Source: Mycolicibacterium chubuense (lineage in GTDB: Bacteria > Actinomycetota > Actinomycetes > Mycobacteriales > Mycobacteriaceae). From it: DNA of 60,263 nt. A program made the position numbers and the translations under genes. The stretch spans positions 110,081-170,343 of the forward strand of contig NZ_JYNX01000037.1 of assembly GCF_001044255.1 (NCBI RefSeq), in the 5' to 3' direction. The notes under the pieces are model-generated. The model saw only the letters and a list, made by a program, of their open reading frames with translations, was not told the DNA's origin and ran no database searches. Shown here piece by piece: positions 1-60,263 of this stretch. Positions within the stretch are counted from its first letter, which is position 1. Each line of letters begins with the position of its first letter.

Positions 1-121
1 GCAGCCAACCGGTGTTGGGATAGTGCAGCCGGATGAGATCGCGCCACACCGACACCGGCATGTCGTAGCGTTCCTCCGATGAACCCCTTGACTCCGAGAC
101 GCTCTCGGCGAAGCCCACCGA
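1..121 (-). pseudogene. C-terminal fragment of a DUF6084-like protein
   Basis: On the minus strand an open frame runs off the window's left edge and reads, in part, SVGFAESVSESRG, then YDMPVSVWRDLIRLHYPNTG. The pattern 'PVxVWRxxI...YPNxGWL' resembles the C-terminal part of DUF6084 proteins, which are known from [NiFe]-hydrogenase accessory operons. A TGA at 122-124 lies immediately upstream in the same frame, so no start is left and the fragment abuts a protease fragment on the other strand. The sequence shows a broken coding piece; the family name rests on remembered motif similarity and is tentative. Confidence 0.4.
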
Positions 122-123
122 TC

Positions 124-278
124 AGCGTCCCCGCATCGCGCTGCTCGACGGACTGCCGATGGCCGGCCACATCGCCCTCGCAGAACGACTGGTCATCGAC
201 GATCCAGATGAGATCGCCGTCTCGTACACGGCACCACAAATGCAGCACGGTACCGCCATGGCATCCCTCGTGGCGGCG
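124..278 (+). pseudogene. Fragment of an S8-type (subtilisin-like) peptidase
   Basis: The plus-strand frame reads PRIALLDGLPMAGHIALAER, then a DDPD segment, then QHGTAMASLV. The ALLDG and HGTAMASL motifs correspond to the catalytic Asp and His blocks of subtilase-fold peptidases. Only about 50 residues remain: there is no start, and no Ser block (GTS), and the similarity stops near 275 where the reverse strand begins to encode an ATPase C-terminus. S8 peptidases of this type normally sit beside an AAA ATPase on the same strand. Here the two pieces face each other, so an inversion or double deletion has occurred. Confidence 0.55.
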
Positions 279-778
279 CGCTGTTTAAGCCGTTCCCTCA
301 CAACATCTTCGACACGGCCATCGGGGAGCGACAAGACATAACGGCGCATGACGTCCAGCGCGAATTCTTCGATGTCGGCGTAGCTTGAGCCGGCAAGCTT
401 GTCAGCGAGAGTGCGCGGCGCCATACCAAGGTTCCCGCCGAGTCGCACGCGCAGCTGCTCCAGGAAATCTGTTGCTTGCGCCCGAGATGGCGGAGCCAGG
501 ATTAGCCGGACCTGGAATCGGCGCCACGCCGCGCGGTCGAGCAGTTCGCCGTGGTTGGTCGCGCATACGGCGACAACATGTGAGGGCAATCGGTCGATCT
601 GTAGGAGCAGCGTCGACACGACGCGTTTGATCTCGCCGGTTTCGTGCGCATCGGCGCGCTCTTTGGCGATGGTGTCGAACTCGTCGAAGAAAAGTACACA
701 CCGCCGTGTCCGGGCGAACTCAAACACATGATCGATTCGGCTCGTCGTTTCCCCAAGGAAGCTGGACACCACCCCGAG
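272..778 (-). pseudogene. Truncated AAA+ ATPase (partner of S8 peptidase), Walker A missing
   Basis: The minus-strand frame contains a Walker B block (RRCVLFFDEFDTIAKER), the sensor-1-like region VAVCATNHGELLDRAAWRRF and the small C-terminal helical domain of AAA+ proteins. The Walker A loop and everything upstream are absent: reading back from VSSFLGET the frame meets a TAG at 791-793 after a few unrelated codons. The downstream end also loses family character near 275. The fragment cannot bind ATP normally and is called a pseudogene. With the peptidase and DUF6084 pieces it forms a decayed patch next to the transposon insertion. Confidence 0.6.
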
Positions 779-860
779 ACAGTTGGGTTCCTAAGGGGGC
801 CCGCAATGCCCTTAATATGTCACAGTGACGAAAAACGGTGGGCGTGCCAAGGTGGCGCAG

Positions 861-865
861 GTGGG
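861..865. repeat. 5-bp target-site duplication, left copy
   Basis: GTGGG directly precedes the TGTCCG terminus of the transposon and is repeated exactly after its other end at 11213-11217. A 5-bp duplication is what Tn7-like and Tn5053-like DDE transposases produce. Confidence 0.85.
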
Positions 866-942
866 TGTCCGTTCTCATTGATTCTGGGGCATTCTCATTG
901 AATCTGGGGTAAGTGCGTGTCTTTCTCATTGAATCTGGGGCA
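866..942. repeat. Transposon left end with three transposase-binding repeats
   Basis: After the terminal TGTCCG come three 20-bp repeats of consensus TTCTCATTGAATCTGGGGCA: 872-891 (one mismatch), 892-911 (one mismatch, abutting the first) and 923-942 (exact). All three share one orientation. Multiple subterminal copies are typical TnsB/TniA binding sites. They end about 20 bp before the first possible tnsA start, so transposase binding could repress the promoter. Confidence 0.85.
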
Positions 943-961
943 CGAGGCTTAGCGTTTATGT

Positions 962-1702
962 GTGCTGACGTCGGCTGTTTCGGCTGGGCCAGGTGTAGCG
1001 AGTGCAGTGGACTTGGAGTTCAACACCCGCGAGGGATGCACGCGGCAATCGCTGGACCGATGTGCTGCAACCCGGTTTGAGTTGGACTGTTCACCAGTGC
1101 GGAATTTCCCCTCGTTTCGAGGTCAGCGTAACTTTCCCGGGCTGTGGTGGTTCGCCACAACCGGCGCACATGTAGGTCACGAGTCCTGGGTAGAACGTGA
1201 CCAGTTGATGGCGTTGGATGCCGATCCGGATGTTGTTGGTGTTCTGTCGCAACCATTTTGGATTCATTGGCGTGACGGCACGCGGCATGCTCCTGACTAC
1301 TTCGTGCGGCGCCGCGATGGATCTGTCGTCGTAGTCGACGTTCGTGAGGACGACCGGATCTCTGACGCTGATCGGGACGTGTTCGATCGGTCTGCCGCCA
1401 CGTGCGCGATGGTCGGTTGGGATTACCTGCGTGTCGGTTCCCTCGATCCAGTGCTGCGGGCGAATCTACGTTGGTTGTCGGGTTATCGGCATCCGCGAGT
1501 ATTGAAGATCGGTTTGGCTGATCAACTGGCGGAGGTCTTCGCTCGGGTCCGTCCGTTGATGGCTGGTGTGCACGCGGTCGGGACTCCTTTGGTGGTGCTG
1601 CCCGTACTGTTTCATCTGCTCTGGCACGGCCGTTTAGTTGCCGATCTGCAAGGAGCGGCACTTGGCGACGACACGGCGATTGGCCTCGGGACCGGGTGGT
1701 GA
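962..1702 (+). CDS. tnsA: TnsA-like transposon endonuclease
   Basis: The 246-residue protein has the compact TnsA N-terminal nuclease pattern: Glu residues in ESWVERDQLMALDADPDV (about 74-78), the Asp in HAPDYF (112) and the strand VVVVDVR (122-128). In Tn7 TnsA, a restriction-enzyme-like nuclease, these positions (E-D-xxK) cut the 5' ends of the transposon so that it excises cleanly. The usual catalytic Lys appears here as Arg in DVR. A GTG at 1007 (VDLEFNTREG) is an equally good start. The gene lies 6 bp before the transposase gene in a four-gene operon. The assignment as TnsA-like is good; activity is inferred. Confidence 0.75.
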   Translation: MLTSAVSAGPGVASAVDLEFNTREGCTRQSLDRCAATRFELDCSPVRNFPSFRGQRNFPGLWWFATTGAHVGHESWVERDQLMALDADPDVVGVLSQPFWIHWRDGTRHAPDYFVRRRDGSVVVVDVREDDRISDADRDVFDRSAATCAMVGWDYLRVGSLDPVLRANLRWLSGYRHPRVLKIGLADQLAEVFARVRPLMAGVHAVGTPLVVLPVLFHLLWHGRLVADLQGAALGDDTAIGLGTGW

Positions 1703-1708
1703 CCTGAC

Positions 1709-3790
1709 GTGCGAACGGGTGTCGTCCGAGAGGGAGACGAAATCCGTTTATCAGCAGGTGTTTTCACCGTCGTAACCCTGTCGGGCGGATCAGCTCGACT
1801 GGTTGACGCTGTCGGCGAGCAGATTGTGGTGCCGCTCTCGCAGCTGATGGTTGATCCGGCATTGGAATTGGTGTCGGGGTCGCGACCGCCACTGTGTTCT
1901 GAGGAAATGCTGGCTGGCATTCCCGAGGCAGCCGTCGAGCAAGCACGGTGGTGGGAGCGCCACATCGTGGAGATCCTCAGCGGCCGCCCGCCTGGGACGG
2001 CCGCGGGCATTCGTCCCCGCCCAGAGTTCGACACGGCGAAACGATCTCTGCGGCAGCGTGAGCTGGCCAAGTTGGACGAGCTGCGTGCCGCCGGCCACGA
2101 CGTGAGTCGGAATGCGTTGCAGCGTCGCCGATTTGCCTACGAACGGGACGGGCTCCTGGGAGTGGTTGACGGGCGCCATAATCGGCGGCGCGCGGTATTC
2201 GGCCGTGTGGACGACCGTGTCGTCGCCGCGGTGCGGGATGCGATCGAGGGCGAGACCGACCTGTCAACGGGAACGGTGCAGCGTCTGCAACGGCGGGTCG
2301 CCAAGACGCTGGTGGCCACCTATGGTGCCGACGACGCGCCCGCGATGCCGTCGCAGCCCACCTTCTACCGGCTGGTCAAGCGCCTCGCGGAAGGACGGCA
2401 CACGTTCGGGTCAGCACGGACGCGGCGATCGCTGTCCAAGCAGCCCGATGGCCCATTCGGGTCGATCACCGTGGTGCGCCCCGGCGAGATGGTGGAAATC
2501 GATTCAACCCTTCTGGATGTACGGGTAGTGCTCGATGACGGCATGGTAGACCGAGTCGAGCTGACTGCGATGGTCGACAACGCTACGCGGTCCATCCCGG
2601 CCGCGGTGCTGCGACCGACGACCAAAGCAGTGGACGCGTCACTGCTCTTGGCGCGGGCATTGACGCCCGAACCGATGCGCCCGGGATGGGCCGATGCGCT
2701 GCGGATGTCCCGGTCGGTACTTCCGCACCACAGCCTGACCAGTGTCGATCAGCGCCTGGCCGATGCTGCGGCCAGGCCGGTGATCGCTCCCGAGACGATC
2801 GTCTGCGATCACGGGAAAGCGTATCTGTCCCAAACATTTCGGCAAGCGTGCTGCACATTGGGGATCAATCTGGAGCCGGCTCATCCCGACTGCCCGACCG
2901 ATAAGCCGAAGATCGAGCGGACATTGCAGTCGGTGGGCACCCTGTTCGCACAGTACGTGGCCGGTTACGTCGGTTCATCGGTGGAGCGGCGTGGGAAAAA
3001 CGCCGAGGACGACGCGGTGTGGTCGATGATTGAGCTGCAGGCGCTGCTGGACGAGTGGATCATCGCGGTGTGGCAGAACCGCCCCCACGATGGCCTGCGG
3101 GATCCGGTGACGCCGGGGAAAGCGTTGTCTCCCAACGAGAAATACACTGCCCTCGTTGAGGTGGCTGGCTATGTACCGGTCCCACTGGACGCCGACGACT
3201 ATATCGAATTGCTTCCCGTGCAGTGGCGCACAATCAACAGTTACGGGGTCCGGATCAACCATCGCACCTATGACGCCAAGGCGCTCAACCCATACCGGCG
3301 CCAGCATTCCGGGGTCGATGCCCGTAACGGACAGTGGGAAGTGCACTACGACCCGTATGACGTGTCGAGGATTTGGGTGCGCAATCACCACGAAGACGGA
3401 TGGCTGGCCGCGACGTGGACGCACCTTCGGTCCTCGCCGGTGCCGTTCGGCGAGACACTGTGGCGCCACGCCCGCTCCGTAGCCGACCGCAGAGGGGCCC
3501 AGAAGACCCAGGAAGCGGAGATTGCGGCCATCGCGGAGGACTTGCTGGACCGCGCCGCCGCTGGGCCGCAGCAGCAGACGAAAGCCGAGCGCCGAGTGAC
3601 TGGACGGACCAGCGCCGCGAGCGCCGGCCGGGACTGGCCGGACCCGACGGAATCATCCGAACATCATGGCCCGTCACCGTCGGAACGGGCCGCCGACAAC
3701 GAGACTTTCGACGATGACGGCGAGATGGCGGAGGTCATACCCCTGCCGGTGTTTGATGCACGCAAGGAGGCCCAAACGTGGCGACTGTGA
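1709..3790 (+). CDS. tnsB: DDE transposase, TnsB/TniA family
   Basis: This 693-residue integrase-fold transposase joins the 3' ends of the element to target DNA. The catalytic triad is visible as D265 (VEIDSTLLDV), D367 (TIVCDHGKAY) and E403 (PKIERTLQS), with the classic D-35-E spacing. The N-terminal 240 residues hold the helix-turn-helix modules expected to read the 20-bp end repeats. After the core comes a Mu-type C-terminal barrel (about 480-580) and then a charged tail, which would contact the ATPase. The last codons overlap the ATPase gene by 13 bp, and the Shine-Dalgarno AAGGAGG for that gene lies inside this one. The length fits TnsB/TniA (550-700 residues). Confidence 0.9.
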   Translation: MRTGVVREGDEIRLSAGVFTVVTLSGGSARLVDAVGEQIVVPLSQLMVDPALELVSGSRPPLCSEEMLAGIPEAAVEQARWWERHIVEILSGRPPGTAAGIRPRPEFDTAKRSLRQRELAKLDELRAAGHDVSRNALQRRRFAYERDGLLGVVDGRHNRRRAVFGRVDDRVVAAVRDAIEGETDLSTGTVQRLQRRVAKTLVATYGADDAPAMPSQPTFYRLVKRLAEGRHTFGSARTRRSLSKQPDGPFGSITVVRPGEMVEIDSTLLDVRVVLDDGMVDRVELTAMVDNATRSIPAAVLRPTTKAVDASLLLARALTPEPMRPGWADALRMSRSVLPHHSLTSVDQRLADAAARPVIAPETIVCDHGKAYLSQTFRQACCTLGINLEPAHPDCPTDKPKIERTLQSVGTLFAQYVAGYVGSSVERRGKNAEDDAVWSMIELQALLDEWIIAVWQNRPHDGLRDPVTPGKALSPNEKYTALVEVAGYVPVPLDADDYIELLPVQWRTINSYGVRINHRTYDAKALNPYRRQHSGVDARNGQWEVHYDPYDVSRIWVRNHHEDGWLAATWTHLRSSPVPFGETLWRHARSVADRRGAQKTQEAEIAAIAEDLLDRAAAGPQQQTKAERRVTGRTSAASAGRDWPDPTESSEHHGPSPSERAADNETFDDDGEMAEVIPLPVFDARKEAQTWRL

Positions 3791-4806
3791 CCGAGATTGC
3801 GGCGGTGGGTCAGTTAGAGGATCGCCGCCAGCCGACCACGACGCTGGAGGGCTGGCGGCGTTTTGTTGATGCCGATCCGCCGGAGTTCACGTTGCTCGCC
3901 GACGACGAGTGGGCCAGCCTCGGTGAGGACGAGCGGACGGCCTACAACGAGGCCCGGGTTGCGCATCATTCGGAGCTGGTGGTGGTCACCACGTCGGCGA
4001 TCGAAGCGATCACCCATCAGGGCCGGCTGTTGACATTGCTCAACCAGCGCGAGATCGGGGCCCGGCGCGGGCTGATCATCTCCGGCGGGGCAGCGACGGG
4101 GAAAACTACGGCGATCAAGCAACTGGGTCGGTTTCACGAATTGCGCACCCGTGCACGGTTTCCCGGCGATGAGAGCCGGATTCCGGTGGTGTATGTGACG
4201 GCCCCGCCGAAAGGGTCGCCCCGCAAGTTGGCGATGGAGTTCGCACGGTTTCTGGGGCTTCCCACGCTCAATCAGCGGATGAACGTGACCGATATTTCCG
4301 ATGCCGTGTGCCAGGTGCTCATCGATGCCCGTACCGACATCGTGGTGGTCGATGAAATCCACAACCTCAACCTCGACACCCGCGCCGGCGAAGAACTGTC
4401 CGACCACCTCAAATACTTCACCGAGCATCTGCCTGCGACATTCGTTTACGCCGGGATCGAAGTGGAACGCTCGGGGCTGTTCACCGGCACGCGGGGACGG
4501 CAGTTGGCCGGCCGTTGCGGGGTGATCCACACCAGCGCATTCCCCGACGCCAAGGAGTGGCGACAACTCGTCGCCGCCATGGAAGGTACCTTGCGTCTGC
4601 ATCGACACGAACCGGGAAGCCTTGTCGCCCAGGCCCGTTACCTGCACCGCCGCACCGGCGGGATGATCGGCAGCCTGGCCCACTTGATCCGGGCTTCAGC
4701 AATCCAAGCGATGCTCGACGGCACCGAGCACATCACCCGCGAGGCCATGGACGATATTTTGATCGACTACGCCGCCCACACGGCCGCGGCCCGCACGGCC
4801 AGCTGA
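3778..4806 (+). CDS. tnsC: Transposition AAA+ ATPase, TnsC/TniB family
   Basis: This 342-residue ATPase should couple target selection by TniQ to the transposase. Walker A is GGAATGKT (K109), Walker B is IVVVDE (D192, E193), and a sensor-like TFVYAGIE block follows. The GTG start overlaps the transposase gene and is served by AAGGAGG about 7 bp upstream. The stop is separated by one base from the tniQ start. The protein is shorter than Tn7 TnsC (555) and close to TniB-type ATPases (about 300), so it is a compact version. Family assignment is firm. Confidence 0.88.
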   Translation: MATVTEIAAVGQLEDRRQPTTTLEGWRRFVDADPPEFTLLADDEWASLGEDERTAYNEARVAHHSELVVVTTSAIEAITHQGRLLTLLNQREIGARRGLIISGGAATGKTTAIKQLGRFHELRTRARFPGDESRIPVVYVTAPPKGSPRKLAMEFARFLGLPTLNQRMNVTDISDAVCQVLIDARTDIVVVDEIHNLNLDTRAGEELSDHLKYFTEHLPATFVYAGIEVERSGLFTGTRGRQLAGRCGVIHTSAFPDAKEWRQLVAAMEGTLRLHRHEPGSLVAQARYLHRRTGGMIGSLAHLIRASAIQAMLDGTEHITREAMDDILIDYAAHTAAARTAS

Positions 4807-4807
4807 C

Positions 4808-5683
4808 GTGGCAACTGTCAGGCCGTGGCCGCGCGGACCACGCCAGCGGCTCCCGCGAACGATCGCACCGTTCCGTTGGGAAGCCGTATCGTCCTACATC
4901 GACAGGCTGGCCCGCGCCAACCATATCGGCGTCTCCACACTGCGCGGCCATGTCGCCGAATCATGCGCAGCCCGGCCGCGACCGGACTGGTTGGCCGTCG
5001 TCAGCGGCCAACCTGAGCAGGTAATCCGGTCCCGTCTCTGCGGGCTTGCTGGCGACCCCACCGCGCTCAAGCAATATCTCCGCCGCCCTTTGTGTCAAAG
5101 ATGTATGGCACGCAAGGGAATACACGAACCCGTCTACTGCTACCTGCCTGCACATGTCTCCGTATGCCACCGTCACCGACGCTGGATCGGTTCACCAACG
5201 CGCGTTCTTGACGACCAGGTGGATCTTCGTGACCGGCCCACGGTGCTCAGTGCCGGGCGCACGCATCGGCGCTTGGCCCGTCAGTATTCAGAGGTCGACC
5301 TTCATGACGCCTTGGGCGACGCCCGCCACATCCTGGTCTTCTGGGCTCACGCAGAGCGTCACGTGGCGGCGGGGATTCTGCAGAATGGCCTAGAAGCGCA
5401 CGTGGTGGCCTACCCCGATGTGATCGCCGTAGCCGCAACATTGCTCACAGCTCGCCCTCGGGTTGAACAGCCCAGGACGCCAACGGAACCCGCCTGGCCG
5501 ACGCTACTGCTCGACCGCATCAACGAACGCACCGGCGCCCACCATGCCGACGCCACCCCCGTCGAGCAATGGGCGCAGTACCGACGCCTATTCGCCACTG
5601 CCGTATTGACGACACGCTCAGACGGCGCAGAACTGGCGTGTCGCGCTGAGGGGTCGGCAGTCTTGAATGTGCCTTATCAGTAA
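4808..5683 (+). CDS. tniQ: TniQ-family target-selection protein
   Basis: The 291-residue protein has the N-terminal TniQ domain and a zinc ribbon made by C96-xx-C99 (PLCQRCMARKG) and C120-xx-H123 (SVCHRHRRW). TniQ/TnsD proteins bind or recruit target DNA and load the AAA ATPase. This is the only TniQ in the element, and it lacks the long C-terminal DNA-binding extension of Tn7 TnsD. The target may therefore be chosen with relaxed specificity, in line with a flank that holds no conserved attachment gene. It starts with GTG directly after the ATPase stop. An 8-bp hairpin overlaps its stop codon. Confidence 0.82.
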   Translation: MATVRPWPRGPRQRLPRTIAPFRWEAVSSYIDRLARANHIGVSTLRGHVAESCAARPRPDWLAVVSGQPEQVIRSRLCGLAGDPTALKQYLRRPLCQRCMARKGIHEPVYCYLPAHVSVCHRHRRWIGSPTRVLDDQVDLRDRPTVLSAGRTHRRLARQYSEVDLHDALGDARHILVFWAHAERHVAAGILQNGLEAHVVAYPDVIAVAATLLTARPRVEQPRTPTEPAWPTLLLDRINERTGAHHADATPVEQWAQYRRLFATAVLTTRSDGAELACRAEGSAVLNVPYQ

Positions 5684-5688
5684 GGCAC
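5669..5688. terminator. Hairpin at the tniQ/ccdA convergence
   Basis: GTGCCTTA-TCAG-TAAGGCAC is a perfect 8-bp stem with a 4-nt loop overlapping the tniQ stop codon. It lies between the converging transposition and cargo operons. Only TT follows on the plus strand, so it would be a weak intrinsic terminator. The 100 bp up to 5786 hold nothing else that I can identify. Confidence 0.45.
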
Positions 5689-5786
5689 TTGTGGTGTGCA
5701 TCTGACTGTGTCCGACGGTTGTATCTATCGGCTTTCTAATCGTTAGGGACAGTGGTATCTGGCTGGGTGTATCGGCCGGTGAATCA

Positions 5787-6635
5787 TCACCGGCGGCGCT
5801 GCTTGCCGGTGATTGGCCGGCGGTGGGTGGTCCAGTACGCGGCCACCGCGCTGACCACCACAGCGAAGGCGGCAATGACGCTGGCCGGGAGGGCGTGGTC
5901 CTGCAGCCATCCGGTCGCGGTGGCCGACCAGCCGGTGAGCAGGTTGCCGCCGCTGGCGGTGTGCCCGGTGGCCGCGGGCAGCCAGTACCACGCGAGGTAG
6001 GCGCCGGTGGCGATGAGGACAACGGCGGTGACGCGGGTCCCGTGGCGGGCGAGGATACCCAGATGCCGGGTCAGGGCCGTGCCGGCGATGGCGGTGCCGA
6101 CGCTGACCAGCATCAAGATGGTGGCGGCACCGGCTGTGTATGCGGTGAACACTGCCAGCAGACCGCCCCATCCGCTGGTGGCCTGGGCCTGGGCGATCAC
6201 CGCGAGCAGTACCCCGAAGGTGCAGGACAGTGACGCCAGGGCGTAGCCGATTCCGGCCGCGAGCACACCACCGGCTGTTGGGGAGTCCGGCCGATGACGC
6301 GTCCGGGCAGGCATACGCAGACCGATGGTGCGGCCGGTGAGCATGAAGCCGCCCAAGATGGCCAGGGTGAGCCCGATCGTGATCCCGAGCCAGGGAGCAG
6401 CCGTCACCAGGGTCCGGGCACCGGCACTGATCGCGATACCGGCGAGGGTGAGGGTGCCGGTGAACCCGATGGTCAGGACGGCCCCGGTGCGCAGTGCCCG
6501 GGCCAGCCGCACGAGCACCGCATCGGTGCCGCCGGTGGCGATGGTGCCGGTGATCCACGCCGGTAGCAGCGCGAACCCGCAGGGGTTGACCGGGGCGAGC
6601 ATGCCAGCGGTAAACGCGAGCGCGAGCAGGTTCAC
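5787..6635 (-). CDS. CcdA/DsbD-type cytochrome c biogenesis membrane protein
   Basis: This integral membrane protein of 282 residues has six or seven predicted hydrophobic segments. The two conserved intramembrane cysteines of CcdA are present: C19 in PVNPCGFALLP (TM1) and C138 in SLSCTFGVLL (TM4). CcdA proteins move electrons from cytoplasmic thioredoxin to extracytoplasmic thiol proteins. Its GTG start overlaps the stop of the redoxin gene by 4 bp (GTGA), so the two are translationally coupled and probably work as a pair. Inside a mercury operon its likely role is to keep an exported thiol protein reduced; that role is inference. Confidence 0.82.
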   Translation of the reverse strand: MNLLALAFTAGMLAPVNPCGFALLPAWITGTIATGGTDAVLVRLARALRTGAVLTIGFTGTLTLAGIAISAGARTLVTAAPWLGITIGLTLAILGGFMLTGRTIGLRMPARTRHRPDSPTAGGVLAAGIGYALASLSCTFGVLLAVIAQAQATSGWGGLLAVFTAYTAGAATILMLVSVGTAIAGTALTRHLGILARHGTRVTAVVLIATGAYLAWYWLPAATGHTASGGNLLTGWSATATGWLQDHALPASVIAAFAVVVSAVAAYWTTHRRPITGKQRRR

Positions 6636-7186
6636 CGTGCGGCGCTGCTGCCGAGGGCGGCCAGGATCTGATCCTGGGACGGGGCGTGGCCGCGGTAGCT
6701 GATCTGCCCGGACGGGTCGATGACGAGGGCGGTGGTCGGCGCGGTCACCTGGTAGCGGCTGGTCAGGGCCCCGTTAGTATCGACGACCGCGGGCAGGCTG
6801 GTGCCGCCGATCTGGTCCAGGAAGTGGCGAACATCGGCGGGTTTCTCGGTGGGGACGATGTCGACGGCTAGGAACTTGGCGCTGCCTCCGGCTTTCTCCA
6901 CGGCCGCCCGAGCAGCGGCCAGGGATTTACCGCCGCCGACGCATTCGCCGCACCCGTAGGAGAAGAACAGGATCGCGGTCGGGGCGGCAGCGGGCAGTTC
7001 GACGGTTTTGCCGTCCACCGTGGTCAGTGTCGCCGCCGTCGCCTGGGTTGTGGCGTTGGCGTGTGGCGGTGAGGTCGGATTGCTGGTTGTGGCCGATTGG
7101 CCGCACGCGGTCAGCGCGCCCGCTGCCAGCATCACAGCCGTAACGCCCGCCCACCTGTGGGGTGTAAACGAACGCGTTTCAGACAT
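6632..7186 (-). CDS. Thioredoxin-like lipoprotein with CGEC motif
   Basis: The 184-residue protein has a lipoprotein signal peptide (hydrophobic stretch ending LTAC at residue 28), a Ser/Thr/Pro-rich linker and a thioredoxin/redoxin fold with C79-G-E-C82 in FFSYGCGEC. It is predicted to be anchored outside the membrane, where CcdA would reduce it. The start overlaps the MerT-like gene stop by 8 bp and the stop overlaps ccdA by 4 bp, so all three are coupled. A role in trapping or handing over Hg(II), or in repairing thiols damaged by mercury, is plausible but not shown. Confidence 0.78.
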   Translation of the reverse strand: MSETRSFTPHRWAGVTAVMLAAGALTACGQSATTSNPTSPPHANATTQATAATLTTVDGKTVELPAAAPTAILFFSYGCGECVGGGKSLAAARAAVEKAGGSAKFLAVDIVPTEKPADVRHFLDQIGGTSLPAVVDTNGALTSRYQVTAPTTALVIDPSGQISYRGHAPSQDQILAALGSSAAR

Positions 7187-7469
7187 TGTCGATGCTTCCT
7201 TTCGTCAGGTCGTCGAGCGTGTGCGTCGCGGGTGAATGGCTGTCGGCGGGACAGCAGTGATCGCCGCGTTGACCGCGGCGGGCGAAGGCGACCACAGCCG
7301 CCAGCAGCAGCGCGACGGCTGCCCCGATGACCCATGGATTCTCGAGCAGTCCACACACGGCGGCGAGCGCGCCGCCGGCGATCAGGACTGGCGCGGCGCA
7401 ACACAGGGCCGTCACCAGCACCGCTGCCGCACCCAGCAGCACGGGATTTCTTCGTGGACGTTGATTCAT
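7179..7469 (-). CDS. MerT-like small membrane protein, putative mercury importer
   Basis: This 96-residue protein has two hydrophobic helices. The first carries a vicinal Cys pair followed by Pro (C23-C24 in ALCCAAPVL), as in the first helix of MerT/MerF mercuric ion transporters. A second pair, C72-C73 (DHCCPAD), sits in the soluble tail, where MerT and MerC use Cys to pass Hg(II) to the reductase. It is in the mer operon after merB and before the redoxin. No MerP is present. The name is inferred from motif and context; the protein is shorter than MerT (about 116). Confidence 0.6.
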   Translation of the reverse strand: MNQRPRRNPVLLGAAAVLVTALCCAAPVLIAGGALAAVCGLLENPWVIGAAVALLLAAVVAFARRGQRGDHCCPADSHSPATHTLDDLTKGSIDNV

Positions 7470-7501
7470 TGATTTCTCCTCATCAGGTTGGGTGCGGCTG
7501 G

Positions 7502-8143
7502 TCAGCTGCAGCAGCCGGGGTGGGCAGTTGGCGGGGTATGGAGCTGGGTAAGGATTTGTGTGGTCAGGGCTGCGCCGAGTTGGTGGGCCTCAGCGACGCT
7601 GACGATCTGACCTTCGGGGTGCTCGGCGAGCCACGGCGCGGCGTCCTGCGCGCAGGTGAAGTAGTGCACCTGGTTGCAGAATGAGGACCGGATCGAGGTG
7701 AGGTCGTCGGGGTTGACCAGCGAGACCACCGCGGTCTCGGGCTGCACGCTGGTGACACCGTTTTCGCCGACCGAGACCCTGATCGGGTGCCCGCTGACGG
7801 GTGATTCGGATTCGATGCTGGCGGGCCGGTCCAGGATGGTGGGAAAGATGAGGGTGTCCAGGGCGCACCAGGTGTAGAGCTCTTGGCCGGCCACGGTGAA
7901 TCGGTGGCGGGTCGGGCGCAGGGTCAGGCCCTGGCCGACGATGCGGCCCTGCTCGTCGTATTCGGTGTCGGGTACCGCGGCCAGACGCCGGGTCACCTCG
8001 TCAACCGGGAGGCCGACGGCCGCGGCGAGCGCCTCCACGGTGACCGGCTCGCCGGCGGCGAGCAGCCGCAGCAACGGCACCAGCATCGTCGGGTCGAGCC
8101 CGGACTCTTCCGGAATGGTCAGGCGGTCAAGGAAATTGGGCAT
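7502..8143 (-). CDS. merB: Organomercurial lyase (alkylmercury lyase)
   Basis: MerB cleaves the carbon-mercury bond of compounds such as methyl- and phenylmercury and gives Hg(II) to MerA. The 213-residue protein shows the active-site set C93 and D96 (WCALDTLIFP) and C156 (SFCNQVHYF), with an N-terminal winged-helix-like region. The C-terminal GCCS adds a Cys pair that might pass mercury on. Length matches the family (about 212). The ATG lies 26 bp after the merA stop in the same operon. With MerB the cargo is broad-spectrum mercury resistance. Confidence 0.92.
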   Translation of the reverse strand: MPNFLDRLTIPEESGLDPTMLVPLLRLLAAGEPVTVEALAAAVGLPVDEVTRRLAAVPDTEYDEQGRIVGQGLTLRPTRHRFTVAGQELYTWCALDTLIFPTILDRPASIESESPVSGHPIRVSVGENGVTSVQPETAVVSLVNPDDLTSIRSSFCNQVHYFTCAQDAAPWLAEHPEGQIVSVAEAHQLGAALTTQILTQLHTPPTAHPGCCS

Positions 8144-8169
8144 CAGGAACCTTTCGAGTGAGCCATGCG

Positions 8170-9573
8170 TCAGGATGCGCAGCAGGACAGTCGGGACATA
8201 TCGGCGCTGAAGGACTGGGCGGCGATTTTGATGCCTTCGGCCATGGTCAGATACGGGGCCCAGGACCCGGCGACCTGGTCGACGGTCATCGCGGCGTCGA
8301 GGATGTAGACCGCGGCGGCGGCGATCTCGCCAGCATCCTTGGCGACGGCGGTGATGCCGTGGATGCGGCCGGTGCCGGCGTCGGCGACGAGTTTGATGAA
8401 ACCGCGGGTGTCTCGGTTGACCACCGCACGCGGCACATGTTTTAGCGGCAGCACCCGGCAGTCGTACCGTGTCCCGGCGGCGAGGAGCTCGGCCTCGGTC
8501 GTCCCGGCCGCACCGACCGCGGGGCTGGTGAACGTCACGCGGGGCAGATGGCGGTAGTCGACCCTGCGGCCGGCGTCGGTGAAGATGTTGTCGGCGACCA
8601 TCGCGCCGTGATGGGCGGCGACGTAGACGAACTCGCGGTGCCCGGTCACGTCGCCGGCCGCCCAGATCCGTGGGTTCGACGACTGCAGCCCGTCGCTCAC
8701 CACGACCTCGTTGTTCTCGCCGGTTTTGACCTGCACCGCTTCGAGATTCAGGCCGTCGGTGTTCGGACGGCGGCCGGTGGCGACGAGGACTTTCGCGGCA
8801 CGGAACTGCTGCGTTCCGCCGGTGATGGTCGCGGTGACCGTGACCTGATCGTCGGCCTGCTCGACCTCGCTCACCGTGGCGCGGCGCACCACCCGGATGC
8901 CGTCGTCGGCGAACACCTCCAGCAGCGCCATGCCGACTTCCGGCTCTTCCTTCGATGCCAGCGTGGAGCGGACCAGCACCGTCACCGTTGACCCGAGCCG
9001 GGCGAACAGTTGCGCCTGCTCCAACGCGACGTAGCCGCCGCCGATCACCAGCAGCGACTCCGGGACCTCGGTGACTTCCATCGCGGTGGTCGAGGTCAGG
9101 TAGGCGACGCCCTCGAATGCGGGCGGGATGACTGGGTTCGCGCCGGTGGCGATCAGGTAGTGCTCGGCCTCGATGGTGGCATCGCCGACCTCGATGACGG
9201 GCGCGTCCGGGGTTCCGGCGAACCGCGCTTGGCCCTGAATGCGCTGCCAGCCATACGATTCGGCCACGTTGAGGTACTTCTCTGAGCGCAGCGACTCCAC
9301 CAGATCGTGCGTGCCGGCGATCAGGGCCGCCATGTCCACCGGGCCGGCCGTGGTGGCGATGCCCGGGAACCGGGCAGTGTCGGCTGCGGTATGCCGGGCC
9401 TCGGCCGCTGCGATCAGGGCCTTTGACGGCACGCAGCCGGTGTTGACACACGTGCCACCGAAGATGCCGCGCTCGATCATGACGACGGACTTGCCGAGCG
9501 CGGTAGCGCGGATCGCCGCGGCCATCGCCGCGCCGCCGGAACCGATGACCGCGAGGTCCAATCCCTGACTCAT
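8170..9573 (-). CDS. merA: Mercuric reductase without N-terminal metal-binding domain
   Basis: MerA reduces Hg(II) to volatile Hg(0) with NADPH. The 467-residue flavoprotein disulfide reductase starts with the FAD dinucleotide fold (VIGSGGAAMAAAIRA). It carries the redox pair C42/C47 (GGTCVNTGCVPSK), an NADPH fold around VIGGGYVALE, and the diagnostic C-terminal vicinal pair C464-C465 (LSCCAS) that distinguishes MerA from lipoamide dehydrogenase. The NmerA heavy-metal domain of many proteobacterial enzymes is absent, as in other actinobacterial MerA. The ATG at 9573 is chosen over an upstream in-frame TTG because GGATGGG is well placed before it and the TTG would lie in the operator. Confidence 0.93.
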   Translation of the reverse strand: MSQGLDLAVIGSGGAAMAAAIRATALGKSVVMIERGIFGGTCVNTGCVPSKALIAAAEARHTAADTARFPGIATTAGPVDMAALIAGTHDLVESLRSEKYLNVAESYGWQRIQGQARFAGTPDAPVIEVGDATIEAEHYLIATGANPVIPPAFEGVAYLTSTTAMEVTEVPESLLVIGGGYVALEQAQLFARLGSTVTVLVRSTLASKEEPEVGMALLEVFADDGIRVVRRATVSEVEQADDQVTVTATITGGTQQFRAAKVLVATGRRPNTDGLNLEAVQVKTGENNEVVVSDGLQSSNPRIWAAGDVTGHREFVYVAAHHGAMVADNIFTDAGRRVDYRHLPRVTFTSPAVGAAGTTEAELLAAGTRYDCRVLPLKHVPRAVVNRDTRGFIKLVADAGTGRIHGITAVAKDAGEIAAAAVYILDAAMTVDQVAGSWAPYLTMAEGIKIAAQSFSADMSRLSCCAS

Positions 9574-9582
9574 GCACCCATC

Positions 9583-9612
9583 CTTGACCTTCAAGTAGGC
9601 TTGAAGGTCAAG
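9583..9612. promoter_or_regulatory. merR-merA divergent operator/promoter
   Basis: A perfect inverted repeat CTTGACCTTCAAG-tagg-CTTGAAGGTCAAG (13-4-13) fills the 56-bp space between merA and merR. MerR-family activators bind such dyads between over-spaced -35 and -10 elements; a TTGACC hexamer is present on each strand at the edge of the dyad. It should control both directions. Confidence 0.78.
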
Positions 9613-9629
9613 TGTTCTGAGGAGACATC

Positions 9630-10019
9630 GTGAGAATCGGGAAGCTCGCCGAGGCGACCGGGGCCACCACCGCGACGCTGCGCTACTACGAAGACGAAGG
9701 CCTGCTCCCGCCCGCCGAACGTTCCCCGGCGGGGTATCGCGACTATGCCGCCGACACGATCGCCCGGGTCGGCTTCATCCGACGGGGACAGGCCGCCGGG
9801 TTCAGCCTCGCCCAGATTCGGCAGATCCTCGACATCCGTGACAGCGGCCACGCGCCGTGCACGCACGTGCGCGACCTGCTCGACATCCGACTGACCGACC
9901 TCGACGAGCAGATCAGCGCACTGGTGGCACTGCGCGAGACCATCGCCCGGCTGCGGCAGGGCGCCGAAAGCGTCGACCCGGAATCATGCAGCGCCGATGA
10001 CGTATGTCGATACCTCTAG
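9630..10019 (+). CDS. merR: MerR-family Hg(II)-responsive regulator
   Basis: The 129-residue protein begins with a MerR winged helix-turn-helix (MRIGKLAEATGATTATLRYY) and continues with the dimerisation helix. Three cysteines, C77 (HAPCTHV), C120 and C126 (ESCSADDVC), match the three-Cys arrangement that binds Hg(II) across the MerR dimer. It is divergent from merA and would switch the shared dyad at 9583-9612 from repression to activation. The GTG start follows GAGGAG. CadR/ZntR-type regulators are alternatives, but the context strongly favours MerR. Confidence 0.85.
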   Translation: MRIGKLAEATGATTATLRYYEDEGLLPPAERSPAGYRDYAADTIARVGFIRRGQAAGFSLAQIRQILDIRDSGHAPCTHVRDLLDIRLTDLDEQISALVALRETIARLRQGAESVDPESCSADDVCRYL

Positions 10020-10157
10020 GAGCCACCTCCGTGGCACCGGAGGCATGTATTTCGTCAAGTCCGTTGACCCCGGCAGTCGTCATGAATTTCCGCCCCACTG
10101 GAGGTCGTTGGTGCGCGGGAGCGCGGGGCCTGCTGAGCAGTAGGCTCACCCGATGCG

Positions 10158-10799
10158 GTGGGATTTCACTCGAAGCTGGTCGCATTGGCCGTGCTGAGCC
10201 CAGCCACACTCGTTCAGGCGATCGCCACCTTCGCCATCACCAATATCGACGACATCGTGGTCCTCGCGGTGATGTTCGGCCAGGCGCCCGGTCATCGTGG
10301 CGCAGCCATCCGAGTGACCGCCGGTCAGTACCTCGGCTTCACCGCCATCTTGGCAGTTTCGGTCGGCGGCGCACTCCTGGGTGCCACGCTGCTTCCTCCA
10401 GCCGCACTGCCGTACTTCGGGCTGCTGCCCATCGTGTTGGGGCTGCGGGCGGCATGGCTGGCCTGGCGGGATCGCCGCACCCAACCGGCGCCGACCGATG
10501 ATCCCGCAACACTGTTGACGCCTGGCACCTGGCAGGTCGCAGTCATCACCTTCGCCAACGGCGGCGACAACATCGGCGTGTACGTTCCGATCTTCGCCGT
10601 CTCAACGATCGCCACCATCGGTGTTTACATCATCGTGTTCCTCATCGGTGTGGCCATCTGGTGCGCGGCCGGCCGATATTTCGCCTCCCACCCGATCATC
10701 GCCAAAGCACTCTCACGCTGGGGCCACATCGTTCTGCCCGTTGCACTGATCACAATCGGGGCCCTCATCCTCATCAAAGGCGGAGCGTTCGCCCTCTAG
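10158..10799 (+). CDS. CadD-like cadmium resistance transporter (LysE superfamily)
   Basis: This 213-residue protein has about five to six transmembrane helices. Near the N-terminus it carries the CadD hallmark [15 protein letters not shown], repeated in mirrored form as [15 protein letters not shown]. CadD-type proteins export or sequester Cd(II) and related cations. The GTG at 10158 is used; a GTG at 10191 is also possible and closer to the usual family N-terminus. The gene follows merR in the same direction, 138 bp away, and may be co-transcribed with it. Its presence would widen the cargo to other soft metals. Confidence 0.72.
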
Positions 10800-10802
10800 C
10801 TC

Positions 10803-10950
10803 GGAGCAACTTCACCACTCAGGGCCAGGAGGCGCTCCTGCATCGGCATGTGTTGGCGTTCAACCACTTTGGTGATGTCCCGGCCCGTATCCGCTATGAC
10901 AATCTAAAACGGGCGGTGGCCAAGGTGCTCAAAGGCCGCAGCCGGCACCC
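10803..10950 (+). pseudogene. Remnant of an IS21-family IstA transposase
   Basis: A stretch of about 48 codons reads [20 protein letters not shown], then [18 protein letters not shown]. This matches the catalytic-core segment of IstA transposases (the FGGVPxxxxYDNLKxAV block). There is no start, no second Asp or Glu block and no istB. The remnant lies inside the transposon right after the CadD-like gene and probably marks how that cargo gene was brought in. Confidence 0.6.
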
Positions 10951-10985
10951 GAACTACCAACACGAGCGAGCGCACCACAGAATCA

Positions 10986-11013
10986 TGATCGTGTGTCACG
11001 AGAGACACGATCA
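10986..11013. other. Inverted repeat near the IS21 remnant
   Basis: TGATCGTGT and ACACGATCA form a 9-bp stem with a 10-nt loop. It could be a decayed terminator or an old insertion-sequence end. No T-tract follows. Between here and 11109 I see nothing else. Confidence 0.3.
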
Positions 11014-11109
11014 CAGTAGTTATACCGAAGACGTACCCGAGCCAACGGAATCGACAGGAGACCATTCCGGCTACCCTGCTGCGCTCGCAGCCGGGCGCGG
11101 AAGCAGGGT

Positions 11110-11212
11110 TGCCCCAGATTCAATGAGAAACGTCGCGATCGAAATTCTCATCCAATCTGGGGCAATGCAGGTCAGACTAGTAAATGTGCCCCAGATTCAA
11201 TGAGAACGGACA
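11110..11212. repeat. Transposon right end with three transposase-binding repeats
   Basis: Repeats lie at 11110-11129 and 11187-11206 (both TGCCCCAGATTCAATGAGAA, exact inverse of the left-end consensus) and at 11145-11164 (TTCTCATCCAATCTGGGGCA, two changes). The middle copy is in the opposite orientation to the other two. The end closes with CGGACA, the inverse of the left TGTCCG. Confidence 0.85.
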
Positions 11213-11217
11213 GTGGG
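11213..11217. repeat. 5-bp target-site duplication, right copy
   Basis: GTGGG immediately follows the right terminus, identical to 861-865. Removing the element and one copy would restore a continuous sequence GGCGCAGGTGGGGCAAGTG. Confidence 0.85.
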
Positions 11218-11472
11218 GCAAGTGTGCCATCAGTGAACTCGATTGGCCGACTCGGCGCGAGGTCCGATCACACGGCCAGCGCGGAAGCATCACGAGACGC
11301 ACAGCTCGATAGGCGAATGACTGAAAACCGTGTGCGCTCGGTCGGCGCATTAGTGAAAAAGTCGGAGATCAACTGCAAAACGACAACTATCGGCGCACGG
11401 AAAGCGCTGATCGGCATGCACACCTCGGCATATCGCTCTACCGATAAGCCACATTATGTCAACTGGACTCCG
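11218..11472. other. Gene-free stretch beside the transposon
   Basis: About 255 bp of lower-GC sequence without a convincing coding frame, RNA or repeat. The short plus-strand frame here has no family character and arises partly from the transposon end. Together with 791-865 it formed the target region before insertion. Confidence 0.5.
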
Positions 11473-11524
11473 CCCTGTTGGGAATCAGGACTCCTTGGCC
11501 CTGTTGGGAATCAGGACTCCTTGG
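11473..11524. repeat. Tandem duplication of a 26-bp unit
   Basis: Two identical 26-bp copies (11473-11498, 11499-11524) begin CCCTGTTGGGAATCAGGACT. The second copy includes the stop codon and last codons of the minus-strand flavin-binding gene, so the first is an extra copy of that gene's 3' end. Confidence 0.85.
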
Positions 11525-11945
11525 AGTAGTCGACGCTGAGCCAGTACTCAGGTCGCATCCGGAACAAAAGCGACTCAGCGTCTGGATGGTCCCTGGCGAA
11601 CGACTCCGTGAATGCGTTGCCCCCCTCCTCGCCGAGGTAGCGAACGGCGATCGCGCGCATGGTGGCGTCGTCGGCTGTCTCGATCGAGGTCAACGATCCC
11701 TCGGCAGTGACGTAGCGGTATGGATAGGTCTCATCCTGAGCAGTAATGGAGAAGCGCCCGGCATTGGTGATGAGGCGAGCTTTGAGCGACCCCGCCAAGC
11801 TGGACACGAGAACCTCGCCTCCGGGCTCGTAGGCGTACCAGATCGGTACAGACAGAGGTGCCCGATCAGGGCGCTCGACGGCGATAACACCAACGTGCAG
11901 ATCGGCCAAGTACGTCTCGCGTTCCGTGCTGGTCATTTTCGACAT
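11511..11945 (-). CDS. Split-barrel FMN/F420-binding protein (pyridoxamine 5'-phosphate oxidase family)
   Basis: The 144-residue protein has the split-beta-barrel pattern of the flavin/deazaflavin oxidoreductase superfamily: an N-terminal strand (LADLHVGVIAV), the PIWYAYEPGGEVLV hairpin, the SLKARLITNAGRFSI phosphate-binding region and the YVTAEG strand. Such small proteins bind FMN, F420 or haem and reduce or sequester small molecules. A paralog lies at 27480-27908 with the same C-terminal pattern (IAVRYLGxEGG). The gene is on its own, between the decayed flank and an alpha/beta hydrolase. Substrate unknown. Confidence 0.72.
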   Translation of the reverse strand: MSKMTSTERETYLADLHVGVIAVERPDRAPLSVPIWYAYEPGGEVLVSSLAGSLKARLITNAGRFSITAQDETYPYRYVTAEGSLTSIETADDATMRAIAVRYLGEEGGNAFTESFARDHPDAESLLFRMRPEYWLSVDYSKES

Positions 11946-12019
11946 GCTCTGACCAACCCTGTGTCCCCCGGCACGATTCCCGACCTCAGTTGCGGGAGTC
12001 GATTTCCTGCTCGGAGGCT

Positions 12020-12967
12020 TTACCGGATTTCCGTCGGATGATCCCCGGACTCGGGTGGTAAGTACTCGGTGAAGAACGCCGTCAGACGCTCGATGGCCTG
12101 GTCGAGATAGTCTGGCTCGTCGTACATCTCATAGTGTCCCGCGCCCTCGACGACCATGAGATCGACCGGGTTGGGTGCGAGTTCCCACAGTCTCATCCCT
12201 GCCTCGTATTGCCCCGTGCTTCCCCGACGGCCCGCGACGATCACCTGCAGAGGCTGGGTGAGCAGTTGGTCGACGAGGTGGAAGGCGTCATAACCCATCA
12301 GCAGTGCGTCGCTGCGACGGAGGCGGCGGTTGGTCGAGTTGGGGTGCTGACCGCGGGGCGTGCGGTAATACCGGATCGCCTGGAGGGTGTCGATGTCGTC
12401 GATACCGGCGGCGTTGGCATCGTCGAGGGTGTCAGGCAACCAGTTCAGCCGGTCGTGGTCCTCGCCGGCACGTCGCGCTGCGGCGAGTTGGTCGAGTGCG
12501 GCGACGGGACCATCGGGCGAGAACGCGGCACTGCGCCATGACGTACCCATGTCGCCGGCGACCACGGTGGCCAGTGCTTTGATGCGGTGATCGGTGCGCG
12601 CGGTGTGCACTGCGTAACCGCCGCCCGCGCAGATCCCGAGCGCACCGATTCGCTGGGGGTCGATACCCGGCACGGTGGCGAGGTAGTCGATCGCATACGA
12701 AATATCCTCACCCCGCCGGTAAGGATCTTCCAGGTCACGGGGTTCTCCCCCGCTGCGTCCTTGGTGCGCAGGGTCGAAAGTGATTGCAGCCAAGCCATTT
12801 TTGGCAAGGCGTGAGGCGTAGGTGGCGCCGATCTGCTCCTTGACACTGCTTCCCGGTGTCGACAACACCACCGCGGGCGCGGAGCCGGCCGAGTCGAACC
12901 CGTCTGGCAGGTGCAGCTCACCAGCAAGGTCGATGTCACCGCGGGCAATGGATACCTGACGCGTCAT
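12020..12967 (-). CDS. Alpha/beta hydrolase (dienelactone hydrolase-like)
   Basis: This 315-residue alpha/beta hydrolase has the nucleophile elbow GICAGGGYAVHT, with Cys where Ser is usual (GxCxGG), as in dienelactone-hydrolase-type enzymes. The catalytic His is in GAGHYEMYDEPDY. The N-terminus starts MTRQVSIARGDIDLAGELHLP; the frame is open 33 codons further upstream, but the ATG at 12967 has AGGGGAG before it. The substrate is unknown. The Cys nucleophile is visible; the dienelactone-hydrolase link is inference. Confidence 0.75.
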   Translation of the reverse strand: MTRQVSIARGDIDLAGELHLPDGFDSAGSAPAVVLSTPGSSVKEQIGATYASRLAKNGLAAITFDPAHQGRSGGEPRDLEDPYRRGEDISYAIDYLATVPGIDPQRIGALGICAGGGYAVHTARTDHRIKALATVVAGDMGTSWRSAAFSPDGPVAALDQLAAARRAGEDHDRLNWLPDTLDDANAAGIDDIDTLQAIRYYRTPRGQHPNSTNRRLRRSDALLMGYDAFHLVDQLLTQPLQVIVAGRRGSTGQYEAGMRLWELAPNPVDLMVVEGAGHYEMYDEPDYLDQAIERLTAFFTEYLPPESGDHPTEIR

Positions 12968-13187
12968 CTGTTCGGGCTCCCCTTCGGTCGGCAGTGCGCG
13001 TGGACTGTGTCGATCGGTAGTAACAATCGTTGACGCCGCTCGTGTTCCGTAGTGCGCCGCAGACAATGAGCGACGTCGCCGGCCGGACAGTCACCCCACG
13101 GAGACATCGTCAAGCTATTGCGCCGCGGCCTCACCACTCGAAGCGGCCCGATTGCTCAGGGAACACCACCAGGGTGGACACTATCTC

Positions 13188-13739
13188 GTGGCCCTTTCTG
13201 CAACAGTCTTCAAAGTCGAACTCGGCGTCTCCGATGTCGATCACGGTTACTACGCCGATCACACGCTGACCGTGGCCCGTCATCCCAGTGAGACCGATGA
13301 GCGGATGGTGGTGCGGTTGTTGGCGTGCGGGCTGCGCGCACATCGGCTCAGCGACGCCGACGGTGAGTTGGCATTCGGGGCGGGCCTGTCCACCCCTGGC
13401 GTACCGGATTTGCGCCTCGCCGACTACACGGGCCGGATCCTGGAGTGGATCAACGTCGGCCAGCCCGATGAACGGGTCTTGGGCAAGGCGGCCAGCCAGG
13501 CCGACAAGGTGCTGCTCTTCCCGTTCGCCGCCGGCGTGGCCACCTGGTGGCGCACCGTCGGCCCCAAAGTGGCGGGGCTGCAGAACCTGTCGGTGGTCCA
13601 GATCCCGCACGAACCGGTGCAGCTACTGGCCCAGAGTGTCGATCGACGGGTCTCGGCGCAGGTGATGGTGATCGAGGGCCAGGTGACGATGACCGTAGGC
13701 GGAGTCGACGTCACCTTCACGCCCGAGCCATTGGATTGA
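13188..13739 (+). CDS. yaeQ: YaeQ family protein
   Basis: The 183-residue protein has the YaeQ signature: an N-terminal ATVFKVELGVSDVDHGYYADH, then LTVARHPSETDERMVVRLLA, and the middle WINVGQPDERVLGKAASQAD. YaeQ has a PD-(D/E)xK nuclease-like fold, but its cellular role is unclear. The GTG at 13188 gives the usual N-terminus and is preferred to an upstream ATG/TTG reading. It is a single gene, divergent from the hydrolase and convergent with the HD protein. Confidence 0.8.
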   Translation: MALSATVFKVELGVSDVDHGYYADHTLTVARHPSETDERMVVRLLACGLRAHRLSDADGELAFGAGLSTPGVPDLRLADYTGRILEWINVGQPDERVLGKAASQADKVLLFPFAAGVATWWRTVGPKVAGLQNLSVVQIPHEPVQLLAQSVDRRVSAQVMVIEGQVTMTVGGVDVTFTPEPLD

Positions 13740-13766
13740 GCATCTGAGCCTGTCCCCTCCCTTCGG

Positions 13767-14417
13767 CTACTCAGGCCATGTGTTGTTCAGGATGAGGTCG
13801 ACGAAGTCGACCCGCTCGAAGGTCGGATCGAAGTGCGCGAGCACATCGTCGTTCATGGTCCCGAAGGTGGTGTCCGGCCGGTGCTTCATGCCCTCGTGAA
13901 ACGCCGCGAGGATGCGGTTCTTGAAGTCGGGGCGGGGATGCGCCGCAGTCACCGCGTCGACTGCTTCAGCGGGCAGATCCTCGCGGCCGATGCCGAGGAC
14001 GTCCGTCTCCACGCCGGCGATGACCAGGACGGTCTCGGGGTCGAGGAACTGCGGTACGCCCGGGGTGGTGTGCAGTGCGATTCCCAGCCACACCTTCCTG
14101 GCGTCCGCGACGTCGACGCCGTGCTGCAGCAGAAAGTTCTGTGCCGCATTGGCACCGTCGACCTCGAAGCGCTGATCGGACGTGCGGTATCCCTCGGTCA
14201 GACCGAGGTCGTGAAACATCGCTGCGACGTAGAGCAACTCGAGATCCGGTTGCAGGCCTCTGCGTCGGCCATGCAATGCGCCGAAGGCGAACACTCGGCG
14301 CGAGTGGTCGAAGAGCAGATCGTCCTCGGCATCGCGAATGAATGCGGTCGCCTCGCGCACCAATGTGCTGTCGGGGATGGTGATGCCGGCGATCGTCTGA
14401 AACGACTGGGTACTCAT
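13767..14417 (-). CDS. HD-domain hydrolase, cyanamide hydratase-like (copy 1)
   Basis: The 216-residue HD-superfamily metal hydrolase shows the His in FDHSRRVFAFG, the HD pair in AAMFHDLGL and further metal ligands in EVDGANAA and ALHTTPG. The pattern of HSRRV plus FHDLGL is typical of cyanamide hydratase-like HD proteins (DDI2/DDI3, Cah relatives), which hydrate nitrile-type groups. The start has a strong GAGGAGG. It is divergent from the GlxA-type regulator gene, which probably controls it. A close paralog is at 17700-18338. The reaction is inferred only. Confidence 0.75.
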   Translation of the reverse strand: MSTQSFQTIAGITIPDSTLVREATAFIRDAEDDLLFDHSRRVFAFGALHGRRRGLQPDLELLYVAAMFHDLGLTEGYRTSDQRFEVDGANAAQNFLLQHGVDVADARKVWLGIALHTTPGVPQFLDPETVLVIAGVETDVLGIGREDLPAEAVDAVTAAHPRPDFKNRILAAFHEGMKHRPDTTFGTMNDDVLAHFDPTFERVDFVDLILNNTWPE

Positions 14418-14486
14418 GTCAAAACCTCCTCAGCTGGACTACTACGGTCAAGTCAACGCACGTAAAGACGTCATCACATACGGCGA

Positions 14487-15500
14487 ATGAGCCGTTCTGC
14501 CCACAAGTTGCGACACAATGACGCAGTGGCCGCAGCTGGTCCTCATGTGCGCGTGGTGGTGATCGTCGTCTTCGACGACGTGACGATGATGGATGTCGCA
14601 GGTGCCGGCGAGGTATTCGCTGAGGCCAACCGATTCGGGGGCGAATACTCGATCAAGATCGCGTCGGTCGACGGGAGCGACGTGATGACGTCGATCGGCG
14701 TCCGTCTCGGCGTCACCGACGCCATCGCGTCCATCGAGTCCGCCGACACGGTGCTGGTTGCGGGCAGTGACAACATCCCGGCGCGCCCGATCGACCCCGC
14801 ACTCGTCGAGGCCGTCAGATCGCTGGCGGGTCGAACCCGGCGCCTGGGGTCGATCTGCACGGGCTCGTTCGTCCTCGCGCAGGCCGGCCTGCTCGGCGGC
14901 CGCCGCGCAACCACGCACTGGCGGAACATCCGCTCGCTCGCCCGGGCCTTCCCCGACATCACGGTCGAACCCGACGCGATCTTCGTTCGCGACGAGCACG
15001 TGTACACCTCCGCTGGAATCTCGTCCGGCATCGACCTCGCGCTCGCACTGGTGGAACAGGACCACGGTGCCGACCTCGTCCGCGATGTCGCCCGCTGGCT
15101 GGTCGTCTACCTCAAGCGCGCGGGTGGGCAGTCGCAGTTCTCGGCGTTGGTCGAAGCCAACCCACCGCCGCAGTCAGCGTTGCGAGTGGTCACCGAGGCG
15201 ATCGCCGCCGATCCTGGGGCCGACCACAGCGTGCCGAACCTCGCTGCCAGGGCAGCTCTGAGCACACGTCAGCTCACCCGGCTGTTCCGGTCGGAACTCG
15301 GAACGACACCTGCCGACTACGTCGAGATGGTGCGCATCGATGTCGCTCGCGCTGCCTTGGACGCCGGCCGCACCGTCACGGACGCGGCGCATCTCGCCGG
15401 GTTCGGCAGCACTGAGACTCTCCGGCGGGCGTTCGTTCAACGGCTCGGTGTCCCACCGAAGGCCTATCGGGACAGGTTCCGGACCGCCATGCGAACCTGA
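14487..15500 (+). CDS. GlxA-family regulator (DJ-1/PfpI domain plus AraC helix-turn-helix)
   Basis: The 337-residue protein has an N-terminal DJ-1/PfpI-like domain (about 20-190) with the nucleophile-elbow-like SICTGSFVLAQAGLL and ATTHW. A C-terminal AraC/XylS double HTH follows (about 230-330; AARAALSTRQLTRLFRSELG and AAHLAGFGSTETLRRAF). GlxA-type regulators often sense small metabolites through the first domain. It sits between the two HD-domain genes, divergent from the first and convergent with the HD-MDR-cupin-SDR operon, so it is the obvious candidate regulator of both. Confidence 0.85.
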   Translation: MSRSAHKLRHNDAVAAAGPHVRVVVIVVFDDVTMMDVAGAGEVFAEANRFGGEYSIKIASVDGSDVMTSIGVRLGVTDAIASIESADTVLVAGSDNIPARPIDPALVEAVRSLAGRTRRLGSICTGSFVLAQAGLLGGRRATTHWRNIRSLARAFPDITVEPDAIFVRDEHVYTSAGISSGIDLALALVEQDHGADLVRDVARWLVVYLKRAGGQSQFSALVEANPPPQSALRVVTEAIAADPGADHSVPNLAARAALSTRQLTRLFRSELGTTPADYVEMVRIDVARAALDAGRTVTDAAHLAGFGSTETLRRAFVQRLGVPPKAYRDRFRTAMRT

Positions 15501-15521
15501 GCCCATCCACGTCCTGATCGT

Positions 15522-16235
15522 TCATGCCGCGCAGACACTTCCGCCGCCGTCCGCCCGCAAGATCTGCCCGGTGATGTAGCCGGCATCCTCGTCCAGCAAG
15601 GCACAGATGGCATGAGCGATCTCGGCTGGTGCGGCCAACCGGCGCATCGGAATGGTGCGCAGCAATTCGGCCTCCTGTGCAGATCCGACTGGGCTGCGTG
15701 ACCGGTACATCTCCGTTTCCGTCGGTCCGGGCGCCACAGCGTTCACGGTGATCCCCCACCGCGCCAACTCACCCGCCCACACCCGGGTGGCCGCCTCCAA
15801 CCCGGCCTTGGCGGCCGCATACGGGGTTCGCAGTGGCGTACCCAGGGTGACCAGGCTGGTGACGTTGACGATCCGACCCCACGCCCGCGCCTGCATTCCC
15901 GGCAACGCCGCCTGTGTCATCTGCACGGCCACCCGCATGTTCAGGTCATAGGTGGGCAACAAGTCGTTCAGGTCGATGTCGCCGATTGCGCCCCACCGCG
16001 CATATCCGAAGTTGTTGACAACGGCATCGACGCGGCCTGCGGCCACGATCGACTCGAGTGCGGAGGCCGTTGCGGCGACGTCCGCGAAATCGACGGTGTG
16101 GAACTCGCCCGGGAAATCCTCCGGAGCCGTGCGAGCCAAGCCGACGGGCACATTGCCTGTCCGCGCCACCCGATCGGCCACCGCACGGCCAATCCCCTTG
16201 GACGCCCCGGTGATCAGAACACGCCGCCCACCCAT
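15522..16235 (-). CDS. Short-chain dehydrogenase/reductase
   Basis: The 237-residue classical SDR has the NAD(P) motif TGASKGIGRAVADRV, the NNFGYA block (NNAG equivalent) and the catalytic Tyr-Lys in TPYAAAKAGLEAATR preceded by NVTSLV. The C-terminus GQILRADGGGSVCAA is typical of FabG-like enzymes. An ATG at 16235 with GGAG 7 bp upstream is chosen over an earlier in-frame start. It is the last gene of an operon with an HD hydrolase, an MDR reductase and a cupin lipoprotein. Substrate unknown. Confidence 0.82.
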   Translation of the reverse strand: MGGRRVLITGASKGIGRAVADRVARTGNVPVGLARTAPEDFPGEFHTVDFADVAATASALESIVAAGRVDAVVNNFGYARWGAIGDIDLNDLLPTYDLNMRVAVQMTQAALPGMQARAWGRIVNVTSLVTLGTPLRTPYAAAKAGLEAATRVWAGELARWGITVNAVAPGPTETEMYRSRSPVGSAQEAELLRTIPMRRLAAPAEIAHAICALLDEDAGYITGQILRADGGGSVCAA

Positions 16236-16306
16236 TTCTTCGCTCCTTCGATCCTCGTCGACGATGACGTTGCTTCTCCCCTGGACTCGCGACCCGTATG
16301 CCTCGT

Positions 16307-16753
16307 TCATGGCTGCGGGTCGTCGACCTTGAGTTGGGATCCCGTGGTGGCGACGAAGACCACCAGCAGTTTCGCCTCGTCGGTGCCGCTGGTGTTCTCC
16401 GTGGCCACGTGGTGAGCGCCCGGCGGCTCGGACCAGCTCTGTCCCTGGTGGTAGACCTGTGCGGGCGCACCTTCGAGTTGGCTCCTCACGTCACCGGAGA
16501 GGACGTAGGCGTAGACGAAGGCGTCGCCGTGCCGGTGAGGCACCGCCCGTGCCCCTGGCGGAAACGTCACGATCGCCGACGTGAAGGTCTTGCCCGCAAC
16601 GTTCGGCAGTGCCTCGGAGAACAAGGGCGTCAAGCTCTCCGACCGCGGTGCCGGCGCGGCGTCGGTCGGAGTCGATTCCGCGGTACCGCAGCCGACGATC
16701 AACGTCGCGGTCAGCGCAGTGACCAGGACGGTGGTGAGGCGTGTCTTCATCAT
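16307..16753 (-). CDS. Cupin-domain lipoprotein
   Basis: The 148-residue protein has an N-terminal signal with lipobox (LIVGC, Cys about 22) and a single cupin domain. The metal-binding block is PHRHGDAFVYAYVLSG and the second block is PPGAHHVATEN. It is predicted to be membrane-anchored outside the cell. Its start overlaps the stop of the MDR gene by 4 bp (ATGA), so the two are coupled. An exported cupin in an operon with cytosolic dehydrogenases suggests binding of, or reaction with, the same substrate before uptake; this is inference. Confidence 0.75.
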   Translation of the reverse strand: MMKTRLTTVLVTALTATLIVGCGTAESTPTDAAPAPRSESLTPLFSEALPNVAGKTFTSAIVTFPPGARAVPHRHGDAFVYAYVLSGDVRSQLEGAPAQVYHQGQSWSEPPGAHHVATENTSGTDEAKLLVVFVATTGSQLKVDDPQP

Positions 16754-17688
16754 CGCCGGTCCCCTTCCTGCTCATCGGCGATGCGGATGATCGTCTTACC
16801 CGCACCCCTGCGTGGCCCGGTGAACGCGTCGACCGCCTCGGTGAGGGGGCGCACCGTGCCGACACGGGGCCGTAAACGGCCTTCCCTCACGCGCGTGGCC
16901 AACGCCTCCAGTTGCGAGCGGTCCGGTTCGACGACGAAGAACACCGCGCGCCCGCCCCGTGGATACGCCGTGGGCGGTGCGGCGATGGTCACGACCGTGC
17001 CGCCGGGACGCACCACGTCGAGCGACCGCTCGAGGATGTCGCCGCCGATGACGTCGAACACCACGTCGACGTCGCCGATGCTGCTCAGGTCATCAACGCC
17101 GAGATGGACGAACGCGTGCGCTCCCAGGTCGAGTGCGACGTCGCGGTCATGCGGCCGCCCGGTGCCGATGACCCGAGCGCCCACCTCGCGCGCGAGCTGG
17201 ACCGCGATCGATCCCACGCCGCCTGCCGCACCGTGGACGACGACGGTCTGGCCGGTCCGCAGACCGCCGTGGATGAACAAACCCTGCCACGCGGTGAGCC
17301 CTGAGATGGGCAACGCCGCGGCCACGACGTGATCGATGTCGGCGGCCAGCGGTGCAAGGTTGCGCGCCTCGACGGCGGTGTATTCGGCCAGTGAGCCGTC
17401 GCGGGCCCAGTCGGCAAGACCGAAGACGCGTTGACCGATTGTCAGACCGGTTGTGCCGTAACCCAACTCGACAACGACTCCGGACAACTCGTGACCGGGA
17501 ACGCTGGGCGTCCGGTCACGGCCTGCCCGATCGGTCCACGTGGCGGGCCACTCCAACTCGCCGGGAGTGAAGCCGGCCGCATGAACGCGCACGACCACGT
17601 CGTTCTCCGCGGCGTGCGGATACGGCACGTCGGTGAGGGCCATCCCCCCGATGCCGGCGTCACGGTCACTTACTGTGATGGCTTGCAT
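16750..17688 (-). CDS. NADP-dependent quinone-type oxidoreductase (MDR superfamily)
   Basis: The 312-residue zinc-free medium-chain reductase has the N-terminal GroES-like domain (PSVPGHELSGVVVELG) and the nucleotide-binding VVVHGAAGGVGSIAVQLAR. Zinc-ligand cysteines are absent, as in quinone oxidoreductases. The start follows AAAGGAG. It lies 11 bp after the HD gene and overlaps the cupin gene, within a four-gene operon. Electron acceptor and substrate are unknown. Confidence 0.82.
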   Translation of the reverse strand: MQAITVSDRDAGIGGMALTDVPYPHAAENDVVVRVHAAGFTPGELEWPATWTDRAGRDRTPSVPGHELSGVVVELGYGTTGLTIGQRVFGLADWARDGSLAEYTAVEARNLAPLAADIDHVVAAALPISGLTAWQGLFIHGGLRTGQTVVVHGAAGGVGSIAVQLAREVGARVIGTGRPHDRDVALDLGAHAFVHLGVDDLSSIGDVDVVFDVIGGDILERSLDVVRPGGTVVTIAAPPTAYPRGGRAVFFVVEPDRSQLEALATRVREGRLRPRVGTVRPLTEAVDAFTGPRRGAGKTIIRIADEQEGDRR

Positions 17689-17699
17689 GACAGCTCCTT

Positions 17700-18338
17700 T
17701 CAGCTCGGCCAGGCGGAACCGAGAATGCGCTGGACCGAGGTCGTGCGCTCGAAGCCGGGGATGAAGTGCTCGAGGACGTCGGAGTTCACCGTTCCGTTCG
17801 TCGTCTCGGGGCGGTCCTTCAGTCCGTCGAAGTAGGCGCTGAGGAACTCCTTCTTGAAATCACCGCGCGGGTGAACGGCGAGAATGTGCTCCAGCTGGTC
17901 TACGTCGAGCCGGTCGAGCCCGAGACCGATGACGTCGGTGAGTACGCCGAGATTGGTGGCGGCGATCTCCGGGCCCATCCGATCCGGAATGCCCGGAGTG
18001 GTGTGCAGGGCGATGGCCGTCCACACCGTGTCGGCTGCCGCACCGGAGAAACCGTGCCCGAGCAGGAAGGCCCTGCCGTGGTCCGCACCATCGACCTCGA
18101 ACCGCTGCTCCGTATCGGAGAACGGCCTCACCAGCCCGGTGTCGTGAAACATGGCCGCCAGGTAGAGCAGTTCAGCATCGGGCTCCAGGCCCAGCCGCTG
18201 GGCGTGGAGCTGCCCGAAGAAGAAGACCCGGCGAGAATGGTGGTAGATCAACGGGCTGGTGTCGTCCCGGACGCGCTGGGTGGCCTCGGCGACCGCCGCG
18301 GTGTCGGGGATCTCCACCCCGGCAATGACTTCGGACAT
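17700..18338 (-). CDS. HD-domain hydrolase, cyanamide hydratase-like (copy 2)
   Basis: A paralog of the HD protein at 13767-14417, with 212 residues. It shares IYHHSRRVFFFG, AAMFHDTGLV, QRFEVDGADHG and ALHTTPGIPD in the same order. The ATG at 18338 has AGAAGGGA upstream; the frame stays open further back without family similarity. It is the first gene of the HD-MDR-cupin-SDR operon. Two diverged copies with one GlxA-type regulator between them point to a pathway for nitrile- or amide-like compounds, which remains inference. Confidence 0.76.
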   Translation of the reverse strand: MSEVIAGVEIPDTAAVAEATQRVRDDTSPLIYHHSRRVFFFGQLHAQRLGLEPDAELLYLAAMFHDTGLVRPFSDTEQRFEVDGADHGRAFLLGHGFSGAAADTVWTAIALHTTPGIPDRMGPEIAATNLGVLTDVIGLGLDRLDVDQLEHILAVHPRGDFKKEFLSAYFDGLKDRPETTNGTVNSDVLEHFIPGFERTTSVQRILGSAWPS

Positions 18339-18579
18339 CTGTCCTGTCCCTTCTTCTCGTTGGTGTGGGTGACATCCATGCTGATCCCGCCCGCACCCCG
18401 CGCGCTGCCTTCCTACGGCCACGAACCCCTCAATAAGCGACACGATTGGAGAAGGCCAGGAAAAGCGGATACCGCCCAAGAAGGTGAAAGGCGGACACGA
18501 CACCGCCCGCTGCGGCCTCGCCGTCAGTGCGACGCCATCGACTCCGGAATGCTGACCGGCGACGTCGAGATGTCCCCCG

Positions 18580-18726
18580 TCAGTCCGTTTTGTCGTCGTC
18601 GCGGTGCGCCGCTTCGATGACCTCGGGCGGCGCCGGCTTCTGCAGCCAGGCCCTGATCCGCAGCAATCCGCCGGCGACAGCACCGACTGCGAACACCGCG
18701 ACGACGATCCACACTCCCGAGGACAT
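18580..18726 (-). CDS. Small single-pass membrane protein (48 residues)
   Basis: A short minus-strand frame reads MSSGVWIVVAVFAVGAVAGG, then LLRIRAWLQKPAPPEVIEAA, and ends in a charged HRDDDKTD. It has one clear transmembrane helix and a short cytoplasmic-type tail. The strong G/C bias at third positions and clean start/stop support it. No family is recognised. It could be a membrane-anchored regulatory or stress microprotein. The surrounding intergenic stretches (18339-18579, 18727-18895) hold nothing else convincing. Confidence 0.5.
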   Translation of the reverse strand: MSSGVWIVVAVFAVGAVAGGLLRIRAWLQKPAPPEVIEAAHRDDDKTD

Positions 18727-18895
18727 ACACCCAGTGTCCGCCTACAGCTGGTCGCGTGCCGCCATTACGGACGACTCCCTACGAACAACCACGCATCCCC
18801 TCCGCGCAGCAACCCCATTGCCTCTACGCCCCGGCGACGGGCGCAAGCAGTGCTCGCCGACCGCGCAGGTGGCGGTCGGCGAGCACAGAAACCGA

Positions 18896-19252
18896 TCAAT
18901 CGGACGGCGGCTCGTACAACTGGAGATCGTTGCCTTCGGAGTCCTTGAAGGACGCGATTCGGCCCCACGGATGGTCGCTGATGTCGCCGACGAACGACAC
19001 GCCTCCGTCTTTCAGCCGAGAGACCTCATCGTCGATACCGCCGTCTGGCTGGAACGTCAGCAGCGCACCGCCGCTGCCGTCCGCCCCGGACGACTCGCGA
19101 GCATTGAGGCCGACCATCAACCCGTTGGCGTCCAACTCTGACCATTCGTCCCCCTCTTGCTTCACCTCGAGTCCGAGTGTCTCGCCGTAGAAGCCCAACG
19201 CCCGCTGCATGTCCTTGACCGGTAACCACACCGTCGCCACGCCTGACACCAT
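18896..19252 (-). CDS. VOC superfamily protein (glyoxalase-like)
   Basis: The 118-residue single VOC domain contains the paired beta-alpha-beta-beta-beta motifs: VATVWLPVKDMQRALGFYGE at the N-terminus and WGRIASFKDSEGNDLQLYE at the C-terminus, the latter with the Glu metal ligand. VOC proteins cover glyoxalases, dioxygenases and antibiotic-binding proteins, so the function is open. The ATG at 19252 gives the normal family N-terminus. Confidence 0.78.
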   Translation of the reverse strand: MVSGVATVWLPVKDMQRALGFYGETLGLEVKQEGDEWSELDANGLMVGLNARESSGADGSGGALLTFQPDGGIDDEVSRLKDGGVSFVGDISDHPWGRIASFKDSEGNDLQLYEPPSD

Positions 19253-19382
19253 GTCTTGCCACCTCCATCTGGATGTTGTCGAACGCACAGTGCGATACCC
19301 CGTGACGTCATCGTGAGTCCTGCCGAATTGTGACGCCTCGGTGCAGCGATGAGTTCTCGCCGCTAGAGGGGTCAGTTCCGGC

Positions 19383-20225
19383 ATGACCACCACAGACGGC
19401 CTGATCTCCCGCTCGCTCGACGTTCCCGGCGCCCGCCTGCATTACGAAGTCCGCGGCGCTGGTCCCCTGTTGCTCATCATCGGCTCGCCGATGACGGCCG
19501 CGGAGTTCGCTCCCCTGGCTCATGCCCTGGCCGGTGACCACACCGTCGTCACTTACGACCCGCGCGGCTTCGGGAGCAGCCCGGTCGACGACCCCGACGG
19601 CCCGTCGACCCCCGAACTCCGAGCCGATGACGTGGCGGCGATCCTCGACCATCTCGGCGCGACGTCGGCCGACGTGTTCGGGTCCAGCGGCGGAGCCGTC
19701 ACCGGTCTCGCGCTGGTGGACCGTTTCCCCGGCCGTGTGCGTACGTTGGTCGCTCACGAGCCGCCACTGCTGGAACTGCTGCCCGACGCCCAGGAGCAGC
19801 GCGCGGCAACCCAGGACATCACCGACACGTTCCTGTCCGACGGACTGCACGCGGCATGGATGAAGTTCATGGTCAACGCAGGCTTCGACGTGCCCGCCCC
19901 CGGCTCCGATCCTGCCGGGCAACCCGACTCACAGGGCGAGCCGATGACCACCGAACGCGAAGTCGCCGAGGGCGCCCGCTTCTTCGTGCACGACCTGGCG
20001 CCGACGACGCAGTACCTTCCCGACTTCGACGCGCTGCGGGCGTCGACCTCACGCATCGTGATCGGGCTCGGGGCCGAGTCCGGCCACCTGCTCACCCACC
20101 GGACGTCCGTTGCCGTCGCGGAGCGACTCGGCGTGCAGACCACCGAGTTCCCCGGCGATCACGGTGGATTCATGAGTGCGCCAGGCGAATTCGCGCAGCG
20201 TCTGCGCGAGATCCTCGCGGCTTGA
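19383..20225 (+). CDS. Alpha/beta hydrolase
   Basis: The 280-residue hydrolase has the oxyanion region LLLIIGSPMTAAEF, the elbow VFGSSGGAVTG (nucleophile Ser) and a His in FPGDHGGFMSAP. The overall pattern resembles actinobacterial hydrolases annotated near antibiotic or ester metabolism. The gene is convergent with the catalase gene, 15 bp apart. Substrate unknown. Confidence 0.8.
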   Translation: MTTTDGLISRSLDVPGARLHYEVRGAGPLLLIIGSPMTAAEFAPLAHALAGDHTVVTYDPRGFGSSPVDDPDGPSTPELRADDVAAILDHLGATSADVFGSSGGAVTGLALVDRFPGRVRTLVAHEPPLLELLPDAQEQRAATQDITDTFLSDGLHAAWMKFMVNAGFDVPAPGSDPAGQPDSQGEPMTTEREVAEGARFFVHDLAPTTQYLPDFDALRASTSRIVIGLGAESGHLLTHRTSVAVAERLGVQTTEFPGDHGGFMSAPGEFAQRLREILAA

Positions 20226-20240
20226 CCCACGCAACTTCGG

Positions 20241-22475
20241 TCAGACGGCTACGTCGCGGCTCCAGACCCGGTGCTCGCCGAGACTCTCGATCAGCGAGGC
20301 ACACAGTGCGGACGCCTCCGACCCGCTGAGAACACCCGCGGCGCTCTCGCTCACCCCCGCCCGGGTCAGCAATTCGGCGCCCTGCTGCAGTACGGCGATC
20401 CCCTTGAAGTGCCGGAAGACCTCGTCGACGAGGATCTTGGCCTGCACAGTGCCGGGCGAGCCGGCGATCACCAGCGCGTCGAACTCGATCGAGCGTGCGG
20501 TCGCATACGTCCGAGAGACCGGCACGCTGCCGCCATCGTGGGTAAGCACGCCGCCGTGCGGCGCGATCACCAGGGGCACCAGCTTCGCCGCCCCGAGCGC
20601 GTCGACCACGGTCGACACGTCAGCGAGGTCGGAGTCCGGACCGACGAGGACGCCGATGTTGCGGCCCTCCACCGGCCAACGCCGGCCCACCTGAGAGACC
20701 GCGGGACTGATCACCGTCGGCTCTTCGGGTGGTGTGGTGGGTGCGGGCGGCTCGAGGCCCAGCCCCGCGGCGACCGTCGCGCACAGCTCGACGTCGATGT
20801 TCGCCAGCACCGCCAGCTGCCGCTCCTGGATCGCCCTCTCGTAGCACTTGCCCAGTTCGAAGGTGTACGCGTCGGCCACGTGAGCCTGCTCGACGGCGCT
20901 GAGGCTGCGGTAGAACATCGTCACCTGGCTGAAGTGGTCGTCGTAAGAGGCTGGTGCGGCACGGACTTTCGTCGACTCGGCCACCGCTGCCGGCGCCTCG
21001 ATGAACGCGCCGGCGTCTGCGCCCGCAAAGAACGGGCATCCGCCATCGAGTGAATTCGGCTTATAGGGCGCGACCCCCGGATGCACGCCATGCTGGTGGA
21101 AGCCATCGCGGAGCATGTCGTTGACGGGTGCGTGCGGGCGGTTGATCGGGATCTGCCCGAAGTTGGGTCCACCCAGCCGGGTGAGCTGGGTGTCCAGGTA
21201 GGAGAACAGCCGTGCCTGCAGCAGCGGATCGTCGGTGACGTCGATGCCGGGCACCAGATGTCCCGGATGAAAGGCCACCTGTTCGGTCTCGGCGAAGAAG
21301 TTGGTGGGGTTGCGGTTGAGCTGCATGGTGCCGATCACCTGCACCGGCACCAGCTCCTCGGGCACGAGCTTGGTCGGGTCGAGCAGGTCGATGCCCTCGA
21401 ACATCTGATCCGGCGAATCCGGCATGACCTGCACGCCGAGGTCCCATTCGGGGTAGGCGCCCTTCTCGATCGCGTCGGCGAGGTCACGGCGATGCAGATC
21501 CGGATCCATTCCGGCGGCGATCTGCGCCTCCTCCCACACCAGCGAGTGCACGCCGAGGCGCGGCTTCCAGTGGAACTTCACCAGCGACGTGGAACCGTCC
21601 GGGCCGGTCAGCCGGAAGGTGTGCACGCCGAAGCCCTCCATCATCCGGTAGGATCGCGGGATGCCCCGGTCGGACATGTTCCACATCGTGTGCGCCTGGG
21701 CCTCGGTGTGCAGGGACACGAAGTCCCAGAAGGTGTCGTGTGCACTCTGGGCCTGTGGGATCTCACGGTCGGGATGCGGTTTGGCGGCGTGCACGACGTC
21801 CGGGAACTTGATGCCGTCCTGGATGAAGAACACCGGGATGTTGTTGCCGACCAGATCGAACGTGCCTTCGTCGGTGTAGAACTTCGTGGCGAAGCCGCGG
21901 GTGTCGCGCACCGTGTCGGCCGATCCGCGCGAACCCAGCACCGTCGAGAAACGCACGAACACATCGGTTTCCGCGCCGGACTTCAGGAATCCCGCCGTGC
22001 TGATCTTCTCCGCTGCGCCGTTGGCGTGGAACGCGCCGTGCGCGGCCGCGCCGCGGGCGTGCACCACGCGCTCGGGGATCCGCTCGTGGTCGAAGTGGGT
22101 GATCTTCTCCCGCAGGTGGTGGTCCTGCAACAGCGTCGGCCCGCGCCGCCCGGCCTTCAAGGAGTGGTCGGTGTCGTAGAGCCGCGCACCCTGCGCGGTG
22201 GTGAGGTACTCCCCCTGTTGCCCCCGCGCCGTCTGACCGCCGCCGACGGAAAGGCCTGTGGCCGTGCGCAGATCTGGTCCGCCCTGATCGGGTTTCGGCG
22301 GAAGCGGCACGCGCGCGCTGGTCGGCTCGTCGAACGGCGCCGGCTCCGGAGCGGGCGCCCCGGGGATGTACTTCGGGCTGTGCTGCTGGAGCCGCTCGGC
22401 GGCCTCCATCACCTTGTCCTTGGCGTCCTTGACGACGCTCTTGATGGTCTCTTTGGCTCCGCGGTCGGTTGCCAT
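20241..22475 (-). CDS. katE: Large-subunit monofunctional catalase (HPII/KatE type)
   Basis: This 744-residue large catalase converts hydrogen peroxide to water and oxygen with haem. The catalytic His lies in RVVHARGAAAHG, and the Asn region is around FYTDEGTFDLVGNN. The extra C-terminal DJ-1/PfpI-like domain of HPII enzymes starts near residue 596 (NIGVLVGPDSDL). The N-terminal 80 residues are the extended arm typical of HPII. A SigF-like promoter lies upstream, which suits a stress and stationary-phase enzyme. Length matches HPII (about 700-750). Confidence 0.92.
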   Translation of the reverse strand: MATDRGAKETIKSVVKDAKDKVMEAAERLQQHSPKYIPGAPAPEPAPFDEPTSARVPLPPKPDQGGPDLRTATGLSVGGGQTARGQQGEYLTTAQGARLYDTDHSLKAGRRGPTLLQDHHLREKITHFDHERIPERVVHARGAAAHGAFHANGAAEKISTAGFLKSGAETDVFVRFSTVLGSRGSADTVRDTRGFATKFYTDEGTFDLVGNNIPVFFIQDGIKFPDVVHAAKPHPDREIPQAQSAHDTFWDFVSLHTEAQAHTMWNMSDRGIPRSYRMMEGFGVHTFRLTGPDGSTSLVKFHWKPRLGVHSLVWEEAQIAAGMDPDLHRRDLADAIEKGAYPEWDLGVQVMPDSPDQMFEGIDLLDPTKLVPEELVPVQVIGTMQLNRNPTNFFAETEQVAFHPGHLVPGIDVTDDPLLQARLFSYLDTQLTRLGGPNFGQIPINRPHAPVNDMLRDGFHQHGVHPGVAPYKPNSLDGGCPFFAGADAGAFIEAPAAVAESTKVRAAPASYDDHFSQVTMFYRSLSAVEQAHVADAYTFELGKCYERAIQERQLAVLANIDVELCATVAAGLGLEPPAPTTPPEEPTVISPAVSQVGRRWPVEGRNIGVLVGPDSDLADVSTVVDALGAAKLVPLVIAPHGGVLTHDGGSVPVSRTYATARSIEFDALVIAGSPGTVQAKILVDEVFRHFKGIAVLQQGAELLTRAGVSESAAGVLSGSEASALCASLIESLGEHRVWSRDVAV

Positions 22476-22534
22476 GGCCTCCCCCTCATCACGGAGCAGG
22501 CCCGCGAATGGGCCCGCTCGGTTCGACCGCCCGA

Positions 22535-22559
22535 CTTCCCACTGCGGCGCTCCCTAAAC
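22535..22559 (-). promoter_or_regulatory. SigF-like promoter of the catalase gene
   Basis: On the minus strand GTTT, a 15-bp spacer and GGGAAG sit 60 bp before the catalase ATG. The mycobacterial SigF/SigB-type consensus is GTTT-N15-17-GGGTA, so the -35 is exact and the -10 has one change. Pattern-based only. Confidence 0.5.
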
Positions 22560-22853
22560 GCGGTGGCGCAAGTGGAGTCGGCAGTGTCGGTCCACGCGTC
22601 CCGGGCGCCGATCAGGTCGGAGGCAGAGCCCACCGCCATTCGTGGTGGACGTCCCAGCCGTCCACCGCCTCCACCAATGCCATGAGTCCAGTGGGATAGA
22701 CCAGGGACACCAGCCAACGGCGCGAGCCGCCTTCGCTGCCGGAAAAGCCCGCGTTCAAGAATCGTTTGAGCCACAAGAAGACTCGCTGGCACGTCCCCTA
22801 CTCTCCCAGTCGGCAGAGCGCCGCGGAAGGTGAGGGTCCGGTATTCTCGTGTA
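22560..22853. other. Intergenic stretch with no supported gene
   Basis: About 290 bp between the catalase promoter and the transporter's stop. A minus-strand open frame reading ASDLIGARDAWTDTAD has coding-like bias, but no start, family or ribosome site that I can defend. Confidence 0.4.
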
Positions 22854-23717
22854 TCACGAACCGGCTGCGATCATGACAACTCCGGCCATGGCGCCGCCGA
22901 CACCGAGGTTCTGCATGATCGACATACGTTCGTGGTCGATGATTCGCGCCAACAGCACGGTGGCGGCCGGATAGAGGGATCCGAGGACCGCCACAACGGA
23001 AAGTGCTCCCGAAACCGTCGCCTGGGCGAACGCCAAGTTGGCGCACACATCGAAGATGCCGATGATGATGAGCACGACGATCACTCCCGGTGGAAAGCGC
23101 CGAGCGGGTCCGTGGTGCCGGTGTCGAGAGCGCAGCGTCAGGACGGCTGCCAGGCAGAGCACGGGGATCGACGCACTGCGCATGACGAGCATCGTCATCA
23201 CCGTCGAGTAGGTCGAGCCGCCGGCGATGGCAAACTGCAACAACCCGAATCCTGCAGCGGCGCCGATCGCCAACATGATCGAGCGGGTGTGCCGGCGCGT
23301 ACGGGCCCCGGAATCAGCAGGTCGTGCCGTGACGACCACGCCAACGATCGCAACGACGATCCCGACCAGGCACAGCGCCGAGGGTACGGTGCCGCCGATG
23401 ATGTCGATCAGCACGGGGATGATGACGCCGAGCGCGGCTATCGGGGCCACTATTCCCATCGTGCCGATCGCCAACGCTCGGTAGAAGAGCCCCACCGCCG
23501 CGGCACCAGCCAAACCTGCGCCCATCGCCCACGGAACGTATCCGGTCGGTGCGTCGCTGGAGCCCGACACGAGCGCGGCGACGAGGGCGACGAGGAACCC
23601 CGCCAATTGCGATATGAGTACGACGACCACGGTGGGGCGGCCACGGGAGGACTTGCCCCCGAGGAAGTCGGCCATCCCCCACATCAGTGAAGAACCCAAC
23701 GCCAGCAGGATCGTCAC
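22854..23717 (-). CDS. EamA/DMT-family transporter
   Basis: The 287-residue membrane protein has ten hydrophobic segments arranged as two EamA repeats. It begins LVTILLALGSSLMWGMADFL, a typical drug/metabolite transporter start, and the second repeat opens near AIGAAAGFGLLQFAIAGG. The GTG at 23717 gives this N-terminus; an upstream reading to 23816 adds a charged, unlikely leader. DMT proteins export amino acids, nucleotides or drugs. It lies on the same strand downstream of a MarR gene (195 bp gap), its likely regulator. Confidence 0.8.
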   Translation of the reverse strand: MTILLALGSSLMWGMADFLGGKSSRGRPTVVVVLISQLAGFLVALVAALVSGSSDAPTGYVPWAMGAGLAGAAAVGLFYRALAIGTMGIVAPIAALGVIIPVLIDIIGGTVPSALCLVGIVVAIVGVVVTARPADSGARTRRHTRSIMLAIGAAAGFGLLQFAIAGGSTYSTVMTMLVMRSASIPVLCLAAVLTLRSRHRHHGPARRFPPGVIVVLIIIGIFDVCANLAFAQATVSGALSVVAVLGSLYPAATVLLARIIDHERMSIMQNLGVGGAMAGVVMIAAGS

Positions 23718-23912
23718 CAGGCCGCATCCCGGCGGCGGCGAAAGGGCTGCCGTGAACGACGCTCGTGCGGAACGGCCTCGACCCAGCGAGGCGGCGACTG
23801 CGCCACGATGGGCCACGACTTTCTCAGACGGGCATTGCGATATGAGCGATGCATATCAACCAGGTTAGCCGGGGGCGGCTTCAACGGTGAATGCGCGGTG
23901 GGTGAGCGGTTC

Positions 23913-24422
23913 TCACCGATCTTCCGGAAGCGCAGCCGGACAATCCATGCAGACCTTGCGGTTGCAGAGTCGGCACAGGCGTCGCATGGAATCGACGTCG
24001 GTGATGGCGCTGCCCAAGACGGGCTCGACGAGACCGGCCACAGTATGCACATCTCCGTTCGGCATCGCTGACAGCAGTTCCTTCACGGCTTGCTCCCGTG
24101 CGGCGGCCAGCCTGCGCTCGGCTTTGGTGCCCATCCGTGTGGGTACCAGAAGCATTGTGCGGCCGATGCCCTGCTGACGACGGATCCAGCCCTTTTCGAC
24201 GAGGCGATCCACCAGTCGCACAGTCCCGGGATGGGTCAGGTCCAGCACTCGACGCAGCTCGTCGATGCTCATCCCCGGGTCGGCGACGATGGCGACCAGG
24301 GCTGCGGGGCCACTGCCGGCCATGCCGGTGGCCTGCTCGACCGCGGCACGCACGCCGTCGGAGATTGCGATCGCCCATGCGGCCAGCACGTTCCGATCGC
24401 GGCTGCTCTGCTCAGCATGCAC
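23913..24422 (-). CDS. MarR-family regulator with C-terminal Cys cluster
   Basis: The 169-residue winged-helix protein has a MarR DNA-binding region (ELRRVLDLTHPGTVRLVDRL, wing IRRQQGIGRTMLLVPT). The last 20 residues carry C150-xx-C153-x4-C158-xx-C161 (CRLCNRKVCMDC), a four-Cys set that could bind zinc or an iron-sulfur cluster and make the protein redox- or metal-responsive. Typical MarR proteins lack this tail. The gene is upstream of the EamA transporter and divergent from the GMC oxidoreductase gene. Confidence 0.82.
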   Translation of the reverse strand: MHAEQSSRDRNVLAAWAIAISDGVRAAVEQATGMAGSGPAALVAIVADPGMSIDELRRVLDLTHPGTVRLVDRLVEKGWIRRQQGIGRTMLLVPTRMGTKAERRLAAAREQAVKELLSAMPNGDVHTVAGLVEPVLGSAITDVDSMRRLCRLCNRKVCMDCPAALPEDR

Positions 24423-24611
24423 GACTCATAGTGTATTCACGGTTGCGTCGCAGGGTTGACGGGTATGTGTTGGCGCCTCGCGGACCCCTAAGCTACCGCG
24501 TATTGCCCTGCTGCTCAACGGTTCTCGATTCCCGAGACGAAGGTAGAGCCGAGGAGTGCCGTTCCCGCATACCTGACCTCGGCTCTTGCTCCGCTGTGGA
24601 ACGATGCAGCA

Positions 24612-26297
24612 ATGGACCCCGTCGCCGAATTCGACTTCGTCATCGTGGGGGCGGGCAGCGCGGGCTGTCTGCTCGCCAATCGGCTCAGTGCCAACCCCGA
24701 TCACCGAGTGCTCGTGATCGAAGCCGGCGGCGCCGACAACTGGTTCTGGATCAAGGTGCCCGTGGGCTACCTCTACACCATTGCCAACCCCCGTACCGAC
24801 TGGTGCTTCACGACGGAGGCCGATCCCGGTCTGGCCGGCCGCAGCATCATCTACGCGCGGGGCCGCGTGATCGGCGGTTGCTCGTCGATCAACGCCATGA
24901 TCCACATGCGCGGGCAGGCCAGCGATTACGAGCTGTGGGCGCACGCCACCGGTGACGAACGTTGGCTCTGGGGTGGCCCGGACCGTCCGGGCGAGACCCT
25001 GGCCCTCTACAAGGAGTTGGAAGATTATTTCGGCGGAGCCGACGACTGGCATGGCGCCGGTGGTGAGATCCGGGTCGAGCGGCCGCGGGTGCGCTGGAAG
25101 ATCCTGGACGCCTGGCAGGCCGCCGCCGCCCAGGTGGGTATCGCCCCGATCGACGAGTTCAACCGCGGAGACAACGCCGGCAGTGCGTACTTTCACGTCA
25201 ATCAACGGCGTGGCCGACGGTGGTCCATGGCCGATGCTTTCCTTCATCCCGTCTCCCACCGACCAAATCTCACCATCTACACCGACACCCAGGCCGTGCG
25301 GCTGCTGATGGACGACCAGGTCCGCGAGGATCAGCGGCGCGGCGCCTGGACCACGGCGCAGCACCGCGCCACCGGGGTTCGATTGCTCAAAGACGGCCAG
25401 ACCGTTGACGTCCGAGCCCGCCGGGAAGTGATCCTGAGCGCCGGAGCGATCGGGTCGCCACACCTGATGCAGGCCTCGGGATTGGGTCCGGCCGGGCTGC
25501 TCACTGAGTATCACGTGCCGGTGGCTGTCGATCTGCCGGGCGTGGGTGAAAACCTGCAGGACCATCTGCAGCTGCGAACGGTCTACCGGGTGCGGGGTGC
25601 GCGGACGGTCAACACGCTGTACCGGAACTGGATCACCCGCGCAGGTATGGGGCTGCAGTACCTGTTGATGCGATCAGGGCCCATGACCATGCCGCCCTCC
25701 ACGCTTGGCGCCTTCGCCAAGAGTGATCCCACGCTGGCCAGTGCTGATCTGGAGTGGCACGTGCAGCCCCTGTCGCTGGCCAAGTTCGGGGAACCGCTGC
25801 ATCCGTTCGGGGCGATCACTCCCTCGGTGTGCAATCTGCGTCCCAGCTCGCGTGGTCATGTCCGCATCGCCGACGCAGACCCGCTGACCCACCCGAAGAT
25901 CTCCTGCAACTACCTGTCCACAGACGCCGATCGCGATGTCGCGGTACGGGGCCTGCGGATGACCCGGCAGATCATGGCGGCGCCGTCCCTGGCTCCCTAC
26001 CACCCGGAAGAAATGCTTCCCGGCCCGGAACTGTCGAGCGACGACGACCTGCAGCAAGCGGCTCGTGAGCTGGGCACCACCATCTTCCATCCGGTGGGCA
26101 CCTGCGCGATGGGAGCTTTCGACCCCCACGGTCGGCCGAGGTCGGCCACGACGGTGCTCGACACCGACTGCCGCGTGTACCGCGTCGCCGGGCTCCGGGT
26201 CGTCGACGCTTCGGCGATGCCCACCATCACCTCCGGCAACACCAACGCGCCGGTCATGCTGATCGCAGAACGCGCAGCGCGGGCAATCCTGCGATGA
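24612..26297 (+). CDS. GMC-family FAD oxidoreductase (choline dehydrogenase-like)
   Basis: The 561-residue flavoenzyme has the FAD dinucleotide motif DFVIVGAGSAGCLLANRL at the N-terminus and the GMC signature regions ARGRVIGGCSSINAMIHMRG and VILSAGAIGSPHLMQASGLG. The C-terminal catalytic block holds His in FHPVGTCAMG and NTNAPVMLIAERAA. Such enzymes oxidise alcohols (choline, glucose, PEG or polyols) to aldehydes. The N-terminus and length fit the alcohol/choline branch. It is divergent from the MarR gene. Substrate unknown. Confidence 0.87.
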   Translation: MDPVAEFDFVIVGAGSAGCLLANRLSANPDHRVLVIEAGGADNWFWIKVPVGYLYTIANPRTDWCFTTEADPGLAGRSIIYARGRVIGGCSSINAMIHMRGQASDYELWAHATGDERWLWGGPDRPGETLALYKELEDYFGGADDWHGAGGEIRVERPRVRWKILDAWQAAAAQVGIAPIDEFNRGDNAGSAYFHVNQRRGRRWSMADAFLHPVSHRPNLTIYTDTQAVRLLMDDQVREDQRRGAWTTAQHRATGVRLLKDGQTVDVRARREVILSAGAIGSPHLMQASGLGPAGLLTEYHVPVAVDLPGVGENLQDHLQLRTVYRVRGARTVNTLYRNWITRAGMGLQYLLMRSGPMTMPPSTLGAFAKSDPTLASADLEWHVQPLSLAKFGEPLHPFGAITPSVCNLRPSSRGHVRIADADPLTHPKISCNYLSTDADRDVAVRGLRMTRQIMAAPSLAPYHPEEMLPGPELSSDDDLQQAARELGTTIFHPVGTCAMGAFDPHGRPRSATTVLDTDCRVYRVAGLRVVDASAMPTITSGNTNAPVMLIAERAARAILR

Positions 26298-26412
26298 ACC
26301 GGTCGCCTGTCGAACCGCAAGAGTGAGCCCTTGGCGCCTGGTGGGGTTGAGCACTGCTCAGACGGGGCAACCTCCGCTCGTCGTACGCACACTGACGAAA
26401 GAGGACCATCAC

Positions 26413-26562
26413 ATGACGATGCCCAGTGACGCCGCGAAGTCGGTCGAAACTCACGGGTCCAACGAAGGTCCCCGCGATCATGAGGGTGTGGACACCGACC
26501 ACACCGCCTATGTCGATGAGAACAACGTCCCCCACCCCGGTGACGCGAACGAGGCCGAGTAG
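26413..26562 (+). CDS. Small acidic protein (49 residues)
   Basis: The frame begins MTMPSDAAKSVETHGSNEGP and continues with a strongly acidic, His-containing tail ending DANEAE. An AAAGAGGA lies 7 bp before the ATG. No transmembrane helix or known domain is visible; the composition suggests an intrinsically disordered protein. It lies 115 bp after the GMC gene and 38 bp before the SDR gene, so it is probably co-transcribed with one of them. Confidence 0.6.
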   Translation: MTMPSDAAKSVETHGSNEGPRDHEGVDTDHTAYVDENNVPHPGDANEAE

Positions 26563-26600
26563 AGGCGGCAGTCGAACGCACTGACCAGGAAGGCTCCCTC

Positions 26601-27449
26601 ATGGCCGTCAGTTCCCCAGGCAACCGACGTGTCTGGCTGATCACCGGGGCGACCAGTGGCTTCGGCCGGGCCCTGGCCGAAGCCGTCCTGGCCGACGGCG
26701 ATGTCGTGGTGGGGACAGGCCGACACACCGGCGCACTCGACGATCTGGTTGCGGCACAACCGGATCGGCTCCAGGTACGTGCTCTCGATGTGACCGACAC
26801 CGCGGCGGCAGCGGCCGCAGTCGACGACGTCGTCGATCGACTCGGACGTCTCGATGTGCTGGTCAACAACGCCGGCCGCACCCAGGTCGGCGCCCTGGAA
26901 GAAACCACCGAGGACGAGTTGCGCTACCTGTTCGAATTGCACTTCTTCGGACCGGCCGCCATGACCCGGGCGGCGCTGCCCCACATGCGACGTCAGGGTG
27001 GTGGGACAGTCGTACAGATGTCGAGCGTCGGCGGCCAGGTGACCGCGCCGGGATTCGCCGCGTACTGCGCCACCAAGTTCGCCCTCGAGGGTTTGACCCA
27101 GACGCTGGCCCAAGAGGTCGATTTCGGCGTGCGGTTCATCATCGTCGAGCCCGGAGCGTTCCGCACCAACCTCTTCGCGCCGGGTGCGGCCTACCAGTCC
27201 ACGCCGATGCCCGAGTATGCAGCGACCGTCGGCCCGACACGGGACTACCTACACAGCGACGGCACCCAGCCCGGCGACCCGGCGAAGGCCGCCCGTGCCA
27301 TCCTGACCGCGGTGCACTCGTCTGACCCGCCGCTGCGTCTTGTACTCGGCGGCGACGCGGTCGACGGCATCCTGGAGCGGTTGAGCGCCATGGAGGCCGA
27401 AGTGCGTCAGTGGGAACAGCTGTCGCGTGATACGTCGATCACCGACTGA
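26601..27449 (+). CDS. SDR-family oxidoreductase
   Basis: The 282-residue SDR has TGATSGFGRALAEAV, VNNAGRTQVGALEE and the catalytic YCATKFALEGLTQ with SSVGG before it. AGGAAGG precedes the start. This subfamily, with the GxTSGFG motif and long C-terminus, is common among oxidoreductases of unknown substrate; a second member is at 56871-57743. Confidence 0.83.
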   Translation: MAVSSPGNRRVWLITGATSGFGRALAEAVLADGDVVVGTGRHTGALDDLVAAQPDRLQVRALDVTDTAAAAAAVDDVVDRLGRLDVLVNNAGRTQVGALEETTEDELRYLFELHFFGPAAMTRAALPHMRRQGGGTVVQMSSVGGQVTAPGFAAYCATKFALEGLTQTLAQEVDFGVRFIIVEPGAFRTNLFAPGAAYQSTPMPEYAATVGPTRDYLHSDGTQPGDPAKAARAILTAVHSSDPPLRLVLGGDAVDGILERLSAMEAEVRQWEQLSRDTSITD

Positions 27450-27479
27450 CCGGTCGGTGATCCGCCGCGAGCATCGGTC

Positions 27480-27908
27480 TCAGAGTTCGTCGGAGAAGTC
27501 CGCCGTGAGCCATTTGTCCGGCCGCACCGTGAAGAGCACGCTGGCCGAGTCGCCCATCCCGCGGATGAACGCGCGCCCGCCCTCGTCGCCGAGATAGCGG
27601 ATCGCGATCTCGTTGCGCGCGTCCAGCGGCGCCGGCTTCTCAGTCTGCACGACGGTGCCCTCGACCACCACGTACTGGTAGGGCGGCTCCTCGCGCTGCA
27701 CCACAAGAGTCACGACGCCCGCCTGCTCGATCAACCGCGCCTTGCGCGAGGCCGCCCCTGTGTTGATCCGGATCAACCCGTCTGTGGTGACGTCGTACCA
27801 GATCGGAACGCTGGCGGGCGGTCGGCCGTTCTCGGCCGCGACCGAGAGCACCGCCACTCGCGTGTCCTGAAGAAACTCTTGACGTTCGCGCTCGCTGAAG
27901 GCTTTCAT
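27480..27908 (-). CDS. Split-barrel FMN/F420-binding protein (pyridoxamine 5'-phosphate oxidase family)
   Basis: The 142-residue protein has the same architecture as the protein at 11511-11945: RVAVLSVAAENGRPPASVPI, the WYDVTTDGLI hairpin, SRKARLIEQAGVVTL and YVVVEGTVV, ending with IRYLGDEGG. The ATG at 27908 is the best start; a reading extended to 28004 lacks family similarity. It follows the SDR at 27979-28773 on the minus strand, 70 bp away. Function unknown. Confidence 0.73.
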   Translation of the reverse strand: MKAFSERERQEFLQDTRVAVLSVAAENGRPPASVPIWYDVTTDGLIRINTGAASRKARLIEQAGVVTLVVQREEPPYQYVVVEGTVVQTEKPAPLDARNEIAIRYLGDEGGRAFIRGMGDSASVLFTVRPDKWLTADFSDEL

Positions 27909-27978
27909 GTCTGCGCGAACATGAGGTCTCGCCTGCGGTATTCCCAGACCCCCGGTGCAGGTGCACACGGCCCACGGA

Positions 27979-28773
27979 TCAGGCGGTCGTGGCGATCCCT
28001 CCATCGACGGGGATGATGGTGCCGGTCAAGTACGCGCCGGCCCGGCTGGCCAGGAACACGGCGACGCCGGCCATGTCGTCGTCGCGACCGATCCGGCCTA
28101 GCGGGGCCGACGCCGCGATCACGTCGCCGAGCTCGTCGAGGGTTTCTGCCATCATCGTCGAGGGGAACGGTCCCGGCGCCACTGCGTTCACCGTGATGTG
28201 CTGCGGACCCAGTTCCTTGGCGAGCACTCTGGTGAGTTGGTGCAGTGCAGCCTTGCTGCTGGAATACGAGTAGTTGGGTCGCGCCGGAATGTGGATGGCG
28301 GCGATGCTGCCGATGTTGATGATCCTCGCGGGATCGTCGGCCGTGCCTGCGCTGCGAAGCGCCGGCAGCAGCGCCTGCACCAGCCAGAAGGGCGGCTTCA
28401 GATTGAGGTCGATGACCGAGTCCCATGCTGCGTCCGGGAACGTTTCCAAGGGTTCGTCGATCATGGCGCCCGCGTTGTTGACGAGGATGTCGAGACTCGC
28501 TGACTCGGCCGTGACGAGGTGAGCGAGGCGCTCGCACTCCTCGTGCTCGGACAGGTCAGCGGGGACCGCCCAGGCGTCACCGAACTCGGACAGTTGCTCC
28601 TGCGCCTCGGCGCACGCTGCGGCGTTGCGTGAGCTGATGATCACGCGCGCACCCGCCTGGACGAGCCCGCGCGCGATCATCATCCCGATGCCCCTGGTGC
28701 CGCCGGTGACGAGGGCGCGCTTACCACTGAGATCGAAAAGTTCTGCATGCTTCGCACATTGGCTGTTCGCCAC
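27979..28773 (-). CDS. SDR-family oxidoreductase, FabG/gluconate 5-dehydrogenase-like
   Basis: The 264-residue classical SDR has TGGTRGIGMMIARGLVQAG, LVNNAGAMIDEP and the catalytic YSYSSSKAALHQLTR; its C-terminus TGTIIPVDGGIATTA is typical. It begins with LFDLSGKRALVTGG, as in gluconate 5-dehydrogenase- and FabG-like enzymes. It heads a two-gene minus-strand unit with the split-barrel gene. Confidence 0.84.
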   Translation of the reverse strand: MANSQCAKHAELFDLSGKRALVTGGTRGIGMMIARGLVQAGARVIISSRNAAACAEAQEQLSEFGDAWAVPADLSEHEECERLAHLVTAESASLDILVNNAGAMIDEPLETFPDAAWDSVIDLNLKPPFWLVQALLPALRSAGTADDPARIINIGSIAAIHIPARPNYSYSSSKAALHQLTRVLAKELGPQHITVNAVAPGPFPSTMMAETLDELGDVIAASAPLGRIGRDDDMAGVAVFLASRAGAYLTGTIIPVDGGIATTA

Positions 28774-28945
28774 GTATCGCCTTTCACTGGTCGGACACGA
28801 CCGTCAGTCGGGCACCGTCGATTCACACATCCGCCGGTACCGGTATCAAGTGGGCCACTCGTCGGTGTATTCCGCCGGCCGGAATAAACCCCGCGCCTCC
28901 TGAACTTGGCTCAGGAGTTGCCCTCTCCCCGACCCAGGAGCTTTC

Positions 28946-29755
28946 ATGACCCGTCCCCTCCGCGTCGCCGTCCAGATCCAGCCCGGTGGCGCGCCTGACT
29001 ATCGCACGTGGCGGGATGCCGTGCTGGCCGCCGACGACCTCGGCGTCGACGTCATCTTCGGCTACGACCACTTCCACCGACCGGTGATGGATGCGCTCGT
29101 CGACGGCAAGCCCATCCTGTCCGACGTGCAACCCGACGTCGCCAACTTCGAGGGCTGGACCGCCCTCGCTTCCTGGGGCGAGATCACCTCGCACGCGGAG
29201 ATCGGGCTCCTCGTCACCGGTGTCGGCTACCGCAACCCGGACCTACTCGCCGACATGGCGCGCACCGTCGACCACATCAGCGGCGGACGGCTGATCCTGG
29301 GCCTCGGCGCAGGATGGTACGAAAAGGACTACATCACATACGGTTACGACTTCGGCACCTTCGGCTCCCGCTTCGATCTCTTCGACGAGAGCCTGATCCG
29401 CATCGAGAACCGGCTCGCTGCACTGATTCCGCCGCCCGTGCGCAAGGTGCCGATCCTCATCGGCGGTACGGGTCCCAAGCGCTCGCTGCCCGCCATTGCC
29501 CGGCACGCCGACATCTGGCATGCGTTCCAGGAGCTCGATGCGTTTCGGAAGCTCAGTGACCGCGTCGACGAACTGGCGGCGGCGTTCGGCCGCAACGGCG
29601 CCGATATCGAGCGCTCGACGCTGTGGCAGGGCGAACGTAGTGCCGAGGGGTTCCGCGAGGCAGGCGTCACCTTGTTCCAGACCGAACTCACTGCCGACGA
29701 CGGCTACGACCTGACGTCGCTGAAGGAGGTGCTCACCTGGCGCGACAACGGATGA
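28946..29755 (+). CDS. LLM-class F420-dependent oxidoreductase
   Basis: The 269-residue TIM-barrel protein has the luciferase-like/F420 family pattern: VIFGYDHFHRPV near the start, GLLVTGVGYRNPDLLADMAR, and GGRLILGLGAGWYEKDYITY, then PILIGGTGPKRSLPAIARHA. Mycobacterial members use F420H2 to reduce or oxidise varied substrates. It is a single gene with AGGAGC before the ATG, and is convergent with a split-barrel gene. Confidence 0.83.
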   Translation: MTRPLRVAVQIQPGGAPDYRTWRDAVLAADDLGVDVIFGYDHFHRPVMDALVDGKPILSDVQPDVANFEGWTALASWGEITSHAEIGLLVTGVGYRNPDLLADMARTVDHISGGRLILGLGAGWYEKDYITYGYDFGTFGSRFDLFDESLIRIENRLAALIPPPVRKVPILIGGTGPKRSLPAIARHADIWHAFQELDAFRKLSDRVDELAAAFGRNGADIERSTLWQGERSAEGFREAGVTLFQTELTADDGYDLTSLKEVLTWRDNG

Positions 29756-29785
29756 CCACCGAGTCGCGTCGGGTTGTTCGTCTGC

Positions 29786-30226
29786 TCACTCGCGGGGCTC
29801 GCCCGTCTCGTAACGGCCGGTCTTCTCCGTGAGGCGGATCCGGTACACGGTCCCCGGAAAGCCGGCGCCGGAATGGGCGTGACCGGCGGCGAACTCCGGC
29901 CCGAGGAGGGGCGCCAAACGATCCAGGAGCAGGTTCAGTCCCTCTCGCGCGGCGGTTCCCTCCAGTAGTTCTGTTGTCCCCCAGGCGATCACGCTGCGCC
30001 AGTTCGACAGGTCGGTAATGTTCTCGACCTCGAAGCACACCGCGCCGTCCTGCTGCAGGGCCGTGAGCTTCGCGCCCGGCATCGAGTGCCCGTACACGCA
30101 GCCTTCGTGGTAGACGTAGCACACCGGCACCACATACGGTCGCCCGTCGCTCAAGCATCCGATGCGGCCGACGACGCCCTCACACAGCTCGGCCTCCACA
30201 TCCGCAGGATCGAGGTTGCCCAGCAT
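29786..30226 (-). CDS. Pyridoxamine 5'-phosphate oxidase-like flavin-binding protein
   Basis: The 146-residue split barrel resembles the NimA-like branch: GRIGCLSDGRPYVVPVCYVY, HEGCVYGHSMPGAKLTALQQ, GAVCFEVENITDLSNWRSVI and the WGTTELLEG strand. NimA-like proteins are linked to nitroimidazole reduction or flavin storage, but this cannot be told from sequence. The gene is a single minus-strand unit. Confidence 0.78.
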   Translation of the reverse strand: MLGNLDPADVEAELCEGVVGRIGCLSDGRPYVVPVCYVYHEGCVYGHSMPGAKLTALQQDGAVCFEVENITDLSNWRSVIAWGTTELLEGTAAREGLNLLLDRLAPLLGPEFAAGHAHSGAGFPGTVYRIRLTEKTGRYETGEPRE

Positions 30227-30395
30227 CCACTGCCTCCCAGCTACCGTGCACTCCTGTCATGGACACCTCGATGCTGCGCCACCCGCCGCGTCGGGGTAAT
30301 GGGCGAAAGACCCTTGGTCTGCGGCCGTCGGTCACGGGTGCCGATCCAGCGGATAGGGTGACACCCACTGCACCGTCTCACGAAGCGATCGATAC

Positions 30396-31244
30396 ATGGC
30401 CGACACGATGCGCAGCCTGCCGCTGGCGCCGCCGGGACACACCCCGCGCCGCGTCATGACGATCGCCGGCTCGGATTCCGGCGGCAGTGCCGGTCTGCAG
30501 GCCGACATGCGGGCCTTCGCGATGCTCGGTGCGCACGGATCCGCCGCCCTGACGGCCGTGACGGTCCAGAACACGTTGGGCGTCAGCGCTTTTCACGAGG
30601 TGCCGGCGGAGGTGGTGGCCGCCCAGATCAGTGCGGTGGCGTCCGACATCGGGATCGAGGCGGCCAAGACCGGCATGCTGGCCTCGGCCGCGATCATCCG
30701 GGCCATCGTCGCGACCTGGTCCGCCGAGGGGCTGCGCGGCGCTGTCCCCCTGATCGTCGACCCGGTATGCGCCTCCAACGTGGGAGAGCCCCTTCTGCAC
30801 CCCAGCGCACTCGACGCCATGCGCCACGAACTGATCCCCCTGGCCACGCTGGTGACGCCGAACCTCGACGAAGTGCGACTGCTCGTCGGCATCGACGTCG
30901 TCGACGACGACACCCAGCGCGACGCGGCCAGGGCGCTGCACGCGCTGGGGCCGCAGTGGGCCTTGGTCAAGGGCGGCCACCTGCGTACCTCACGCATCAG
31001 CTCCGACCTCCTCTTCGACGGTTCGGAGTTCCACCAGTTCGCCGCGGCTCGCGTCGACACCCGCCACGACCACGGCGCCGGCGACACGCTGGCCGCCGCG
31101 ATCACCGTGGCGCTGGCGCATGGTCTCCCGGTGCCCGATGCGGTGGCGTTCGGCAAGCAGTGGGTGACCGAGTGCATCCGCGCCGCCTATCCCCTGGGCC
31201 ACGGCCTCGGGACCGTCAACGGAATGACCAACCTCCACCGCTGA
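30396..31244 (+). CDS. thiD: Hydroxymethylpyrimidine/phosphomethylpyrimidine kinase
   Basis: ThiD phosphorylates the pyrimidine precursor of thiamine twice. The 282-residue ribokinase-fold protein has [35 protein letters not shown], the [11 protein letters not shown] strand, KGGH and the anion-hole/catalytic [11 protein letters not shown]. Residues 1-16 before the fold are a short leader; an ATG at 30408 is also possible. No other thi gene and no TPP riboswitch is present, so it is an isolated thiamine or salvage kinase. Confidence 0.87.
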
Positions 31245-31293
31245 CTCGCGTGGCGTCGCGATGAATGCTGTCCGTCGGTGCAGTCTGATCTGC

Positions 31294-31860
31294 GTGGGCA
31301 CACTCATCTATGGCTTCAACGTGTCGGTCGACGGGTACATCGCCGACGCGCACGGCAACATCGACTGGAGCGAGCCGAGCGACGAACTGCACCAGTACTG
31401 GAACGATTACGAGCGGGACACCGCTCTGTCGTTCTACGGGCGGCGACTCTACGAGCTCATGTCGTCCTACTGGCCGACCGCCGATCAGGCTCCCGACGCC
31501 ACCCCGATGATCGTCGACTACGCCCAGGTGTGGCGCGACATGCCCAAGGTGGTGTTCTCGCGCACCCTGGAGTCCGTCGACTGGAACTCCCGCCTGGAAC
31601 GCGGCGACCCGGTCGAGGTGGTCAGGAAGCTCAAAGCCGAGACCGCGGGCAGGCTGGAGGTGGCGGGTGCGACGCTGGCCGCACCGATCGTGCAAGCCGG
31701 TCTGGTCGACGAATACCGGATCGTGCTCGCGCCCACCGCGGTCGGCGGTGGTCTCCCGTTCTTCCCTGCCCTCCCGTCCCGGATCCCACTGCGACTGGTG
31801 GAGAACCGGACGTTCCCGGGTGGCACCGTGCTGCTGCGCTACGAGGCGAAACGCGACTGA
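31294..31860 (+). CDS. Dihydrofolate reductase-family protein (RibD C-terminal-like)
   Basis: The 188-residue protein has the RibD_C/DHFR-like fold: LIYGFNVSVDGYIADAHGNI at the start, a TALSFYGRRLYELMSSYW block and EVAGATLAAPIVQAGLVDEY near the C-terminus. Such proteins are NADPH-dependent reductases of unclear substrate. The GTG at 31294 matches the family N-terminus. A second family member is at 59062-59679. It lies 49 bp after thiD and may be co-transcribed. Confidence 0.8.
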   Translation: MGTLIYGFNVSVDGYIADAHGNIDWSEPSDELHQYWNDYERDTALSFYGRRLYELMSSYWPTADQAPDATPMIVDYAQVWRDMPKVVFSRTLESVDWNSRLERGDPVEVVRKLKAETAGRLEVAGATLAAPIVQAGLVDEYRIVLAPTAVGGGLPFFPALPSRIPLRLVENRTFPGGTVLLRYEAKRD

Positions 31861-31876
31861 TCGGACGGCATGTCAT

Positions 31877-32773
31877 TCAGCGGCGCAGCAGCGGCGCGAC
31901 CTCAGTGCCGACGAAGTCGACGAACTCCTCGATCGGCGCTGCGGCCCGCGGCTGAAACACCAGCGTGTCCGTGCCGGCACGCAGCCACCGCTGCGCCGCG
32001 ACGGCGATCTCTTCGGCGGTCCCCGAGACTCCGACGTCGGCGCCGGGATCGAAGCCCCACTCCCCGATCTCGTCGAGGAGATCTCGGTGCGCCCGCGCCC
32101 CCGTCGTGCACAGCAGATACGTGACGACCGCGTGCCGGTGGGCCCCGGATCCCTGGCCGGCGCGGATGTGAGACACCGCGTCGCGCAACTGATCTGGAGA
32201 CGTTCCCCCGGTGATCACCGTCCCGGCCGCGAGTTCGCCACTGAGGCGCAGCGTCTTCGGTCCCACCGCCGCGGCCAGGATGCCCGGTGCCGGATCGGGT
32301 GGCCAGTCGAGCTGCACCTCGTCGAGGTCGACGTACCGACCATGGAAGGTGACGCGTTCTCCGCGCAAGAGTCCGTTCAGGCAGGTGAGGTACTCGCTCA
32401 GGAGCGTCATCGGCGAACTGACCCTCTCGCCGATCTGCGCCATCCAGTCCTGGACGCCGTGGCCGACGCCGATGCGAAGCCGACCGGGGAACGCGCGGGC
32501 CAGCGTCGCGATCTCCATCGCCGCCAGCGCGACGTTGCGCACCGGTACCGGCAGTACCCCGACCCCCACCGTGAGACGAGTGCTGTGCGACAGCGCGATG
32601 GCCGCCGCGGAGATGCCGCCGGCCAGGAAGCAGTCCTCCCACAACCACAGCTCGTCGAGCCCGGCGGCATCGGCCGCGGCAGCCGCTGCGCCGATTCGCT
32701 CCGGGGCCGTCTGAGGGCGGTAGACGCATCCGACCCGCGGGGTCGGGCCCGTCTGCGGTCCGTCTGTGGTCAC
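31877..32773 (-). CDS. LLM-class flavin/F420-dependent oxidoreductase
   Basis: The 298-residue TIM barrel starts GCVYRPQTAPERIGAAAAAA, followed by LDELWLWEDCFLAGGISAAA, LTVGVGVLPVPVRNVALAAM and FPGRLRIGVGHGVQDWMAQ. These are hallmarks of the F420-dependent LLM family. The gene is convergent with the DHFR-like gene, 16 bp apart. Substrate unknown. Confidence 0.82.
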   Translation of the reverse strand: MTTDGPQTGPTPRVGCVYRPQTAPERIGAAAAAADAAGLDELWLWEDCFLAGGISAAAIALSHSTRLTVGVGVLPVPVRNVALAAMEIATLARAFPGRLRIGVGHGVQDWMAQIGERVSSPMTLLSEYLTCLNGLLRGERVTFHGRYVDLDEVQLDWPPDPAPGILAAAVGPKTLRLSGELAAGTVITGGTSPDQLRDAVSHIRAGQGSGAHRHAVVTYLLCTTGARAHRDLLDEIGEWGFDPGADVGVSGTAEEIAVAAQRWLRAGTDTLVFQPRAAAPIEEFVDFVGTEVAPLLRR

Positions 32774-32918
32774 GAGCGAATCCTCGCACAGTGGCCGGCA
32801 TCACTCGCCGACGCGATGTTCTCGGCCTTTGCTGAATTCCCTCTCAGTTGCGTCTCAGTCGTCGTCGGCATGGTCGAAGAAGCCGCACGCATTCTGACGA
32901 CCGAAGGGAACGACACTG

Positions 32919-34148
32919 ATGATGCACCCGCCCCCATCCCCCGGGTACCGACCGGGACCGGGCTTCGAGTGGGCCGGCGGGACAACGCAGCACCCCCCGA
33001 ATTCGTTGCCGCACAGCGCGCACCCCGAAGGCCGCCGCCGCGCGCCTCGCGTCGTCGTCTTCGCGGGCGCCGCGGCGATCGCTCTCGCCGGCGGCGGCAT
33101 CGGCGCCGCGACGGCGTTCGCTGTGCAGGACCACGCCCCGTCGGCGGCGACGCCGCCGCCCGCCGAGCGCGTCCAGTCGCTGAAGCCTGCCGCCACTGCG
33201 GCCCCGGGTTCGGTCGAGCAGGTGGCCGCCACCGTGATGCCCAGCGTGGTCAAACTCCAGATCACCACGGGCCAGGGCGTCGCCGAGGGCTCGGGAATCG
33301 TCCTGAGCCCGGACGGACTCATCCTCACCAACAATCACGTGGTCGCCCCGGTTGCCGAGGGTGACACGACGGGCGCTCAGCCCGCGGGGTTCGACGGCGG
33401 GAACACGATGAGCACCGTGACATTCTCCGACGGTCGCAGCGTTCCGTTCACCGTCGTGGGCACCGATCCGACCGGCGACCTCGCGGTCGTGCGCGCCCAG
33501 GGCGTCACCGGACTGACGCCCATCGCCATCGGTTCCTCGAAGGACGTCCAGATCGGCCAGGAAGTGGTCGCCATCGGATCCCCACTCGGCTTGCAGGGCA
33601 CTGTCACCAAAGGCATCGTCAGCGCACTGAACCGCCCGGTGACCGCCGGTGACGGCGCGGGTGGCTCCGGCGTGGTGCTCGAGGCGCTGCAGACGGATGC
33701 CGCCATCAACCCCGGTAACTCGGGCGGTCCCCTCGTCAACATGAAGGGCGAGCTGATCGGCGTCAACTCCGCCGGCGCCAGTACCGGCTCCGGTGGCGGT
33801 TCGATCGGGCTCGGCTTCGCGATTCCGTCGGACCAGGCCAAGCGCATCGCCGACGAGTTGATCTCCTCGGGCACCGCCAGCCACGGATCGCTCGGCGTGC
33901 AGCTGAGCACCGACGCTGCTGACACCGCGGGCGCCGCCGTCGCCGACGTCGCGGCGGGAAGCCCTGCGGCCCAGGCGGGTTTGTCCAGCGGCTCGGTGAT
34001 CACGAAGATCAACGACCAGGTCATCGACGGGCCGGAGGCTCTTGCCGCGGCCGTGCGGTCGAAGGCGCCCGGCGATCAGATTTCGCTGACCTACCAGGAC
34101 GGCTCGGGCGCGACCCGGACCGCGCAGGTCACGCTCGGGTCCGCGTAG
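32919..34148 (+). CDS. Membrane-anchored HtrA-like serine protease with PDZ domain (PepD-like)
   Basis: The 409-residue S1C protease has a short Pro-rich cytoplasmic leader, one transmembrane helix (about 44-68) and an extracytoplasmic trypsin-like domain. The triad is H140 (ILTNNHVV), D187 (TGDLAVV) and S268 (NPGNSGGPL). A C-terminal PDZ domain (about 315-405; SPAAQAGLSSGSVITKINDQ) follows. Its order matches mycobacterial PepD/HtrA-type proteases, which degrade misfolded cell-envelope proteins. No two-component or sigma gene lies beside it. Confidence 0.88.
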   Translation: MMHPPPSPGYRPGPGFEWAGGTTQHPPNSLPHSAHPEGRRRAPRVVVFAGAAAIALAGGGIGAATAFAVQDHAPSAATPPPAERVQSLKPAATAAPGSVEQVAATVMPSVVKLQITTGQGVAEGSGIVLSPDGLILTNNHVVAPVAEGDTTGAQPAGFDGGNTMSTVTFSDGRSVPFTVVGTDPTGDLAVVRAQGVTGLTPIAIGSSKDVQIGQEVVAIGSPLGLQGTVTKGIVSALNRPVTAGDGAGGSGVVLEALQTDAAINPGNSGGPLVNMKGELIGVNSAGASTGSGGGSIGLGFAIPSDQAKRIADELISSGTASHGSLGVQLSTDAADTAGAAVADVAAGSPAAQAGLSSGSVITKINDQVIDGPEALAAAVRSKAPGDQISLTYQDGSGATRTAQVTLGSA

Positions 34149-34158
34149 GCCGTTCGGA

Positions 34159-35196
34159 TCACCGGCGCGGGTCGATGATCGTGATGCCCGCGGGTGCCGC
34201 ACTGTCGAGAGCCGGCAGTGCCGCACCCGCGTCCTCGAGCCCGATGGTCCGCTCGATGAGCTCCTGAGGCCGTAGCTCCCCGCGCTCGATCATCGTCAGC
34301 ATCGCAGGGTAGTCCGCCGCCGCCATCCCGTGGCTTCCCAGAAGATCGATCTCCCAAGCGATCACGCGATCCATCGGAAGACGCGGATGACCGTGCACCG
34401 GCGGCAGCAGACCCACCTGGACGTGTCGGCCGCGACGGCGAAGGCTGAGGATCGACAACTGGCAGGCCGCTTCGTGCCCCACCGCGTCGACGCCGACATG
34501 GCTTCCGCCGCGGGTGATCTCGTGGACCCGGTCGGCGACGTCGGCGCCGTCGGCAATCAGGGTGTGATCAGCCCCGAGTGCCTCCGCCGCAGCCAGCGCG
34601 CCGGATGTCCGGTCGATCGCGATGACGTTGGCGCCCAACGCTTTACCGATCATGACTGCGCTCAGGCCCACGCCGCCCGCGCCCACCACGGTCAGCCACT
34701 CCCCGTCTGACAGATGGGCCCGGCCGATGAGCGCCCGATAGGCGGTGGCGAACCGGCAGCCCAGACTCGCCGCCGCCGCGAACGAGACGGATTCGGGAAG
34801 GGCCACCAGATTCGTGTCGGCAGCAGGCAGGGCGACGTACTCGGCGAAGGAACCCCAGTAGGTGAATCCGGGCTGCTCCTGACGGGGACAGACCTGCGCG
34901 CTGCCCGATCGGCACCACGCGCAGACGCCGCAGCCGCACACGAACGGCACGGTCACCCGGTCACCGACCGTCCATCGCTGCACGCCGGCGCCGACCGCTT
35001 CGACGACACCGGCCAGCTCGTGGCCCGGAACGTGCGGAAGCGAGAGCGTCTCGTGGCCGACCCACGCGTGCCAGTCGCTGCGGCACAGTCCCGTTGCCCG
35101 AACGGCCACCACGACCCCGTCATGGGGCGCAACAGGATCCGGCACGGTCCGGACGTCGAGCGGGCCGCCGACGCGGTCCATCACCAGTGCGCGCAT
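34159..35196 (-). CDS. Zinc-dependent alcohol dehydrogenase family protein
   Basis: The 345-residue MDR enzyme has catalytic zinc ligands in TGLCRSDWHAWVGH and PHVPGHELAGVV, and the full structural-zinc lobe CGCGVCAWCRSGSAQVC. The cofactor motif is VVGAGGVGLSAVMIGKALGA. It is probably an NAD(P)-dependent dehydrogenase of an aliphatic or aromatic alcohol. It follows the 3-hydroxyisobutyrate dehydrogenase-like gene by 8 bp on the same strand, so they form a two-gene operon. Confidence 0.86.
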   Translation of the reverse strand: MRALVMDRVGGPLDVRTVPDPVAPHDGVVVAVRATGLCRSDWHAWVGHETLSLPHVPGHELAGVVEAVGAGVQRWTVGDRVTVPFVCGCGVCAWCRSGSAQVCPRQEQPGFTYWGSFAEYVALPAADTNLVALPESVSFAAAASLGCRFATAYRALIGRAHLSDGEWLTVVGAGGVGLSAVMIGKALGANVIAIDRTSGALAAAEALGADHTLIADGADVADRVHEITRGGSHVGVDAVGHEAACQLSILSLRRRGRHVQVGLLPPVHGHPRLPMDRVIAWEIDLLGSHGMAAADYPAMLTMIERGELRPQELIERTIGLEDAGAALPALDSAAPAGITIIDPRR

Positions 35197-35204
35197 CGTG
35201 CTTC

Positions 35205-36053
35205 TCAGAATCCGAAGTAGACCGCGGCCATGTCGTCACCGCCGTGGCCGGCGCTGCTGGCCGCATCGAAGGCCGCGCGAACGCCGTCGATCAGCACCGT
35301 CGACACGCCGGAGGCGCCGAGCGCATCCCCGATCAGCCCGGCGTCCTTGCGGACCCCGTCGACGCTGAACTGGGGAGCGTAGGAGTCCCGGATGATCGCC
35401 GCACCTTTCATCTGGAGGTAAGCGGAGTTCGCGGCTGATCCGTCGAACGCGTCCAACACCTGCTGCTGGTCGACGCCGAGCGCTTTGGCCAGGGCGAGTG
35501 ACTGCCCCGCAGCGGCAGCGAGCGTGGCGATCCACGCATTGCACGCCAGTTTGAGTTTCGAGCCGAGCCCCGGTTCGTCGCCCACCCAGATCGTCTTCGT
35601 GCCAACGGCATCGAACGCCGGCTGCACCCGGTCCCGCAGCGCGGGATCACCGGACGCCAGCATCACTAGTTGGCCCTGCTCGGCCGGCGCCTTCGTGCCG
35701 AGCACCGGACAGTCCAGGAAAGCGACACCGTGCCGGGCGGCGACCGACGCGGTCTGTGCGGCACCCTCGACGCCGACGGTCGCGCACTGGACGAAGACCG
35801 CGTCCTGCTGCATGTGCGGCAGCACGGTCTCCATCACGTCCAGGGTGGATTCTGCGTCGAACAGCATGGCCATCACGACGTCGGCGTCGGCGACGGCCGC
35901 AACCGGATCCAACGCCACCGTCGCGCCGTCGTCGGCCAACGGCTCCGCCCGCGCGACGGTGCGGTTCCACACCGTGACGTCCATGCCTGCACGCAACAGA
36001 GACTGTGCCATGCCGGCACCCATGGCGCCCGTACCCAGGATTGCAACTCGCAT
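35205..36053 (-). CDS. 3-hydroxyisobutyrate dehydrogenase-like NAD(P)-dependent oxidoreductase
   Basis: The 282-residue beta-hydroxyacid dehydrogenase begins MRVAILGTGAMGAGMAQSLL (NADP fold). It has the substrate motif DCPVLGTKAPAEQGQLVMLA and the catalytic Lys in GLGSKLKLACNAWIA. Family enzymes oxidise beta-hydroxy acids or reduce imines. An ATG nine bases upstream (36062) is an alternative start; neither has a clear ribosome site, so a leaderless mRNA is possible. Divergent from the nitroreductase-like gene; the 52-bp gap is GCGCGC-rich. Confidence 0.84.
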   Translation of the reverse strand: MRVAILGTGAMGAGMAQSLLRAGMDVTVWNRTVARAEPLADDGATVALDPVAAVADADVVMAMLFDAESTLDVMETVLPHMQQDAVFVQCATVGVEGAAQTASVAARHGVAFLDCPVLGTKAPAEQGQLVMLASGDPALRDRVQPAFDAVGTKTIWVGDEPGLGSKLKLACNAWIATLAAAAGQSLALAKALGVDQQQVLDAFDGSAANSAYLQMKGAAIIRDSYAPQFSVDGVRKDAGLIGDALGASGVSTVLIDGVRAAFDAASSAGHGGDDMAAVYFGF

Positions 36054-36105
36054 GGGCTTCATTGTGCGCGTCGCGCGCGCGTCGCTCGCGCTACCCTCGC
36101 CAACC

Positions 36106-36612
36106 ATGGGTATTCCCGAGGTCGAACCGACAGCGCCGTCGCCCCTGTTTCTGGCGGGCGCCAAGCTGATGGGCACCGACACCGCGCGCCGGTTCCTCAA
36201 GCGGTACGGCTGGCGCATCGACCGGGCCGTCATCAAGCTGACGAACGGGCACGTGTCGATGTCGCTCGTGCTTCCCGAAGTGCTGCTCACCCACACCGGC
36301 GCGAAGACGGGTCAGCAGCGCAGCACGCCACTGACCTACTTCACCGATCGCGGCAGGGTCATCACCATCGCCTCGAACTACGGCGGCGACCGCCACCCCG
36401 CCTGGTACCACAACGTCATGGCGCATCCGCACGTGACGCTGTCGACGCGCGGCTACACCGGCACCTTCGTCGCCGAAGAGATGACAGGTGCCGAACGGGA
36501 CCGGCTGTTCGACCTGGCCAAGCGATTCGTCCCGAACTACGCCGACTACGAACGGATGGCCGGCAGCCGGCGGATCCCGGTCGTGGCGTTCACCGAGACG
36601 ACGTCGGGCTGA
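36106..36612 (+). CDS. Deazaflavin-dependent nitroreductase (Ddn) family protein
   Basis: The 168-residue protein matches Ddn-like F420 proteins: LLTHTGAKTGQQRSTPLTYF, followed by ASNYGGDRHPAWYHNVMAHP, and a HVTLSTRGYTGTFVAEEM strand. In mycobacteria these reduce quinones or nitroimidazoles with F420H2. The N-terminal 30 residues form an amphipathic helix expected to touch the membrane. The ATG at 36106 is chosen because family similarity begins there. Confidence 0.82.
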   Translation: MGIPEVEPTAPSPLFLAGAKLMGTDTARRFLKRYGWRIDRAVIKLTNGHVSMSLVLPEVLLTHTGAKTGQQRSTPLTYFTDRGRVITIASNYGGDRHPAWYHNVMAHPHVTLSTRGYTGTFVAEEMTGAERDRLFDLAKRFVPNYADYERMAGSRRIPVVAFTETTSG

Positions 36613-36984
36613 CACGGGGGTCTCGTCCGCCTGCCCTCGTTGACAGTGCTCTCGATGAGGCGTTGACTGGACTCTGTTAGGAAAAGACCGGCATGGGGCC
36701 GGGTTCCACACTGCCCGTCATGGGCCTGTGATCCCGTCGACGTCGAGTAGCCGCCCAAACATCCTTGTTTCGTGCGCGCCTGCACAGTGTGTCGTGGGTC
36801 GACTTCCTTTCTCTATCCCGGTGTCCGGCCTTAGAGGTTTGATGGCTGACGCTCGTCTCCGACACCACCAGGACCCGCCGAGCACGGCCCGTGTGCGGGG
36901 CTGTCCCCCGCGCCCCGCGCACGGGTCATCCACATGTCTGCGAGCGATTCACGGGGGTGGGTCGATACTCCACCCACCGCCAGG
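36613..36984. other. Intergenic stretch without a supported gene
   Basis: This 372-bp stretch lies between the convergent Ddn-like gene and the first GAF-ANTAR gene. Overlapping short open frames on both strands have no family character and no ribosome site. No tRNA, repeat or clear terminator was seen. Confidence 0.4.
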
Positions 36985-37746
36985 TCAATCCCGATTACGC
37001 TGCCTCACAAGAATTTCAAGGTCCGCAAGCAGGGCGGGGCGGGCATCAGAATCGCTGATCAGAATTTGTGCCGTCTGGGTCAGGTGCTGTCCGTGCACAC
37101 GGGCGTGTTGCCGCAACATCGCGAACGCGTCTTCTACGGATATGTCGAAACGCTCCCTCAAGTAGCCTTTGGCCTGCTCGACGACGACCCGGCTGTTGAG
37201 TGCGGCGCGCAGTTGCGTGCCGACTGTCGCTTCGTTGGGGGCGTGATCTTGGAGGATGGTGACCGAGGCGATGTGGGCGAGGGTCCGGGCGACCAGCAGA
37301 TCGGCTTCGTCGAGGTCGCCACTGTGGGTGCCGAACAATCCCAAGGCTCCGAGCACCGAGCCACCGGCGCGCATGGGCACGGCGTGCACCGACACGTAGC
37401 CCGCGTCCGTGGCAGCGGGCACGAACAGCGGCCATCGCTGTCGTTCCAAGGACAAGTCGGATACCACGACGATCTGGCCGTGGGCATAGCACTCCAGGCA
37501 GGGGCCTTCGTCGGCCTGAATCTGGAACAGCTCCAGCTCTTGGGAGCGTTCAGAGGTTGCGGCCATCAGGTGGAGGTGTTGCCGTGTGTCCGCCAAGAGG
37601 AGGCCCGCAGCTTCGACGTCGAGCAGTAGGGCGCAGTGTTCGGTGAGATCGGTGAGAAGCTCCACGGTGTCGAAATCGTCGAGCAGGGTGTCGACGAGGG
37701 AGACGACGGCGTTCAGAACGCGGGCTTCTCTGGGTGTTTCACTCAT
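36985..37746 (-). CDS. GAF-ANTAR regulator A
   Basis: The 253-residue protein has a GAF sensor domain (about 25-165; VELLTDLTEHCALLLDVEAA, then DEGPCLECYAHGQIV and VPMRAGGSVLGALGLFG) and a C-terminal ANTAR RNA-binding domain (about 185-240; VVEQAKGYLRERFDISVEDA, then FAMLRQHARVHG). ANTAR proteins bind dual hexaloop RNA hairpins and prevent transcription termination. AGAAGGGA precedes the ATG. It is downstream of GAF-ANTAR B on the same strand, 55 bp away. It is closely similar to regulator D (same VVSLVD start and ECY/DCY motif). Confidence 0.85.
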   Translation of the reverse strand: MSETPREARVLNAVVSLVDTLLDDFDTVELLTDLTEHCALLLDVEAAGLLLADTRQHLHLMAATSERSQELELFQIQADEGPCLECYAHGQIVVVSDLSLERQRWPLFVPAATDAGYVSVHAVPMRAGGSVLGALGLFGTHSGDLDEADLLVARTLAHIASVTILQDHAPNEATVGTQLRAALNSRVVVEQAKGYLRERFDISVEDAFAMLRQHARVHGQHLTQTAQILISDSDARPALLADLEILVRQRNRD

Positions 37747-37801
37747 AGTGGTGTCCCTTCTGCGTCGTTCGCCTTGCCAGCATGGCGGCGGGAGCGGCGC
37801 A

Positions 37802-38512
37802 TCACTCGCCGTCCAAGCGTAAGCGTCGTTCGAGGATGTCGCGGGCGACCTCGGTGGCGCTCCGACCGGTGGCGTAGGCGTGCGCACGTAAACGGACCAA
37901 TGCGGCTGGCGCGCTGATCGTCAGCTGTGCCATCAACATGCCGGTGGCCTGGCTGACTTCCGCCCGGGTCAGTGTGTTGAGCTCGTTCCAGGCGTCGCTG
38001 CCCGGCTTGGCGGCCATGTCGTCCAGATTGTGGTGGAGAAGATCCAGCATAGGCATCTGAGCCAGTTCGGCGGCCGCCGTCACGCCGGCAACTTGCTCTG
38101 CCACCAGAGCCGTCGGGGCCGCCTGGAACAGATCCAATGCGCCAATGTATTCGCCGGCGATCATGATCGGCACCGCGTACACACCGTGGATGTCGTGGGC
38201 CAGCATCGCGGGACCATAACCCGGCCAACGGGTTTCGGCGGGGTCGGCCAAATCGACCACTACCACCGGTGCCCGGTACGCCACAGCATCCAGACAGGGC
38301 CCCTCGCCGTGGGTGAACTGCTCCTCGTCATACATCCGCGCGGCGGCATCGCTTGCTCCCAGGGTTCCGATATTGGCGCCGTCGAACACCAGCGATACCG
38401 CGGCAGCATCAATGCTCAGGAACTGCACACAGGCTTCGCAGAGCCGATCTGCGGCGGCCACACCTCGGCTGTCCCCAACGGCTTCCAGGAGTTGTTCTAG
38501 GATCGCCGTCAT
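37802..38512 (-). CDS. GAF-ANTAR regulator B
   Basis: The 236-residue protein has a GAF domain (DRLCEACVQFLSIDAAAVSL, then HGEGPCLDAVAYRAPVVVVD and YAVPIMIAGEYIGALDLFQ) and an ANTAR domain (VSQATGMLMAQLTISAPAAL). The ligand is unknown. It is the promoter-proximal gene of a two-gene unit with regulator A and is divergent from the hydrolase-ANTAR pseudogene. The Gly-Glu-Gly-Pro-Cys motif is shared with regulators D and E and might be redox-active; that is inference. Confidence 0.84.
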   Translation of the reverse strand: MTAILEQLLEAVGDSRGVAAADRLCEACVQFLSIDAAAVSLVFDGANIGTLGASDAAARMYDEEQFTHGEGPCLDAVAYRAPVVVVDLADPAETRWPGYGPAMLAHDIHGVYAVPIMIAGEYIGALDLFQAAPTALVAEQVAGVTAAAELAQMPMLDLLHHNLDDMAAKPGSDAWNELNTLTRAEVSQATGMLMAQLTISAPAALVRLRAHAYATGRSATEVARDILERRLRLDGE

Positions 38513-38730
38513 GGTCTGAGGCGCGTCGCAGCAGTTGCGGCAGAACCACGTTCAGCTCTCACTTCAAGGCCCATCTCTACGGTCACAGCCAGGGGGTGTC
38601 CCCCACTTCCCTGGTCGTGATGATCAGACGTACCCACCACCGGAGCTTCGAAACGCAGCCATCGTCAGCGGAGTGACGCGATCGTCGGCGCCGGACTGTT
38701 TGAGTTGTCCAGGCAGGGTCATCCCCGGAC

Positions 38731-39725
38731 ATGGCCGACAAAGCTCCGGACATCGACGTCGCGTACGTCGAGATACACGGCGAGCGGTCGGTCACTCGCT
38801 CGGCGGTGGTATCGCGATGCAGTTCTTCTATCAGCATCCGGAGTACTGCCAGCGCTTGGTATTGGTCAGTAGCGGCGGTCTGGGACCCGATGTGGCTTGG
38901 GTTTTGCGTATTCTGTCCGCTCCGGGCGCCGAGTTGGTGCTTCCAGTGATCGCGCCGAAGCTGCTTTTGGCCCTCGGCAACAAGGTGCGACCGTGGCTGG
39001 GTCGGACGCGGCTGGGGTCGGTCGAGGCCGACCAGGCCTGGCAGGCATACAGCTCGCTGTCCGAGCGTCCCACTCGTTCAGCATTCCTGCACACGCTGCG
39101 GTCGGTGGTCGACTACCGCGGCCAGGCGGTGAGCGCACTGAGCCGTCTTCAGGTGCGAAGCGAGGTACCCACTCTGGTGATCTGGGGGGCCCGGGATCCC
39201 ATTATTCCCGTCGAGCACAGCCACACGGTGCGGACCGCGCGCCCTGACAGCACCGTGACCGTCCTGCCTGGTCTGGGCTTCCCGCACGTCCAGGCACCCG
39301 CGGTAGTCGCCTCAGTGATCGACGAATTCATCGCTGCCAACCCGGTGCACGAACAGAACTCGGTTGCAGAACGCACTCTGGTCGAAGACCTCGGCGGCGA
39401 TCTCCGGATCCGCCACCAGATCCACGTCGCAGTGGGCCTCCTGATGGGTTTGCGTGGTTGCTCGCAGTCCGAAGCTCACAACGAATTTCACGCCGCAGTC
39501 GCCGAAACCGGTCTCTCAGCCGAAGCTCTCGCGCGTGCGTTGATCTCCATATACAGCGGCACAACCGAGCCCGAGAACGCGGCAGACCAGGTCAACCGCC
39601 GCTTGGTCGTGCGGTCCCGGTGGCAGCCGCTGCTGAGCGCTCGGGGACTCGGTCATGTGCCCGCGACGATCCCCCCGGGATTACGCGCTCGCTATGGCCC
39701 TTCGAATGAATCGGTGATGTGCTGA
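38731..39725 (+). pseudogene. Alpha/beta hydrolase fused to a C-terminal ANTAR domain, internally deleted
   Basis: An ATG at 38731 opens a hydrolase-like N-terminus (MADKAPDIDVAYVEIHGER). About 20 codons later homology jumps, in another frame, to AVGHSLGGGIAMQFFYQHPE, the nucleophile elbow and beyond. About 75-80 codons with the oxyanion hole and Asp are missing and the two halves are out of frame. The rest is intact: acid/His region PTLVIWGARDPIIP and LPGLGFPHVQAP, then a linker and an ANTAR-like domain (IRHQIHVAVGLLMGLRGCSQ). The downstream frame is open from 38535, so a truncated product with the ANTAR part may still be made. Confidence 0.68.
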
Positions 39726-39810
39726 ATCTGGGCGGCAGCCTAGCCGATCGCGACATGTCTGCCGCACGTGCCGGTATCGTCGGGACAGGCGACGCCGAGG
39801 GGAAGTGCCG

Positions 39811-40500
39811 ATGATGGCCGACGACGAGCACCGCGAGATCGTCGCGAAACTCGCCGCGCTCGTCGGTGAGCAGCAGCGTCGCGAGGCGCCGATGGAGTCC
39901 GGGTTGCACGAAATCATTGCGGCGGCTGTCCGCAACGTCACCGGCGCCGATTATGCCGGGATGACCATGGCCAGTCGGTCTCGGGGAATCAGCACCGCTG
40001 CCGCCACCGACGGCGTCGCCGCGCTGCTGGACGAAATCCAGCAGCGCCACCAAGAGGGCCCGTGCATTTCGGCGGCCTGGGATCACCACATCGTTCGCAT
40101 CGACGACATGGAGACCGAACAACGCTGGCCCCGGTACCGGAGTGCTGCGCTCACCGAGACCCCAGTCCGGTCGGTACTCGCTTTCGAGCTGTCCGTCGGC
40201 GACGGCGTGCTCGCGGCGCTCAACTTCTACTCGGAGCGTCCGCGCGCGTTCGAACGGGAATCCCTCGAGCTTGGTCTGATCTACTCCACCCATATTGCTC
40301 TGGCGTGGAGCATGTTTCGGCGCAACGCGCAGTTTCGCAGCGCACTCGCCTCTCGCGACCTGATCGGTCAGGCCAAAGGCATGGTCATGGAGAGGTACAA
40401 AGTCGATGCGGTGCGCGCGTTCGAGTTGATCGCCCGCTTGTCACAGGACTCCAACATCAAGTTGATCGATGTCGCCAGGCAGATCATCGATCACCCGTAA
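39811..40500 (+). CDS. GAF-ANTAR regulator C
   Basis: The 229-residue protein has a GAF domain (about 20-155; GLHEIIAAAVRNVTGADYAG, then HQEGPCISAAWDHHIVRIDD and FELSVGDGVLAALNFYSE) and an ANTAR domain (about 170-225; RDLIGQAKGMVMERYKVDAV, then FELIARLSQDSN). The ATG is preceded by GAGGGGAAG. It is the only plus-strand intact member of the cluster and follows the hydrolase-ANTAR pseudogene by 85 bp. Partner RNA unknown. Confidence 0.84.
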   Translation: MMADDEHREIVAKLAALVGEQQRREAPMESGLHEIIAAAVRNVTGADYAGMTMASRSRGISTAAATDGVAALLDEIQQRHQEGPCISAAWDHHIVRIDDMETEQRWPRYRSAALTETPVRSVLAFELSVGDGVLAALNFYSERPRAFERESLELGLIYSTHIALAWSMFRRNAQFRSALASRDLIGQAKGMVMERYKVDAVRAFELIARLSQDSNIKLIDVARQIIDHP

Positions 40501-40516
40501 CCGTGCCGTGCCGGCG

Positions 40517-41305
40517 TCATCTGTTGCGCCCCAACATGGCGGCGAATTCTGCCATCATGGCGGGACGCACGAGGCGGTCCGTGACGAGACGGCGCGCGAG
40601 GTCGGTGAGATACTCACCGTGCTCGCGGCTGTAGGTTCGCAGCAGGGTGAACGCCTCATCGGGGGTCACATCCAGAGTGCCACGTAGGAATCCCTTCGCC
40701 CTTTCGACCGCGTGCTGTCCCGCCAGCGCAGAGTTCAGACGCGGCGCGGCAGTGGAGGAGTCCGGCCCGCGCTGCCGCAGCAGTGCCATTCCGGCGATTC
40801 GAGCAAGAGCCTGCGCCATCAGTACGTCAGCGTCGTCCATGCCCCCGTCGTCGCTGACGAGTCCCAGTGTGCCGAGCACCGTCTCGCCACCGCGTATGGG
40901 AACGGCGTGCATCGACGAGAATCCGAATTCCCCTGCGGCCGCGACGAATCGCGGCCAGCGATCTGTCGCAGCGCGAACGTCGTCGACACCGATGACACTG
41001 CCGCTGGTGTAGCAGTCCCGGCAGGGTCCCTCCTGTGCCGCCAGCCGGAAGAGTTCGACCGCGCCCGGCTGTGCAGACGACGCCGCCATCAGGTGCAAAT
41101 CTGAATCCGGATCGGCGACGAGCAAACCGGTCTGCTTGCCGAGAATCTCCGTGGAGCTTCGCGTGAGATCGGTGAGGAGCTCGACGATGTCGAAGTCGAC
41201 GAGCACCCTGTCCACAAGCGATACGACCGTCTCGAGGAGGCGGGTGTTGACGAAGACGTCTGTGTGTGCGGTGATGGCGTGATACTCCTGACGTTCGACT
41301 CTCAA
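40517..41305 (-). CDS. GAF-ANTAR regulator D
   Basis: The GAF-ANTAR protein contains VELLTDLTRSSTEILGKQTG, QEGPCRDCYTSGSVIGVDDV, HAVPIRGGETVLGTLGLVSD and the ANTAR region AVERAKGFLRGTLDVTPDEA. No ATG or GTG lies near its beginning. The annotated start is a TTG (41305) whose last two bases form the crp stop (TTGA overlap), implying translational coupling. An alternative is the rare ATC at 41275, which lies 9 bp after CAGGAG and gives an N-terminus aligned with regulator A. The frame is open far upstream but only as a shadow of the crp gene. Confidence 0.78.
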   Translation of the reverse strand: MRVERQEYHAITAHTDVFVNTRLLETVVSLVDRVLVDFDIVELLTDLTRSSTEILGKQTGLLVADPDSDLHLMAASSAQPGAVELFRLAAQEGPCRDCYTSGSVIGVDDVRAATDRWPRFVAAAGEFGFSSMHAVPIRGGETVLGTLGLVSDDGGMDDADVLMAQALARIAGMALLRQRGPDSSTAAPRLNSALAGQHAVERAKGFLRGTLDVTPDEAFTLLRTYSREHGEYLTDLARRLVTDRLVRPAMMAEFAAMLGRNR

Positions 41306-42081
41306 ACGGTGACTGTTCGTGCTGCTGGCGGCCAGGGGGGACTTCCCGCCATCCGACCGAGGTCTTCGGCGTTGGTGATGGTGATGTGCTTTCCGGTCAC
41401 CGTGATCCATCCCCGCCGGCGAAAATCGGTGAGGATCTTGCCCACCGTTTCCCGCGACGAGCCGACAAGCTGTCCGATGTCGTCCTGGGTCAGGCCGTGA
41501 CCCACGTGGATGGTGCGGCCCTTCGGTGCACCGAATCGATCGGCCAATGTCAGGAGCTGAACGGCGAGCCTGACTGCGATGCTTGCGGAGCACAGATAGG
41601 CGACGTTCTCCTCGGTGCGTTGCAGACGTCGCGCCAGCGCGGTGAGCAGAAGTTCGGCCAGCTCGGAACGCTCCCGCATCCAGGTGTGCATCGCCACGCG
41701 ATCCATGGCCAACAAGATCGTGTTCGATGTCGCTGTCGCGGTGACCGTGCGCGGGCTCGGATCGAACACGGCCAGTTCGCCGAAAACATCCGACGGTCCC
41801 AAGACTGCAGTCAGGCAGTCTCGACCACCGGCAGTGCGTCGGCTCAATCTGATGCGGCCGGCCACCACCAGATAAATCGCATCGCCGGGGTCTCCCTCGG
41901 TGAACACGATGTCGCGGCGCCTCAGGACCACCGGCGGGTGAAACAGCTGCATTGCCGCGATCACATCGCCGGGGCGGCACCCCTCGAAGATGGCCGCTCC
42001 GGACACGATCCGCGTCACGCTGTCGCGAGCCGGACCAGCTCTGCTCTCCGCGAAGGCCACGGGGCCCTGTGCGGAACTCAT
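41302..42081 (-). CDS. Crp/FNR-family transcriptional regulator
   Basis: The 259-residue protein has a cyclic-nucleotide-binding-type beta-roll (about 25-140; DIVFTEGDPGDAIYLVVAGR, then GELAVFDPSPRTVTATA). The dimer helix and winged HTH follow (GLTQDDIGQLVGSSRETVGK). It lacks FNR-type N-terminal cysteines, so the ligand could be cAMP or another nucleotide. It starts at an ATG overlapping the preceding small gene's stop (ATGA) and ends overlapping the next gene's TTG (TTGA), so three genes are coupled. Close to mycobacterial Crp/Cmr-type regulators in domain order. Confidence 0.85.
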   Translation of the reverse strand: MSSAQGPVAFAESRAGPARDSVTRIVSGAAIFEGCRPGDVIAAMQLFHPPVVLRRRDIVFTEGDPGDAIYLVVAGRIRLSRRTAGGRDCLTAVLGPSDVFGELAVFDPSPRTVTATATSNTILLAMDRVAMHTWMRERSELAELLLTALARRLQRTEENVAYLCSASIAVRLAVQLLTLADRFGAPKGRTIHVGHGLTQDDIGQLVGSSRETVGKILTDFRRRGWITVTGKHITITNAEDLGRMAGSPPWPPAARTVTV

Positions 42082-42422
42082 CGCGGTTGTGGCGCAGCCA
42101 CGATGCCTGCTGCTGTGATCGCCCTCGGCGCACAATCGACACAATTGGCCTCGTGTCGCAGGCAGTCGTTGATCACGGCGAGGTGGGCGGCGAGTTCGAC
42201 GGCGCTCATCGCGGAGTCGGCGGGATCGACCACGACCACCGTGTGAGGAGGCGAGCCCGGACATCGCCTGTCCGCCCAGACGAACCACATCGAGGCGGGC
42301 GATGCGCCCAATAGTGTTGCACAACAAGGGCTCGAACACTCCTGGCCCAGCCAGCGAAGGGCGGAGGCCAGGGTGAATACAGGTGCCATCGACGCCCGCG
42401 GCGGGCAGAGAACACGAAGCAT
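42078..42422 (-). CDS. Small Cys-rich protein coupled to the Crp-type regulator
   Basis: A 114-residue frame with eight Cys, including CLRHEANCVDC near the C-terminus (C87, C94, C97). Its TGA overlaps the regulator's ATG (ATGA). Third-position G/C bias is high in the last 70 codons, so a start at the ATG near 42290 (MWFVWADRRC) is also possible. No family is recognised. The C-x6-C-x2-C pattern could bind zinc or sense redox state. Called real because of the exact coupling and codon use. Confidence 0.45.
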   Translation of the reverse strand: MLRVLCPPRASMAPVFTLASALRWLGQECSSPCCATLLGASPASMWFVWADRRCPGSPPHTVVVVDPADSAMSAVELAAHLAVINDCLRHEANCVDCAPRAITAAGIVAAPQPR

Positions 42423-42585
42423 AGTGACTTCTGTCCATGGATGTCGCCCGTGTGTCCGGCGTGAGCTGAAGCTCGGTTACGACGGCGGCGGACGGCTGTC
42501 GAGTTCCGGAACGGCTAAGTTTCTAGCGCACGCCACGCTACCAGGCGAGTTGACCGGCCGCAGGGTTGTCCATCGGGAAGCCCGC

Positions 42586-43377
42586 TCAACGCTGCTTGTG
42601 ACGCGCACGCGCTCGGGCGGCCGCTTCATCGACAAGCTGCGCGGCGACCACAGCGAGCTTGACGTGCTCTCGCTGGCTCATGTTCTGCAACGCGGTGAAG
42701 GCCTCCGAGGCGGTACCGCCGCTGCGACTGATGATGATGCCGATGGCCTGGTCGATGATCGCGCGGCTGGTCAGCGCCACCTGAAGCTGGCGGGTCAGCC
42801 GTTCGGCCTGGTGCAGCACCCTGACGTTGTGCACGGCAACGGCGGCAGACGCGGCGAACAGCTCGCCGAACTGTCCTGCGTTCTCATCGAAGACGTCTTT
42901 GGCGTGGGCGTACACATTGATCGCGCCGATCACCTCATCGGACACGAGCAGAGGCAGAGACAGCGCGCTGTGCACGCCGAGGCGTCCCACGCGCGGACCG
43001 AATCGTGGCCACCGTCGCTGTTCACCGCCGAGGGATCCGGTCACGAACACGCGCCGATGCGCGGTGGCGCTGACGCAGGGCCCTTCTCCGAGGCCGTACT
43101 GGATGTCATCGATGTCGCGCACGAACGGCGCACTGGCCACCACGGTGGAAAGGACACCGTTCTCGTGCATCGCCACGCCCGCCCCGTCGGCACCAGGGAT
43201 GGCCCGCACCGCAAGGTCCGCCACCCGCGTCAGTAAAACCTCCAGCGGTTGACTCCCGGTGATCAGGAGCGACAATCCCGCCAGCCCGGCGTTCAGATCG
43301 TGTTCGTCGTCACTGACCGACTCCGGAGCTCCCACGCCATCACCAGCTCGGGTGTGTTCCTGGCGAGGATCGGGCAT
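42586..43377 (-). CDS. GAF-ANTAR regulator E
   Basis: The 263-residue protein has a short acidic leader, a GAF domain (about 40-190; PLEVLLTRVADLAVRAIPGA, GLGEGPCVSATAHRRVFVTG and LPLLVSDEVIGAINVYAHA) and an ANTAR domain (RAIIDQAIGIIISRSGGTAS, then FTALQNMSQREHVKLAVVA). The ATG at 43377 follows a GGGAG. It lies 160 bp upstream of the small Cys-rich gene on the same strand; whether it belongs to that operon is uncertain. Confidence 0.83.
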   Translation of the reverse strand: MPDPRQEHTRAGDGVGAPESVSDDEHDLNAGLAGLSLLITGSQPLEVLLTRVADLAVRAIPGADGAGVAMHENGVLSTVVASAPFVRDIDDIQYGLGEGPCVSATAHRRVFVTGSLGGEQRRWPRFGPRVGRLGVHSALSLPLLVSDEVIGAINVYAHAKDVFDENAGQFGELFAASAAVAVHNVRVLHQAERLTRQLQVALTSRAIIDQAIGIIISRSGGTASEAFTALQNMSQREHVKLAVVAAQLVDEAAARARARHKQR

Positions 43378-43647
43378 CTCGCTCCCTGAGTCGCTGGGTC
43401 ACCAGGTTGGACCACCCGGTGCTGCTGCACCTGTACCTCCGGACACTATCGCTGCTTCCGCGCTGTGGGTTCACATCGGCGAGTGCGGGTGATCGGCATG
43501 TCGCGATGTGCGAGCCCACGACGACCACTGGTCGGCGAATCTTCCTGGAAGATCGACGAACTCGATGCACGCATCGCGAGCGTGAATTCATCTGCCGGTC
43601 TGTGGATCGGCTGGTGTGCTCCACTCCCCGTGCCGACGTAGGGTGCC

Positions 43648-44220
43648 TTGCCGAGGTACGCGGACACCGATAGCCTCCGGGTCGGCAATGTGGAGGACGG
43701 CTCCGCTGACGGTTGGCCGGTGATGCTGTGCCACGGATTCCCCTACCACGTCCACGCTTTCGACGACGTGGCGCTCAGACTCGTGCGCGAGGGCGCCCGC
43801 GTGATTCGCCCGTACACCCGCGGGTTCGGGCCACTCATTTTTTCGCCGCCGACACTCTGCGCTCCGGCGAGCAGGCGGCGCTGGCCGACGATCTACGCCA
43901 GATCATCGCCGCGCTCGGCCTCGACCGCCCGTTGGTGGCGGGCTACGCGTGGGCACGAACGAACACGTCGCCTGGTACCAGCATCTGTTCCAGACGTCCC
44001 GGGGCCGCGAGAGCCTGTCGGGGTACCGGCGCCCACCGTCACGCTGGACGGCAAGCGCGACCTCTCAAACCCGGGGGAACGGCCGACCACGCGCCGATGT
44101 TCACCGGGCGTCACGAGCACCGGGTCGTCGACGCAGGTCACAACCTCCCCCGGGAGCGCCCCGCCGACTTCGCCGACGCGATACCCACCGCGGCTCGATG
44201 GCTGGGCGTCAGGACGACGT
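43648..44220 (+). pseudogene. Frameshifted alpha/beta hydrolase (epoxide hydrolase-like)
   Basis: Hydrolase similarity is split over several frames: RYADTDSLRVGNVEDGSADG, then WPVMLCHGFPYHVHAFDDVA in the first frame; AADTLRSGEQAALADDLRQI, then IAALGLDRPLVAGYAW in a second; EHVAWYQHLFQTSRG in a third. The C-terminal TVTLDGKRD and RHEHRVVDAGHNLPRERPAD again need a frame change. The segment between the elbow and EHVAWYQ is missing. This is a decayed gene at the edge of the regulatory island; its 3' end overlaps the SRPBCC gene. Confidence 0.7.
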
Positions 44221-44673
44221 CTCGGCCGCCAACCGACTCAACGTGTCGCTGAGCTGATCCTCGGTCACCAGCGGGAACTTCACCTTCTGGAGCAGATCCT
44301 TGTCGGTGACCTTGGACCAGTCATAGGTGTGGCGGACGAGGGTCGCGTTCGGACCCTGAGGTTCCAACTCCCACAACCACTCCCAGCCGGGCGGCTCGGT
44401 TCCCGCGGGTGCGGTCTTCCATGCCAGCAGCTTGTCCTTGACGTACCCGGAGACGTGATTGTCGGTCTTGTACTCCCCGCCCATGTGGTCGCCCTGCATG
44501 TTCATCGTGAACACCTCCCCGACCTTCTGGATCCGGTCGGCGTGATCCACGCTGCGGACGAACCCGGATCCGTCGAGCGCGGGATGCCGCTGAGGATTGG
44601 ACAGCACGTCGAAGACGGCGTCAGCGGGTGCGTCGATGGTTCGTTCGACCGTGACTTTCTTGTCGTCGCTCAT
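44209..44673 (-). CDS. SRPBCC-family protein
   Basis: The 154-residue START-like protein begins KVTVERTIDAPADAVFDVLS, contains GSGFVRSVDHADRIQKVGEV, and ends with VRHTYDWSKVTDKDLLQKVK. Such helix-grip proteins bind hydrophobic ligands or act as cyclases; the actual ligand is unknown. The ATG at 44673 is the family start. It diverges from the FKBP gene across 66 bp. Confidence 0.8.
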   Translation of the reverse strand: MSDDKKVTVERTIDAPADAVFDVLSNPQRHPALDGSGFVRSVDHADRIQKVGEVFTMNMQGDHMGGEYKTDNHVSGYVKDKLLAWKTAPAGTEPPGWEWLWELEPQGPNATLVRHTYDWSKVTDKDLLQKVKFPLVTEDQLSDTLSRLAAETSS

Positions 44674-44739
44674 GACTCCCACAGTGCCCACACCCGGCCC
44701 GTGCCCAAACCTGCCCCCGGCGGCGGTAGCGTGGCGGCG

Positions 44740-45306
44740 GTGAAATTCCGGAGCCTGCCGTCCTCGTTCGCCTTCGCCGCCTGTGCCGTGTCTGCCGCGG
44801 CACTGACCGCCTGCGGGTCCGCGCCCTCGTCGGAGGCGCAGGCGCCGGCCTGCCCGACCGCAGCGCCGCAGAACCCCGGCACGCCGGAGTGGACGCTGCC
44901 GGGCGCGACAGGCAGCGTCGCCGTCACCGGATCGACCGAGACCGCGGCACCCGTGGTCACCGTGACGCCGCCTTTCAGCGTTCCCGAGACGCAGGTGCAC
45001 ACCCTGCAGGCCGGCTCTGGACCCGTCGTCGCGAACACCGCCACCGTGTCGGTCTGCTATATGGGCGTCAACGGCCGCGACGGCTCGGTGTTCGACAGCA
45101 GCTACGAACGCGGCACCCCGGTGGACTTCCCCCTCGACAGTGTGGTGCCCGGCTTCCAGAAGGCCATCGCCGGCCAGAACGTCGGCTCCACCGTGGCAGT
45201 GGCGATGACCTCCGCGGACGGGTATCCCGCCGGCCAACCCGCGGCCGGCATCCTGCCCGGCGACTCGCTCGTGTTCGCGATCAAGATCCTCGACGTCACC
45301 GGCTGA
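44740..45306 (+). CDS. FKBP-type peptidyl-prolyl isomerase lipoprotein
   Basis: The 188-residue protein has a signal peptide ending in the lipobox LTAC (Cys about 28) and a low-complexity linker. An FKBP domain follows from about residue 90 (TVSVCYMGVNGRDGSVFDSS, then VVPGFQKAIAGQNVGSTVAV and GDSLVFAIKILDV). It should catalyse prolyl cis-trans isomerisation on the outer face of the membrane. The GTG at 44740 gives a normal signal peptide. Single gene. Confidence 0.83.
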   Translation: MKFRSLPSSFAFAACAVSAAALTACGSAPSSEAQAPACPTAAPQNPGTPEWTLPGATGSVAVTGSTETAAPVVTVTPPFSVPETQVHTLQAGSGPVVANTATVSVCYMGVNGRDGSVFDSSYERGTPVDFPLDSVVPGFQKAIAGQNVGSTVAVAMTSADGYPAGQPAAGILPGDSLVFAIKILDVTG

Positions 45307-45404
45307 CGGGCCGCGAGGTCGTCGGCGTCGCGCCGAGAGCGCACCCGATGGCAGCTGGCTTTGCCACAGCTGTCACACCAGGTGTAAAACCGGCTTCGAC
45401 TGGC

Positions 45405-45410
45405 TACTAT
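45405..45410 (+). promoter_or_regulatory. Candidate -10 element for a leaderless GGDEF mRNA
   Basis: TACTAT ends 8 bp before the GTG start of the GGDEF gene. Transcription would then begin at or next to the start codon. No Shine-Dalgarno sequence is present, which agrees with a leaderless transcript, common in mycobacteria. No clear -35 is seen. Confidence 0.4.
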
Positions 45411-45418
45411 TCCGTACC

Positions 45419-46843
45419 GTGACGTTAGCCAGTTTCGCCGGCACCCGCGCGGTGCGGGCGCTGGCGGTCGGCGTCGTCATCTTCACCGCATCGGTTGCCG
45501 GGATCGACAGCCGCCTCCCGGAGTCCCTCGCGGTCCTCTGGCCTGCGAACGCCATCCTGCTCGCGGTCCTGATCCGCCACCGCGCAGCACGTCGCCATCT
45601 CGAGGTGTGGAGCGCGGCGGCGGTCGGGTATGTGGCAGCGGATCTCTCGCAGGGCACCGCCGCGACTCCCGCGGTCGTGCTGGCCGTCGCCAATCTGGCC
45701 GGGGTCTTCGTTGCCCTGCTGGTGTTGGTCCGTCTCGACGTCGCCGACGTTCGCGTGGCGACGCCGTCGACCGTCGTCAGGTTGGCGTCGGGGTGCGTCG
45801 CCGGGTGCGCGGTCGGCGCCGTCATCGGCGCCACGGTCGCCGTCAGCTCTTTCGGCGGCACCTGGCCCGAAGGGTGGCTCAGTTGGTTCGCCTGCGATCT
45901 GGTGAACTACGCCTGCCTGCTGCCCGCCCTCCTCACGGTCCGCCGGTGGCGCTTGACAACGTGGACCGGGGCGGTGTCGGCGCTGAGAACCGTCGCGACG
46001 CCCTGGACGCTGCTGATCGGATTGCTCGTCGTCGCCTGGCTGATGCGAGACAGCGGCAGTGCGGTGGCCTTCACCATGCCCGCGCTGATGGCGTGCGCAC
46101 TGGGCGGCCGGATGTTCGCCACTGCGCTGATGGTGATGACCTCCACGATCACGATGCTCGCGCTGTCGGTCGGGGTCGGCGCCAGTGCGGCGCCGGCACC
46201 GGTGAGCACCACCACCCAGATAGCGCTGGCCCTTCTCGCGCTCGGCCCTCTGCTCGTGGCGGCGGCGACTGCCGAGCGGCGCCGTCTGCTCGACGAGATC
46301 CGGCAGGCGACCACCCGCGACGACCTGACCGGCGTGCTGCGGCGGGGCGAGTTCGCGGCCCGGGCGCAGGAACTGCTGGCCCACGGTGACTCGACCGGGA
46401 TGCCGACGGCGTTTCTGATGATGGACCTCGACCACTTCAAGCTGCTCAACGACCGACGTGGGCACCGCGCCGGCGACCAGGCGCTGGTGGAGTTCAGCGC
46501 AATCCTGCGCGACGTGCTGGGCTCGGCTCAGCGCGACGATCCGCGCGGAGCGATCATCGGCCGAGTCGGGGGCGAGGAGTTCGCGGCACTCCTGCCCGGA
46601 GTGAGCGTCGAACGGGCGCGCGCGCTCGCCGAGGAGATCCGCCGGCGTCAGGAAGAGCGCGCCCGCGCCGACTTCGGCGCCGACGGCAGCACCGTGAGCA
46701 TCGGAGTGTCCGGCTACGCCGGCCGTCACACCCTCGACGAGTTGATGATGTCGGCCGACGCGTCCGTCTACAGCGCCAAGCGGCAGGGCCGCAACGACGT
46801 CGTCGTCTTCGCCGACACCGTGCTCAGGGCGGTCGGCGACTAG
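45419..46843 (+). CDS. Membrane GGDEF protein (diguanylate cyclase, MASE1-like sensor)
   Basis: The 474-residue protein has about eight transmembrane helices in residues 1-290, resembling a MASE1-type integral sensor. The GGDEF domain follows (about 300-470; TRDDLTGVLRRGEFAARAQE, then MDLDHFKLLNDRRGHRAGDQ and the active site GRVGGEEFAALLP). With GGEEF intact it should make c-di-GMP from GTP. No EAL domain is present. It starts with GTG and probably from a leaderless mRNA. Single gene; signal unknown. Confidence 0.86.
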   Translation: MTLASFAGTRAVRALAVGVVIFTASVAGIDSRLPESLAVLWPANAILLAVLIRHRAARRHLEVWSAAAVGYVAADLSQGTAATPAVVLAVANLAGVFVALLVLVRLDVADVRVATPSTVVRLASGCVAGCAVGAVIGATVAVSSFGGTWPEGWLSWFACDLVNYACLLPALLTVRRWRLTTWTGAVSALRTVATPWTLLIGLLVVAWLMRDSGSAVAFTMPALMACALGGRMFATALMVMTSTITMLALSVGVGASAAPAPVSTTTQIALALLALGPLLVAAATAERRRLLDEIRQATTRDDLTGVLRRGEFAARAQELLAHGDSTGMPTAFLMMDLDHFKLLNDRRGHRAGDQALVEFSAILRDVLGSAQRDDPRGAIIGRVGGEEFAALLPGVSVERARALAEEIRRRQEERARADFGADGSTVSIGVSGYAGRHTLDELMMSADASVYSAKRQGRNDVVVFADTVLRAVGD

Positions 46844-46871
46844 CGGGGTCGAGGAGTCGGCGGAGTCCGGT

Positions 46872-47732
46872 TCACGGCAGCACCTCGTTGCGGCGACGCT
46901 CCTCCCACAGCGCCATCCGCGTCCGCGCCGGCTCCCCGATCGCGTCCATCACCAACGGGATCAGCACCTCCGTGAGCAGGAACCCCGCCGACATGCTCTG
47001 GTACACCGTGCCGACGGTGCTCGACGCGGCCAGCACCACCTCGGCGTCCGGCGCCACGGGACACGCCATGTCATCGGTGATCAGCAGCAGCGTCGCTCCG
47101 GCCCGGTGCACGTCGGCGGCTAGCTCGGCGGCGCTGCGGTGATACCGGTGATAGTCGAACAGCACCACGACATCTCGCCGGGTGAGGTCCATCATCGTGC
47201 CGAGATCCCTGCCCTTCGGATCCGACAGCAGCCGCACCCCCGGGCGCAGCTGCTCGAGATGGGCGGCGAGGTGCACGGCGAGCAGATGGGAGAACCGGCC
47301 GCCGTGCAGGTGCAACGGGCGCGACGCGTCGGCCATCAGCGCCACCGCGGCCTCGAGCATCGGCGCCGGCAGCCGCGCCAATGTCTCTTCGGCACAGGCA
47401 TTCTGGGCGCGCGCCTGATGCAGGAGACGGTCGAGTGGACTGCCTGCCGGCGGAGCGTCGGCCAGCCGTGTCAACGGTCCGCTGGACTGCTGGGTCAATT
47501 CGGCCCGCAACGCCACCTGCAGATCGGTGAACCCGTCGTAGCCGAGCGACTGCGCGAACCGCAGCACCGTCGGCGCACTCACCTCGGCGCGCTCGGCGAG
47601 GCGTGCGGCACTGGCCAATCCGGCGCTGGGGTAATCGGCGAGCAGCGCGCGGCCCACCCGGCGTTCGGCGCGACTGAGCCCGGCCAGTGCAGCGTTGGTG
47701 CGGGCCGCCACCGTCTCGCCGCGTTCGTCCAT
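46872..47732 (-). CDS. MurR/RpiR-family transcriptional regulator
   Basis: The 286-residue protein has an N-terminal RpiR-type HTH (LAERAEVSAPTVLRFAQSLG) and a C-terminal SIS domain (about 130-270; RPLHLHGGRFSHLLAVHLAA, then VVVLFDYHRYHRSAAELAAD). RpiR proteins usually sense phosphosugars, but SIS domains can bind other ligands. The start at 47732 is chosen because similarity begins there. It lies 5 bp after the class II amidotransferase gene on the same strand and is the probable regulator of the divergent amine-metabolism operon. Confidence 0.84.
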   Translation of the reverse strand: MDERGETVAARTNAALAGLSRAERRVGRALLADYPSAGLASAARLAERAEVSAPTVLRFAQSLGYDGFTDLQVALRAELTQQSSGPLTRLADAPPAGSPLDRLLHQARAQNACAEETLARLPAPMLEAAVALMADASRPLHLHGGRFSHLLAVHLAAHLEQLRPGVRLLSDPKGRDLGTMMDLTRRDVVVLFDYHRYHRSAAELAADVHRAGATLLLITDDMACPVAPDAEVVLAASSTVGTVYQSMSAGFLLTEVLIPLVMDAIGEPARTRMALWEERRRNEVLP

Positions 47733-47737
47733 GCCGA

Positions 47738-48532
47738 TCAATCTGCCATGATCGGCACGACGGTCACCGACAAGTCCGCCAGCGACACCGACGCAACGCT
47801 CTCGGCCGGCAGCGGGCTCCACGTCAGATCACCGAAGCCGGTAGAGCCGATCACCACGGTGTTCTCGTCGGGCCGTGCGATCCGCAACGAGAAGTAGTCC
47901 TCGAGATGCTCAGCGGGCAGGTCGGTGGCGCTGATCTCCTCGATGTCCTCGTCGAGCAGCCGACTTCTGGCGTGGGCGTGCACGGCGATGAGTTGGCCCT
48001 CCCCCAGCAGGAGCGCGTTGAGGCTCGCGTCGGGATAGAGGTGCCGCAACTCGGCGACGGCCCGCCGCACCGCCTCGACGAGATCCGTTGCGGCCGCGCG
48101 GTGCTGGCGCAACAACGCGAAGTAGCGCTCACTGTCGGTAGTGCCCCGCAGCGTCGACGCGACGCTGGGTTCGAGCAGCGCCTCGAGGGCGCCGATCGGT
48201 TTTATCGACCCGTTGTGGGCCATCGCCACCCCGTCGGCGGCGAACGGATGCGAGTTCTCCGGCTGCACGGCGAGCCCATTGGTCGCCCATCGCAGATGGA
48301 CCACCGACCCCCGCGCGGCCTCTTTCGTGGCGGTGCCGAAGCGGGGATCCTCCAGGGCGCTGTCAGCGGAAACCTCCACGCGCGGAGCATCATCGACGTC
48401 GAGTACTGACGCCACCCCCCAGCCGTCGCCGTGAATCTTGGTCAGCGCCAGGAAGTCCGCGAGCACCGTGTCGCCGACGGTGTCGGCCACCGAAGTCGGC
48501 GACACCGACGCGACACCCAGCAGACGACACAT
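47738..48532 (-). CDS. Class II glutamine amidotransferase (EgtC-like Ntn hydrolase)
   Basis: The 264-residue protein must start MCRLLGVAS so that Cys2 becomes the N-terminal nucleophile; the ATG at 48532 is therefore the true start. Further motifs are HGDGWGVASV, LRWATNGLAVQPENSHPF (substrate Arg and Asn/Gly oxyanion region) and MAHNGSI. There is no synthase domain, so it may hydrolyse a gamma-glutamyl amide, as EgtC does in ergothioneine synthesis. Divergent from the glutamine synthetase-like gene and upstream of the RpiR gene. Confidence 0.84.
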   Translation of the reverse strand: MCRLLGVASVSPTSVADTVGDTVLADFLALTKIHGDGWGVASVLDVDDAPRVEVSADSALEDPRFGTATKEAARGSVVHLRWATNGLAVQPENSHPFAADGVAMAHNGSIKPIGALEALLEPSVASTLRGTTDSERYFALLRQHRAAATDLVEAVRRAVAELRHLYPDASLNALLLGEGQLIAVHAHARSRLLDEDIEEISATDLPAEHLEDYFSLRIARPDENTVVIGSTGFGDLTWSPLPAESVASVSLADLSVTVVPIMAD

Positions 48533-48573
48533 CCGCATCTCCGTTCACCCGACGACACGATCTAATGAATCGA

Positions 48574-48613
48574 TCATAAAGGTCGAGAATTAAAGACGCT
48601 GAAACATTTATGA
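48574..48613. promoter_or_regulatory. Candidate operator between amidotransferase and ligase genes
   Basis: The AT-rich intergenic region holds TCATAAA (48574-48580) and its inverse TTTATGA (48607-48613), separated by 26 bp. Position between the divergent starts suits an RpiR dimer or tetramer. Pattern only. Confidence 0.35.
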
Positions 48614-48652
48614 CATAGCGTGAACATGACACCCACCGTTGGAGGAAGTTCG

Positions 48653-49966
48653 TTGCCCATGGGACACCCCGACCTGCGTGCTGAAGGCGTGGCCATCGTC
48701 GCCGGATCGGTGACCGACCTGGCCGGCGTCACCCGGGCCAAGTACGTGCCCGCCTCGCGGCTGGACGCCTTCGCGCGTTCGGGGATGGGGGTCTCCCCCT
48801 CCTGGAGTGTGTTCTGCGTGGACAGCGGTATCGCGTTCACCCCGACCATCGGTGTGGCCGGTGACCTGCGCATCCGCATCGATCCCGATGACCTCCGGGT
48901 CGTCGAGGACGGTGTCGGCTGGGCGCCCGGATCGCTGCACGACCAGTACGGCCGGCCGGCGGCCCTGTGCACCCGCACGCTGCTCGCCCGGTCCGAGCGG
49001 GCTGCGGCCGACCGCGGCCTGGACGTCCGGATGGGCGCGGAACTGGAATGCACGATGCTGGCGCCGGACGGCGGTCCCGCCACCACCGAACCGTGGTCGC
49101 CCTACGGCATCAGGACCTCGCTGGACCGGTCGGCCTTCCTGGTCGACCTGGCCGCCACTGCGCAACGCGCCGGCCTGCCGGTCGAGCAATTGCACACCGA
49201 GTACGGTCACGACCAGCTCGAGATCTCGCTGGCACCCGACACGCCCGTGGCGGCGGCCGACGCGGTCATCCTCGCCAGGATCGTGCTCAGCCGGGCCGCC
49301 GCGCGCCATGGGCTGCGAATCTCGTTCTCGCCGGTGCCTTTCGACGGTGCCGCCGGCAACGGCGCGCATCTGCACCTGTCCCTGTCCGACGGCGACGGGC
49401 CGCTGCTGTCCGGCGGAGACGGTCCGCGGGGGCTGCGCGCCGGCGGCGCGGCCGCCATCGCCGGGGTGCTGGACATTCTTCCCGACCTCATCGGGCTCTA
49501 CGCAGGATCGGCCGTGTCGGCGCTGCGGCTCAAGCCCGGCAACTGGGCCGGGGCCACGGCGTGCTGGGGGTTGGAGAACCGGGAAGCCGCGGTGCGGTTC
49601 ATCGCCGCAACCCCCGGAAACCCGCACGGGGCCAACATGGAGCTCAAACTCATCGACCCCAGCGCCAATCCCTACCTGGCCGCCGCGGCATTCCTCGGCA
49701 GCGCGCTGCGCGGGATCGACCGCAGCCTCGACCTGCCCGAGGAGATCCCGGAGAACCCGGCGCAGTCCGGCGTTCCGACCCGTCCGCTCCCCCTCGCCCA
49801 GCGCGACGCACTCGACGCGATGGAGACCTCCGCCGCAGCCGCCGAACTGCTCACCCCCGACATCGTCGACGCCCTTGTCGCCGTGCGCCGCTACGAATGC
49901 ACCACCTTCGGCGATATGACCCCCGCTCAGATCTGCGACGCCCTCCGGCTCGCGTGGACCTGCTGA
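48653..49966 (+). CDS. Glutamine synthetase-family ligase (gamma-glutamylamine/polyamine type)
   Basis: The approximately 437-residue ATP-dependent ligase has the glutamine-synthetase fold: MGAELECTMLAPDGGPATTE (metal/Glu), HTEYGHDQLEISLAPDTP, FDGAAGNGAHLHLSLS (metal His) and ACWGLENREAAVRFIAATPG. The adenylylation loop of GlnA-I is absent, as in PuuA/GlnA3-type gamma-glutamylpolyamine synthetases. GGAGGA lies 6 bp before a TTG (48653) and 12 bp before an ATG (48659); an ATG at 48626 without ribosome site is the earlier alternative. It is the first gene of a five-gene operon. The amine substrate is inferred from context. Confidence 0.84.
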   Translation: MPMGHPDLRAEGVAIVAGSVTDLAGVTRAKYVPASRLDAFARSGMGVSPSWSVFCVDSGIAFTPTIGVAGDLRIRIDPDDLRVVEDGVGWAPGSLHDQYGRPAALCTRTLLARSERAAADRGLDVRMGAELECTMLAPDGGPATTEPWSPYGIRTSLDRSAFLVDLAATAQRAGLPVEQLHTEYGHDQLEISLAPDTPVAAADAVILARIVLSRAAARHGLRISFSPVPFDGAAGNGAHLHLSLSDGDGPLLSGGDGPRGLRAGGAAAIAGVLDILPDLIGLYAGSAVSALRLKPGNWAGATACWGLENREAAVRFIAATPGNPHGANMELKLIDPSANPYLAAAAFLGSALRGIDRSLDLPEEIPENPAQSGVPTRPLPLAQRDALDAMETSAAAAELLTPDIVDALVAVRRYECTTFGDMTPAQICDALRLAWTC

Positions 49967-49982
49967 AGTGAAGGAGAACCCC

Positions 49983-51503
49983 ATGGCGCCAGAGACCCCG
50001 ATGTTCTCGGAGCACCCCGATCAGATCCCGCACCGCCGACTGCCGTTCTGGGTCGCGCTCGCCCTGTCGGTGGCGCTGGTCGGCCCGACCCTGGCCATGT
50101 CGGGCAACGGCCAGGGTCTGATCGGCACCGTCGGCAAGTCGATCCCGCTGGTCTTCCTCATCGGCCTGGTCGGCGTCTCGCTGGTCGGCTACAGCTTTGT
50201 GCGGCTCACCCGGCACCTCAACCACGCCGGATCGGCCTACGGGCTGGTGGGCGGGACCATCGGACCGCGCACCGGGTTCTTCTCCGGCTTCGCGATGCTC
50301 GGTGCCTACTGGGGGTTCTCGATCGGCACGCTGGCCCTGACCGCGGCCTTCGTGAACTCGTTCATCGCGGCCCTGCAGCCGGGTAACGACAACCCCTACC
50401 AGGTGCCCTGGCTGCTGGTGGTGGTGATCGGTGCCGTCATCTCGTTCCTGCTGTCCGGCAGAGACATTCAGCTGCTGGCCAAGATCCTGCTCGCCATCGA
50501 GGGCATCGGCATCCTGGCGATGATCGTGCTCGTGGTGGCGATCTTCGCCCAGGGCGGCGCCCCCGCGACGGGTATCGACTTCTCGGTGTTCTCCTTCTCC
50601 GGCGGCGTCTCCGCGTCGGCGGTGCTCGCCGGTGTGGTGGCGGCCTTCCTGTCCTGGGCCGGATTCGAGGCGTGCGCGTCGATGGGTGAGGAGACCGATG
50701 ACCCGAAACGCAACATCCCCCGCGCGCTGGCCGGAACGCTGATCCTCACCGGCGTGCTGTTCGTCGTCGTCATGTTCGCCCAGGTGGTCGGATTCGGTAC
50801 CGACGCAGCGGGACTCGAGGCGTTCCAGGGCTCCGGCAACACGCTCGGCGATCTCGGCGGCACCTACATCGGCCAGTGGTTCTCGCTCGTGATCATCTTC
50901 ACCGCGATCGTGTCGGCGTTCGGCTGCCACCTGGCGACCTCGGCGACGTCGGGCCGCATGCTCTACGCCTTCGGCCGCGACGGATTCGGCCCGAAAGCGT
51001 TGGCGCACATCCACGCCGACACCGGCGGTCCGCGCCGGGCGACCTGGTTGGTGGTGGTCGTCGCGCTGGTGGTCGACCTGATCTGCGGGGCGCTCGGCTG
51101 GCCCGACATGGGCACCGGCAACGCCGCGATCAACACCTACTTCCTGTTCGCGGTCGCCGGCTCCGTGTGCCTGATGGTGTGCTACCTGCTCGTCGAGCTC
51201 GCGGCCGCCTACTTCGTCGGCGCTCCGAAGTTCGGATCGGTGCACGGCGGCACGGGCAGGGTTCCCGGCCTGGTGCTCCCCCTGCTCGGTGCCGTCGTGA
51301 TCGTCACCGTGCTGTGGTTCAACGTCAAGGACGCCGACAGCTGGTCGGCCGCACCGTTGCTCGGCCTCTACTGGTGTGCGCTCGGATTGGTCATCGCGGT
51401 GGCGCTGTCCGGCATCGCCAAGCGCGTCGGCGAATCGCTGGCCGTAGAACTGGAGCTCGCCCCCCGCGGCGCCGGTGCAGCCGAGCCGACCCGACCCGCG
51501 TGA
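49983..51503 (+). CDS. Amino acid/polyamine permease (APC family)
   Basis: This 506-residue protein has about 12 transmembrane helices and begins PHRRLPFWVALALSVALVGP. The glycine-rich TM1 motif and LSWAGFEACASMGEETDDPK (TM6-TM7) are APC signatures. It would import an amino acid or amine used by the operon. The ATG at 49983 has AAGGAG 6 bp upstream and is preferred to a GTG 15 bases earlier. The last bases overlap the aminotransferase start (GTGA). Confidence 0.87.
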   Translation: MAPETPMFSEHPDQIPHRRLPFWVALALSVALVGPTLAMSGNGQGLIGTVGKSIPLVFLIGLVGVSLVGYSFVRLTRHLNHAGSAYGLVGGTIGPRTGFFSGFAMLGAYWGFSIGTLALTAAFVNSFIAALQPGNDNPYQVPWLLVVVIGAVISFLLSGRDIQLLAKILLAIEGIGILAMIVLVVAIFAQGGAPATGIDFSVFSFSGGVSASAVLAGVVAAFLSWAGFEACASMGEETDDPKRNIPRALAGTLILTGVLFVVVMFAQVVGFGTDAAGLEAFQGSGNTLGDLGGTYIGQWFSLVIIFTAIVSAFGCHLATSATSGRMLYAFGRDGFGPKALAHIHADTGGPRRATWLVVVVALVVDLICGALGWPDMGTGNAAINTYFLFAVAGSVCLMVCYLLVELAAAYFVGAPKFGSVHGGTGRVPGLVLPLLGAVVIVTVLWFNVKDADSWSAAPLLGLYWCALGLVIAVALSGIAKRVGESLAVELELAPRGAGAAEPTRPA

Positions 51504-52807
51504 GCACGCTCTACGCCCGCGACGCGGCCGTCATCGCCGGCATCGAGAAGCTGCGGTTCTTCCCGCTGGAGGTGCAGTCCGGCCACGGGTGCCTGCTCAC
51601 CACCCCCGACGGCCGTGAGCTGCTGGACCTGTCGGCGACGTGGACGGCGTCCGGGCTGGGGCACGGTCACCCCGCGGTGGTCGAGGCGGTCAGCCGCGCG
51701 ATCCGGAACGCGCCCGGCTCCGGCGGACTGTCGGCGGTGCACCCCGATTCGGTCGGCCTGGCCGAAGACCTGCTCGCGCTGGTGCCCGGCGACGGTGAAC
51801 GCCGTGTCTACCTCGGGCACGCGGGCTCGGACGCCAACGACGTCGCGCTGCGCGCATGCCGGCACGCCACCGGGCGGCGCACCGTGGTCGCGTTCGAGCA
51901 CAGTTACCACGGCGGGGTCGGTCTCGCGATGGGCGTCTCCGGCGTGCACGTCGACGCCGGTGCGCCCGCCGACCCCGACGCCGTCTTCCTGCCCTATCCC
52001 AACCCGTTCCGTCCCGGGCCGGACGGTGTCGAGGCCGATGTGACAGCCTGCCTGGAACTGGCTGATCAGCATCTGCGCGGCGGTCGCGTCGCGTGCCTGA
52101 TCGTCGAACCGATCCTGTCCGACGGCGGTCTGGTGGTACCCCCGGACGGCTTCCTGGCGCAGCTGCACGAGGTGTGCCGGCGCCACGGCGTGCCCATGAT
52201 CTGCGACGAGGTCAAGATGGGGCTGGGCCGGCCGGGCACCCTGCACGCCTTCGAGCACGACGGCGTGGTGCCCGACATCGTCACGTTCGGGAAGGTGATC
52301 GGCGGCGGGCTGCCGCTGTCAGCCGCGGTCGGACCCGCCGAGATCCTCGACAACCCGCCCGCCGCGGCGCTGCTGACCACAGCCGGCAACCCGGTGTGCA
52401 CCGCCGCGGGCCGGGCAGTCCTGGAGACCATCGTCTCCGACGGGCTCGTCGAGAACGCTGCCACCGTCGGTGCGGTACTCGCGGATTCGCTGCGCGGTCT
52501 GGCCGACTCCCCTGGCGGTGACCGGATCGGCGACGTCCGCGGCCGCGGCCTGGCCGTCGGTCTGGAACTCGTCGATCCCGAGACGGGTGACCGGGATCCG
52601 CGGCTGGCCGCCGCGGTGGTCTACCGTGCTTGGGAGTTGGGCGCGGTCGTCTACTACGTCGGCGGGAACGTCCTCGAGATCACCCCGCCGCTGGTGCTCA
52701 CCGAGAGTCAGGCGATGCAGGCGGCGGAGATCCTCGGGGCGGCGATCGGCGACGCGGCCGCGGGGAAGGTCGACGCCGAGGAGGTCGCGAAGTATGCCGG
52801 CTGGTGA
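51500..52807 (+). CDS. Class III pyridoxal-phosphate aminotransferase
   Basis: The 435-residue fold type I enzyme shows LDLSATWTASGLGHGHPAVV, then LGHAGSDANDVALRACRHAT and EHSYHGG, the PLP Asp in ICDEVKMGLGRPG, and the PLP Lys in FGKVIGGGLPLSAAVG. It resembles 4-aminobutyrate/diamine-type omega-aminotransferases, which use terminal amines. The GTG start overlaps the permease stop by 4 bp, and its 3' end overlaps the amidohydrolase start by 14 bp, so translation is coupled. Confidence 0.86.
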   Translation: MSTLYARDAAVIAGIEKLRFFPLEVQSGHGCLLTTPDGRELLDLSATWTASGLGHGHPAVVEAVSRAIRNAPGSGGLSAVHPDSVGLAEDLLALVPGDGERRVYLGHAGSDANDVALRACRHATGRRTVVAFEHSYHGGVGLAMGVSGVHVDAGAPADPDAVFLPYPNPFRPGPDGVEADVTACLELADQHLRGGRVACLIVEPILSDGGLVVPPDGFLAQLHEVCRRHGVPMICDEVKMGLGRPGTLHAFEHDGVVPDIVTFGKVIGGGLPLSAAVGPAEILDNPPAAALLTTAGNPVCTAAGRAVLETIVSDGLVENAATVGAVLADSLRGLADSPGGDRIGDVRGRGLAVGLELVDPETGDRDPRLAAAVVYRAWELGAVVYYVGGNVLEITPPLVLTESQAMQAAEILGAAIGDAAAGKVDAEEVAKYAGW

Positions 52808-53969
52808 ACTGCAGGACGTCTTCGACGGCGTGGAGGCCCAAGTCCCCGCCGGCCTTGCCGACCACCTGCGCACCGTCACCCTCATCGACCACCACGTGCA
52901 CGGCACCTTCACCGAAGCCGTCGACCGGGCCACGTTCGAGTTCTCGATCAACGAGGGGTCCAACGATCCGGTGCCGAGCTGGATGACACAGTTCGACTCT
53001 CCTCTCGGCCTGTCGATACGGCGTTGGTGCGCACCACTTCTCGGTCTGCCCACGCACGCCGACGGCGAACAGTACTGGAAACGCCGCTGCGAATTCGGTC
53101 CTGACGAGCTGGCGACGACGATGCTGCCGGCCGCCGGCGTGTCGCGCTGGATCGTCGACACCGGCTTCAAGGGCGACCGGATCACCCCGCACGGCCGCCT
53201 CGCCGAACTCGCCGGTGGGCAGTCCTCGGAGATCATCCGGCTCGAACGGGTCGCCGAGGATCTTCTCGAGGACGGCACCGCCCCCGACGACTTCCCCGAC
53301 GCGATGCGGGCGGCGCTGGCGCGCGCCGCCGACGACCCGGCGGTCGTCGGCACCAAGACGATCGTGGCCTACCGCACCGGCTTCGACATCGACTGGAGCG
53401 CGCCGGCCGACGCCGACGTCGTGACCCGCGCTCGGGACCTCGCGGCGCGGCCGGGTTCGCCGCGCATCGACGACCCGGTGCTGATCGCGTTCGGTGTGCA
53501 CGAGGCGGCCGCCCACGGCCTGCCGATCCAGGTGCACGTCGGTTTCGGCGATCGTGACCTGGATCTGCACCGCTGCGATCCCCTGCTCCTGCTGCCGCTG
53601 CTGCGAACCATGCCGCCCGTGCCCCTCCTGCTGCTGCACTGCTACCCGTACCACCGCCAAGCCGGTTATCTCGCACAGGCTTTCGACCACGTGAACTTCG
53701 ATGTCGGGCTGGCGATCAACTACCTGGGCTCCCGCTCCACCGGACTGGTCGCCGAGGCCCTGGACACCGCGCCGTTCGCCAAACAGCTGTACTCGTCGGA
53801 CGCGTTCGGTCCACCGGAACTCCACGTGCTGGGATCGGTACTGTGGCGGCGTGCCATGGGGCTGGTGCTCGGTGAGTGGGTCCGGACCGGTGACTGCGCC
53901 GAGGCCGACGCGATCCGCATCGTCGACATGATCGGCGTCACCAATGCCCAACGTGTCTATGGGCTCTGA
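52794..53969 (+). CDS. FluG-like amidohydrolase (TIM-barrel metal hydrolase)
   Basis: The 391-residue protein has metal-binding HxH (IDHHVHGTF), the His strand LPIQVHVGFGDRD, HCYPYHRQAGYLAQAFDHVN and Asp in YSSDAFGPPELHVLG. This arrangement matches the amidohydrolase half of FluG, which is naturally fused to a glutamine synthetase half; here the two are separate genes in one operon. It may hydrolyse a gamma-glutamyl amide or related amide. It overlaps both neighbours (14 and 26 bp). Confidence 0.8.
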   Translation: MPAGELQDVFDGVEAQVPAGLADHLRTVTLIDHHVHGTFTEAVDRATFEFSINEGSNDPVPSWMTQFDSPLGLSIRRWCAPLLGLPTHADGEQYWKRRCEFGPDELATTMLPAAGVSRWIVDTGFKGDRITPHGRLAELAGGQSSEIIRLERVAEDLLEDGTAPDDFPDAMRAALARAADDPAVVGTKTIVAYRTGFDIDWSAPADADVVTRARDLAARPGSPRIDDPVLIAFGVHEAAAHGLPIQVHVGFGDRDLDLHRCDPLLLLPLLRTMPPVPLLLLHCYPYHRQAGYLAQAFDHVNFDVGLAINYLGSRSTGLVAEALDTAPFAKQLYSSDAFGPPELHVLGSVLWRRAMGLVLGEWVRTGDCAEADAIRIVDMIGVTNAQRVYGL

Positions 53970-55413
53970 CCACACCCGCGCACCCCTGTTCGCCTCGCTG
54001 CGCGAGTTCGTCGAGCGCGGGCAGGCGCCCTTCTACTCGCCGGGGCACAAGGGCGGCCGCACACTCGACCCGTGGCTGCGGCAGAACATCGCCGCCGTGG
54101 ACCTGAACAACCTGCCCGACACCGACACGCTGCACTGCCCGGCGGGGCCGATCCTCGAGGCGGAACGGCTGATCGCCGATGCATGGGGCGTACCGCAGAG
54201 CTTCGTCATGGTGCAGGGGTCCACGGGCGGGAACATCGCCGTCGCGCTGACGGCGCTGCGCCCCGACGAGCCGGTTCTCGTGGCGCGCAACGCCCACAAG
54301 TCGGTGCTGGCCGGGCTGGTGCAGGTCGGCGCCCGGCCGGTGTGGCTGGAGCCGCGCTGGGACGCCGGGTTCGGCGTCGCACACGGACTCGACACCGGCG
54401 TCGTCGAGTCGGCGTTCCAGACGACCGGCGCGAAGGCCCTGTGGGTGCTGCACCCGACCTACTACGGCACGACCGGGGACATCACCGCACTGGCCCGGGT
54501 GTGCCGCCGCTACGGCGCGCGGATGCTCGTCGACGGTGCGCACGCGCCGCACTTCGCGTTCCACCCGGAGCTGCCCACCCCGGGCGAGCGGTCAGGCGCC
54601 GCCGCCACCGTGCAGTCGGTGCACAAGATCCTGTCCGGGCTGAGCCAGGCCGCCGTGCTGCACGTCGACACCGCCCAGCTCGACGAAGCGTCGGTGCGGC
54701 GGTCCCTGCAACTCGTGCAGACCACCAGCCCGCACTTCGCGATCATGGCGTCGATCGATCTGGCGCGCCGGCAGATGGTGCTCGACGGCCGGGCCCTGCT
54801 CGACGCCGCGCTGGCCCGGGCACGGTCCGCCGCGGAGCGGCTCACCCAGATCCCGGGTCTGACGGTGCTGCGACCGCACCACCTGGCCGGACCCGGCACG
54901 GGTCTGTGCCAGCTCGACGAGACCAAGCTGCTGATCGGAACCGCCGCGGTGAACGCCGACGCACGGCAGATTCTGGCGCGGCTCAACCACGTGCACGGTG
55001 TGCAACCCGAACTCGCCGGCACCGGGCACATCCTGTGCATCAGCACCATCGGCAACACCGCCGACGACTTCGACCGGCTGACAACGGCTTTCGAAGAGGT
55101 ATCCGTCCACTTCGGGCAGCGGGATATCGACACGGCGGGTGGGTGGACCGCCGATCTGCTGGCGGTGCGGCCGGACGTGGTGCTCACCCCGCGCGAAGCG
55201 TTCTTCGCCGACACCGACAGCGTCGCACTGGCCGGTGCCGCCGGACGCATCGCCGCCGAGGCCATCACCCCCTACCCGCCCGGCATCCCGCTGGTGATGC
55301 CGGGCGAGCGCCTCGGGCGGGACGTCATCGACCTGCTGGTGGCGCTGCGCGACGCGGGCAACCCGATCAGCGCGTCGGATCCGACGCTGACCGTCGTCAC
55401 GACCGTGCGCTGA
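53944..55413 (+). CDS. Orn/Lys/Arg decarboxylase-like PLP enzyme
   Basis: The 489-residue fold type I decarboxylase has the family start FYSPGHKGGRTLDPWL, the strand QGSTGGNIAVALTALRPDEP, the PLP Asp-His motif DGAHAPHF (197-203) and the PLP Lys K228 (TVQSVHKILSGLSQAA). It lacks the N-terminal wing domain of E. coli inducible enzymes. It should release cadaverine, putrescine or agmatine from lysine, ornithine or arginine. The start overlaps the amidohydrolase gene by 26 bp. As the last gene of the operon it could supply the amine that the ligase glutamylates. Confidence 0.86.
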   Translation: MPNVSMGSDHTRAPLFASLREFVERGQAPFYSPGHKGGRTLDPWLRQNIAAVDLNNLPDTDTLHCPAGPILEAERLIADAWGVPQSFVMVQGSTGGNIAVALTALRPDEPVLVARNAHKSVLAGLVQVGARPVWLEPRWDAGFGVAHGLDTGVVESAFQTTGAKALWVLHPTYYGTTGDITALARVCRRYGARMLVDGAHAPHFAFHPELPTPGERSGAAATVQSVHKILSGLSQAAVLHVDTAQLDEASVRRSLQLVQTTSPHFAIMASIDLARRQMVLDGRALLDAALARARSAAERLTQIPGLTVLRPHHLAGPGTGLCQLDETKLLIGTAAVNADARQILARLNHVHGVQPELAGTGHILCISTIGNTADDFDRLTTAFEEVSVHFGQRDIDTAGGWTADLLAVRPDVVLTPREAFFADTDSVALAGAAGRIAAEAITPYPPGIPLVMPGERLGRDVIDLLVALRDAGNPISASDPTLTVVTTVR

Positions 55414-55417
55414 TCGG

Positions 55418-55999
55418 TCAATTGCGCGGTTGCGCGTCGATCAGCGCGGTGAACGCCCCTTCCAGCAGAGCCTGCAGATCACCCGGTTTCGCATGCGCCA
55501 GCGTGGTCGCGCCCACGACACTTCGCATCAGGAGCACACCGGAGATCACCGACAGGATGACGTCCCCCCGAAGGTGTGCCCCGGGGCCTCGGAGTTGCCG
55601 GGCCAGTCGTCGCCCGACATGGCGTTCGATGGCGTCGCGCACGATCTCGGTGGCCCGCGGGTTCGACAGTGAACGCAGCATGATCAGAAACGGCTCGGGT
55701 GGATCGGCCCGCGGATCGGTATGGGCGACCAGCGCGGCGGCTACGTGGCGCGCCAGATCTGTGGCGTTCTCGGCGATGAAAACCGCTGGCGCAAAGGAGG
55801 TCTCGACTGCCTCGACGAACAGCTGCTCCTTCGACCCGAAGTAGCGGTTGACCAGCATCGCAGTGAAGCCGGCATCGGCGGCGATATCCCTCACGCCTGC
55901 GCCGTCATAGCCGGCCCGTGCGAAATGGCGAACGGCCGAGTGCAAGATCGCCTCGCGGGTGGACGCCGCATCACGGCGGCGCGGTGCGGTAGACGGCAT
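55418..55999 (-). CDS. TetR-family regulator
   Basis: The 193-residue protein has a TetR HTH (TREAILHSAVRHFARAGYDG, then VRDIAADAGFTAMLVNRYFG) and an all-helical C-terminal ligand domain. It is divergent from the SDR at 56048, across a 48-bp gap with a palindromic operator, and convergent with the decarboxylase gene (4 bp). It probably represses the SDR gene and its own gene. Confidence 0.86.
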   Translation of the reverse strand: MPSTAPRRRDAASTREAILHSAVRHFARAGYDGAGVRDIAADAGFTAMLVNRYFGSKEQLFVEAVETSFAPAVFIAENATDLARHVAAALVAHTDPRADPPEPFLIMLRSLSNPRATEIVRDAIERHVGRRLARQLRGPGAHLRGDVILSVISGVLLMRSVVGATTLAHAKPGDLQALLEGAFTALIDAQPRN

Positions 56000-56029
56000 A
56001 CCTCACGGTAGTGGAATAAATCACGAGAA

Positions 56030-56045
56030 GTCTACATTTGTAGAC
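56030..56045. promoter_or_regulatory. TetR-type operator
   Basis: GTCTACA-TT-TGTAGAC is a perfect 7-bp inverted repeat ending 2 bp before the SDR start codon and 31 bp before the TetR start. Repressor bound here would cover the expected start of a leaderless SDR transcript. Confidence 0.65.
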
Positions 56046-56047
56046 AT

Positions 56048-56839
56048 ATGCAGATGGGATTGTCGAACAAGCGAGCACTGGTCACCGGATCGAGCACAGG
56101 TCTAGGCCGCGCCATCGCCGAGATGCTGGCCGCCGAGGGCGCTTCCGTGGTGGTGCACGGCCGCGACGAGCAGCGCACCCACCAGGTCGTGGACGGGATC
56201 CGGTTGGCCGGCGGTGACGCGGCCGGCGTGATCGGAGACATCGCGACCGCGGAAGGGGCCGCCGAGGTCGCCGGTGCCGCCGGTGCGGTGGACATTCTGG
56301 TCAACAACGCCGGTTACTACGACGGCCTACGGTGGACGCAGCTCGGTGCGGACGACTGGCTCGAGATCATGCGCGTCAACGTCATCTCCGGCGTTCGGAT
56401 GATCGAGCACCTGGTGCCCGGCATGCGACGTCGGGGATGGGGTCGCGTCATCCAGATCGGCGGCGGCCTGGCCCTTCAGCCTGCGGCGGGACACCCCCAT
56501 TACAGCGCCAGTCTCGCTGCGCGCCATAACGTGACCGTGTCCTTGGCCCGCGAGCTCGCCGGCACCGGCGTGACGGCCAACATCGTCGCCCCCGGGGCCA
56601 TACGCACCGGCCCCACCGAGGAGATGGCTCGCCGGGCCGCGGCCGAGCATGGTTGGGGATCCCAGTGGAATGACATCGAGAAGGCCGCGTCGACCGCATG
56701 GTTCCCGAACGATGTCGGCAGATTCGGCAGACCCGAGGAAGTCGCTGCGGCCGTGACCTTCCTGGCCAGCACGCACGCCGACTACATCACCGGGGCCGAC
56801 CTCCGCGTGGACGGCGGCGTCGTCCGCACCGTCTCGTGA
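56048..56839 (+). CDS. SDR-family oxidoreductase under TetR control
   Basis: The 263-residue SDR has VTGSSTGLGRAIAEMLAAEG, VDILVNNAGYYDGLRWTQL and the C-terminal YITGADLRVDGGVVRTV. In the catalytic block HPHYSASLAARHNVTVS the usual YxxxK reads YSASLAA, so the Lys is replaced by Ala; activity may be altered or lost. No Shine-Dalgarno sequence precedes the ATG because the operator abuts it. A second ATG lies 6 bp on. Probable operon with the SDR at 56871. Confidence 0.83.
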   Translation: MQMGLSNKRALVTGSSTGLGRAIAEMLAAEGASVVVHGRDEQRTHQVVDGIRLAGGDAAGVIGDIATAEGAAEVAGAAGAVDILVNNAGYYDGLRWTQLGADDWLEIMRVNVISGVRMIEHLVPGMRRRGWGRVIQIGGGLALQPAAGHPHYSASLAARHNVTVSLARELAGTGVTANIVAPGAIRTGPTEEMARRAAAEHGWGSQWNDIEKAASTAWFPNDVGRFGRPEEVAAAVTFLASTHADYITGADLRVDGGVVRTVS

Positions 56840-56870
56840 CTTCGTCCACCCCCACAGAAAAGGAAATCTC

Positions 56871-57743
56871 ATGACAAACCCATCGAAAGTCATCTTGATC
56901 TCGGGTGCCTCCCGGGGCCTCGGCCGCCACCTCGTCGAGCGGGCGCTGGCCGCCGGCCACCGCGTCGTTGCCGGCGTCCGGTCGCCCTCCGCGCTCGCCG
57001 ACCTGGTCGACCGGTATCCGGACCGCCTCGTCGTCGTGGAACTGGACGTCACCGACGCCGACCAGACCCGCGCCGCCGTCGGCTCCGCGGTAGAGCGATT
57101 CGGGCGACTCGACGTCCTGGTCAACAACGCCGGCTATGCGAATATGGCCCCGATCGAAGATGTCGACATCGACGACTTCACCGCCCAGATCGATACCAAC
57201 TTCTTCGGCGTCGTGCGGCTGACCCGGGCCGCGATACCGGTCATGCGCGCCCAGGGGTCCGGTCACATCGTCCAGATCTCCTCGGTGGGAGGACGATTGA
57301 CGCGCCCCGGCCTGGCCGCATACCAGTCAGCCAAGTGGGCCGTCACCGGATTCTCCGGCGTGCTGGCCGCCGAAGTCGCTCCGCTGGGCATCAAAGTCAC
57401 CGTGCTCGAGCCGGGCGGCATGCGCACCGATTGGGCCGGTGCGTCGATGCGTGTCGACGAGGTGCGCGACGAGTACGCGAGCACGGTCGGCGCGGCGGCG
57501 CAGATGAGCAGATCCAGCAGCATCGGCGCCAGTGACCCCGCCAAGGTCGCCGATCTGGTGCTGCAGATCATCGACATGGTCGAGCCGCCGGCTCGGCTTC
57601 TGGTCGGGCCCGACGCCTACGACTACGCCACAGCGGCGGGGCGGGCCCTTCTCGCCGACGACGAGCGGTTCGAGGCACTGAGCAGATCGACCGTGGCCGA
57701 CGATGCGACCGCAGCCCAGCTCGATCCGCTCAGCGTTACGTAG
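56871..57743 (+). CDS. SDR-family oxidoreductase
   Basis: The 290-residue SDR has SGASRGLGRHLVERALAAGH, LDVLVNNAGYANMAPIED and the catalytic YQSAKWAVTGFSG with SSVGGRL before it. AAAGGAAA precedes the start, 31 bp after the upstream SDR stop. The organisation and motifs match the SDR at 26601-27449. Substrate unknown. Confidence 0.83.
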   Translation: MTNPSKVILISGASRGLGRHLVERALAAGHRVVAGVRSPSALADLVDRYPDRLVVVELDVTDADQTRAAVGSAVERFGRLDVLVNNAGYANMAPIEDVDIDDFTAQIDTNFFGVVRLTRAAIPVMRAQGSGHIVQISSVGGRLTRPGLAAYQSAKWAVTGFSGVLAAEVAPLGIKVTVLEPGGMRTDWAGASMRVDEVRDEYASTVGAAAQMSRSSSIGASDPAKVADLVLQIIDMVEPPARLLVGPDAYDYATAAGRALLADDERFEALSRSTVADDATAAQLDPLSVT

Positions 57744-57761
57744 GACGAGAGGATCTCGGGG

Positions 57762-58199
57762 TCACTCCGTCGTGAGCTTCTGGGCGAGCATCACCAGGAT
57801 GCCACTGGGACCCCGCAGATACGTCAACTTATAGAGGTCGCGGTAGGTCGCCACACCGCGCAACGGGTGGCACCCGTGCCGGGCGGCGATCGCCAAGGCT
57901 TCGTCGATATCGTCGACCGAGAAGGCGACGCGGTGCATGCCGATCTCGTTGGGCAGCGTGGGCTTGGAGGCGATCGCCTCGGGGTGGATGTACTCGAACA
58001 ATTCGAGGCGGCCCTGACCGTCAGGCGTCTGCAGCATCGCGATCTTGGCGTGGTTGCCGTCCAGTCCTACCGCGGTGTCGGTCCACTCGCCGCGGACGGT
58101 GTCCCGGCCGACGACCTCCAGCCCCAGATCGGTGAAGAAGGAGATCGTCGCCTCCAGATCGGAGACCGCGATGCCGACGTTCTCGAATGTGATAGCCAT
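57762..58199 (-). CDS. VOC-family protein (methylmalonyl-CoA epimerase-like)
   Basis: The 145-residue VOC protein has two half-domains: ITFENVGIAVSDLEATISFF, with RLELFEYIHPEA, and MHRVAFSVDDIDEALAIAAR, with YLRGPSGILVMLAQ. The His and Glu metal positions (NVGIAV lacks His; ELFEY and MHRVAF present) are partly kept. It resembles glyoxalase or epimerase proteins, but the missing first His makes the enzymatic role uncertain. The gene is convergent with the SDR. Confidence 0.76.
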   Translation of the reverse strand: MAITFENVGIAVSDLEATISFFTDLGLEVVGRDTVRGEWTDTAVGLDGNHAKIAMLQTPDGQGRLELFEYIHPEAIASKPTLPNEIGMHRVAFSVDDIDEALAIAARHGCHPLRGVATYRDLYKLTYLRGPSGILVMLAQKLTTE

Positions 58200-58271
58200 C
58201 GACCCGGATGGTACCGACGCCGTGGGGGTGCTCGGCACTAGAGTGATCCGCCTGACGGGGAGAGGTGCCGC

Positions 58272-59075
58272 GTGCGAGGAGTTGTCTGGCTCGTCGCCGC
58301 GGCGCTGGCGCTGGTGGCGGCCTTCGTGGTGGTGCCTCCCCTGGCGGCCGGCGGTGGATACGTCACGATCGGCGACAACACGCCGCTCGCGACAGCGTTC
58401 GCGGACAATCTGGTGACGTCGTGGACCTGGCCCAGCGGTGCGATGACCTCCGGAATGACTGAGCTGATTGATCTTTGGCGCCGTTGGCACGCCACCAAAA
58501 TCGTCATCTCGGGACTGTTCACGGTGGTGTCGGGCATGCTCGCCTTCCTCCTGTGGAGTCGTTTCCTGCGTGACGACGCCGGTGGTCGCCGGCGCCTCGG
58601 CTACGCGGGATGCGCGATGCCGGCGACGGTCCTGGCGCTGGGCGCCATCGTCGTCGTGGCGGCGAACATCCAGGCCACCGCGGCCCCCTTGTCTGCGTTG
58701 ACGCCCCTCCTGCCTGCCGACCCGCCGCCCGGAGCGCTCCACGACGTCATGGCGCAGATCCGCAGTGGGCTCGTCGATGCGACTGGTACGTACGCGCAGC
58801 GACCCGCGCTGCTCACGCTCGTGGACAGCCAGCGCCGGTATCTGTCGGCGCTCGGGCTGACCGCCTCGGTTCTCGCAGTGATGTTCGCCGCGGCCGGCCT
58901 CCGTGCCGGGGCGGCGTGGCGCGCCACGGCGCCGGACAAGCGCCGTCGCCGACGCACCGCGCTGGGTTTCACGGTCGCTCTGGCGCTGTCGACCGCCGCC
59001 GCCGCGCTGGCTGCGGCCCTGACCTCAGCCACGGATCCGGCCGCCTCGCTGCTGGCGATCTTCACGACCGGATGA
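58272..59075 (+). CDS. Membrane protein of unknown function (four transmembrane helices)
   Basis: The 267-residue protein has an N-terminal helix (VVWLVAAALALVAAFVVVP), a periplasmic-type loop, then helices near 78-95, 115-135, 195-215 and a C-terminal helix around 232-252, with an Arg-rich cytoplasmic loop (PDKRRRRRTA). No family is recognised. The GTG start has AGAGG upstream, and it overlaps the DHFR-like gene's end by 14 bp (convergent). Confidence 0.7.
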   Translation: MRGVVWLVAAALALVAAFVVVPPLAAGGGYVTIGDNTPLATAFADNLVTSWTWPSGAMTSGMTELIDLWRRWHATKIVISGLFTVVSGMLAFLLWSRFLRDDAGGRRRLGYAGCAMPATVLALGAIVVVAANIQATAAPLSALTPLLPADPPPGALHDVMAQIRSGLVDATGTYAQRPALLTLVDSQRRYLSALGLTASVLAVMFAAAGLRAGAAWRATAPDKRRRRRTALGFTVALALSTAAAALAAALTSATDPAASLLAIFTTG

Positions 59076-59679
59076 TGCGGAAGCGCAGATGAGCCACGCC
59101 CGGCGCTTCGAGGACCCGCTCGAGTTCGAGTTCGGGTGTGCCGGCGTGGAATCCGTCGAAGAGCCGTTCGCCGGAGTCGAGGATCACTGGACTGATCTGC
59201 AGATCGATCTCGTCGACCAGACCCGCGGCGATGGCCTGGCGGGCACACGAGGCGCCGCCGGCGATCGAGATGTCCCTGCCCCCGGCGGCGGCTTCGGCTC
59301 GGGCGTACGCGGATTCGATGCCATCGGTGACGAAGTGGAAGGTCGTGCCGCCAGCCATCTCGACCGGCTCACGGGCATGGTGGGTCAGGACGAACACCGG
59401 GCAGTGGTACGGCGGCTCCTCACCCCACCATCCCGTCCAGCCGGAGTCCCCCCATTCGCCCCGGATGGGCCCGAACATGTTGCGCCCCATGATGGTCGCA
59501 CCGATGCCGTCCATCATGTCGGAGACGACCTGTCGGTTGACGGGATGGTCCTTGTCGGGGCCCAGGTGCCAGCCGTGAAGACGCTCCCCACCGACGCCGA
59601 GCGGGTGGTCGCGGTCCTGGTGCGGCCCGGCGACGAAGCCGTCGGCGGAGAGGGACATCGACAGGTTGGTTCTGGGCAC
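59062..59679 (-). CDS. Dihydrofolate reductase-family protein
   Basis: The 205-residue protein has a RibD_C/DHFR-like pattern: NLSMSLSADGFVAGPHQDRD, the GATIMGRNMFGPIRG strand, PVFVLTHHAREPVEMAGGTT, and DISIAGGASCARQAIAAGLV near the end. The Cys in GGASCARQA is in the family position. NADPH-dependent reductase of unknown substrate, related to the protein at 31294-31860. Confidence 0.82.
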   Translation of the reverse strand: MPRTNLSMSLSADGFVAGPHQDRDHPLGVGGERLHGWHLGPDKDHPVNRQVVSDMMDGIGATIMGRNMFGPIRGEWGDSGWTGWWGEEPPYHCPVFVLTHHAREPVEMAGGTTFHFVTDGIESAYARAEAAAGGRDISIAGGASCARQAIAAGLVDEIDLQISPVILDSGERLFDGFHAGTPELELERVLEAPGVAHLRFRIIRS

Positions 59680-59751
59680 GGGGCCTCCGTTGCACTGGTT
59701 GGAATCGATCGAAGGTGAGACCGCGGGCAGCCGGTGAACTCATCGCTGTCG

Positions 59752-60263
59752 CTACAGAACGCTCAACACGAAGCCGCCCACCAGGCCGGCCGCCACGACC
59801 ACCGCAGCGGTGGCGCAGGTGGCCCGCCGCCCGAAGCTCCGGGCCACCATGGCGATACCGGGCAGGCTGACGGCCGGCAGCGTGATGAGCAGAGCGCCCA
59901 GCACACCGGTGGAGACGCCGAGCAGCGCCAGCCCCTGCAGGATCGGGATCTCACCGGCCGTCGGGATCACCATCAGCGTGCCGACGACCGCCGCCAGCAC
60001 GACGAGAAGCAGGCCCCGGTGGCCGGGATCCACGAGTTCGAGAAGCCATCCGCGGGCGGCGCCGATCACCAGCACCAGGACGAGGTATTCGGGCACCAGC
60101 ACGACGCAGAGCCGCAGCAGCGCCCACGCGAAACGGACCACGGCCGGCGACTCAGGCACACCCTCCGCAGCCGGCTCAACGTCGGGCGGCTCGGAGATCG
60201 CCTCCCGGCGCGCGACGAATGCCACCAGCGCCGCTCCCCCGACGACCGTCCCGACCCCGACGA
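59752..60263 (-). CDS. Partial ArsP/DUF318-type permease (runs off the right edge)
   Basis: The minus-strand reading continues past 60263 without a start (VVGVGTVVGGAALVAFVARR is still in frame). It has at least five hydrophobic helices. PTAGEIPILQGLALLGVSTG, then LITLPAVSLPGIAMVARSFG is the second repeat of the permease family that includes ArsP-type methylarsenite and organoarsenical exporters. The substrate cannot be decided from this part. Confidence 0.7.
   Translation of the reverse strand, partial: VGVGTVVGGAALVAFVARREAISEPPDVEPAAEGVPESPAVVRFAWALLRLCVVLVPEYLVLVLVIGAARGWLLELVDPGHRGLLLVVLAAVVGTLMVIPTAGEIPILQGLALLGVSTGVLGALLITLPAVSLPGIAMVARSFGRRATCATAAVVVAAGLVGGFVLSVL

Follow-up and report, generated by a model that had tools for sequence, protein, structure and literature searches.

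The DNA between positions 866 and 11,212 of the window (the whole 60,263-bp stretch of Mycolicibacterium chubuense DNA analysed) is a mobile Tn7-like transposon carrying mercury resistance. Its most unusual feature is its position beside a conserved palindrome and the chromosomal dif site, at which bacteria resolve completed chromosomes from one another; both lie outside the coordinates of the earlier note on this DNA. Judging by the positions of the element and its relatives, insertion is probably guided by TniQ to a conserved dif-associated module, a reading given a probability of about 0.7 and which 13 of 30 insertions do not fit. A mycobacterial mercury element placed beside a conserved signpost that adjoins dif looks like a targeting habit that has not been described before.

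The element is 10,347 bp long and runs from a TGTCCG to a CGGACA terminus. The left end (866–942, plus strand) consists of the TGTCCG terminus and three 20-bp repeats, and the right end (11,110–11,212, minus strand) of three more and the CGGACA terminus. The repeat, TTCTCATTGAATCTGGGGCA, occurs in six copies with 0–2 mismatches each, starting at 872, 892 and 923 on the plus strand and at 11,110 (minus), 11,145 (plus, inverted within its end) and 11,187 (minus); the 60-kb window holds no further copy at up to four mismatches. A target-site duplication, GTGGG, occupies 861–865 on the left and 11,213–11,217 on the right. The earlier description of an intact element with TGT...ACA ends, six repeats and a 5-bp duplication is confirmed in every part, and both ends are backed independently by near-identical copies elsewhere which end at the same points, give or take a few chance-matching bases. 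The empty site that had been suggested as a check is present in a relative (locus L178, genome G079), where a single GTGGG is found and the joined flanks of the window align without a gap over 236 of 256 bases (92%).

Four genes on the plus strand form the transposition core. The first (962–1702) encodes a TnsA-like endonuclease of 246 aa, matching NF033179 at E 1.1e-86, with motif residues E78, P111-D112 and D126-V-R128. A structural model (pLDDT 91.8) has the TnsA-type PD-(D/E)xK endonuclease fold, with 1t0f and 1f1z among its top Foldseek structures (1t0f_A, E 2.3e-8). R128 places an arginine where the catalytic lysine is usual; this column holds Arg in 24 and Lys in 3 of 27 aligned TnsA sequences, its anchoring on a solved TnsA–TnsB fusion being at only E 0.053. 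There follow a TnsB-like DDE transposase of 693 aa (1709–3790; PF09299, Mu-transpos_C), whose DDE residues were picked by eye, and a TnsC/TniB-like AAA+ ATPase of 342 aa (3778–4806; PF05621, TniB). The fourth gene (4808–5683) encodes a 291-aa protein recognised as a TniQ-like target selector from an alignment of homologues. The protein itself has no direct Pfam match; PF06527 matches 17 of the 23 proteins in the alignment, and Cys96, Cys99, Cys120 and His123 are unchanged across all 23 sequences. Foldseek found nothing in the PDB for the TniQ model at E ≤ 0.001, and a profile search of PDB sequences returned just two hits, at E of about 0.9, neither of them a TniQ. TniQ chains ranked top when the model was re-checked with VIA-align, albeit with modest Z scores. 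In the field's working definition, taken from the accessible part of PMC11406308, Tn7-like elements combine TnsB and TnsC with TnsA and/or a TniQ-family protein; here TnsB matches PF09299, TnsC PF05621 and TnsA NF033179, and TniQ is assigned via its homologues. The catalytic lysine of TnsA forms no part of that definition. These family matches bear out the proposal of a TnsA-, TnsB-, TnsC- and TniQ-like core instead of a tniABQ-resolvase set. No resolvase was recognised and no Cas genes were seen in the scanned open reading frames of the element.

The cargo begins, on the minus strand, with a CcdA-like membrane protein of 282 aa (5787–6635), which has no Pfam match itself and is named from the CcdA annotation in M. 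aubagnense, a redoxin/TlpA-like protein (6632–7186) and a small membrane protein (7179–7469) with MerT similarity that is weak and below cut-off. These are followed on the same strand by merB, an organomercurial lyase (7502–8143), and merA, a mercury(II) reductase of 474 aa with a C-terminal Cys pair (8170–9594). A MerR-family metal regulator, scoring under the MerR equivalog cut-off, is divergent from merA (9630–10,019, plus strand), and a CadD-type transporter (10,158–10,799, plus strand; PF03596) means that cadmium resistance is probably carried besides mercury. The merA and merB family matches establish mercury cargo in a mycobacterial host, as had been claimed. The further suggestion that mercury genes on a TnsA-bearing element would be an unusual combination holds in one respect: the pairing looks rare within the clade, since MerA or MerB was found in only 2 of 50 related-core loci (some overlapping or incomplete), both of them being this very element. 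Its novelty does not stand. The literature already has mercury genes on Tn7-like elements, merA being listed among Tn7-like cargo and an actinobacterial clade described in the accessible part of Benler et al. (2021; PMC8649781), and the NCBI family NF033179 already names the TnsA of the element.

Copies or pieces at about 100% identity (rounded) were found in 23 of 396 mycobacterial genomes, and 15 of 16 aligned copies differ by 0–8 substitutions pairwise. Seven of the eleven two-ended copies with flanks have a 5-bp duplication of their own: GTGGG in the window, TCTGG (L114), GCATG (L074), CTGGT (L097), TGAAT (L117), GCACG (L118) and CCAAT (L183). L069 and L119 have none, L119 being also internally rearranged, and the two copies in genome G162 (L115 and L116) have two duplications in common, arranged crosswise.

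The chromosomal dif, TCTACCGATAAGCCACATTATGTCAACT, lies at 11,437–11,464 on the plus strand, 228 bp from the right end of the transposon, and is the sole match in the genome at up to one mismatch. At the same threshold the dif pattern is present in 33 of 34 genomes, with exactly one copy in 30, whilst a reversed control gave 0; it is consistent with the published Frankia dif, as given in the accessible part of PMC3025954. On the other side of the element, at 818–830, is TGTCACAGTGACG, a palindrome with one mismatch to CGTCACNGTGACG whose centre is 41.5 bp from the left end, and which is the proposed target determinant. Of 71 dif neighbourhoods, 53 have CGTCACNGTGACG upstream, at approximately 280 bp from dif; the neighbourhoods are those of the loci examined, many of them chosen for carrying an element. 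Palindrome and dif occur together in element-free DNA too. Two genomes also have the palindrome directly downstream of parB, close to the end of the chromosome. Another candidate signal, the box AAGTCGGAGATCAACTGCAAAACGACA between insertion and dif (11,359–11,385, plus strand), was dropped, being present at up to three mismatches in merely 6 of the 71 neighbourhoods, its own included.

Among 30 insertions of the element and its relatives, 17 have CGTCACNGTGACG, at up to one mismatch, 41–106 bp outside the left end, a count made in the very data in which the palindrome was discovered. The count is 17 of 30 for a window of 30–110 bp and 16 of 30 for one of 30–100 bp; of random points, 1.24% have a palindrome at 30–100 bp on either side. 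The nearest palindrome was scored throughout, also in L118, L074 and L125, where there is a better-fitting or more distant alternative copy. Twenty cases have a palindrome at 30–110 bp when both sides are considered; in 17 of them it lies outside the left end, and of the three exceptions L122 offers no left flank for comparison. The 13 insertions lacking it at 30–110 bp on the left are varied. Six (L069, L071, L080, L085, L090 and L130) have no palindrome within 400 bp on the available sides, and in L131, L117 and L089 it lies at 400, 235 and 170 bp, respectively. L128 has it at 132 bp, with another at 74.5 bp on the right; L077 and G162Y have none on the left and one on the right at 70.5 and 134.5 bp, respectively; and L127 has a copy with two mismatches at 24.5 bp. 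Two further observations count against targeting of this region. In 30 loci, 28 of them NF033179 loci from outside the genus, no dif at up to three mismatches was found in the 1.5 kb or so around tnsA, a span in which a dif near the right end would go unnoticed. And of 150 TnsA places listed, 64 are on a contig other than that of dif, whilst 18 belong to genomes in which dif was not located.

These positions suggest a mechanism in which TnsB, with TnsA, would act on the ends with their 20-bp repeats, TnsC would form the bridge and the single TniQ would pick the target. TniQ, by itself or together with a protein of the host, would read CGTCACNGTGACG and the left end would be placed about 40–105 bp away. 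Insertions would end up near dif because the palindrome commonly lies some 280 bp upstream of it, the landing zone being the dif neighbourhood, which is probably a safe site. The presence of the palindrome on some plasmids may allow the element to travel, and a sister lineage, whose TniQ is different, would use dif itself, at 42–54 bp.

The idea of dif-tracking by every copy gave way to the palindrome in view of the plasmid copies and of distances that are tighter to the palindrome than to dif. In its surviving form, in which TniQ senses dif or XerCD-bound dif at a variable distance and the palindrome is a passive neighbour, much as Tn5053 responds to resolvase-bound res, the idea appears unlikely. 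It draws on the Tn5053 precedent (PMC7765201, accessible part), on the many chromosomal copies that have a dif no more than about 1 kb away and on a dif-like sequence 173 bp from the plasmid-side site in G162. Furthermore, a separate set of elements, belonging for the most part to a second lineage, is fixed on dif, starting 42–54 bp past it in 9 of 10 loci (42, 44, 48, 50, 50, 51, 51, 53 and 54 bp; one at an imperfect dif copy). Against this, in the 11 of the 17 palindrome-linked insertions measured against dif, the dif distance ranges from 207 to 607 bp, whereas the nearest palindrome stays at 41–92 bp. In L074 and L125 the insertion goes with a second copy of the palindrome, at a greater distance from dif. 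For four of the 17, the available flanks contain no dif within 3 kb, the palindrome being at 96.5 bp in L005 (pJCM15296), 70.5 bp in L119 (G211, contig C3), 105.5 bp in L114 (dif 18 kb away) and 81.5 bp in L068. 

It is also conceivable, though improbable, that there is no targeting and that a tolerant replication terminus simply gathers transposons. Several mobile elements do accumulate there, and the IS256 control is somewhat frequent near dif: among the matches listed, 4 of 133 places are within 12 kb of it, one of these inside a mer element. In favour of targeting, TnsA, among the matches listed for the same 37 genomes, lies within 12 kb of dif at 18 of 51 places. A tolerant terminus sits poorly with precision to tens of base pairs, with the left-end orientation, with each lineage keeping for the most part to a single side of dif and with plasmid insertions beside the same palindrome. 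Moreover, the same nucleotide has been reused, the M. lehmannii and G162 insertions being at an identical position. That replication rather than a DNA signal directs the element to the terminus, as TnsE steers Tn7 into replicating DNA (PMC8649781, accessible part), is very hard to credit given the hundred-bp precision, the plasmid sites with the same palindrome and the lack of a TnsE match in the ten element open reading frames scanned against Pfam.

TniQ-guided insertion at the dif-associated module may be part of a wider arrangement, which is put forward tentatively, at slightly below even odds: palindrome, spacer and dif would together be an attachment site of actinobacterial Tn7-like transposons, with one TniQ directed to the palindrome and another to dif. 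The palindrome would be the putative binding site of a mycobacterial chromosome-segregation or Xer accessory protein, and the transposon would tie its spread between chromosomes and plasmids to it. If this is true, dif and its flanking palindrome are added to the few attachment sites of Tn7-like elements, there is a suggestion of how a single mercury transposon could enter many mycobacterial species harmlessly, and compact TniQ proteins that differ in DNA preference, of two kinds, become available for comparison. The work also draws attention to a conserved mycobacterial palindrome beside dif, for which a binding protein can now be sought.

A number of parallels can be drawn with known systems. 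With Tn7 (TnsABC plus TnsD) the element shares a TnsA fold, a DDE TnsB, a TnsC-type ATPase and a TniQ-family selector, as well as arrayed end repeats, a 5-bp duplication and, probably, insertion near a fixed chromosomal signal. It differs in that neither TnsD nor TnsE is recognised, glmS is not involved, the palindrome/dif region being the probable target, and TnsA has Arg in the catalytic-Lys column. The right end of Tn7 faces its signal, whereas here it is the left end. With the res-site hunters Tn5053 and Tn402 it has in common mer cargo, TniQ, a TniB-like ATPase and an apparent pull to a region of site-specific recombination; unlike them it has TnsA and no recognised resolvase, and its positions point to the surroundings of dif, not to the res site of a resolvase, as the target. 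Tn6022-like elements are known for TnsF and comM. They resemble the present element as Tn7-like transposons with diverse target selectors (Mol Cell 2023, PMC10293859), and a search of the text of that paper found no dif, XerC, XerD, Actinobacteria, Actinomycetota or Mycobacterium. By host and gene set, the element probably belongs to the same broad group as clade 2 of Benler et al., a clade dominated by Actinobacteria, which the accessible part of PMC8649781 calls uncharacterised and ties to tyrosine resolvases; the word dif is absent from the text of PMC8649781. A literature search, with subscription papers and preprints outside its scope, did not find dif targeting by Tn7-like elements.

In G162 the crosswise duplications (CTATC outside, TCTCG inside) flank a 171-kb segment with a TrwC-type relaxase. 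A cointegrate would leave such an arrangement, and so would homologous recombination between two pre-existing copies. Replicative movement with an inactive TnsA, having Arg for Lys, has been considered for the element. The two G162 copies show zero substitutions in alignment, yet they are not letter-for-letter equal.

What appears to be new in the 10,347-bp transposon at positions 866-11212 of the window is its proposed target. The element is complete, with termini TGTCCG and CGGACA and GTGGG at both borders. Its near-identical 20-bp end repeats number six, all at the element ends, and no further copy away from the ends was found at up to four mismatches in the 60-kb window. The core genes encode a TnsA-like endonuclease, a DDE transposase (TnsB), a TniB/TnsC ATPase and a TniQ-like protein. 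The roles of TnsB and TnsC follow from those of established families. The TnsA fold gives Foldseek matches to Tn7 TnsA (1t0f, 1f1z); TniQ has the cysteines and histidine of its family and a modest structural likeness to it. After the core come, in order, genes for a CcdA-like protein, a redoxin, a small membrane protein, MerB, MerA, a MerR-family regulator and a Cad transporter. The broad mercury resistance ascribed to this cargo in the earlier note rests on MerA and MerB, both present, since the likeness of the small membrane protein to MerT and the score of the regulator against MerR are each below cut-off. A right-end ORF (10661-11203) resembles, by eye, an IS21-type transposase remnant; it has no Pfam match.

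The element ends are where the earlier note placed them, near-identical copies in other genomes breaking off at the same two points. A relative, genome G079, does hold the empty site, aligning without gaps to the joined window flanks (236/256 identities) with a single GTGGG. Eleven copies have both ends and flanking sequence: each of seven is bordered by a 5-bp duplication of its own, and two, both in genome G162, have duplications which match crosswise; the duplication is absent from the copies in M. rhodesiae JS60 (locus L069) and genome G211 (L119, internally rearranged). When 396 genomes of the genus were searched, each from a different species, 23 (the window's own among them) gave complete or partial matches at about 100% identity (rounded), and 10 of these have full-length copies. 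TnsB is 100% identical (rounded) in M. arenosum, M. rhodesiae JS60, M. novocastrense, M. nebraskense, M. lehmannii, M. llatzerense and several strains without a species name, and the left 6.2 kb of the element is on plasmid pJCM15296 of M. aubagnense. In an alignment of sixteen copies, two of which lack part of the right end, any two of 15 are separated by 0-8 substitutions. The remaining copy (G200) is 12-16 substitutions from fourteen of these, partly through misalignment beside its insert near 5627, and 589 from M. arenosum, because two different inserts are aligned together. M. lehmannii and G162 carry the element at a common site, where flank comparison places both insertions at the identical nucleotide; the flanks are only 85-90% identical yet the elements are 4 substitutions apart, which speaks for recent movement. 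Other flank pairs are closer, identical on the right across 1.5 kb in G202 and G363 and 94% identical along 657 bp in L068 and L069, so these copies may have moved within a larger piece of DNA.

Flank comparison revealed a motif common to many insertions, CCGATAANNNACATTATGTCA, which fits the actinobacterial chromosome-dimer-resolution site (dif) published for Frankia alni, CACGCCGATAATGCACATTATGTCAAGT (PMC3025954). At up to one mismatch the motif was found in 33 of 34 genomes tested, as exactly one copy in 30, and the reversed motif gave no match in the same test; across the genus it occurs in 364 of 396 genomes. The sole occurrence in the window's genome is at 11441-11461, 228 bp beyond the right end of the element. 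Among 150 TnsA-family places listed, 68 share a contig with dif (18 of them at most 1 kb away, 32 at most 12 kb away); of the others, 64 lie on a different contig and 18 in genomes without a located dif. For the matches listed in 37 genomes, 18 of 51 TnsA genes lie within 12 kb of dif, as against 4 of 133 IS256 transposases (Fisher p 2e-8), one of these four being inside a mer element.

A palindrome, CGTCACNGTGACG, accompanies dif, the window copy being at 818-830, left of the element. It was scored by its inner 11 bases at up to one mismatch in 71 distinct neighbourhoods of dif, many of them chosen for carrying an element and the rest being the first entries in the genome-wide dif list; 53 have it 230-371 bp upstream (median 278). 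Other upstream intervals gave 17/65, 5/64, 3/64 and 1/61, and none of the 71 neighbourhoods has it downstream. It is also present in two genomes without a TnsA match (G065 and G045), and G079 has it at its empty site. Its 3-14 copies per genome across 22 genomes (reversed control, 0-3) mean that it is not peculiar to dif. In G235 (L242:1963) and G152 (L243:1952) a copy of the palindrome immediately follows parB at about 6 kb from the end of the chromosome, ParB being confirmed by Pfam at both loci; G016 (L244) has one at a similar distance from the end.

Insertions were measured against this palindrome in the window's element and its relatives (TnsA about 60-100% identical), 30 with a left flank in all; L120, L121 and L122, which lack one, and L076, with only 58 bp, were left out. 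The palindrome (up to one mismatch) is 41.5-105.5 bp outside the left end in 17 of the 30, 16 of them within 100 bp, whereas 1.24% of random points, taken in 17 of these loci, have it at 30-100 bp to either side, a control which lessens but does not remove the bias of discovering and counting it in the same data. The other thirteen do not follow the rule. The palindrome is on the right, at 70-75 bp, in L128 and L077, and also in L122, one of the loci left out. For 11 of the 17, also measured against dif, the nearest palindrome is 41-92 bp away and dif 207-607 bp. The palindrome occurs with no dif within 3 kb, in the flanking sequence covered, at L005 (plasmid pJCM15296), L119 (contig C3 of G211), L068 and L114, the last 18 kb from dif in G392. 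TniQ would be the protein that reads the palindrome.

Other elements, mostly of a second lineage, start just after dif itself. At ten loci the element is on the opposite side of dif; in nine of them the left end follows the dif core by 42, 44, 48, 50, 50, 51, 51, 53 and 54 bp, and the tenth (L131, G087) was searched for the end motif without success. Matching termini and a 5-bp duplication are present in five of the nine (L164, L165, L169, L171 and L093), the left end of the other four being recognised from its motif alone. The element at L165 adjoins an imperfect copy of dif, in a genome, G337, with a further element at dif. Mycobacterial hosts account for eight of the nine; where aligned, their TnsA proteins are 29-35% identical to that of the window, and the TnsA of the ninth, from Kribbella, is 49% identical. 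The six mycobacterial TnsA proteins included in the tree form one clade (94/98), from which Kribbella is separated by a supported branch (98/96), and the TniQ of five of these elements is 22-25% identical to the window's. Benler et al. (PMC8649781) put the spacing in CRISPR-associated transposons at about 50 bp, in stating that Tn7-like elements insert at a constant distance from the target. In G216, G087 and G002 a single dif is flanked on both sides by different elements. By eye, restriction or helicase-type genes appear downstream of tniQ in the elements beside dif at L166, L167 and L168.

The element would work as a Tn7-like transposon with a single chromosomal attachment mode, and it resembles the Tn5053 family, mer-carrying res-site hunters, in its apparent attraction to a recombination region. 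It differs from the latter in having TnsA and no recognised resolvase, and is therefore not assigned to that family. The catalytic-lysine column of TnsA, a putative nickase, is arginine in 24 of 27 aligned proteins, and movement could accordingly be either cut-and-paste or replicative. The dif pattern holds within Mycobacterium; at 28 loci from other genera with a TnsA of NCBI family NF033179, no dif was seen within about 1.5 kb, so the trait is not universal. A recombination hotspot in M. avium, described as having TniQ, ATP-binding and Mu-transposase genes adjoining arsenic genes (PMC12584985), is possibly a sister element.

The two copies in G162 are on one chromosome, their duplications, CTATC and TCTCG, arranged crosswise, and the 171 kb separating them includes a TrwC-type relaxase. 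This is the arrangement which plasmid integration via the transposon, by replicative transposition or recombination, leaves behind. A dif-like sequence (three mismatches) occurs 173 bp from the plasmid-side site, whose flanks, once joined, can be aligned with gaps to the dif region of G013 (76% over 353 columns); plasmids can thus carry a similar module. On the M. aubagnense HPB1.1 plasmid (L006), the neighbours of a mer operon with about 80% identity to the cargo are tyrosine recombinase genes and not a TnsABC core. Judging by annotation, a plasmid of Rhodococcus sp. AH-ZY2 (L007), typed as conjugative, carries three adjacent TnsA-TnsB-TnsC-TniQ sets.
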